Positions 1-33,187 of a DNA stretch of 33,187 bases are shown here, piece by piece. Source of the DNA: Bacteroidota bacterium (GTDB lineage: Bacteria > Bacteroidota > Bacteroidia > UKL13-3). Position 1 is the first letter of the stretch; each line of letters starts with the position of its first letter. A program made the translations under genes and the position numbers. A model generated the notes under the pieces. It ran no database searches and had not been told where the DNA came from. It saw nothing but the letters and a program-made list of their open reading frames with translations. The stretch covers positions 1 to 33,187 of the forward strand of contig CANGGG010000033.1 of assembly GCA_947453415.1 (NCBI GenBank). Direction: 5' to 3'.

Positions 1-93
1 ATTGGTTAAACCTGCTTTTGCACCTAAAACAAAACCTTGTCCGTTTACTTTTATGGTAAATATTACCAATGTGAATAACATTAAATTTTTCAT
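1..93 (-). CDS. Outer-membrane beta-barrel protein, N-terminal fragment
   Basis: This is the first 31 codons of a gene running off the left edge on the minus strand; the ATG is at 93-91. The peptide has a lysine near the N-terminus, a hydrophobic stretch (about residues 4-14) and a likely signal cleavage around Gln19. It then reads FVLGAKAGLTN. That pattern, a signal peptide followed at once by a G-x-K-x-G-L-N-like first strand, is typical of Bacteroidota PorT / OMP_b-brl_2 porin-like proteins. A TAGTTTTG box lies just upstream. The family assignment is inferred from about a dozen mature residues. The reading frame and signal peptide are direct observations. Confidence 0.55.
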   Translation of the reverse strand, partial: MKNLMLFTLVIFTIKVNGQGFVLGAKAGLTN

Positions 94-109
94 GATCTTT
101 TTTTTATTT

Positions 110-136
110 CAAAACTATGTATTTTTTTTATTCAAA
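110..136 (-). promoter_or_regulatory. Candidate promoter for the barrel-protein gene
   Basis: On the minus strand, TAGTTTTG (plus 117-110) matches the Bacteroidota -7 consensus TAnnTTTG and is 16 nt before the ATG at 93. A TTTG (plus 136-133) lies 15 nt further upstream, closer than the usual 18-21 nt. The -7 match is exact and the -33 spacing is poor. Confidence 0.4.
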
Positions 137-143
137 TATTACA

Positions 144-185
144 TAAAAAAAAAGCCTGTTGCTTTTTTCAAACAACAGGCCTTTT
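144..185 (-). terminator. Rho-independent terminator after atpC
   Basis: GCCTGTTG (154-161) pairs with CAACAGGC (173-180). Read on the minus strand, the hairpin is followed by a run of U from the A-tract at about 145-153. It sits 16 bases beyond the atpC stop and closes the atpDC transcript before the barrel-protein gene. An A/T tract on the other side might let it act in both directions. Confidence 0.8.
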
Positions 186-200
186 TATAAATAATTTTTA

Positions 201-434
201 TTAAGCTAATACAACAACTTTGTTGTTTAATACTTCTACTACACCACCAATAATATCGAAAGATTGGTTGCCATTTTCAGTACTTTTAATATCAACTTGT
301 CCTTTCACTAAGCTACTCACTAAAGCAGCGTGGTCTTTTAAAACCTGAAAAGAGCCATCACTTCCTGGTAATGTAACCATTTCAACTTGTCCACTAAAAA
401 GTGTTTTATCGGCTGTAATAATATCTAATTGCAT
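201..434 (-). CDS. atpC: F1 ATP synthase epsilon subunit (short form)
   Basis: A 77-residue epsilon subunit of the F1 sector, part of the central stalk that couples rotation to catalysis on the cytoplasmic face of the membrane. The sequence covers the N-terminal beta-sandwich: MQLDIITADKTLFSG, then VEMVTLPGSDGSFQVLKDHA, then FDIIGGVVEVLNNKVVVL. It lacks the C-terminal helical hairpin present in the roughly 135-residue E. coli protein. Short epsilon subunits are usual in Bacteroidota, so this is a lineage trait and not a truncation. In other bacteria the missing helices inhibit ATP hydrolysis. The gene follows atpD by 96 nt of repeat-rich sequence and is closed by a strong terminator. Confidence 0.93.
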   Translation of the reverse strand: MQLDIITADKTLFSGQVEMVTLPGSDGSFQVLKDHAALVSSLVKGQVDIKSTENGNQSFDIIGGVVEVLNNKVVVLA

Positions 435-448
435 TTATTTTAGTTCTT

Positions 449-523
449 AGTTTTAAGTACCTAGTACTTAGTTTTTATACTAGTTATTATAACTAAGTAC
501 TAAAAACTAAGTACTAAAAACTT
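449..523. repeat. Inverted/direct short repeat between atpD and atpC
   Basis: The 96-nt gap between atpD and atpC is filled by repeats of AGTACTTAGTTTTT and its complement. AACTAAGTACTAAAA occurs twice in direct order on the right (about 490-521). CTTAGTTTTAAGTAC and TAGTACTTAGTTTTTA lie on the left (about 456-478). The two halves can pair into a long imperfect stem with AGTACTTAGTT against AACTAAGTACT. Short repeats of this kind are common between Bacteroidota genes. Here one sits inside an operon. Confidence 0.75.
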
Positions 524-530
524 TTTGTAA

Positions 531-2054
<1,524 letters not shown>

Positions 2055-2070
2055 TTAATTTTTGGTGGCG

Positions 2071-2100
2071 CAAAAATAATATTTACAAGCATAAAACAAA
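2071..2100 (-). promoter_or_regulatory. Bacteroidota-type promoter of atpDC
   Basis: On the minus strand, TTTG (2100-2097), an 18-nt spacer and TATTTTTG (2078-2071) match the consensus TTTG-N18-20-TAnnTTTG. The expected start of transcription is near 2067, giving a leader of about 28 nt before the atpD ATG at 2039. Confidence 0.7.
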
Positions 2101-2292
2101 CTTTATAATTAATCTTGAAGAGTGATTTTAAGCATTAAATACTTATTTGATTTGTATTTCAATATTTTATGTAAATTAGCGAGGTTAAAATCTATCATTT
2201 ATTATTTTTTAGTTCCACAAACAATCAACATTGTTTTGAAACGCAAATATTAACGTTTTTATTTGAACAATAAATCTGAGCAATAAATTTTT

Positions 2293-2784
2293 ATGAGCAA
2301 CGATCAAATTAAGGAAGAAGTAAAACAAAAATTCATTGTTTTTTTGGAACAAAACGAACAACGTAAAACGCCAGAACGCTTTGCTATATTGGACGAAATA
2401 TACAGCAACAAGGAGCATTTTGATGTGGAAACTTTGTTTGAACACATGAAAAACAGAAATTACAGGGTAAGCCGAGCAACAGTTTATAATACACTCGATT
2501 TATTGTTAGATTGCGGTTTGGTAATCAAACATCAATTTGGAAAAAACATGGCTCGTTTTGAACGTTCGTATGGTTTTAGGCAACATGATCACATGATTTG
2601 TAATGTGTGTAGTAATATTTTGGAATTTTGCGACCCTAGAATTCATCAAATAAAAACCATGATGGGCGACTTGATGCAATTTGAAGTTACCAATCATTCG
2701 TTATATTTGTTTGGAAACCCAAAAATGGATGAAAAAAGAAATTGTTTAACTTGCAGTAAAACAGTTCCGAAACCAGATTATTAG
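2293..2784 (+). CDS. Fur-family metal-responsive transcriptional regulator
   Basis: A 163-residue Fur-superfamily repressor. The N-terminal winged helix holds [15 protein letters not shown] (24-38) and the recognition segment [19 protein letters not shown] (59-77). The dimerisation/metal domain has HDHMIC (98-103) and two CxxC pairs, C103/C106 and C151/C154, as expected for the structural zinc site. Whether it senses iron, zinc or peroxide cannot be read from sequence. It lies 88 nt upstream of purA on the same strand, an adjacency recurrent in Bacteroidota. A palindromic candidate operator elsewhere in the window (25767-25791) is a possible but unproven metal-regulator target. Confidence 0.9.
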
Positions 2785-2872
2785 GGATTTTGAATGTTGG
2801 ATTTTAAATTTTGAATTAAATAAAATAATAATTGCCGAAGGCTAAAAGCTAGAGGCTAGGAGCAAAAAAGTT

Positions 2873-4138
2873 ATGATAGATGTAGTATTAGGCCTGCAAT
2901 GGGGCGATGAAGGAAAAGGGAAAATTGTAGATGTATTAACTCCGCAATATGATGTAGTAGCAAGATTTCAAGGTGGTCCAAATGCTGGACATTCATTGGA
3001 ATTTAATGGACAAAAACATGTGTTGAATACTATTCCTTCTGGAATTTTTCACAAACATTGTATCAATATAATTGGTAGTGGTGTAGTTATTGACCCAATT
3101 ACCTTTAAGAAAGAAATTGAAAAAATTACTTTAGGTGGTGCAGAACCATTGGTTAATTTGTATATTTCGGAAAAAGCACATTTAATTTTACCAACTCATC
3201 GTTTGGTAGATGCAGCAAGTGAGGCCAATAAAGGCGAACATAAAATAGGTTCAACTTTACGCGGAATTAGCCCAACATACCAAGATAAAATTGGCAGAAG
3301 TGGTTTGCGTGTTGGCGATATTTTAGCCGCTAATTTTAACCAAAAATATGAAGTAGTTGCTGCCAATCACAGAACTTTATTAGACAGATTCAATCATCCG
3401 TATAATATGGCTGAAATTGAACCAGCATTTTTTGAAGCCATTGAGTTTTTGAAACAATTTAAAATTGTAAATACTGAATATTTCTTGGATGATTTAATGA
3501 ATGATGGGAAAAAAGTATTGGCAGAGGGCGCTCAAGGAACTTTATTAGATATTGATTATGGAACTTATCCTTTTGTAACTTCGTCAAATACCATAACAGG
3601 CGGTGTTTGTAATGGCTTAGGTGTTGCTCCGCAAAAAATAAAAAAAGTTTACGGAATTTTTAAAGCTTATTGCACAAGGGTTGGAAGTGGACCATTTCCT
3701 ACCGAACAAGACAATGAACAAGGCGAGGAATTACGCCAACTTGGTCGTGAATTTGGCGCTACAACTGGTCGCCCGCGCAGAACTGGCTGGTTAGATTTAC
3801 CAACTTTAAAATACAGCATCATGCTAAATGGAGTTACTGATTTAATTTGTACCAAAAGCGATGTATTGAGTGGTTTGGGCGAAATTCCTGTTTGTCATTC
3901 ATACGAAATAGATGGAACTGTAAGCGATAAAATTCCATACAGTTTGGTAGATGCAAATATTAACCCACAATACCAAAGCTTTACAGGCTGGACTGGTGAT
4001 TTAAGCAAAATAAAAAACTACCACGATTTACCTGAAACTTTTAAAACTTATATGCAATTTGTAGAAGATCAAATTGGTTTAAAAGTAAATACCATTTCTG
4101 TAGGACCAGATAGAGACGAAACAATTGTGAGAAGTTAA
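2873..4138 (+). CDS. purA: Adenylosuccinate synthetase
   Basis: Joins IMP and aspartate, using GTP, in the first committed step from IMP to AMP in the cytoplasm. At 421 residues it has normal length. Visible signatures are the P-loop-like GDEGKGK (11-17), with the catalytic Asp12; the GPNAGHS loop with His40; GSTLRGISPTYQDKIGRSGLR for IMP binding; EGAQGTLLDIDYGTYPFVTS; TTGRPRRTGWLDL; and the guanine-binding KSD in CTKSDVLSGL. The ATG is directly followed by the conserved IDVVLGLQWGDEG start. A terminator follows about 30 nt after the stop. Confidence 0.98.
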   Translation: MIDVVLGLQWGDEGKGKIVDVLTPQYDVVARFQGGPNAGHSLEFNGQKHVLNTIPSGIFHKHCINIIGSGVVIDPITFKKEIEKITLGGAEPLVNLYISEKAHLILPTHRLVDAASEANKGEHKIGSTLRGISPTYQDKIGRSGLRVGDILAANFNQKYEVVAANHRTLLDRFNHPYNMAEIEPAFFEAIEFLKQFKIVNTEYFLDDLMNDGKKVLAEGAQGTLLDIDYGTYPFVTSSNTITGGVCNGLGVAPQKIKKVYGIFKAYCTRVGSGPFPTEQDNEQGEELRQLGREFGATTGRPRRTGWLDLPTLKYSIMLNGVTDLICTKSDVLSGLGEIPVCHSYEIDGTVSDKIPYSLVDANINPQYQSFTGWTGDLSKIKNYHDLPETFKTYMQFVEDQIGLKVNTISVGPDRDETIVRS

Positions 4139-4166
4139 TTGTAGCTGGCTGCTGGCAAAACAATAT

Positions 4167-4199
4167 AAAACCTGCTTTGATATAAGGCAGGTTTTTTTG
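4167..4199 (+). terminator. Terminator after purA
   Basis: AAAACCTGC (4167-4175) pairs with GCAGGTTTT (4187-4195) around an 11-nt loop and runs into a T tract, 29 nt after the purA stop. Confidence 0.85.
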
Positions 4200-4276
4200 T
4201 TTATTTGAAAATATTTTTAGAAAATCACAAACAAAAAAAATTGAATTATAAATCTCCAAATATTAAATACAAGTCC

Positions 4277-5776
4277 ATGCTTCAATCTGCCGAGTTTGGA
4301 GTTTATTTGCTTTGTTTTGTATTAATTAGTATATCGTTTTACTTTTTTTCTGCTATAAATATTGACTGTTTTAATTCAGATCAAGCTGTTCAGGTTTTGA
4401 TGGTAAAAAACTTTCAATGGCCTGCCGATTCTTATTATTGGGGACAAAATAGATTGGGTAGTTTATTGCCTTTAATCAGTTCCTTTTTTTATTCATTTAT
4501 AAAAATTCATCCTATCATTTTAGTTTCTATCATAAATTATATGATGCTAGTTATAGGATGGTTTATATTTTCAAAATATTTAAAAAGTAATTGGGCAAAA
4601 TTATTATTTTGTATTGCCGTATTTTTCCCACATCCAACCTATTTTTTTATTATTTTAATTGGTCATCCGTATCAAGGACAGTTTTTTACTTTGGCACTTG
4701 CCACCCTTTTTATAAATGATTTATTTAATAAAATAACAACGTTTGAAAAATGGAATTGGAAAGATTATTTAAATCTATTTTTTACTGTTTTTACTTCTAT
4801 TTTAGCAGTTTGGGTAAGCGAATTAAGCTTAGTTTATTATGTTTTTGTGCTGTTTTACATATTGTTTAACAAAAAAGTTAGAAACCATTTATTCAGTGGC
4901 GCCTTTTTAAAATCAAAATTGCTGTTTCCAGTTATTAGCACTGTATTACTTTTATTGATTGGAATTTTATTAATTTTAGACCTTAAACACGGCTTTGAAA
5001 AAGACCCTGTTTACGATCAGTTTTTCATAAGCAATTTTTCGGATATTGAACTTCAATTCCATTATTTCTATATTCAGTTTAAAGATGTTTTATTGTTACA
5101 AAACCATTGTACCATATTTGAATGTTTGTTTTATTATTCAATAGTAATTGGTCTTTTAATAGTTGTTTTTAACTTAAAAAATATTGATTATTCAATTAGC
5201 ATATTATTTAAAACTTTAGGATTAACTTTTATCGTAGCCATTATCCTTTTGTTCTTTTCTTCATGGAATTATAGGAGCAAATTTGATCCCAAATACTTTA
5301 ATCTATTGTATGCACTTTTATGGGTGTTAATTGGAATTGGTTTTGGTAATATGAGCCAGCTTAAACAATTTGCTATGTTTATATTGCTTTGCATTCCATT
5401 ATTGTATTCAAATTTAAACTATTTGAAAATTACTTTTCAACCAAATTCTGTTTTTGAAAAATATATGGAAGTGTCAAAACTACCAAAAGGCACGCTAGTA
5501 GCCGATTATTGGAAAGCTTATAAAATAGCTGCCATTGGTTTTGATAGCATTGATGGTGTTTCAAAAAACTTTTGGGATTGTAGAAATATTCATAAATATA
5601 AACAATGGAGTAAAAACGAAAATTTTTATTTCATTAAAAATGAGCTTTTCGAATATGAAAAAAGAAACGATACTTTATGTTTTAGGGGATTAATATTTAA
5701 ACCAACAAACACTTTTTACAAAATAGATATTGATACTTTTTTACTATATAAAAATGTGAGTAAATCAGTTAAATAA
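4277..5776 (+). CDS. Polytopic membrane protein, GT-C glycosyltransferase-like
   Basis: I do not recognise a named family. The ORF is open from a TTG at 4205, but the ATG at 4277 gives a 499-residue protein that begins just before the first membrane helix, so I prefer it. About eleven hydrophobic segments are visible up to roughly residue 385, followed by a soluble tail of about 110 residues containing KGTLVADYWKAYKIAAIGF. The first extracytoplasmic loop carries acidic residues (Asp30, Asp35) in INIDCFNSDQAVQVLM, then WGQNRLGSLLPL. That arrangement recalls GT-C lipid-linked-sugar transferases (ArnT/PMT-like). The function is inference. The gene stands alone between a terminator and a convergent gene. 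Confidence 0.6.
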   Translation: MLQSAEFGVYLLCFVLISISFYFFSAINIDCFNSDQAVQVLMVKNFQWPADSYYWGQNRLGSLLPLISSFFYSFIKIHPIILVSIINYMMLVIGWFIFSKYLKSNWAKLLFCIAVFFPHPTYFFIILIGHPYQGQFFTLALATLFINDLFNKITTFEKWNWKDYLNLFFTVFTSILAVWVSELSLVYYVFVLFYILFNKKVRNHLFSGAFLKSKLLFPVISTVLLLLIGILLILDLKHGFEKDPVYDQFFISNFSDIELQFHYFYIQFKDVLLLQNHCTIFECLFYYSIVIGLLIVVFNLKNIDYSISILFKTLGLTFIVAIILLFFSSWNYRSKFDPKYFNLLYALLWVLIGIGFGNMSQLKQFAMFILLCIPLLYSNLNYLKITFQPNSVFEKYMEVSKLPKGTLVADYWKAYKIAAIGFDSIDGVSKNFWDCRNIHKYKQWSKNENFYFIKNELFEYEKRNDTLCFRGLIFKPTNTFYKIDIDTFLLYKNVSKSVK

Positions 5777-5789
5777 TTCGAAAGATTTT

Positions 5790-6080
5790 CTATTTCTTTT
5801 CCATTAATTCAAATCCTTTTTTACCATCTCGTTCCAAGAAATCTATTTGCATTCCTGCAAAAAACAAGGCTTGTCCTGGATGATAAACAATTTTTATTCC
5901 TTCAATTTCTACTGTTTTATCTTTATCAGTTGGTTCATCAAAACCAATGATTAAGCCTTTATCATTTGCATTTTTTTGCTTGATTCCAATGCGTAAAAAA
6001 TGGGTTTCAGGAATTTGTAAATTTGCTTTGTATTCAATAATGGCAGCTACTGCCGCAGGTGTTAAATGGATAATATTCAA
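5790..6080 (-). CDS. HesB/IscA-like protein without cluster-binding cysteines
   Basis: A 96-residue protein with the HesB/IscA fold pattern: IHLTPAAVAAI at the N-terminus, FLRIGIK (28-34), GIKIVYHPGQALFFAGMQIDF (61-81) and a GF near the end. IscA and ErpA hold iron or Fe-S clusters with one cysteine after the LR-[IV] strand and a C-terminal CGC. This protein has no cysteine at all and stops just where the CGC tail would begin. It therefore cannot be a standard A-type carrier. The start is a TTG matching the family N-terminus. It lies 36 nt after pyrD, in the same reading frame as pyrD with no other stop between, and is probably co-transcribed. Its role is unknown. Confidence 0.75.
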   Translation of the reverse strand: MNIIHLTPAAVAAIIEYKANLQIPETHFLRIGIKQKNANDKGLIIGFDEPTDKDKTVEIEGIKIVYHPGQALFFAGMQIDFLERDGKKGFELMEKK

Positions 6081-6116
6081 TGGTAATTTTATAAAATTTG
6101 AGTAATAAATGTACGT

Positions 6117-7142
6117 TTAAATTTTTAACTTAGCAATTTGTTTAATCAAACTTGGACCGCCATAAATAAAGCCAGTATATAGTTGAACCAAGCCAGCTCC
6201 AGCTTTTATTTTTTCAATTGCAGTTTCGGTAGAATGAATTCCTCCAACGCCAATGATTGGAATTTTATTGTTCGATTTTTCTTTGATATAAGCTACTATT
6301 TCTGTGGATTTTTGACATAATATTTTTCCACTTAAACCACCGGCTCCCATTTGTTCTACTTGGTTTTTATCGGTCAATAAATTTTCTCTGCTAATAGTAG
6401 TATTGGTTGCAACCAAGCCGTCAATGCCAGTAGATTGAACAATTTCGATTACATCATCTAATTGCGATAAAGTTAAATCAGGAGCAATTTTTAACAAAAT
6501 AGGTTTCTGAATTTTGCCAGCGGCAATAAAACTATTTCTTTCATTCATTAAAGATAACAAAATTTCACTCAAAGGTTTTTTATCTTGCAACTCTCGCAAA
6601 TTTGGGGTGTTTGGCGAACTTACGTTTACCACAAAATAATCAACCAAATCATATAAACCTACAAAACATTTTACATAATCGTCTTTGGCATTTTCGTTAA
6701 GTGTAATTTTATTTTTACCAATATTTCCACCAACTATCAAATCATTTGGTCGGTTTACCAAACGTTGTTTTACCACTTCCAAACCATCGTTATTAAAACC
6801 CATTCGGTTGATGATACATTCGTCTTTTGGTAAGCGAAATAAACGAGGTAAATCATTGCCACTTTGTGGCAATGGAGTAACCGTTCCAATTTCTACAAAT
6901 CCAAATCCAAGTGCACTTAACTCCTTTAAATACAAGGCATTTTTATCAAATCCTGCAGCAAGACCAACCGGATTATAAAAAGTTAAACCTAAAAACTCTG
7001 TTTCATTTTTTACCCTAAAAAAAGCCGAAACTATCATCCTTACCAAAGGAATTTTACAAAGGAATTTAAAGCCATTCAGCGAAAAATAATGCGCTGTTTC
7101 TGCAGGCATTAGGAACAAAAATTTAAGAAGTAATTTATACAA
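6117..7142 (-). CDS. pyrD: Dihydroorotate dehydrogenase, quinone-dependent (class 2)
   Basis: Oxidises dihydroorotate to orotate in pyrimidine synthesis, passing electrons through FMN to the membrane quinone pool (menaquinone would fit the men genes in this window). The 341-residue length and the hydrophobic N-terminal helix mark class 2. Visible motifs are NPVGLAAGFDKN (57-68), EIGTVTPLPQ, NRMGFNN, GGNIGKN and VVNVSSPNTPNLRE, with the catalytic-base serine at Ser175; later come KIAPDL, ATNTT and GVGGI. The start is TTG at 7142. It is favoured over the ATG at 7109 because MYKLLLKFLFLMPAETAHYF aligns with the class 2 N-terminal helices. Confidence 0.96.
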   Translation of the reverse strand: MYKLLLKFLFLMPAETAHYFSLNGFKFLCKIPLVRMIVSAFFRVKNETEFLGLTFYNPVGLAAGFDKNALYLKELSALGFGFVEIGTVTPLPQSGNDLPRLFRLPKDECIINRMGFNNDGLEVVKQRLVNRPNDLIVGGNIGKNKITLNENAKDDYVKCFVGLYDLVDYFVVNVSSPNTPNLRELQDKKPLSEILLSLMNERNSFIAAGKIQKPILLKIAPDLTLSQLDDVIEIVQSTGIDGLVATNTTISRENLLTDKNQVEQMGAGGLSGKILCQKSTEIVAYIKEKSNNKIPIIGVGGIHSTETAIEKIKAGAGLVQLYTGFIYGGPSLIKQIAKLKI

Positions 7143-7214
7143 GGCAATCTAATTTGATGCGAAAATACATTGTTGAGTTGGAACAATAAAATGATTTTGG
7201 CTTTGAATATTTTC

Positions 7215-7259
7215 AAAAAAAAATAAGGGATAAAACAATTGCTTGTAATAACCCTTATT
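7215..7259 (-). terminator. Terminator after the cysteine-rich protein gene
   Basis: AATAAGGG (7222-7229) pairs with CCCTTATT (7252-7259), with an inner ACAA/TTGT pair in the loop. Read on the minus strand it is followed by a U tract from the A run at about 7215-7223. It separates the 7300-7812 gene from pyrD. Confidence 0.7.
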
Positions 7260-7299
7260 AAACTATAAAAATCTTTGAATTAACTAAATCTTTCAAATG

Positions 7300-7812
7300 T
7301 TATGGATTGCAATTGGCACTTCCAATACTTGCAATATAATCCTTTAATGCAGTTGGAAAGACCGTACTACCATTTACAACAATCGTTACATCACAACTTC
7401 CTGTGCCATTACAACTACAAGTTGCAGTTGAACAAGGAGTTGTTATAGTAATTGTGCATGAAGTACAGCCATTAGATGTACATTTATGTTCACAAGTAAC
7501 ACCTGCAACAAAATACAAATCACCGTTTGATTCTTGATTAAGGTTGAAGTACGTAAGAACTGAATTAACTTTTGAACTTAAATAGAAAGAATTGCTACTT
7601 CCTAAATAAACTATAGTTGAATTGGTAACAGTAGAACTATTATTCAACCAATATTTAATAATATTATTTAACTGTGAAGTAGTGTAACCGTTTTTTGGTG
7701 TCGTACTTGAAAAACATCCAACTTTTAAACTGTCCTGTGCCATTGATTTAATGACTGATATGTTTGTTACTAAACAAACAATCAAAGCTAACCTGAATAG
7801 TGTTTTTTTCAT
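7300..7812 (-). CDS. Secreted cysteine-rich protein of unknown function
   Basis: I do not recognise this 170-residue protein. It has a clear signal peptide (MKKTLFRLALIVCLVTNISV, cleavage near SMAQ at about 25). The mature part is rich in Ser, Thr and Asn and holds ten cysteines. Eight of them are packed in about 35 residues with spacing C-x3-C-x4-C-x2-C-x7-C-x4-C-x-C-x5-C, in the segments CEHKCTSNGCTSC and CSTATCSCNGTGSC. An even cysteine count in an exported protein suggests disulfides or a metal site. It is monocistronic with its own terminator, and divergent from the 7994 gene. Two TAnnTTTG-like boxes lie near 7884-7902 on the minus strand but lack good -33 partners. Confidence 0.7.
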   Translation of the reverse strand: MKKTLFRLALIVCLVTNISVIKSMAQDSLKVGCFSSTTPKNGYTTSQLNNIIKYWLNNSSTVTNSTIVYLGSSNSFYLSSKVNSVLTYFNLNQESNGDLYFVAGVTCEHKCTSNGCTSCTITITTPCSTATCSCNGTGSCDVTIVVNGSTVFPTALKDYIASIGSANCNP

Positions 7813-7993
7813 AATTTCATTATTTTTAAGTAAATCGAATGTAGTTTACATATTCAATTTAATACCAATAAAAAACATAATGACAAAAATATTACAAATT
7901 TAAATGGCTATTTTTTAGGTGAAACTTTAAAACATTTAGTAACAAAACCTTTAATTAAATCGTTCTTCGTGTTTCCAATCAAATTCATTGATA

Positions 7994-8731
7994 ATGAAAA
8001 AGGTGAAACTGTTTTTTGTTTTTCTGTTGTTATTATTGGGTGAAACCAAGGCACAACAAAGTAAATTTTTAAAAGGATTTGTGAAAAACGAAGAAGGGCA
8101 AACTTTGTCTTTTTCCATTATTTATAATTGCAATTCATTTCAAACTTTTTCAGCAAATCAATATGGAGCATTTGTGGTAGAGGCCAATATTGGCGATAGT
8201 TTGGTGGTTTCAAGAATGAATTATCAAACCGATACTTTTATTGTTTCTAAAGCCATTTATTTTGAAACTATAAAATTTGATATGGTGCTTAAAAGAAAAT
8301 CTATTTTATTAAAAGATGTAACCATTAATTACCGTCATAAATTTGACTCCATGGCAAAAATTTCAGCCGAAATGATGAAGCATGATGTATTGTTAAATAA
8401 CCATAAAAAGGTGGAGAATATTAGAGAAATGGCTAAACCAAAATTGATTTCAACGGGTGGAGTTGGTGTAGAAGGATTAATTTACAAAACTTGGTACAAA
8501 TTTTCACAAGCGGGAAAAAGCAATGAAAAACTTTTGAAGATTATCAGTATTTACAACGAATCAGTAAAGTTAGATGATAAATTGAGTATTGAATTTATTA
8601 TGAAAATTACTGGTGTGAACGAGAAAAAAGCTGAATATATAAAAACCAATTGCATCAAATCAAAACTGCTTGGAAATAGCAATTACAATGATTATGATTT
8701 GATTTTGGCTTTAAAAGCATGTGCGGAGTAA
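7994..8731 (+). CDS. Exported carboxypeptidase-regulatory-like domain protein
   Basis: A 245-residue exported protein. The ATG at 7994 gives a normal signal peptide ending KAQQ (about residue 20); an upstream in-frame TTG at 7988 adds only two residues. Residues about 25-100 resemble the CarboxypepD_reg-like (DUF4480) beta-sandwich of Bacteroidota: FLKGFVKNEEGQTLSFSIIY, then GAFVVEANIGDSLVVSRMNYQTDTFIV and a strand ending MVLKRKSILLKDVTI. The rest is a charged, mainly helical region (YRHKFDSMAKISAEMM onward) seen in relatives without known activity. Only two cysteines (43 and 216) precede a third near the C-terminus. It is followed 45 nt later by a lipoprotein gene. Confidence 0.75.
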   Translation: MKKVKLFFVFLLLLLGETKAQQSKFLKGFVKNEEGQTLSFSIIYNCNSFQTFSANQYGAFVVEANIGDSLVVSRMNYQTDTFIVSKAIYFETIKFDMVLKRKSILLKDVTINYRHKFDSMAKISAEMMKHDVLLNNHKKVENIREMAKPKLISTGGVGVEGLIYKTWYKFSQAGKSNEKLLKIISIYNESVKLDDKLSIEFIMKITGVNEKKAEYIKTNCIKSKLLGNSNYNDYDLILALKACAE

Positions 8732-8764
8732 AAATTTTTAAGTTTTTATAAAGGAAAAATGAAA

Positions 8765-8772
8765 TAAATTTG
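8765..8772 (+). promoter_or_regulatory. Candidate -7 box directly before the lipoprotein start
   Basis: TAAATTTG matches TAnnTTTG exactly and ends 4 nt before the ATG at 8777, so a transcript from it would be nearly leaderless. Upstream there is only TTTT at a plausible -33 distance. The gene may equally be read from the upstream gene. Confidence 0.3.
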
Positions 8773-8776
8773 ACCT

Positions 8777-9385
8777 ATGAAATTGCTCAAAATTATAATA
8801 TTATCTAGTATATTATTACTATTGTATACCTGCAAAAAAGAAAGTAATAATTTAATAAAAATTGAAACAAAAATAGATTCAGTAAATATTCAAAACGCCT
8901 ACTTAGAAAAGTGTGATAGCTTATCCAATTTTTTTTACCAAATGTTAGGCGAAAATAGCAACTATTTTATAACTACTAAAATAAATGAGGATATCAATAT
9001 TGATACTTTAAATAGTATTTTGAAAGAGTGGCCATATATTTCAATTACTTATAAAGAAAACTTTGACACTTCGTTTTTAAAGAAAAATTGTCCTGATTAC
9101 AAATTAAATGATTTTGCATTTTATCATTTTATTGAGTTGGTATCATATAAAATAGATTCAAATGCTTATGTATTTAACCAATCAGGTTTTTTAAGACAAG
9201 CTCCTTTCAATTATTGTGGAACTTTAATTGAAACAATAAATGGTAAAACTTTGGAGGTACGAGTTCCTAAAAATTTTACTGTGATTTATGATAAAGAAGT
9301 AATAATTGATTATGGTAAAAGATGCTCTGGCTCTGTTTGTCAAATAGGTTGTTCAGCATATTTAAAAAGAATAGAATATAAATAA
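8777..9385 (+). CDS. Putative lipoprotein, unknown function
   Basis: A 202-residue protein that I do not recognise. The N-terminus MKLLKIIILSSILLLLYTCK is a lipoprotein signal with the modified cysteine at Cys19 and the KKE tail common after Bacteroidota lipoprotein cysteines. The mature part is Asn/Ile/Lys-rich, with an aspartate/isoleucine stretch (DINIDTLNSILKEW). It ends with a small cysteine cluster, RCSGSVCQIGCSAYLKRIEYK, with spacing C-x4-C-x3-C; other cysteines lie near LEKCDSL, KKNCPDY and FNYCGTL. It shares with the nearby 7300-7812 protein the trait of exported clustered cysteines, but no sequence similarity is evident. Confidence 0.65.
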   Translation: MKLLKIIILSSILLLLYTCKKESNNLIKIETKIDSVNIQNAYLEKCDSLSNFFYQMLGENSNYFITTKINEDINIDTLNSILKEWPYISITYKENFDTSFLKKNCPDYKLNDFAFYHFIELVSYKIDSNAYVFNQSGFLRQAPFNYCGTLIETINGKTLEVRVPKNFTVIYDKEVIIDYGKRCSGSVCQIGCSAYLKRIEYK

Positions 9386-9390
9386 AACTA

Positions 9391-9705
9391 TTATTTATTA
9401 TCTAAAGTTAGCTCCAAATCACTTACAATTTTATTTTGCATTACATGCAATTTTACAATTTCTTCTACCCTATCCAAAGTTACATTTCCATAATAAGTAC
9501 CTTCGGGGTATATAACCAAAGCAGGTCCGTTTTTACATTCATCTAAACAGCCTGCGCGTTGCGCTCTTACTGTGCCTTGTAAGCCATTTTCTTTTAAAAC
9601 TTCTCTGAATTTGTTTACCAATTCCATTCCTCGCACTTCACCGCAGCAAGTTTTTCCTTCTGCTTTTTGGTTAGCGCATATAAATATGTGTTTTTCGTAT
9701 TTCAT
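9391..9705 (-). CDS. Thioredoxin-like [2Fe-2S] ferredoxin
   Basis: A 104-residue protein of the thioredoxin-like [2Fe-2S] family (Shethna-type / NuoE-like fold). Cys10 in HIFICANQK, Cys20-Cys21 in KTCCGEVRG, and Cys53 and Cys57 in AGCLDECKNGP supply the cluster ligands with family spacing. PALVIYPEGTYYGNVT is the usual strand-turn after the last ligand. Its electron partner is unknown. It sits 66 nt downstream of the RsmI-like methylase on the same strand and may share its transcript. It converges on the lipoprotein gene with 5 nt between stops and no visible terminator. Confidence 0.9.
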   Translation of the reverse strand: MKYEKHIFICANQKAEGKTCCGEVRGMELVNKFREVLKENGLQGTVRAQRAGCLDECKNGPALVIYPEGTYYGNVTLDRVEEIVKLHVMQNKIVSDLELTLDNK

Positions 9706-9771
9706 GTTTTGTTTTCAATATATGGTAAATGTAAACCACAGCGGGCAAAGATGCAGTTTAACTAGCTAATA

Positions 9772-10479
9772 TTACATTCCTAAAATAAAAATTGTAGGTT
9801 TTTTATGCAAATCAATTTTTTGTTTAGCCCAATCTTTGATGGTTTTAGTTTGAATCAATTCATCTTCGGCAGAAATATTGCATGCAATGCATAATAAAAT
9901 ATTGGGATTACAGTTCTTTATAATATCATCAAATAAATGGTTGTTCCTGTATGGAGTTTCCATAAATATTTGAGCTTGTTGTTTACTAGTTAATTCACGT
10001 TCTAACTCTTTTATACGTTTCACTCTTAAAATTTTATCAATGGGTAAATAACCTGTAAAAGCAAAATTTTGTCCGCTGAATCCACTTGCCATTAATGCCA
10101 TAAAAATAGAAGAAGAACCAGGCAAAGGAATTACATTTATATTTTTTTGATGTGCCAAAGCTACTAATTGAAATCCTGGATCGGCTACACAAGGAAGTCC
10201 GGCATCGCTTATTATTCCTGCATCTTGTTCATTTTCTAAAGCTTTTAAAAGTTCAGAATAAGTTTTAGATTCTGTATGTTCATTTAAAATAAATATTTGT
10301 AAATCATTTTGAGGAGTAGCCAATTGCAATTTTTTTATTAAAGCCCTGGCTTCTTTTTCACTCTCCACCACAAAATTTTTTAAATGGTGGCTCATTCTTT
10401 TCACCATTTCGGGTAAAAAATCATTTTGGCTGTCTTTTGCCAAAAAATTGGGAATTAAGTATAATTTTCCGTACTTCAT
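9772..10479 (-). CDS. RsmI-like tetrapyrrole-methylase-fold SAM methyltransferase
   Basis: A 235-residue TP-methylase fold enzyme. SDAGLPCVADPG (91-102) is the RsmI-type signature, followed by PLPGSSSIFMALMASGFSGQNFAFTGYLP and METPYRNNHL. RsmI makes the 2'-O-methyl of C1402 in 16S rRNA. This protein is shorter than E. coli RsmI (about 286) and lacks its C-terminal extension, and the N-terminus reads KLYLIPNFL where RsmI has a glycine-rich LY-V-TPIGN. Bacteroidota often carry both RsmI and such a divergent paralogue. I therefore call it RsmI-like and not RsmI. It is divergent from the ppiD-like gene. Confidence 0.85.
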   Translation of the reverse strand: MKYGKLYLIPNFLAKDSQNDFLPEMVKRMSHHLKNFVVESEKEARALIKKLQLATPQNDLQIFILNEHTESKTYSELLKALENEQDAGIISDAGLPCVADPGFQLVALAHQKNINVIPLPGSSSIFMALMASGFSGQNFAFTGYLPIDKILRVKRIKELERELTSKQQAQIFMETPYRNNHLFDDIIKNCNPNILLCIACNISAEDELIQTKTIKDWAKQKIDLHKKPTIFILGM

Positions 10480-10535
10480 TTTTATGCTATTTTGTTAAAT
10501 GCCTGATATTATTACAAGTGCGAAAATAAATAACA

Positions 10536-10567
10536 TTTGACTTATATAGTCATAGCGCTTATTTTTG
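10536..10567 (+). promoter_or_regulatory. Bacteroidota-type promoter of the PpiD-like gene
   Basis: TTTG (10536-10539), a 20-nt spacer and TATTTTTG (10560-10567) match the phylum consensus. Transcription would begin near 10571, 17 nt before the ATG at 10588. Confidence 0.7.
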
Positions 10568-10587
10568 CCACTCTTTAAAAAAACCGT

Positions 10588-12699
10588 ATGGCAATATTAA
10601 CTAAAATTAGAAACAGAAGTGGCATAGCAATAGGATTTGTTGGATTAGCCTTAGTATTATTCCTTGTTTCCGATGCTTTAAGCAGTGGAAATAGCATTTT
10701 TAATTCAAATGCAAACAATGTAGGACAAATAGATGGCGATGCAATATCGTACAAACAATTTGAAGCTGAAGTTGCTAAACAAGAAGCACAGTATTTAGAA
10801 CGTAGTCAAGGACAACCGCTTGATGACAACACAAGACAACAAGTGAGAGAACAGGCTTGGAATGTATTGGTTCAAGAAGGATTAATGATTAAAGAATATG
10901 CCGATTTAGGAATTACTTTAACAAACGAAGAATTAACAGATTTATTTGTAGGTGATAACATTCATCCACAAGTTAAACAATCGTTTACTGATCCTAAGAC
11001 TGGATATTTTGATAAAAGTGTGGTTATTCAAAACTTAAAACAAATCAATGAAAAAGGTGATGAGAAAACTAAAAAGCAATTACGCACTTTTGAAGATTTT
11101 TTATTACAAGATGGTTTAAACAAAAAATACAGTTCTTTAGTTAAAAAAGGTGTTTATACTACAAACTTAGATGCTAAAAAATTATATGAAGGAAGATCAA
11201 GAACTGCAGAAATGAATTTTGTAGTGATGCCTTTTTCTACAGTTGCTGATTCAGCAGTTAAAGTAGAAGAATCTGATTTGAAATCATATTTCAATAAAAA
11301 TCAAAACAAATATAAGTCGAAAGAAAACAGTCGTAAAATTGATTTTATCGTTTATAACTTTGCACCAAGTAGTGAAGATACAACTGAAATGATGAAATGG
11401 GTTGCTGACCAAATGAGTTTATTTGCACAAGCAAAAAATGATACACAATATGTAGATCAAAACAGCGAAGTAAAATTTGATGCAAAACCTCGTTCTCGCA
11501 AAGATTATCCTGAAGATTTAGTTGGAAGATTATTTTCTGATTCAATTGGAAGTATTGTTGGACCAATATTTAAAGATAACAAATACCAAATATATAAAGT
11601 TAGTGGTGTAAAAAATGATACTACCGTATTTATGCGTGCTAGTCATATATTATTTAAAGTAGAAGGAACAACAGCATTAGATACTGCAAATAGTAAAATT
11701 AAGGCAGAAGAAATTTTAGCTCAAATTAAAAAAGGTGGTGATTTTGCAATGATGGCTGCACAATACGGAACTGATGGAACAAAAGACAAAGGAGGCGATT
11801 TAGGTTGGTTCCAAGATGGTCAAATGGTTCCTGAATTCAATAAATTTTGCAAAGCAGGAAACAAAGGTGATGTTGGAATTGTAAAAACTCAATTTGGATG
11901 GCATATTGTTAAAATTACAGAAAACAAATCGAGCAAGTTAGTAACTGCAGGATTAGTAGAACGTACTTTTAAAGCAAGCGATAAAACGGTAGGATTTGCA
12001 TTTAACGAAGCAAGTCAATTTGCTGCATCAAGTCGCAATAATGCTGACTTTGAAGCTAATGCTAAAACTAAAAAGTTAGAGATTAAAACGGCAGAAATGG
12101 TGAGAGAAAACGATAACTTTTTACCAGGTTATTCTGATGCTCGAGAAGCTGTAAGATGGGCTTTTAATGCTAAAGTTGGCGATATTAGTGAAGTAGTTAC
12201 AGTTGGCGACAAACACATGATTATATCGTTGAAAGATATTCGTGAAAAAGGAAAATCAAGTTTTGAAGAAGCAAGAGGTAAAGCCGAAAATGATTATAGA
12301 AAAGAGAAAAAAGCAGAACAGTTATTAGCTAAAATGAAAGAAGCAGTTGACGGTGGCGCTATAACTTTAGATGCATTAAGTAAAAAATTAAACTTAACAG
12401 TAACTCCAGTTGGAAGCCAAAATTTTGAAAACACAGGAATTGCATATGTTGGTCAAGATAATTCATTTGTAGGTGCGGTTTTAGGTACTGCTCCCAATAA
12501 ATTTGTTTCTTCATTTAAAGGTGATGGTGGAATTTATGCATTCCAAGTAAATAAATTTACTGAGGCTCCAGCAATTACTGATTACTCATCATTCAAAGCA
12601 GAGTTAAAGCAACCATTATCTCAAAAAGTAGAATATGGTTATATGGAAACTTTAAAAGATATTCATAAAGTAACCGATTTGCGTTACAAGTTTTACTAG
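10588..12699 (+). CDS. PpiD/SurA-type peptidyl-prolyl isomerase, membrane-anchored
   Basis: A 703-residue periplasmic chaperone that assists folding of outer-membrane and exported proteins. An N-terminal anchor helix (about 12-30, GIAIGFVGLALVLFLVSDAL) follows a short basic cytoplasmic start, as in PpiD. A SurA_N-like helical region contains QFEAEVAKQEAQYLERSQGQ. A parvulin domain spans about 350-447: RASHILFKVEG, AAQYGTDGTKDKGGDLGWF, MVPEF and FGWHIVKITE. A second, weaker parvulin-like segment lies near 510-560 (REAVRWAFNAKVGDISEVV). Length is slightly above E. coli PpiD (623), normal for Bacteroidota. The gene is monocistronic, with its own promoter and a downstream repeat plus terminator. 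Confidence 0.93.
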   Translation: MAILTKIRNRSGIAIGFVGLALVLFLVSDALSSGNSIFNSNANNVGQIDGDAISYKQFEAEVAKQEAQYLERSQGQPLDDNTRQQVREQAWNVLVQEGLMIKEYADLGITLTNEELTDLFVGDNIHPQVKQSFTDPKTGYFDKSVVIQNLKQINEKGDEKTKKQLRTFEDFLLQDGLNKKYSSLVKKGVYTTNLDAKKLYEGRSRTAEMNFVVMPFSTVADSAVKVEESDLKSYFNKNQNKYKSKENSRKIDFIVYNFAPSSEDTTEMMKWVADQMSLFAQAKNDTQYVDQNSEVKFDAKPRSRKDYPEDLVGRLFSDSIGSIVGPIFKDNKYQIYKVSGVKNDTTVFMRASHILFKVEGTTALDTANSKIKAEEILAQIKKGGDFAMMAAQYGTDGTKDKGGDLGWFQDGQMVPEFNKFCKAGNKGDVGIVKTQFGWHIVKITENKSSKLVTAGLVERTFKASDKTVGFAFNEASQFAASSRNNADFEANAKTKKLEIKTAEMVRENDNFLPGYSDAREAVRWAFNAKVGDISEVVTVGDKHMIISLKDIREKGKSSFEEARGKAENDYRKEKKAEQLLAKMKEAVDGGAITLDALSKKLNLTVTPVGSQNFENTGIAYVGQDNSFVGAVLGTAPNKFVSSFKGDGGIYAFQVNKFTEAPAITDYSSFKAELKQPLSQKVEYGYMETLKDIHKVTDLRYKFY

Positions 12700-12752
12700 T
12701 ATTTATAAATAAATAAACAAGAGGCTGTATCAAAAGCTTCAAAAAGCTCGTC

Positions 12753-12814
12753 AGTTCGAGCGTAGTCGAGAACGTAATGATTACGTATTTAACCATTTCG
12801 ACTCCGCTCAATGT
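12753..12814. repeat. REP-like palindromic intergenic element
   Basis: TTCGAGCGTAGTCGAGA on the left is, with one mismatch across GAGCGTAGTCGA, the reverse complement of TCGACTCCGCTC on the right. A central ACGTAATGATTACGT is itself a 7-1-7 palindrome. The 3' end, TTTCGACTCCGCTCAATGTG, resembles a degenerate copy at 32990-33010. The 8-mer GAGGCTGT occurs on both sides, at 12721 and 12828. The element lies between the PpiD-like stop and its terminator. Confidence 0.7.
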
Positions 12815-12827
12815 GACAATACATATT

Positions 12828-12859
12828 GAGGCTGTCTTTAAAAGACAGCCTCTTTTTTG
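12828..12859 (+). terminator. Terminator downstream of the PpiD-like gene
   Basis: GAGGCTGTCTTT (12828-12839) and AAAGACAGCCTC (12841-12852) form a 12-bp inverted repeat (about 10 bp with a realistic loop), followed by six T. Confidence 0.88.
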
Positions 12860-12881
12860 TTTAAAATAACCCTAAATTAGC

Positions 12882-13649
12882 ATGTTAAATTATCAATATT
12901 TTAAATCAGATAAAAAGGAAACACTCATTTTATTACATGGTTTTTGTGAAAATATTTCAATTTTTAATCATCAAATTGTAGCATTGCAAGCGTCATATAA
13001 TTTACTTTGTATTGACTTGCCTGGATTTGGTTTAAGTAATGTAATTAAAGATGTTACTATTCCAAAAATGGCAGATGAAATAAAGCTTATCATTGATTAT
13101 TTGGAAATTAGTGACTGTGTGCTTTTAGGACATAGTATGGGTGGCTATGTTACATTGGCTTTTGCTAAAAAATATAGTCAATTATTAAAAGGTTTTGGGT
13201 TATTACATTCAACTGCAGCAAAGGATAATTTTGAAAGATTAGCTAAGAGAAAACAGTTGATCAATTTTATTAAAAAAAATGGATCTGAAACCTTCTTTAA
13301 AACATTTTTTCCTGATTTGTTTTTTGATAAAGAATTGAATAAAAAACAAATTGAAAATTTAATTGAACATGCTAATTCAACTGATTTAAAAGGAATTATT
13401 GAAGCTATAAAAGCCATGATGATGCGAGAAGAAACTTTTGATGTATTAGAAACAACTCAATTACCAGTGTTTTTTGCTATTGGAAAACATGATTCAATAA
13501 TTACTGAAAACGATATGTTTGGTCAAGCAGCTAGGTGTAATCAATCTGAAATTTGTTATTTAGAAAACTCAAATCATTTAGGAATGATTGAGCAACCAAC
13601 TATTTTAAATGATGCAATCATTAAATTTGTAAATAGAATATCAATTTAA
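12882..13649 (+). CDS. Alpha/beta hydrolase
   Basis: A 255-residue alpha/beta-hydrolase-fold enzyme. The oxyanion-hole HGF is at 19-21 (LILLHGFCE). The nucleophile elbow GHSMGG places the catalytic serine at Ser85. The acid is Asp204 in FAIGKHDSII and the histidine is His232 in ENSNHLGMIEQP. All triad residues are present, and the cap region between about 115 and 190 is Lys/Phe-rich. The substrate cannot be told. MenH in menaquinone synthesis has this fold and the window has other men genes, but they are 6 kb away and nothing specific supports that. No signal peptide is seen, so it is probably cytoplasmic. Confidence 0.9.
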   Translation: MLNYQYFKSDKKETLILLHGFCENISIFNHQIVALQASYNLLCIDLPGFGLSNVIKDVTIPKMADEIKLIIDYLEISDCVLLGHSMGGYVTLAFAKKYSQLLKGFGLLHSTAAKDNFERLAKRKQLINFIKKNGSETFFKTFFPDLFFDKELNKKQIENLIEHANSTDLKGIIEAIKAMMMREETFDVLETTQLPVFFAIGKHDSIITENDMFGQAARCNQSEICYLENSNHLGMIEQPTILNDAIIKFVNRISI

Positions 13650-13743
13650 AAATATTAAAAGTTGAAGTGAAATCAATTTTCAATAATTCACAAACCATTC
13701 TCATTAATTCAATTCAAATATTATATTGCAAGCTCAAATAAAA

Positions 13744-14607
13744 ATGATGAAAGGTATAATTTTAGCAGGAGGTAGTGGAACACGTTTACACCCACTAACG
13801 TTAGCAGTAAGTAAGCAGTTAATGCCTGTTTACGATAAGCCAATGATCTATTATCCATTATCGGTATTAATGTTGGCAGGTATCAAAGAAATATTAATTA
13901 TTTCTACGCCACATGATTTGCCTGGTTTTAGAAAACTTTTGGGCGATGGTTCTCAAATTGGTTGCCGTTTTGAATATGCAGAACAACAAGTTCCAAATGG
14001 TTTGGCACAAGCATTTGTTATTGGTGAAGAATTTATAGGAAATGATAAAGTAGCATTAATATTAGGCGATAATATATTTTTTAGTTCTGGTTTAAAATCA
14101 CTTTTACAAGACAATAATAATCCTGATGGCGGTGTAGTATTTGCTTACCATGTTAGCGATCCAGAACGTTATGGAGTGGTAGAATTTGACGAAAATATGA
14201 AGGCTTTAAGTATTGAGGAAAAACCTGAAAAACCAAAATCAAATTATGCCGTACCGGGTTTATATTTTTATGATAATTCTGTAGTAGAAATAGCAAAAAA
14301 TATTCAACCATCGCCAAGAGGTGAATATGAAATTACTGATGTAAATAAAGTATATTTAGAAAAAGGAAATTTGAAAGTGGGTGTTTTGCAACGCGGAACT
14401 GCTTGGTTAGATACCGGAACTTTTGCATCGTTAATGCAAGCTGGCCAGTTTGTTCAAGTAATAGAAGAACGCCAAGGTTTAAAAGTAGGCTGCATTGAAG
14501 AAATAGCATTTAACATGGGCTATATCAATAAAGAACAATTAAAAACAGAAGCAAAAAAATTAGTTAAAAGTGGTTATGGCCAATATTTATTAGGCCTCAT
14601 TAAATAA
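13744..14607 (+). CDS. rfbA: Glucose-1-phosphate thymidylyltransferase
   Basis: Makes dTDP-glucose from dTTP and glucose-1-phosphate, the entry to dTDP-rhamnose and related deoxysugars for surface polysaccharide. The nucleotide-binding [16 protein letters not shown] is at the N-terminus, with [53 protein letters not shown] and [11 protein letters not shown] following. The ATG at 13744 gives 287 residues, the usual length; an open frame from TTG at 13726 only adds six residues. The companion rfbB, C and D genes are not in the window. The next two genes on the same strand also handle sugar phosphates or polysaccharide control, with gaps of 27 and 1 nt. Confidence 0.96.
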
Positions 14608-14634
14608 ATTTAGATATTATAATTATAGAATAAA

Positions 14635-15612
14635 ATGAATATACAACATGAAGCATTGAAAAAATTCAGTTATCAAATTGAATTTGCGCTTAAAAATTAT
14701 AGCGCACATGGAATGGATTTAAGCAAATACACTAACGTAATGATTGGTGGTTTGGGAGGTAGTGGAATAGGTGGAAGATTGGTGAAAAATATTTTTTTGG
14801 ACGAGTTTCCTCTTCCCGTAGAATGTATTGCTGATTATACCTTACCAGGTTATGTAAATAAAAATACTTTAGTACTATTAGGCTCATATAGTGGAAACAC
14901 AGAAGAAACTTTAGCCATGTATGCTGAGGTTAAAGAACGCGGATGCGATATGATTATTTTAACAGGCGGTGGTAAATTAGGTGCATTAGCAACTGAAAAT
15001 AATATTAAACAATATTTTTTAGAACCAGGTTTTCAGCCTCGCATGGCCTTAGGTTTTTCATTGACTTATTTGGTTCAAATTTTTGCTGAATTTGTTAAAA
15101 AGGATGTTGCAAATGAATTAAAAGCAATAGCAGAAAAAGTAGCAGATACAGCTCCTTATGAAGAGGAAATGATGGAGGCTTTTAATGCTATAAAAAGTAA
15201 ATTAGCCCATAAATTCATTATTGTAACAGACGCCTATTTTGAAGCAACAGGAATTCGTTTTGCACAGCAAATACAAGAAAATGCAAAACACGAAGCATTT
15301 ACACATGTATTACCAGAGGCAAACCATAATGTAATAGAAAGTTATTATGGAAACATTTCTTCCTTATTTATTTTCATAGATTCGGGTAAAAATGAAAGAG
15401 TAAGCGCACGTTTTGAATTTTTAACTAATTTGTTAGGAGTTGAGAACCATAAAGTAATCAATATGGCAGTAAATGAATTTGATTTAGATGCTGTTTATGA
15501 AATGATTCACCGCTTAGATTGGTTAAGTTTATATGTATCTGATTTTAGAAAAGTAGATTCATTAAATGTTCCAAATATAGCTTCATTGAAAGAATATTTA
15601 GAAACTGTTTAA
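14635..15612 (+). CDS. Bifunctional phosphoglucose/phosphomannose isomerase (SIS domain)
   Basis: A 325-residue SIS-fold isomerase of the PGI/PMI family, interconverting fructose-6-phosphate with glucose- and mannose-6-phosphate. Visible motifs are the first SIS segment MIGGLGGSGIGGRLV, the sugar-phosphate loop GSYSGNTEETL, LTGGGKLG and PRMALGFSL. In the second half are QQIQENAKHEAF and VLPEANHNVIESYY, which carry the family's catalytic glutamate and histidine. It is smaller than classical PGI (about 550) and matches the archaeal/Bacteroidota bifunctional type. It sits between rfbA and a PHP phosphatase, which fits supply of hexose phosphates to nucleotide sugars. The stop overlaps closely with the next start (1 nt apart). 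Confidence 0.9.
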   Translation: MNIQHEALKKFSYQIEFALKNYSAHGMDLSKYTNVMIGGLGGSGIGGRLVKNIFLDEFPLPVECIADYTLPGYVNKNTLVLLGSYSGNTEETLAMYAEVKERGCDMIILTGGGKLGALATENNIKQYFLEPGFQPRMALGFSLTYLVQIFAEFVKKDVANELKAIAEKVADTAPYEEEMMEAFNAIKSKLAHKFIIVTDAYFEATGIRFAQQIQENAKHEAFTHVLPEANHNVIESYYGNISSLFIFIDSGKNERVSARFEFLTNLLGVENHKVINMAVNEFDLDAVYEMIHRLDWLSLYVSDFRKVDSLNVPNIASLKEYLETV

Positions 15613-15613
15613 A

Positions 15614-16372
15614 TTGAGTTTTTTTGGAAATATATTTGGTAATAATGGAGTAGATAAAAATAATACTCCATTTATTAATCCTATTAAGGTAGAATTACAC
15701 TCTCATCTTATTCATGGGGTAGATGACGGTGTTCAAACATTGGAAGAAGCCTTAGAAACATTGAATGTAATGGCATCAATGGGTTATACAAAGGTAATTA
15801 CTACTCCACATATTATGAGTGATTTTTACCAAAATGGACCGAATAATCTAATTCCAAAATTGCAAGAATTGCAAAATTATTTAAAAGAGCAAAATCTAAC
15901 TATTGAATTAGAAGTTGCCGCTGAATATATGATAGATGATGCAATTGAAACCAAAATAAAAAATAATGAAATTTTAAGTTTTGGCGGTAGTAAAAAATAT
16001 GTGTTGGTAGAAATGCCCTTTTTAGAAGAAGCCAGAAATTTTAAATCAGTAATTTTCGAACTACAAATTCAAGGCTTTAATCCTGTTTTGGCTCATCCAG
16101 AAAGGTATTCATACTTTCACAAAAAGAAAGAAAAATTTGAAGAATTAGTTGATAATAATGTGCTATTACAGCTTAATAATCTTTCTCTTATAGGTTATTA
16201 CAGTCCGCATGTATTAAAAGCAGCGGAGTTTATAATTGATAAAAAGTTACATAGTTTTGTAGGAAGTGATGCTCATAATATTAGGCATGCATTAATCATT
16301 CAAGAAAAAGTAATTCAATCAAAATTATACCAAAAAGCATGTAGCATTGAATTATTAAATAATTCTCTTTAA
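15614..16372 (+). CDS. CpsB/YwqE-type PHP protein-tyrosine phosphatase
   Basis: A 252-residue metal-dependent phosphatase of the PHP fold that removes phosphate from tyrosine kinases (Wzc/BY-kinase type) controlling capsule or exopolysaccharide export. Metal ligands lie in VELHSHLIHGVDDG (His29, His31), TTPHIM (His66), AEYMID, AHPERYSYF and GSDAHN. The start is a TTG at 15614, 1 nt after the upstream stop. MSFFGNIFG matches the usual N-terminus of this family, and no ATG is available before the first metal motif. Translational coupling to the isomerase is likely. No BY-kinase gene is in the window. Confidence 0.9.
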   Translation: MSFFGNIFGNNGVDKNNTPFINPIKVELHSHLIHGVDDGVQTLEEALETLNVMASMGYTKVITTPHIMSDFYQNGPNNLIPKLQELQNYLKEQNLTIELEVAAEYMIDDAIETKIKNNEILSFGGSKKYVLVEMPFLEEARNFKSVIFELQIQGFNPVLAHPERYSYFHKKKEKFEELVDNNVLLQLNNLSLIGYYSPHVLKAAEFIIDKKLHSFVGSDAHNIRHALIIQEKVIQSKLYQKACSIELLNNSL

Positions 16373-16373
16373 T

Positions 16374-16412
16374 AAAAAAGGTGATAAGTTTTAAAACTCA
16401 TCACCTTTTTTT
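16374..16412. terminator. Bidirectional terminator between convergent genes
   Basis: AAAAAAGGTGAT-A-AGTTTT pairs with AAAACT-C-ATCACCTTTTTT, with one internal A/C mismatch. It has A and T tracts on both sides and begins 2 nt after the phosphatase stop. It overlaps the stop codon of the OmpA gene on the other strand, so it can serve both. Confidence 0.85.
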
Positions 16413-17901
16413 ATTTAATAATTAATTCAATCCTTTGATTCATAGCCCTACCATTTTCGCTATTATTTTCAGTTATAGGTTTTAACCCTGCAAATCCTTC
16501 GCTTGAAACCCTATTTTTATCAATGCCTTTTCTTATAAAATACAAAGCAACTTCATTTGCTCTTTTAATTGATAACTGTAAGTTTTTAAATTCATTCCCT
16601 TTATTATCAGTATAGCATTGAATAATAATTTTAAGATTTGTATTTACTTTCAATTCCTCAGCAATTTGGTTTAATATGCTAAAAGAAGAAGGTTTTAAAA
16701 CTGTAATTCCGTCTTCAAATTGAATCATTTTTTTTGAGGCCATCAATAATGCTCTAAGTATAGTTGGAACAAAAGCTGCTTTAGGGCAGCCATCTAATTC
16801 TAATAAACCATATTCATCCGGACATTTATCAATTTTATCACCAATTCCGTCATTATCTCTATCCGGACAACCATTTAGCTCTTCAGTTCCAGGACTAAAT
16901 ACACAGCTATCATTAGGGTCAGAAATGCCATCATTATCAGAATCAGGGCAACCAGATAATGTTAAGCTACCTTTTACATTTGGGCATTTATCGTAAAAAT
17001 CAGACATCCCATCATTATCAGAATCCAAACATCCACTAAATCTTGAATCTCCAACTATATTTGGACAATTGTCATTTTCATTTGTTACTCCATCACCGTC
17101 ATCATCATTTTCAGGACAACCATTAAGTTTTTTTACACCCTTTACATCAGGACATTTATCGTCAAAATCTAAAATGCCATCTTTATCTCTATCATCAATT
17201 TTAGATTTATCACGTTTGGCTTTTTTTATTTTATATTTTTTTTCTTTTTTTTTAATTATTTCAGGGTTAATGTCTTTAACGTTTGAAGATTTTGATTTGA
17301 AATCAATATAAAAAACAAATCCTAAATTATTTTGAAAATAAGCATCTTTTCCCAAAACAGTATTTTCAGTTGAAAGATTTCCATCATTTATATTTTTATT
17401 TGTAAACCCAAAAACTGATTCAAATCTAAGTGCAGTTTTTTTTCCAAGTCGTATATCAAAACCTGCAGAAACAGGAATAGTAATATCGTTTAAGGTGTTT
17501 TCATTATTATATATTTTTGAAGTAAAAAATCTAGTTCCAACTCCCATAGATAGAAAGGGACTAATTTTGGAAACGTCTAATCTTTTAAATCTATATCGAG
17601 CAGAAACGCTAAATTCTCTATACCCTCTAGTAACATAAATATCATTTTTAAAAGTTGAATATGCCCAAACTCCATTATTAGTATTTATAACCAAATCAAA
17701 TTTAGAATCAATATACCTACTATATTGTATACTTGTAATGGCAAAAAAAGTGTTAAAAATTTTATCAGATTGACTCAATGAACCAATATAATCGTTTTTC
17801 CCAACATTGAAATTTAAATTCCATTTTTGCACATTAGTTTGTGTACGTGCATTATTAGAAAATATTAAAAAGATAAGTAAAACTTGGAAAATTCTTTTCA
17901 T
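16411..17901 (-). CDS. OmpA-family outer-membrane protein with TSP3 calcium-binding repeats
   Basis: A 496-residue envelope protein. It has a signal peptide (1 to about 20, ending ARTQ), a membrane barrel of about 180 residues with repeated aromatic strands, and a Lys-rich linker (KKKEKKYKIKKAKRDKSK). Five thrombospondin type-3 repeats follow, of the form D-x-D-x-D-G-x-x-D-x-x-D-x-C-P (for example DKDGILDFDDKCPD and DNDGISDPNDSC). The C-terminal OmpA domain (about 395-496) has IIQCYTDNKGNEFKNLQLSIKRANEV, VSSEGFAG and NQRIELIIK, which should bind peptidoglycan. The barrel anchors in the outer membrane, the repeats form a rigid Ca-loaded rod, and the OmpA domain grips the wall. The third repeat of the usual KCP is VFSPG in one copy. 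Confidence 0.93.
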   Translation of the reverse strand: MKRIFQVLLIFLIFSNNARTQTNVQKWNLNFNVGKNDYIGSLSQSDKIFNTFFAITSIQYSRYIDSKFDLVINTNNGVWAYSTFKNDIYVTRGYREFSVSARYRFKRLDVSKISPFLSMGVGTRFFTSKIYNNENTLNDITIPVSAGFDIRLGKKTALRFESVFGFTNKNINDGNLSTENTVLGKDAYFQNNLGFVFYIDFKSKSSNVKDINPEIIKKKEKKYKIKKAKRDKSKIDDRDKDGILDFDDKCPDVKGVKKLNGCPENDDDGDGVTNENDNCPNIVGDSRFSGCLDSDNDGMSDFYDKCPNVKGSLTLSGCPDSDNDGISDPNDSCVFSPGTEELNGCPDRDNDGIGDKIDKCPDEYGLLELDGCPKAAFVPTILRALLMASKKMIQFEDGITVLKPSSFSILNQIAEELKVNTNLKIIIQCYTDNKGNEFKNLQLSIKRANEVALYFIRKGIDKNRVSSEGFAGLKPITENNSENGRAMNQRIELIIK

Positions 17902-17996
17902 GATTTTATTCTATTTTTAAAAAATACTATAGATAACAAATATCAAAACTAACTTATTTTAGTATAAATTCGTCATAAAGTGTGTAATTAAATAAA

Positions 17997-18455
17997 CTAT
18001 TTCATTACCAAAGCTTGATCTAAAACTTTCATAAAATCAATGGGAGCTAAATATCCCGCTGCAATTTGAATTTGTTTTTTGTTTGGTTGAATAAAATATG
18101 TTGTTGGAAATCCAGTAGATTTTCCTTGGGTTAATTGTCCAAATAATTCTCTCCCTGTAATTTTATTTCCATCTAATTCATATACTATATTTTCCAACTC
18201 TGGATTGAATTTAATGACAATAAAATCCTTATTCAGTGCTTTTATTATGTCTGAATTTGTGTAAGTATCTCTATCCATTTTTTTACACCAACCACACCAA
18301 TCAGTATAAGCATCTACTAATATAATTTTGTTTTGTTTTTTAGCTAAAGGATAACCCGTATTCCAGTCTAACCATTTAAGTTCGGCTGAATCATTGGATG
18401 AAGAAAACGAAACAAATAGTAGCAGTACGGTAAAGGCTAAAAGAATATTTTTCAT
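17997..18455 (-). CDS. Exported thioredoxin-fold protein (WCGWC)
   Basis: A 152-residue protein with a signal peptide (MKNILLAFTVLLLFVSFSSS) and a thioredoxin-like domain of the Thioredoxin_7/DsbD-gamma type. WLDWNTGYPLAKKQNKIILVDAYTDWCGWCKKMDR holds the CGWC redox pair, GFPTTYFIQP holds the cis-proline, and GYLAPIDFMKVLDQAL ends the fold. It probably reduces or isomerises disulfides in the periplasm or at the envelope. It lies 95 nt upstream of the OmpA/TSP3 gene on the same strand; that protein has paired cysteines in its repeats and could be a client, which is inference. Confidence 0.88.
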   Translation of the reverse strand: MKNILLAFTVLLLFVSFSSSNDSAELKWLDWNTGYPLAKKQNKIILVDAYTDWCGWCKKMDRDTYTNSDIIKALNKDFIVIKFNPELENIVYELDGNKITGRELFGQLTQGKSTGFPTTYFIQPNKKQIQIAAGYLAPIDFMKVLDQALVMK

Positions 18456-18680
18456 GTAAATATATAGTTGATTTTATTGCAAAAAAAATATTTAATTATT
18501 AAATCATTTCATCAATTTTTAAAAAAATAAACGATAGTTTATAATCAATATTAGGTTTAGAATTAATTTGAAAATAAATACAATATTACAAATTTTTGTA
18601 TTAACTATGCTGTTAGATTTGTTAAAAAAACCAGAAAATAAAAAAAAATAAAAAAGTTTCATTGCTTTTTTATATTTTTG

Positions 18681-19397
18681 ATGTCAAAACAAACATTAAA
18701 AATACAGAATTTGAAAACAATAATCTTCGTTTTAACAATTTTTCTATTAGGGCTTTCGCAAATTGCATCGGCTCAAGGGCAAGATCAAAATGCTCCTACT
18801 TATGATTACAGTTATACTGATAGTACGTCAAATACTCAATCAAGCGATTCATCAGCTACTGATTCTGTAATATCAGATACTGAAAATTCAATTGTAGCAT
18901 ATAAAAGAATTGTTTTAAATTTTGATTCAATTACTAATTTAATTACATATAATGGAGTAGTAGAACAGGAAGACAGTGGTAGCGATTCATTGTATGCTAG
19001 AGCCAAAAAATTTGGAGAGAAAATATTTGGAAAGGATAATAATATTTTTGAAGTTCAAAAATATGGTCAAAAACTAGTAATGAATGGCTCCATCAATGCC
19101 TATTCTTATGCTAATAAGTACAATAAAAAAAGTATTGGAAAATATGAGTTTAAACTAATTGTTTTAATTAAAGAAGGAAGATACAAATATTCAATTACAA
19201 ATTTGGTTCATAGGGGTCCAATTCCTGCCAATGGAAAACCTTTTAGAAATTACTTTGAATATTATTATAATTCTACTACAAATATTAGAGGTAATGATAT
19301 TATATTACGTTATGCTGATAGAGAAATAAAAGATACCATTGCAAGATTCCAAACATCAATGAAAGAGCCGAAATTGGTGGATGAAGATGAGTGGTAA
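18681..19397 (+). CDS. Exported DUF4468-like protein
   Basis: A 239-residue exported protein. Translation from the ATG at 18681 gives a signal peptide (TIIFVLTIFLLGLSQIASAQ), then a low-complexity Ser/Asp/Thr stretch (about 38-70), then a domain resembling DUF4468 of Bacteroidota. That domain includes ITYNGVVEQEDSGSDSLYAR, AKKFGEKIFG and GKYEFKLIVLIKEGRYKYSI, and ends with an acidic VDEDEW tail. DUF4468 has a TBP-like fold and no established activity. A TATTTTTG sequence abuts the start codon (18673-18680); it has no -33 partner at a usual distance, so I give it little weight. The 225-nt AT-rich region upstream shows no other structure. Confidence 0.75.
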   Translation: MSKQTLKIQNLKTIIFVLTIFLLGLSQIASAQGQDQNAPTYDYSYTDSTSNTQSSDSSATDSVISDTENSIVAYKRIVLNFDSITNLITYNGVVEQEDSGSDSLYARAKKFGEKIFGKDNNIFEVQKYGQKLVMNGSINAYSYANKYNKKSIGKYEFKLIVLIKEGRYKYSITNLVHRGPIPANGKPFRNYFEYYYNSTTNIRGNDIILRYADREIKDTIARFQTSMKEPKLVDEDEW

Positions 19398-19404
19398 ATG
19401 ATAC

Positions 19405-19462
19405 TTATACAAACAAAAAAAGTCATTAGTTAAATAACTAATGACTTTTTTTGTTTGTATAA
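19405..19462. terminator. Perfect 28-bp-stem palindrome, bidirectional terminator
   Basis: Positions 19405-19432 and 19435-19462 are exact reverse complements, around the 2-nt centre AA. The core is GTCATTAGTTA against TAACTAATGAC, flanked by A7/T7 and ACAAAC/GTTTGT. It begins 7 nt after the DUF4468-like gene's stop and ends 37 nt before the hotdog gene. A T run follows the GC-containing part on both strands. The stem is much longer than the other terminators here. Confidence 0.8.
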
Positions 19463-19499
19463 ATTGGCACTTCAAATAGTTTTTGTTTAATTGCGCAAT

Positions 19500-19928
19500 A
19501 TGTTAAATATAACACCCGAAGTAACTTTAGAAGCAATACATTTGCGCAATGCAAATACAATGAGCGAATGGTTAGGCATTGAATTTATTGAAGTAAATAC
19601 CAATTATTTATTAGCTAAAATGCCCGTTGACCATAGAACAACACAGCCACTTGGTGTAGTAAATGGCGGTGCTTTTTGCGCCTTGGCAGAAACTGTAGGA
19701 AGCATGGCTGCAAACTTATGTATAGATAGAACTAAGTTTGTTGCATTAGGTTTAGATATTAATGCCAATCATATTCGTTCTGCAAACAAAGGTTGGGTTT
19801 ATGGCAAAGCAATTCCACTTCATTTGGGTAAAACTACACAAGTTTGGGAAATTAAAATTACAGACGATGACAATAAACTTTGTTGTATTAGTCGTTTAAC
19901 AATGAGTGTTGTAGAAATTCGTAAATAA
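19500..19928 (+). CDS. Hotdog-fold thioesterase, probable DHNA-CoA thioesterase
   Basis: A 142-residue PaaI/YdiI-type hotdog thioesterase. The ATG at 19500 is preferred to the TTG at 19491. The active-site stretch is TTQPLGVVNGGAFCALAETVGSMA, with Gln49 and Glu64 as expected. The usual histidine of the HGG motif is Asn55 here. VALGLDINANHIRSA and the C-terminal strand complete the fold. It lies 11 nt before isochorismate synthase. YdiI/MenI releases 1,4-dihydroxy-2-naphthoate from its CoA ester in menaquinone synthesis, and hotdog proteins next to menF are frequent in Bacteroidota, so MenI is the best guess. The specificity remains inference. Confidence 0.85.
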   Translation: MLNITPEVTLEAIHLRNANTMSEWLGIEFIEVNTNYLLAKMPVDHRTTQPLGVVNGGAFCALAETVGSMAANLCIDRTKFVALGLDINANHIRSANKGWVYGKAIPLHLGKTTQVWEIKITDDDNKLCCISRLTMSVVEIRK

Positions 19929-19939
19929 TAACAAACAAA

Positions 19940-20938
19940 TTGAGCAAAGCTATTGTTTTTTATAGGCTTCCTGGAACTAATGAAATAGTAAAAAGAGAAG
20001 GTAAAATTAATAGCCAACTTGTGCCCATTGATTTAATTTCCGAATCAGAAAAAGATATTTTTTATATTTCTCCTTTCAATGCTGGAAGCAATGCTTTTGC
20101 CTGTGTTTTAGATAAAGAAATAAATAAGTTTGAAGTTATTTCATATCAACGAAACAAAAAAAATAAGTATGATTCTGAAACAGATTTTATTCAAAAAGTA
20201 AATGCTGCAATACTTGAAATGAAGCAATTTCAACAAATAAGTAAAGTAGTATTAGCAAGATGTAAAGAGTTTAAAATAGCAGAAGAAATAGATGTCAATG
20301 CCTATTTTTTGAATTTGTGTTTAAGTTACCCCAATGCTTTTGTATACGCAGTTTCAAGTAGCATTACTGGTACATGGATTGCCGCCACCCCAGAACTGCT
20401 TTTAAAAGAAACGAAACAGGAATTAGAAACTACCGCAATTGCTGGAACAAAGTTATTTGATAATGATTTAGCATGGGGCGAAAAAGAAAAAGATGAACAC
20501 CATCAAGTAGAATTATTTATTGATAATTTAATTCAAAAACATCAACTCAAATTAATCAATAAAGATGGTCCAAAAAGCATTGTTTCAGGACATCTTTTTC
20601 ATCTTGCTAGTTATTATAAAATATCTAATAAAAAAGGAATATTAGATTCATTTTTAAAAGAGTTGAATCCAACACCCGCAGTTGGTGGATTACCAAGCAA
20701 AAATGCAATTGATTTTATAACTAAAAACGAGCATTTAGACCGTAAATTTTACGCTGGATTTGTGGGAATAAAGTCTAATAATTTAACACAACTTTATGTA
20801 AATATTCGTTGCATGGAAATATTTAAAAATCATGTGCATGCTTATGCTGGATGTGGGATTACAGTTCAATCAAATGCTGAAAGTGAATGGACAGAAACTG
20901 AACAAAAATTACAAACTGTTTTGAAATTTTTATCGTAA
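19940..20938 (+). CDS. menF: Isochorismate synthase
   Basis: A 332-residue chorismate-binding enzyme converting chorismate to isochorismate, the first step of menaquinone synthesis. Motifs in order are SKVVLARCKEF, GTWIAATPELLL, TTAIAGTKLF, LNPTPAVGGLPSKNA, the Mg- and substrate-binding HLDRKFYAGFVG, and AYAGCGITVQSNAESEWTETEQK. It is shorter at the N-terminus than E. coli MenF/EntC, which is common in Bacteroidota. The start is TTG at 19940, 11 nt after the hotdog gene, and no nearby ATG exists in frame. In many relatives menD comes next, but here the gene runs 9 nt into convergent tadA. A siderophore role (EntC-like) is possible but no partner genes are present. Confidence 0.93.
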   Translation: MSKAIVFYRLPGTNEIVKREGKINSQLVPIDLISESEKDIFYISPFNAGSNAFACVLDKEINKFEVISYQRNKKNKYDSETDFIQKVNAAILEMKQFQQISKVVLARCKEFKIAEEIDVNAYFLNLCLSYPNAFVYAVSSSITGTWIAATPELLLKETKQELETTAIAGTKLFDNDLAWGEKEKDEHHQVELFIDNLIQKHQLKLINKDGPKSIVSGHLFHLASYYKISNKKGILDSFLKELNPTPAVGGLPSKNAIDFITKNEHLDRKFYAGFVGIKSNNLTQLYVNIRCMEIFKNHVHAYAGCGITVQSNAESEWTETEQKLQTVLKFLS

Positions 20939-21373
20939 ATTTTTAAAAAATAATTTCATTAATTCAGCTGCTTCATTTGCTAAAATTCCTGACTGTATTT
21001 TTGTTTTAGGATGAAGTTTTACCATTGCATTTTCAAAGCCTCTTTTTTCATCTTTTGCGGCAAAAACTACACGTTCAAACTGTGCCCAAAATATTGCGCC
21101 AGCACACATTATACAAGGTTCTAAAGAAATGTAAATAGTACAATCGTTCAAATATTTTGCTCCTAAATAATTTGCAGCAGCAGTAATAGCTTGCATTTCG
21201 GCATGAGCAGTTACATCATTTAATTGCTCAGTTAAATTATGTCCTTTTCCTATAATTTGATTGTTACTTACCACTACACAACCAACAGGTACTTCACCCA
21301 TGTCAAAGGCTTTTTGAGCTTCAATTAAGGCTTGCTTCATAAAATACTCATCGGTAAAAAATATATCTTCCAT
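20930..21373 (-). CDS. tadA: tRNA-specific adenosine deaminase
   Basis: Deaminates A34 of tRNA-Arg(ACG) to inosine, needed to read CGN codons. A 147-residue zinc deaminase with HAEMQ (His57 ligand, Glu59 proton shuttle) and EPCIMCAGA (Cys87 and Cys90 ligands), plus GEVPVGCVVV and GKGHNL near the N-terminus as in TadA. The line after the PCxxC motif reads VVFAAKDEKRGFENA, where many TadA proteins have FGA-x-D-x-K-x-G. Guanine deaminase shares the fold but usually lacks GEVPVGAV, so TadA is favoured. The last 9 nt overlap the 3' end of menF on the other strand. Confidence 0.93.
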   Translation of the reverse strand: MEDIFFTDEYFMKQALIEAQKAFDMGEVPVGCVVVSNNQIIGKGHNLTEQLNDVTAHAEMQAITAAANYLGAKYLNDCTIYISLEPCIMCAGAIFWAQFERVVFAAKDEKRGFENAMVKLHPKTKIQSGILANEAAELMKLFFKNLR

Positions 21374-21435
21374 ATTTCAATATTAATAATAATAGTTATG
21401 ATGCCATTTTATTCAAGTAATAAAATGAAAAAAGT

Positions 21436-22044
21436 TTAAAGTGATTCAAAACAATAGCCTTTACTTTGATAATATTGAAGCAATTCTGGTAAAATAATTT
21501 TTAAATTATCAAACGCTTTTTCACTATCGTGAAATACAAAAATTGCGCCATTAGCAGGTAATAATTTCAAGGCTTTTAAACTTTCTTGAATGTTTAAATT
21601 TATATCATAATCTCGGCTTAAACGGCTCCACATAATTATTTGAAGTGTTTTAGAAATTTGTTTTGCTTGCCCGTTCTTTATGCGACCGTATGGCGGACGA
21701 AATAAATTTGTTTTGGTTAACTGTTGGCAGCGTTCCATGTTCTTAAAATAGCTTTCATTATTGGTTTTCCAGCCATTTAAATGATTAAAAGTATGGTTGC
21801 CAATTTGGTGTCCATGTAGTTTTACTTGCTCGAATATATTAGGGTGTTTTACTATGTTTTCACCCACCATAAAAAAAGTTGCTTTAGCATGATAAATGGC
21901 TAACTGTTCCAATACCCATGGCGTAATTTCAGGATGTGGACCATCATCGAAAGTAAAATAAACCACTTTTTTTGTAGTTTTTACCTTCCATGTATAATTT
22001 GGAAAAATCCAATGAAGCAAATGAGGAATTGTGTATTTAAACAT
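21436..22044 (-). CDS. Polysaccharide deacetylase (NodB domain)
   Basis: A 202-residue NodB-type carbohydrate esterase 4. The ATG at 22044 is preferred to an upstream TTG at 22089. Motif 1 is YFTFDDGPHPEITPW, with the paired aspartates; motif 2 is GNHTFNHLNG (H-x3-H metal ligands); motif 3 is FRPPYGR; and IFVFHDSEKA near the end supplies the last histidine. A hydrophobic segment (IPHLLHWIFP) precedes the domain, but there is no clear signal peptide. It may deacetylate peptidoglycan or an exopolysaccharide. An exact palindrome covers the region just 5' of its start codon. It is divergent from the TolC-type gene. Confidence 0.9.
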   Translation of the reverse strand: MFKYTIPHLLHWIFPNYTWKVKTTKKVVYFTFDDGPHPEITPWVLEQLAIYHAKATFFMVGENIVKHPNIFEQVKLHGHQIGNHTFNHLNGWKTNNESYFKNMERCQQLTKTNLFRPPYGRIKNGQAKQISKTLQIIMWSRLSRDYDINLNIQESLKALKLLPANGAIFVFHDSEKAFDNLKIILPELLQYYQSKGYCFESL

Positions 22045-22065
22045 TATTTTGCGAGCGCAAAATAA
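22044..22065. promoter_or_regulatory. 10-2-10 palindrome at the deacetylase start
   Basis: TTATTTTGCG, AG, CGCAAAATAA forms an exact inverted repeat whose left end is the first base of the deacetylase ATG. It lies in the 67-nt gap between the deacetylase and the TolC-type gene. It could be an operator for the divergent pair or an RNA hairpin over the deacetylase start. Confidence 0.5.
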
Positions 22066-22111
22066 ACTTGTAATCAGATTATTTTTCAAAATTTTTTATA
22101 AAAACCCATTT

Positions 22112-23557
22112 ATGTTAAAAAATTATACCCATTTATTTTTAGCCATTTGCTTTGCAATATTCAGCTTTGGTAACTCTGCATTAGCCCAAAAAAACTACAG
22201 TTTGGAAGATTGTATAAATATTGCTTTGCAAAATAATATTCAAACCAAACAGCAAAATTTACAAACAGAAAATGCTAAAATTGATTTACGTCAAAGTAAA
22301 CTTTCGGCATTGCCAAGTTTAAACGGACAAGCATCAAATAACTGGCAAACTGGATTTAACATTAATCCAAAAACAAATACACCAGAAGATTTAGCATTTA
22401 GAACCAACAGTGTTGGCGCATCATCGAGCATGCCTATTTTTAATGGTTTTCAAACTACAAATAATGTTCGTTTAAAAGAAAGTGATTATGTAGCAAGCAA
22501 GCACGATTTGGAAAATAGTAGAAATAATTTAAAACTAAATGTGGCCAATAATTACTTGCGTGTTTTACAACAAAATGAAATTTTAGAAGCTGCAAAAAAT
22601 CAAGTTATTACAACAAGAAATCAATTGGAACGTCAGCAAAAATTATATGATTTGGGTGGATTGAATAAAAGTAAATTATTACAGTTAAAAGCACAAATAG
22701 CTACGGAAGAATTGAATTTTATTACCCAACAAAACTTATTGAATAGCGCCTATTTAGACCTTTGGCAAATGATAGATTTAACACCAGATACTGCCAATAA
22801 ATTGGTGAAATTAGATGTAAATAAAATTTTGGTAGAAGATGAAAACAGATTGCCATTGGCCATTTATAGCGATTTTGAAAAACAAAGTCCTGATGTGTTG
22901 GCAGCCAAACAACGCCAACGCAGTGCAGATTTACAAAGGTATGTAGCCTTAGGAGCAAGAAGTCCGCGCATAACTTTGAACGGAAGTTTGAGTTCATTTT
23001 ATACTACTTTAGGAACTACTTATGGAGGTTATCAAACCGTTGTTAATCCGCAGATTGGTTATTATTTAAACGGAACTACTCAAGTACCTGTTTATTCAAT
23101 AGGGCAACAAACATTTCCTACTACATCGGAATTAACTCCTTTTAACAACCAAATCAACAAAAATTTTGGAACAAGTTTGGGTTTTACTTTAAGTGTTCCA
23201 GTTTTTAATGGTTGGAATGTAAATAGTACCATTCAAAAAAGCACTATTCAAATGGAAATAGCTAAATTAACCGAAAAGCAAACCCAACAAAATTTATTTA
23301 AAAGCATCAACTCTTCTTATTTGAATTTTAAAAATGCGCAATTGCGCCATGTTGCTGCTTTGCAATCTTTAGAAGCAAACAAAGAAGCTGTAGATATTAG
23401 CGAAAAACAATACGAATTAGGTGGCTTAAGTTTAACTGATTATTTGGCATCGAAAAATAGTTATATCAAAGCGCAAACCGATTATTTACAGGCAAAATAC
23501 GAATTGGTTTTTAGAAAAAAAGTATTGGACTTTTATAGCGGAAAACCTTTAAACTAA
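22112..23557 (+). CDS. TolC-family outer-membrane efflux protein
   Basis: A 481-residue TolC-type channel. Start is ATG 22112, giving signal peptide LKNYTHLFLAICFAIFSFGN...ALAQ and then the typical mature start YSLEDCINIALQNNIQTKQQ. Two OEP repeats follow: LRQSKLSALPSLNGQAS, SSMPIFNGFQTTNNV, LNVANNYLRVLQQNEIL and LYDLGGLNKSKLL in the first; SVPVFNGWNVNSTIQKS, SYLNFKNAQLRHVAAL and YELGGLSLTDYLASKNSYI in the second. It should trimerise and span the outer membrane and periplasm. The inner-membrane pump and adaptor genes, usually adjacent, are not here. Its last 4 nt overlap the end of the convergent TonB receptor gene. Confidence 0.93.
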   Translation: MLKNYTHLFLAICFAIFSFGNSALAQKNYSLEDCINIALQNNIQTKQQNLQTENAKIDLRQSKLSALPSLNGQASNNWQTGFNINPKTNTPEDLAFRTNSVGASSSMPIFNGFQTTNNVRLKESDYVASKHDLENSRNNLKLNVANNYLRVLQQNEILEAAKNQVITTRNQLERQQKLYDLGGLNKSKLLQLKAQIATEELNFITQQNLLNSAYLDLWQMIDLTPDTANKLVKLDVNKILVEDENRLPLAIYSDFEKQSPDVLAAKQRQRSADLQRYVALGARSPRITLNGSLSSFYTTLGTTYGGYQTVVNPQIGYYLNGTTQVPVYSIGQQTFPTTSELTPFNNQINKNFGTSLGFTLSVPVFNGWNVNSTIQKSTIQMEIAKLTEKQTQQNLFKSINSSYLNFKNAQLRHVAALQSLEANKEAVDISEKQYELGGLSLTDYLASKNSYIKAQTDYLQAKYELVFRKKVLDFYSGKPLN

Positions 23558-25755
23558 AAATTTACACCAAAACTAAAATAAAATGTTCTGCTATTTCCAG
23601 GCAACAAACCTGGTCCTGGATATCCTCCAGACCTTCTTGTAGCATATACTTCATCGGTTAAATTATTTACCCCAGCTTTTATGTTACAATGTTCCATAAA
23701 AACGTAAGCACACGATAAATCCATTACACTATAGCCCGCTATTTTGCCAACTTGATACTTAGAGTCAGGCAGTTCAGTATTTAGAGCATCGGTATAAATT
23801 TCGCTGGTATTACTGTATTGAAAAGTAGTTGAAAATGTTTTTAAAGTATAGGTTAAACCCATCCTATTGATAAATCTCGGGGCATTTTCTACTTGTTTGC
23901 CATTGTAACTTTTTGTTGGATCTGTATCTTTAGAGCTTACATATTTAGCGTCAATAAAAGAGTTTGAGGTAAACAAACTTACACTTCCTAATTTGGAATT
24001 ATCTGTAAATATTTTGATTGGATTTATTTCAATAAATGATTCAATTCCTTTGCTTACAGATTGACCAATATTGGTTTTAAAATTTACTCCATTTTGTATA
24101 ATGGTTCCTATTCTATTATCGTAGTTTAAATAAAAAAATCCGATATCAAAATTTAGAAAATTTTTAACAGTTCCTCTGTATCCAGCATCTGCATTAAATC
24201 CTTTCGCATCTTTTAAATTGGGATCAATTATTTCTGTAGCGTTTGAAGGAGTAAATTCAGAAAAAGTAACAGGACGAAATGCCTGTGAAAAATTTGCATA
24301 AATATTGGTTTTATTACTTATTAAATACTCCGAACCAATTCCTGCTAATAGTACATTTCTATTGCTAGTTTGTGGCAAAATAGCACTGACGTTACTGCTA
24401 ATTGTTCCTTCCATTTTATTATAAATTTTTTCGAAACGAATACCTGGTATTACTTTAAACTTATTGGTAATTTGAAAAATATTTTCGACAAAAAATGCAT
24501 AATTAACCGTGTTAAATTTTAAATCAGTAACATATTGATTATTGCTTAGTGTAAAATCAAAATCTGATCCTGAATTACCCGTTCCTTTTTGTTTCCTTTT
24601 TGTATTTCCTACATAAGCCCTAACCCCACCAGCTAAAATGTGGCTTTGTTTTAATAATTTATATTTATACGAAAAACGCGCTTCTGTTCCTATGTTTTGG
24701 TAAAAATCCCTATCTACTCTCCGTAAATTATATGCCATGGTTAAAGGATTAATTGAGTCAACTATATTGATTGGATTTAAATTTCCAACACTGTTTCTTT
24801 CGCTCATACTTCCAAAAGTTTTAACAATTAAATTTACATTTTGCAACAAATCATATTTAAAAGTTAAGGCAGCCACATTCCAAGGAGTTCCAATCCAATT
24901 CCTTGCTCTATTTGATTGTTGGGCATTGGTATTAAATTGTATATCTGTTAACCCACCAGGTTGTTGACTAGCATAATCCATATTAGTATATTCAAAAGCT
25001 ATATTAAATTTCTTTGTAAATTGATAGTTAGCCGAAACATACAAAGTTCTGGTATTGTAACTACTATTTTGCCTCCAACCATTTGCATGTCTGTCGTGTA
25101 AAAACACATAGTAATTTAGTTTTTTAATGGTTCCGCCCATTGCCGAATAAAAATTGGCTAGCCCGTAACTTCCAAAAGTTACTTGTTCTTCTACATTTAA
25201 TTTTTTAGTGGCATGTCCTTTTTTAATTTGATAGTTTAATAATCCACCAAACTGCGTTCCATATTGTAACGATGCCGCACCTCTTACAATTTCAATTTTC
25301 GATAAAGCTTCTGTTGGTGGAGTATAATATGACTCTGGATAACCAAATGCTTCTGATGCAATGTCATATCCATTTTGCCTTACATTAAATTCCCATGATC
25401 TATTGGCACTTAAACCCCTTGTAGAAATATTGGTTTGAATTCCTGAGCCATCATTTTCCCAAATATTTAATCCTGGCACTTTACTAAATATTTGTCGGGC
25501 ATTGTTTATACTTAAGTCTGCTGCTATTTTATCAAATAAAATTACTTCCGATTTTTTTCCTGCAAATATTACATTCTCTTTTAAATCAGGCATGCGCTCA
25601 ATGCCACCTAAAACTTTTTGATCTCTAATAATCAAATCATTTAGCAAAAGTGTCTTAGTGGTATCTGTATTTTGGGATTTTATTTCAAATACAAAAAAAG
25701 TGGATAAAATAATAAATAGGATATTTTTTTTGCTCATGATTGAATGATGTTTCAT
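23554..25755 (-). CDS. TonB-dependent outer-membrane receptor, FecA-like
   Basis: A 733-residue TonB-dependent receptor, probably for ferric citrate or a siderophore. After a signal peptide (a second Met at residue 7, MSKKNILFIILSTFFVFEIKSQ, is the likelier functional start), the plug domain (about 65-195) has RQIFSKVPGLNIWENDGSG, NISTRGLSANRSWEFNVRQ, SKIEIVRGAASLQYGTQFGG and LLNYQI. The YGTQFGG wording is FecA-like. The 22-strand barrel follows and ends SRTFYFSFGVNF with a terminal Phe. No N-terminal carboxypeptidase-like extension is present, so it is not of the SusC type. A metal-operator-like palindrome lies 11 nt upstream. No SusD, sigma/anti-sigma or inner-membrane transporter genes are nearby. 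Confidence 0.93.
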   Translation of the reverse strand: MKHHSIMSKKNILFIILSTFFVFEIKSQNTDTTKTLLLNDLIIRDQKVLGGIERMPDLKENVIFAGKKSEVILFDKIAADLSINNARQIFSKVPGLNIWENDGSGIQTNISTRGLSANRSWEFNVRQNGYDIASEAFGYPESYYTPPTEALSKIEIVRGAASLQYGTQFGGLLNYQIKKGHATKKLNVEEQVTFGSYGLANFYSAMGGTIKKLNYYVFLHDRHANGWRQNSSYNTRTLYVSANYQFTKKFNIAFEYTNMDYASQQPGGLTDIQFNTNAQQSNRARNWIGTPWNVAALTFKYDLLQNVNLIVKTFGSMSERNSVGNLNPINIVDSINPLTMAYNLRRVDRDFYQNIGTEARFSYKYKLLKQSHILAGGVRAYVGNTKRKQKGTGNSGSDFDFTLSNNQYVTDLKFNTVNYAFFVENIFQITNKFKVIPGIRFEKIYNKMEGTISSNVSAILPQTSNRNVLLAGIGSEYLISNKTNIYANFSQAFRPVTFSEFTPSNATEIIDPNLKDAKGFNADAGYRGTVKNFLNFDIGFFYLNYDNRIGTIIQNGVNFKTNIGQSVSKGIESFIEINPIKIFTDNSKLGSVSLFTSNSFIDAKYVSSKDTDPTKSYNGKQVENAPRFINRMGLTYTLKTFSTTFQYSNTSEIYTDALNTELPDSKYQVGKIAGYSVMDLSCAYVFMEHCNIKAGVNNLTDEVYATRRSGGYPGPGLLPGNSRTFYFSFGVNF

Positions 25756-25766
25756 GCCACAACAAT

Positions 25767-25791
25767 ATTGTTTAGAATCAATCTAAACAAT
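25767..25791. promoter_or_regulatory. 10-5-10 palindromic operator before the TonB receptor
   Basis: ATTGTTTAGA and TCTAAACAAT are exact reverse complements with ATCAA between them. The site ends 11 nt before the receptor's first ATG and overlaps where a promoter would lie. The TTTAGA-N5-TCTAAA core resembles operators of DtxR/MntR-type or other metal-dependent repressors. Repression by metal is inferred from the gene it precedes. Confidence 0.6.
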
Positions 25792-25878
25792 GATATAAAT
25801 AAGTAAAATACATGAGCATAAAATGATTATAAATAGTAATAGCTAATAGCTAAACCTTTACGAAAAAACTGAAAAATT

Positions 25879-26394
25879 TTAAACCAAACTTTTTTGAAAA
25901 TTATCGAAAATAATTTTGAACCAAGCAGTATAATTTTGATTGTTTTGGAGTAAATCAATTTGAAGCTCTTCTAAATTTATCCATTTAAAGTTTTTTACTT
26001 CAGTTGGGTTAAAGTTTATTTCACCGTTAAAACTTCCTACTAAAACATGGTCAAATTCATGTTCGGTTAAACCATTTTCAAATGCAGCTTTGTAAATAAA
26101 ACTGGTTTTAGTAGATAACTCACAATCAAAACCCATTTCTTCCATTAACCTGCGGTGAGCAGCTTGTTCTATGGTTTCTCCAATTCTTGGATGACTACAA
26201 CATGTATTTGTCCATAGGCCAGCACTGTGGTATTTTGTTAAAGCACGTTGTTGTAATAATAATTCCTTATTTTCATTGAAAACAAAAACTGAAAAAGCAC
26301 GATGCAATAAACCTTTTTCATGGGCTTCTTGTTTTTCCATTTTACCAATTTCTTGGTCGTTTTCATCTACTAAAATTACGTATTCTAATTCCAT
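25879..26394 (-). CDS. idi: Isopentenyl-diphosphate delta-isomerase, type 1
   Basis: Interconverts isopentenyl and dimethylallyl diphosphate for isoprenoids, including the menaquinone side chain. A 171-residue Nudix-fold enzyme. The active-site WTNTCCSHPRIGE has the catalytic cysteine at Cys66 and the metal-binding His68. The Nudix-like AAHRRLMEEMGF gives metal ligands, and EHEFDHVL carries the second acid (Glu111/Glu113). HRAFSVFVFNENKELLLQQRA is the usual N-terminal strand pair. It is divergent from the phosphohexomutase gene with 150 nt between and has no partner in an operon. Confidence 0.96.
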   Translation of the reverse strand: MELEYVILVDENDQEIGKMEKQEAHEKGLLHRAFSVFVFNENKELLLQQRALTKYHSAGLWTNTCCSHPRIGETIEQAAHRRLMEEMGFDCELSTKTSFIYKAAFENGLTEHEFDHVLVGSFNGEINFNPTEVKNFKWINLEELQIDLLQNNQNYTAWFKIIFDNFQKSLV

Positions 26395-26544
26395 TTATAA
26401 AAAACCAAACATAAGTGAAGGAAATTTGTTTTTTTAAAATAATTTTAAAATAATCTAGACAATCTCATAAAAATAGTTGAAGTAGTATAGTTAAGCTTCG
26501 TGTTTTTTTTGCATTTTTGCAGCAACATAAAATAAAACAAAACT

Positions 26545-27948
26545 ATGTACGTAATAAAATTTGGAACTGATGGTTGGCGCGGAATTATAGCTGATGAATT
26601 TACTGTAGAAAACGTAAAACGTGTAGCGCAGGGAACAGCAGATTTTGTGAAAGCAAATTTTGCCAATAATTTAAACGTAGTTTTGGGTCACGATTGTCGT
26701 TTTGCAGGTGAATTATTTGCGGAAACAACTGCAAAAGTTTTATGTGCCAATGGCATAAAAGTAATCATGGCCAAAGGATTTGTAAGCACACCAATGATTA
26801 GTTTAGGTGCGGTAAAACAAGGCGCTGCTTTGGGTGTAATCATTACAGCTAGCCATAATCCTCCTGCTTATAACGGATTTAAACTAAAGGCACATTATGG
26901 CGGACCAAGTAGTCCTGCGGTGATTGATGCCGTTGAAAATGCCATTCCTAATAATTTTACTTCATCATTAAAAAGTATGGAAACTTTAATAAGCGAAGGC
27001 ATGATTTCATACACTGATTTAGAAACCATGTACGTAGATGAAGTGGAAAGTAAGTTTGATTTAAAAACCATCAAAGAAAGTAAAATGGAATTTGCCTACG
27101 ATGCCATGTATGGTGCTGGGCAAAATGTAATGCGCAGATTATTTCCAGAAATTACTTTATTACATTGCGATTATAATCCAGGATTTGACGGACAAGCGCC
27201 AGAACCTATTCATAAAAACTTAACTGAATTTAGTGAATTAATTCGCATCAGCGAGGAAATAGATTGCGGTTTGGTAACCGATGGTGATGCAGATAGAATA
27301 GGATTGTACAACAAAAAAGGGGAGTTTGTAGATTCACATCACATCATACTTTTATTGGTTCATTATTTACACAAATACAAAGGAATGGATGGTAAAGTAA
27401 TTACTACTTTTAGTGCTACTTCTAAAATTACTGAATTAGCCAAGGCCTATGGTTTACCAATAGAAATTACCAAAATTGGATTCAAATACATTTGTGAAAA
27501 AATGGTGACCGAAAACGTATTAGTTGGTGGCGAGGAAAGTGGCGGAATTGCGATTAAAGGTTTTATTCCAGAGCGTGATGGCATCTGGATTGGCCTTACC
27601 ATTTGGGAATTTATGGCTAAAACCGGAAAAAGTTTAGATGAATTAATTCAAGAAGTATATGATGTAGTGGGTAGCTTTGCAATGGGTAGAATTGATTTGC
27701 ACATTACTGAAGAAATTAAACAACATGTATTAGCCAATTGCAAAGCAGGAAAATATACCCAATTTGGTAACTATAAAATAGAGAAAACAGAAGACTTAGA
27801 TGGCTATAAATTCTTACTTGGAAATGGCGAATGGGTAATGGTTCGCGCAAGCGGAACTGAGCCTGTATTGCGCGTTTACAGCGAATCGAGCACAAATGAA
27901 AAAGCAACAGCCATATTAGAAGCTACAAAAGCAGTTTTGTTAGCTTAA
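26545..27948 (+). CDS. Phosphoglucomutase/phosphomannomutase family enzyme
   Basis: A 467-residue alpha-D-phosphohexomutase that moves phosphate between C1 and C6 of glucose or mannose. The four domain markers are in order: FGTDGWRG (6-13); the phosphoserine loop TASHNPPAYNGFKLK; the Mg site DGDADRIG; the sugar-specificity loop GGEESGG; and the phosphate-binding RASGTEP near the C-terminus. GEESGG is shared by PGM and PMM/PGM types, so specificity is left open. Its product glucose-1-phosphate would feed RfbA, encoded 12 kb away. CATTTTTG, one base off the -7 consensus, lies at about 26512-26519. A terminator follows. Confidence 0.94.
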   Translation: MYVIKFGTDGWRGIIADEFTVENVKRVAQGTADFVKANFANNLNVVLGHDCRFAGELFAETTAKVLCANGIKVIMAKGFVSTPMISLGAVKQGAALGVIITASHNPPAYNGFKLKAHYGGPSSPAVIDAVENAIPNNFTSSLKSMETLISEGMISYTDLETMYVDEVESKFDLKTIKESKMEFAYDAMYGAGQNVMRRLFPEITLLHCDYNPGFDGQAPEPIHKNLTEFSELIRISEEIDCGLVTDGDADRIGLYNKKGEFVDSHHIILLLVHYLHKYKGMDGKVITTFSATSKITELAKAYGLPIEITKIGFKYICEKMVTENVLVGGEESGGIAIKGFIPERDGIWIGLTIWEFMAKTGKSLDELIQEVYDVVGSFAMGRIDLHITEEIKQHVLANCKAGKYTQFGNYKIEKTEDLDGYKFLLGNGEWVMVRASGTEPVLRVYSESSTNEKATAILEATKAVLLA

Positions 27949-27967
27949 TATTTTAAAATATAAATTC

Positions 27968-27998
27968 AAAAAGCTGTCTAAAAAAGGCAGCTTTTTTT
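27968..27998 (+). terminator. Terminator after the phosphohexomutase gene
   Basis: AAAAAGCTGTCT (27968-27979) pairs with AGGCAGCTTTTT, with one G:T pair, around a short A-rich loop, then continues into T. Confidence 0.85.
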
Positions 27999-28086
27999 GT
28001 GTATTTCCTTTACCAATTAATTTTATAATAAAATTTCTTTCGATTTGGGTAAAAAAAATATTAATTACCTATGATAGGGATAAGAA

Positions 28087-28181
28087 TTTGGCTAAAGCCA
28101 AGTAAATATATCAATTTCATAAACCCCCAGCTAAAGCTGAGGGCAATATAACGGATCAATTGCTCTTTGGCTTTAGCCAAA
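28087..28181. repeat. REP-like element with three nested palindromes
   Basis: ATTTGGCTAAAGCCAAG on the left and CTTTGGCTTTAGCCAAAT on the right are inverted copies of one sequence (one indel). They flank a central hairpin CCCAGCTAAAGCTGAGGG (28126-28143). Each outer copy is itself palindromic (TTGGCTAAAGCCAA). The 349-nt non-coding gap 27949-28297 holds this element and the terminator; I see nothing else in it. Confidence 0.75.
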
Positions 28182-28297
28182 TTTTCTTCTTTCATTATCA
28201 CAAACTCAGGTAAATTAGTTTTCAGAAATCAACTAATCATTTTCATTATAAAATATTTTTTTCGCTGTTTTTAGTTTTTTTTAAGTAAAATTGCTTC

Positions 28298-29806
28298 ATG
28301 CCTATCGTTAATTCTTTAGTAAGTTGGTACCTAAAAAAGCGTGTTCCTTTTATTGATAGAATGATGCTTAACCCGCATGCAGTGCAGGAAGAACAGCTTG
28401 CTAAATTATTAAATATTGCCGAATTAACTTCTTTTGGCACAGCCAATAAATTTAGTAGTATCAGAAATTTTGAAGATTTTAAAAAACAAGTTCCCATTAC
28501 TAATTACGATGGTTTTAAACCATATATTGATCAAGTATTGCAAGGCAAACAAAATGTAATTTGGCCAAGCGATACCAGGTGGTTTGCCAAATCATCGGGA
28601 ACCACAAGTGATAAAAGTAAATTTATTCCCATTACATACGAAAGCCTTGATGAATGCCATTTTCAAGGTGGAAAAGATGCCATATTGTTTTATTTACTCC
28701 AAAATCCTGATAGTAATTTATTTGACGGAAAAGGTTTGGTAGTAGGCGGTAGTAACAATGTAAATAAGCTAAATGAGGAAAGTTTTTATGGCGATTTATC
28801 GGCTGTAATGATGCAGAATATGCCTTTTTGGGCACAATATTTACGAACACCAGAATTGGCCATTGCATTAATGAGTAATTGGGATGAAAAAGTAGAAAAA
28901 ATGGCCCGTGCTACTTTAATCGAAGACGTAACTAATATATCGGGAGTGCCAACTTGGACAATTGTTTTAATAGAAAAGCTATATGAAATTACGGGAAAAA
29001 ACTGTTTAACCGATATTTGGCCAAACATGGAACTTTATATTCATGGTGGGGTTAGTTTTATACCCTATAAAGAACGATTTAAACAGTTAATAAAATCAAG
29101 TCAGGTAAATTACTTAGAAACGTATAATGCATCGGAAGGATTCTTTGGAATTCAAGATGATTTGAACCGTGACGACATGCTTCTCATGCTTGACTATGGC
29201 GTGTTTTACGAGTTCATGCCAATGACAGAATATGGAAAAGAAAATCCAAATACATTGTCGATTGCCGAGGTACAATTAAATGAAAATTATGCTTTAGTAA
29301 TCAGTACCAACGCAGGTTTATGGCGTTACATCGTTGGCGATACTATTAAGTTTACTTCTATTAAACCCTATCGTTTTAAAATAACAGGACGAACCAAACA
29401 TTTTATCAATGCTTTTGGCGAAGAGTTAATGATTGAAAATGCAGACAATGCCATTACCAAAGCTTGTAAAAAATTAAATGCACATATAGTAGATTATACC
29501 GCGGCTCCAATTTATATTTCTGAAACACAAAAAGGTGGACATGAATGGTTAATAGAATTTGATCAATTGCCTGAAAACTTAAGCGAATTCACCATTCAAT
29601 TAGACAATCATTTAAAAGAAAACAACAGTGATTACGAAGCCAAACGCTACAAAGATATGGCCATGCAATTACCAAAAATACATGCGTTGCCAAAAGGAAC
29701 TTTTAGCAATTGGTTGAAACAAAAACAAAAATTGGGGGGCCAACATAAAGTACCTCGCTTAAGTAATAACCGGGATGTTTTAGAAGAGATTTTAGGAACA
29801 ATTTAG
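28298..29806 (+). CDS. GH3-family acyl-adenylate-forming protein
   Basis: A 502-residue bacterial GH3-family protein of the ANL adenylate-forming superfamily. The plant members conjugate auxin or jasmonate to amino acids; the bacterial role is not known. The ATP loop is WFAKSSGTTSDKSKFIPITY. NYLETYNASEGFFGIQDD corresponds to the adenine-binding A5 motif, LWRYIVGDTIKFTS to the ribose-binding aspartate region, and the hinge FKITGRTKHFINAFGEELMIEN to A8. All core motifs look intact. The protein is cytoplasmic with no signal. It converges on a DEAD-box helicase gene and has no biosynthetic neighbours that would name its substrate. Confidence 0.92.
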   Translation: MPIVNSLVSWYLKKRVPFIDRMMLNPHAVQEEQLAKLLNIAELTSFGTANKFSSIRNFEDFKKQVPITNYDGFKPYIDQVLQGKQNVIWPSDTRWFAKSSGTTSDKSKFIPITYESLDECHFQGGKDAILFYLLQNPDSNLFDGKGLVVGGSNNVNKLNEESFYGDLSAVMMQNMPFWAQYLRTPELAIALMSNWDEKVEKMARATLIEDVTNISGVPTWTIVLIEKLYEITGKNCLTDIWPNMELYIHGGVSFIPYKERFKQLIKSSQVNYLETYNASEGFFGIQDDLNRDDMLLMLDYGVFYEFMPMTEYGKENPNTLSIAEVQLNENYALVISTNAGLWRYIVGDTIKFTSIKPYRFKITGRTKHFINAFGEELMIENADNAITKACKKLNAHIVDYTAAPIYISETQKGGHEWLIEFDQLPENLSEFTIQLDNHLKENNSDYEAKRYKDMAMQLPKIHALPKGTFSNWLKQKQKLGGQHKVPRLSNNRDVLEEILGTI

Positions 29807-29875
29807 GGATTTTTTGATTTGGAGATTTAGAGATTTTTTGATTTAAAAATTAAAAGATTGATTAATTATTCAACA
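29807..29875. repeat. Short direct repeats in the convergent gap
   Basis: GATTTTTTGATTT occurs exactly twice (29808-29820 and 29832-29844), separated by GGAGATTTAGA. The 135-nt gap to the helicase end also contains GCACTT three times near 29914-29941. These are the low-complexity intergenic repeats typical of the phylum. No clear terminator is visible. Confidence 0.5.
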
Positions 29876-29941
29876 TCCCAACTCATTTATACTTCATACT
29901 TCATCATTTATTTCGCACTTTTGTCACTCCGCACTTCGCAC

Positions 29942-31288
29942 TTATTTATTCTTTCTTTTCAAAGCCCTATTTCTTTCTACGCCTCTGTTTCTGGGTTTAG
30001 TTTTATTTGGATTTCTTTTTCTAGGTCCGCCTAAATTTTCTTTGGTATTTTTGGCTTTCTTTTCGTGGAATGAAGGTTTGGCTTTTTTGTTTTTCTTAAT
30101 CTTTAAATAGTTTTTTGAGCCAACTTCTGCTTTTTCTTCTGCTGCAAAAACCGTTGATATTACCACTTCTTTGGGTATTTCTACTATTGGAATTGGCATT
30201 TTCATTAAGTTCTCAATGTAAAATTGGTATTCTTCTTCTACCTCATTTACAAAAGTAATGGCCAAACCATTTTTACCTGCTCTACCTGTTCTACCAATCC
30301 TGTGCAAATAATCTCCAGGCGAATTTGGCGTATCAAAATTAATTACATGACTTACATCGGCTATGTCAAGTCCACGAGCTGCAATATCAGTAGCTATTAA
30401 TATTCGAACTTTTCCTTCTTGAAATTTCTTTAAATTAGCAAACCTGATGTTTTGGGATTTTGCAGAATGAATCACTAAAACATCATCTACAAATTTGGTT
30501 ACCATTTGCTCAAATAAACGGTCGGCATACTTAATGGTTGACACAAAAACCAATACTTTATTGATAGACTCATCTGTGTTTAACAAATGCTCTAATAAAT
30601 TCAGTTTGGTGTTATAATTGGGGACCGAATAAGCCGATTGGCCAATTTGTAATAAAGGAGTTCCATGTGCTGCAATTTCTATTTTTTTAGGATTGGTAAA
30701 AAATGTACCAATTAACTTCTCCACTTCTTCGGTCATGGTAGCCGAAAACAAAATATTTTGGTGTTTAGGCAATAAATCTAAAATAGTGGTAAGCTGCGCC
30801 CTAAAACCTTGGTCAAGCATTTCATCTACTTCATCTATTACCAGCTGCTGCACTAACTTTAATTTTAAATGTCCTATGGCCGCTAAGTCAATTAATCGGC
30901 CTGGTGTAGCAACTAAAATATCCAAACCGTCAAAAACCATTTGCTTTTGAGGATTGATATTAGATCCACCATAAATTCCCCCAAATCGTAAATTGATATA
31001 CTTAGTTAGCTTTTCTATTTCTTGAACCACCTGAACCACTAATTCACGGGTGGGAACTAATATAATTACACGTGGATGCTTGTCGTGAATAAAGTTTAAT
31101 TGCCTAATAATAGGCAATAAATAAGCAAAAGTTTTTCCTGTTCCAGTTTGCGCCACTCCTATTACATCCAATCCTGACATAATAACTGGGAAGGCTTTTT
31201 CTTGAATTGGAGTGGGGTGAATATATTCTAAATCGTTCAATGCCTTCAGCAAAGGTTCGGTAATATTTAGTTCGTCAAAGTTGATCAT
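29942..31288 (-). CDS. DEAD-box RNA helicase (RhlE-like)
   Basis: A 448-residue ATP-dependent RNA helicase, likely in ribosome assembly or RNA turnover. It has the Q motif (IHPTPIQEKAFP), motif I AQTGTGKT (46-53), Ia PTRELVVQ, Ib TPGRLIDL, motif II VIDEVDEMLDQGF (DEVD at 152-155, with Val in place of Ala), III SATMT, IV VLVFVSTI, V ATDIAARGLDI and VI HRIGRTGRAGKNG. The C-terminal 70 residues are strongly basic (KKNKKAKPSFHEKK, PRKRNPNKTKPRNRGVERNR), as in RhlE/CsdA-type proteins that bind RNA. Which paralogue it is cannot be settled by reading. Confidence 0.95.
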   Translation of the reverse strand: MINFDELNITEPLLKALNDLEYIHPTPIQEKAFPVIMSGLDVIGVAQTGTGKTFAYLLPIIRQLNFIHDKHPRVIILVPTRELVVQVVQEIEKLTKYINLRFGGIYGGSNINPQKQMVFDGLDILVATPGRLIDLAAIGHLKLKLVQQLVIDEVDEMLDQGFRAQLTTILDLLPKHQNILFSATMTEEVEKLIGTFFTNPKKIEIAAHGTPLLQIGQSAYSVPNYNTKLNLLEHLLNTDESINKVLVFVSTIKYADRLFEQMVTKFVDDVLVIHSAKSQNIRFANLKKFQEGKVRILIATDIAARGLDIADVSHVINFDTPNSPGDYLHRIGRTGRAGKNGLAITFVNEVEEEYQFYIENLMKMPIPIVEIPKEVVISTVFAAEEKAEVGSKNYLKIKKNKKAKPSFHEKKAKNTKENLGGPRKRNPNKTKPRNRGVERNRALKRKNK

Positions 31289-31462
31289 AAAAGAGGTTTA
31301 TTGTAGCTTAATATATTGATTTTGCAAGGCAATAGTTGATGGAAATTAATAAAACCAACTGCTTTTTAAGTATTTACACAAATTCAAAACGGTGCAAATT
31401 AAGGCTAAAAGCTTTAATTAACTAAATGAAAAATTTAAAGTAATCAAAAATCAATTTTCTCC

Positions 31463-31518
31463 CGATTAATCGGCATTATAATCTTTCCCACGATTAATCG
31501 AGATTCTAATCTTTATAA
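31463..31518. repeat. Two-copy 28-nt tandem repeat with CGATTAATCG palindromes
   Basis: Unit 1 (31463-31490) and unit 2 (31491-31518) both begin with the perfect palindrome CGATTAATCG and continue ...ATTnTAATCTTT. A further TAATCTTTCG follows. The 367-nt gap 31289-31655 holds this tandem and the downstream promoter; I see no ORF or RNA gene in it. Confidence 0.65.
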
Positions 31519-31581
31519 TCTTTCGATTTGTATTTCAAAAACTAATTAATCTTAACATTTTAAAGTGAATAGCAATTTACA

Positions 31582-31612
31582 TTAGTAAAACTGCTTTAAA
31601 GCATTAATTTTG
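31582..31612 (+). promoter_or_regulatory. Candidate promoter of the E2 gene
   Basis: TAATTTTG (31605-31612) matches TAnnTTTG exactly. TTAG (31582-31585), 19 nt upstream, is a weak -33 element. Transcription would start near 31616, 40 nt before the ATG at 31656. Confidence 0.5.
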
Positions 31613-31655
31613 TCCATTATTTTTAAAAGTAATCAATCAAATTATTAAAAATACA

Positions 31656-32987
31656 ATGTCAGAATTTCAATTGGTAATGCCTAAAATGGGCGAAAGTATT
31701 GCTGAAGCAACCATTATAAAATGGCTTAAAAACGAAGGTGATGTAATAGCTATTGACGAAACTGTACTAGAAATAGCTACAGATAAAGTAGACAGTGAAG
31801 TTCCAAGTCCTAAAGCAGGAATTTTAGTAAAAAAACTATATAAAGATGGTGATGTAATAGCTGTTAACATGCCAATAGCAATTATACAATTAGCAGGAAG
31901 CGCAAGTGCGGCACCAGCTGCACCAATGGTTCAAGCACCAAATATAGTTACAAAAATAGAAGCAACGGTTCATAATGCTATTAATACTGCAGCACCCATT
32001 TCTGGAGTTGCAGGAAGCAATAAATTTTACAGTCCTTTGGTGTTAAACATTGCTCGCGAAGAAAACGTAAGCATGAGTGAATTAGAAACCATAGCTGGAA
32101 GTGGAAATGAAGGAAGAGTAACTAAACGCGATATTTTAAATTTTGTAAGTAACAGAACTGGTGGAATTGCTCAACCAATAGCCGCTCCAGTAAGTATGCC
32201 AGCTGCCATATCAACTCCAATTATAGAAGCGCCAAAAACTCCTGCACCAGTTGCTGCTGCTGTTACAAGCGTAAGTGGTGGCGATGAAATTATAGAAATG
32301 GACCGCATGCGTAAACTAATTGCCGATCACATGGTAATGAGTAAACAAACAAGTCCACATGTTACTAGTTTTGTAGAAGCCGATGTAACAAACATGGTTT
32401 TATGGCGCGAAAAAAACAAAAAAACATTTGAAAAACGTGAAGGAGAGAAAATTACTTTTACGCCTTTATTTATAGAATGTGTAGCCAGGGCAATAAAGGA
32501 TTATCCAATGATTAATTGCAGTGTAAACGACACTAATATTATTAAGAAAAAGAATATTAATATAGGAATGGCAGCAGCATTGCCAAGCGGCAACTTAATA
32601 GTTCCTGTAATTAAAAATGCAGACACCATGAACTTAATTGGTATTACTAAATCAGTAAATGATTTAGCAAATAGAGCTAGGGCTAACCAATTAAAACCAG
32701 ACGATATTTCGGGTGGAACTTTTACCATTACAAATGTGGGTGGATTTGGAAATTTAATGGGAACTCCAATTATTAACCAGCCTCAGGTGGCTATTATGGC
32801 TACTGGTGTAATTAAGAAAAAACCCGCTGTAATGGAAACTGAATATGGTGATGTAATAGCCATTCGCCACATGATGTTTTTATCGTTAAGCTATGACCAT
32901 AGAGTGGTAGACGGTTCATTAGGAGGCAGTTTTTTACGTAGAGTTGCTGACTATATGGAGCAATGGGACGTAAATAGAGAGTCGTAA
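31656..32987 (+). CDS. 2-oxo acid dehydrogenase E2 (dihydrolipoamide acyltransferase)
   Basis: The 443-residue core acyltransferase of a 2-oxo acid dehydrogenase complex. The lipoyl domain (1-80) has VMPKMGESIAEATI and ATDKVDSEVPSP, with lipoylated Lys44. An Ala/Pro/Thr-rich linker (about 83-120) leads to the E1/E3-binding domain FYSPLVLNIAREENVSMSEL...GRVTKRDILNFV (about 125-165). A second flexible linker precedes the catalytic domain, which ends LSYDHRVVDGSLGG with His415 and Asp419. The DKVDSEVPSP lipoyl wording is common in branched-chain or generic E2 proteins of Bacteroidota, so pyruvate, 2-oxoglutarate and branched-chain complexes all remain possible. E1 and E3 genes are not adjacent. 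Confidence 0.93.
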   Translation: MSEFQLVMPKMGESIAEATIIKWLKNEGDVIAIDETVLEIATDKVDSEVPSPKAGILVKKLYKDGDVIAVNMPIAIIQLAGSASAAPAAPMVQAPNIVTKIEATVHNAINTAAPISGVAGSNKFYSPLVLNIAREENVSMSELETIAGSGNEGRVTKRDILNFVSNRTGGIAQPIAAPVSMPAAISTPIIEAPKTPAPVAAAVTSVSGGDEIIEMDRMRKLIADHMVMSKQTSPHVTSFVEADVTNMVLWREKNKKTFEKREGEKITFTPLFIECVARAIKDYPMINCSVNDTNIIKKKNINIGMAAALPSGNLIVPVIKNADTMNLIGITKSVNDLANRARANQLKPDDISGGTFTITNVGGFGNLMGTPIINQPQVAIMATGVIKKKPAVMETEYGDVIAIRHMMFLSLSYDHRVVDGSLGGSFLRRVADYMEQWDVNRES

Positions 32988-32989
32988 CA

Positions 32990-33035
32990 TTTCGACAAGT
33001 TCAATGTGATAAAATAAATACTAAAAAGCTGTTCG
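32990..33035. repeat. Degenerate copy of the 12.8-kb intergenic repeat
   Basis: ATTTCGACAAGTTCAATGTG, then ATAAAATA...GCTGTTC, follows the same order as ATTTCGACTCCGCTCAATGT...GCTGTC at 12795-12836. Like that copy, it lies directly after a gene's stop. It lacks the left arm, so it is partial. Confidence 0.45.
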
Positions 33036-33041
33036 AAAGTA

Positions 33042-33187
33042 TAGTGCACCCAAAAGTTTAGACAAATTTATAATTAATTTTGATAATAATGAGCTCGATA
33101 ATTTATCGGGCTCATTCCGTTTAAATTTAGTTTAATTCTTTCATTATTATAATAAGTAATGTATTCTATTATTTCATTTTTCAGGTG
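33042..33187 (-). mobile_element. End of an IS3-family insertion sequence
   Basis: GTGCACCCAAAAGTTTAGAC (about 33045-33064) resembles the terminal inverted repeat of IS3-family elements. Ten nucleotides further in is the stop of a transposase reading leftward. The rest of the element lies beyond the window. The left boundary is uncertain by a few bases because the other end and the target duplication are not visible. Confidence 0.75.
33074..33187 (-). CDS. IS3-family transposase (OrfB/integrase), C-terminal part
   Basis: An open minus-strand frame of 37 residues plus stop enters from the right edge. It contains IEYITYYNNERIKLNLNGMS and then PINYR. The YYNxxRIKxxLxGMSPxxYR pattern is the hallmark C-terminus of the DDE integrase-type transposase of the IS3 family (IS150/IS3 groups). 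No frame disruption is seen in the visible part, so the gene may be intact. It faces the E2 gene, 86 nt away. The inverted repeat GAGCTCGATAA/TTATCGGGCTC within it falls in the coding end. Confidence 0.8.
   Translation of the reverse strand, partial: HLKNEIIEYITYYNNERIKLNLNGMSPINYRAHYYQN

Follow-up and report, generated by a model that had tools for sequence, protein, structure and literature searches.

Transporters of the VIT family (PF01988) have Fe2+ and Mn2+ as substrates, and these ions are usually bound through oxygen and nitrogen ligands. For MbfA, two reports describe a membrane domain that resembles vacuolar iron transporters and a function in iron efflux in alpha-proteobacteria (PMC7762939; PMC4902296). 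MbfA and other VIT-family iron exporters are similar to the system described here by context only, namely by a VIT gene that adjoins the genes of six-cysteine relatives of the protein under study, P0001. Whereas MbfA combines a cytoplasmic ferritin-like domain and a VIT-like domain in one chain, the candidate partner of the VIT transporter is here a separate exported protein. In the titles and abstract openings of the literature listed, no mention was found of an accessory protein that serves VIT-type metal export from outside the cytoplasm. The six-cysteine family, which belongs to Bacteroidota, is not catalogued in the libraries searched and is common in the taxonomic family to which the analysed DNA belongs, its novelty being judged from Pfam, NCBIfam, PHROGs, PDB, and the literature just mentioned. 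An unexplained cysteine-rich open reading frame (ORF) can in this way be placed as a branch of a common family with a testable VIT metal-transporter context.

The structural gene for P0001 is located at positions 7300 to 7812 on the minus strand of the window (the whole stretch of 33,187 nucleotides that was analysed) and was delimited by ORF translation, its ATG start, and the alignment of relatives. It encodes a secreted protein of 170 amino acids with a signal peptide that comprises residues 1–25 (7738 to 7812, minus strand), and if cleavage occurs after residue 25, a site placed by eye in the sequence, the mature chain has about 145 residues. The initial annotation had proposed a clean signal peptide, a terminator belonging to this gene, and ten cysteines in the mature chain; we agree by eye with the first, RNA folding bears out the second, and ten is also the number counted in the translation. 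The intrinsic terminator (7215 to 7259, minus strand) consists of an 8-bp stem and a U run about 40 bases past the stop codon, and the 81-base RNA piece containing it folds with -17.2 kcal/mol (z -3.37; 1 of 200 shuffles equally good). A consensus terminator scan, which permits only loops of 3–8, found none. Past the P0001 gene, the minus strand next encodes a dihydroorotate dehydrogenase (PF01180, E 4.4e-82), and the upstream neighbor, at 7988, is divergently oriented. Because of its own terminator behind the stop codon and the divergent upstream neighbor, the P0001 gene looks monocistronic. On the plus strand, at 8777 to 9385, the window encodes a lipoprotein-like protein with the cysteine-rich tail CSGSVCQIGC, which has no Pfam match above cut-off and no visible kinship to P0001.

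Cysteines are present in P0001 at positions 13 (inside the signal peptide), 33, 107, 111, 116, 119, 127, 132, 134, 140, and 168. Eight of them form a block at residues 107–140 (7393 to 7494, minus strand), which was recognized in the translation, the alignment, a pattern scan, and the structural model, and the spacing reported for it, C-x3-C-x4-C-x2-C-x7-C-x4-C-x-C-x5-C, is exact in the translation. Within this block C111-x4-C116-x2-C119-x12-C132-x-C134-x5-C140 corresponds to the core of the family described below, and C107 and C127 constitute an extra pair. Across the 61,903 residues of the window's six-frame translation, a relaxed version of the core pattern occurs only once, inside the P0001 gene. 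Outside the block, C33 (codon at 7714 to 7716, minus strand) and C168 (codon at 7309 to 7311, minus strand) are present in every one of the five close rows of the alignment and are candidate partners of each other.

Searches of family libraries with P0001 yielded no family at E ≤ 1 in Pfam-A, EGF-like domains included, and in NCBIfam a score of 12.7 bits, where the cut-off is 136. None of the five close members rose above the Pfam gathering cut-off, and for the relatives tested all Pfam and NCBIfam rows were below cut-off. The view that this cysteine spacing belongs to no known family is therefore sustained by Pfam and NCBIfam, where nothing surpassed a cut-off, and neither profile searches nor structure prediction gave a clear match to a known domain. 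Weak rows below cut-off, YehD (E 0.078) and RP854 (E 0.017, for one copy of the protein at locus L029), were rejected, as was XisI for locus L048 (E 0.0019, 19 bits against a cut-off of 25). In PHROGs, which has no curated cut-off, phrog_22666 (virion structural protein) was found for two of the five close members (best E 0.011). Among PDB sequences there was none at E ≤ 10 for P0001 or for the profile of A8, the alignment of the six-cysteine family, and the A2 profile gave three at E 1.6–2.2. With P0001, tblastn gave no match among phages or among plasmids, and with L055 there was none in plasmids; in viral contigs no match was confirmed.

The initial annotation had considered P0001 an orphan, a label that does not hold, since of the 64 genomes in the window's taxonomic family 5 contain close relatives and 46 have matches to a larger protein family. 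When 97 genomes were searched with the P0001 protein, matches were obtained in five, the own genome counted, and a profile search of the 64 family genomes detected close relatives in five, again including the own genome, distributed over 4 of 14 genera. One close relative, from another genome of the window's genus, is a copy with 99 % identity, and a scan of contigs with P0001 found only the 99 % copy (CAIUQQ010000169.1, from an uncultured Bacteroidetes MAG); the other three have 31–33 % identity in the alignment. Over the five close rows, two of which are 99 % alike, 8 of the 10 mature cysteines are invariant, and the cysteines are therefore not lost in homologues at 31–33 % identity. The two exceptions are C116, which lies at a shifted position in three rows, and C134, which is replaced by R in L005. 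The comparison of L003 with L005 gave dN 0.335 and dS 1.524, where dS is high and other pairs were saturated or not computable; dN being lower than dS, this points to purifying selection. All-against-all blastp of the close-group stretches that were read revealed no common neighbor gene besides the family gene itself; one flank is unseen at L082 and L083, where the contig starts no more than about 450 bases from the gene. The only other match, a distant one, linked a gene of L083 to window positions 20930 to 21376, far from P0001.

Profile searches across the class and the phylum (395 genomes each) matched four genomes, one of them later rejected, and two genomes, respectively, and added L011 (genome G264) and L013 (G216) as counterparts with the eight-cysteine block. 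Both resemble P0001 in having counterparts of C107 and C127 in this block, but they differ from it in a start that by eye looks lipoprotein-like, in having no C33/C168 pair, and in their neighbor genes, and L011 also has no equivalent of C116. A trimmed profile matched 20 of 395 genomes class-wide at E 0.05 and added L028 and L029, the proteins of which possess no more than the six-cysteine core. From three L028/L029 proteins a profile was then made that matched 6 of 295 genomes and led to five new loci, among them L050, a second family member inside the window's own genome. The A7 profile, constructed from eight six-cysteine proteins, none of them from the close group, matched 46 of the 64 genomes and 9 of the 14 genera of the window's family. 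It also retrieved the close member L004 at E 5.9e-7, and the other four of the five close members were missed at E 0.001. P0001-type profiles matched 1 of 13 genomes in the family of G264 and 1 of 22 in its order. For the family of G216 they gave 2 matching genomes out of 118, including the rejected L015. As the wide searches drew 395 (in one case 295) genomes from larger groups and scoring was confined to the top candidates of a loose prescreen, the counts outside the window's family are lower bounds. Several candidates were rejected: L015 (G797, E 0.003) has an internal stop in a stretch that reads by eye as glutamate synthase, L012 (G329, E 6.3e-4) matched in the non-cysteine half only and lies opposite a long minus-strand ORF, and L022–L024 (E 0.003–0.007) and the 15 loci L030–L044 (E 0.006–0.05, judged from the table) were also discarded.

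The six-cysteine proteins have lengths of about 157–182 amino acids and an export signal by eye. All 34 rows of A8 fit the pattern C-x4-C-x2-C-x(5-13)-C-x-C-x(4-12)-C, and P0001 also fits it via C111, C116, C119, C132, C134, and C140. From the eight-cysteine side L003, L004, and L013 fit the relaxed core pattern whereas L005 and L011 do not. Of the 45 family loci read, 43 have the core pattern; in L102 (G048) the last core cysteine is replaced by F, and L103, which does not fit, is cut by a contig end. Two further A7 matches, a partial one in G012 (E 2.5e-4) and a second one in G040 (E 2.5e-6), were left out of the reading of loci. L029 (G392) carries tandem six-cysteine copies at 1336 to 1848 and 1982 to 2530 and no VIT gene in the locus. 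L095 (G029) has a six-cysteine gene with an internal TAG, perhaps a pseudogene, and the VIT gene is still upstream of it.

When profiles from the eight-cysteine side were compared with profiles from the six-cysteine side by hhalign, different profile pairs gave 96.8 % (E 2.5e-10), 93.2 % (E 3e-7), 95.5 % (E 1.4e-8, 135 columns), and 96.9 % (E 1.4e-10). The close group compared with A7 gave 94.0 %, and the control with reversed A7 0.4 %. With four six-cysteine rows only, the close group reached 2.2 % and a score of 20.3, and shuffled controls gave maximal scores of 19.2 (100 column shuffles) and 20.7 (100 shuffles keeping the cysteine columns); the four-row comparison being weak, the link between the close group and the six-cysteine proteins needs the intermediates and the deeper alignment. 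AlphaFold models were built separately for P0001 (6 rows from the eight-cysteine side; mean pLDDT 79.2, pTM 0.72) and for its relative from the same genome (34 other rows; mean pLDDT 88.6, pTM 0.79). Compared by order of elements only, both show strands, a helix, eight strands, and a C-terminal helix, and in the model of P0001 the cysteine block is located in the last four strands (107–114, 118–125, 129–135, and 139–146). Homology of P0001 to the six-cysteine family is well supported. Export signal by eye, core pattern, predicted order of elements, and length are shared; P0001 differs from the family in the added C107/C127 and C33/C168, in having no VIT neighbor, and in a last core spacing that is shorter (x5). 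It appears to be a divergent branch of the six-cysteine family with two added cysteine pairs. Foldseek searches with both models against PDB (best E 0.32 and 0.61) and with the window model against BFVD, and VIA-align (best Z 3.7 with rmsd 4.5 over 76 aligned residues, and 4.2 with rmsd 2.3 over 58), returned no convincing match, which does not establish a new fold; the similarities were weak and scattered, some of them to cystatin-like helix-on-sheet folds.

Equivalents of C107 and C127 are present in L011, in L013, and throughout the close group, whereas none of the 34 six-cysteine rows has a cysteine at either of these positions. The close group has both C33 and C168, and neither counterpart was seen in L011 and L013. 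The added cysteines of P0001 were thus gained in pairs, as would be left by extra disulfides, and from this co-occurrence we infer that C107/C127 and C33/C168 may be disulfide bonds. The pairing scheme is not strict across relatives, exceptions being L005 with R at the position of C134 and L011 without an equivalent of C116.

In 35 of 45 genomes, a gene of the VIT family is located upstream of the six-cysteine gene in the same orientation, that is, in 26 of the 30 loci L051–L080 and in 9 of 15 further A7-matched loci; G012, the 46th genome, is a weak match and outside this count. With start codons chosen by script, the six-cysteine gene begins at most 33 bases from the VIT stop codon in 27 of these 35 cases and 118–382 bases from it in the other 8. 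Pfam VIT1 was found in the three neighbors tested with E values from 1.8e-67 (in the window's own genome) to 3.1e-72. By genus, the two genes adjoin in 10/10 genomes of g1, 15/18 of g3, 4/4 of g7, 1/1 of g6, 2/2 of g9, 2/2 of g11, 1/6 of g2, and 0/2 of g10, so that at least one pair is present in seven of the eight genera with fetched loci. In 22 pair-carrying loci, which were chosen for the pair, longer neighbor genes are common only within three groups of genera (g3 with g7; g2 with g9 and g11; g1), and the neighbor matches that extend beyond these groups involve short ORFs, mostly opposite the VIT gene. In the remaining 10 of the 45 genomes a VIT gene is absent from the six-cysteine locus as read, G024 and G018 having been re-read with wider flanks. 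Five of the six g2 genes belong to this class, and in g2 loci L096, L097, L099, and L100 a similar gene encoding about 430 amino acids follows the six-cysteine gene in the same orientation. No VIT gene was found beside L028, L029, and L048, which come from other taxonomic families, nor in the window or the close-group stretches (L081–L084), where L082 and L083 are cut on one side by a contig end. As none was found near the close group, a VIT partnership can be argued from the relatives only, and as VIT adjacency is common but not universal in the family, P0001 was filed as a divergent paralogue and not as a VIT partner.

We propose that P0001 may be a small alpha/beta binding module, periplasmic or extracellular and locked by disulfides, which two more cysteine pairs (C107/C127 and C33/C168) would make more heavily cross-linked than its relatives. 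The usual six-cysteine member would most likely be the extracytoplasmic partner of its VIT transporter, a partnership suggested by gene order, and might bind the exported metal ion or gate or shield the transporter. P0001, with its own terminator, would be a stand-alone paralogue that acts outside a VIT operon, probably on a ligand related to that of its relatives. We give this reading as a whole an even chance of being right. From the initial suggestion of a disulfide-rich secreted module it retains secretion (judged by eye) and the conserved cysteines, but P0001 is a branch of the six-cysteine family and not a stand-alone orphan; the metal-related role suggested at the same time receives indirect support from the VIT genes that adjoin the six-cysteine relatives, but no VIT gene is present at the window locus. 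For the effector role, which was also suggested, no result obtained here speaks. A more specific version, which we regard as tentative and somewhat doubtful, is a two-part system of Bacteroidota in which VIT exports Fe2+ or Mn2+ and the six-cysteine partner receives, shields, or senses the ion, P0001 being an offshoot with extra disulfides that was recruited away. If the partnership is true, the six-cysteine protein would be an accessory that assists VIT-type metal export from outside the cytoplasm.

Other explanations would account for parts of these data. The cysteines might themselves hold Zn, Cu, or Fe as thiolates outside the cytoplasm, with the CxxC, the CxC, and the single cysteines of the core as ligands of a metal-binding or metal-storing protein, and the VIT neighbor of the relatives would then export or buffer that metal. 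The invariance of six cysteines in a CxxC/CxC arrangement in 34 of 34 rows and the 35 VIT neighbors in 45 genomes are consistent with this, as is the participation of MbfA in alpha-proteobacterial iron efflux with a VIT-like membrane domain (PMC7762939; PMC4902296). It is nevertheless an unlikely explanation, as the protein is exported to a usually oxidising compartment, the extra cysteines come in pairs, which suits disulfides, and the window copy has no VIT neighbor; the oxygen and nitrogen ligands usual for VIT substrates also argue against thiolates.

Alternatively, the fold might be a plain structural disulfide module with a non-metal role, for example a protein-binding or inhibitor domain at the surface or in the periplasm, and the adjacency to VIT would be historical. 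Such a role would agree with the partly cystatin-like character of the weak fold similarities (best Z 3.7 and 4.2), with the close group sharing no neighbors in the stretches read, and with the 10 of 45 six-cysteine genes that have no VIT in the locus, but the pairing with VIT is found in seven of the eight genera whose loci were read, while neighbors change between the genus groups, and we consider a purely structural role improbable. That P0001 is a functionless ORF rich in cysteine by chance might be supposed from its presence in only 5 of 64 family genomes; this is contradicted by the conservation of cysteines at 31–33 % identity and by dN being below dS for L003 and L005, and the export signal (by eye) and the terminator also speak against it, so that we attach practically no probability to it. 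The disulfide-locked binding module, with a VIT partnership in its relatives, is the reading that we retain for P0001.

The surroundings of the gene were also compared with locus L084 of the same-genus genome G004. Window positions 7200 to 8400, which include the P0001 gene, are 99.3–100 % identical to it, and the surrounding 300-base bins show 91.0–97.7 % identity, which suggests that this segment may be a tract of recent exchange. A second stretch with 98.7–100 % identity to L084 extends from 10200 to 12000 and covers the start of the ORF at 10588.
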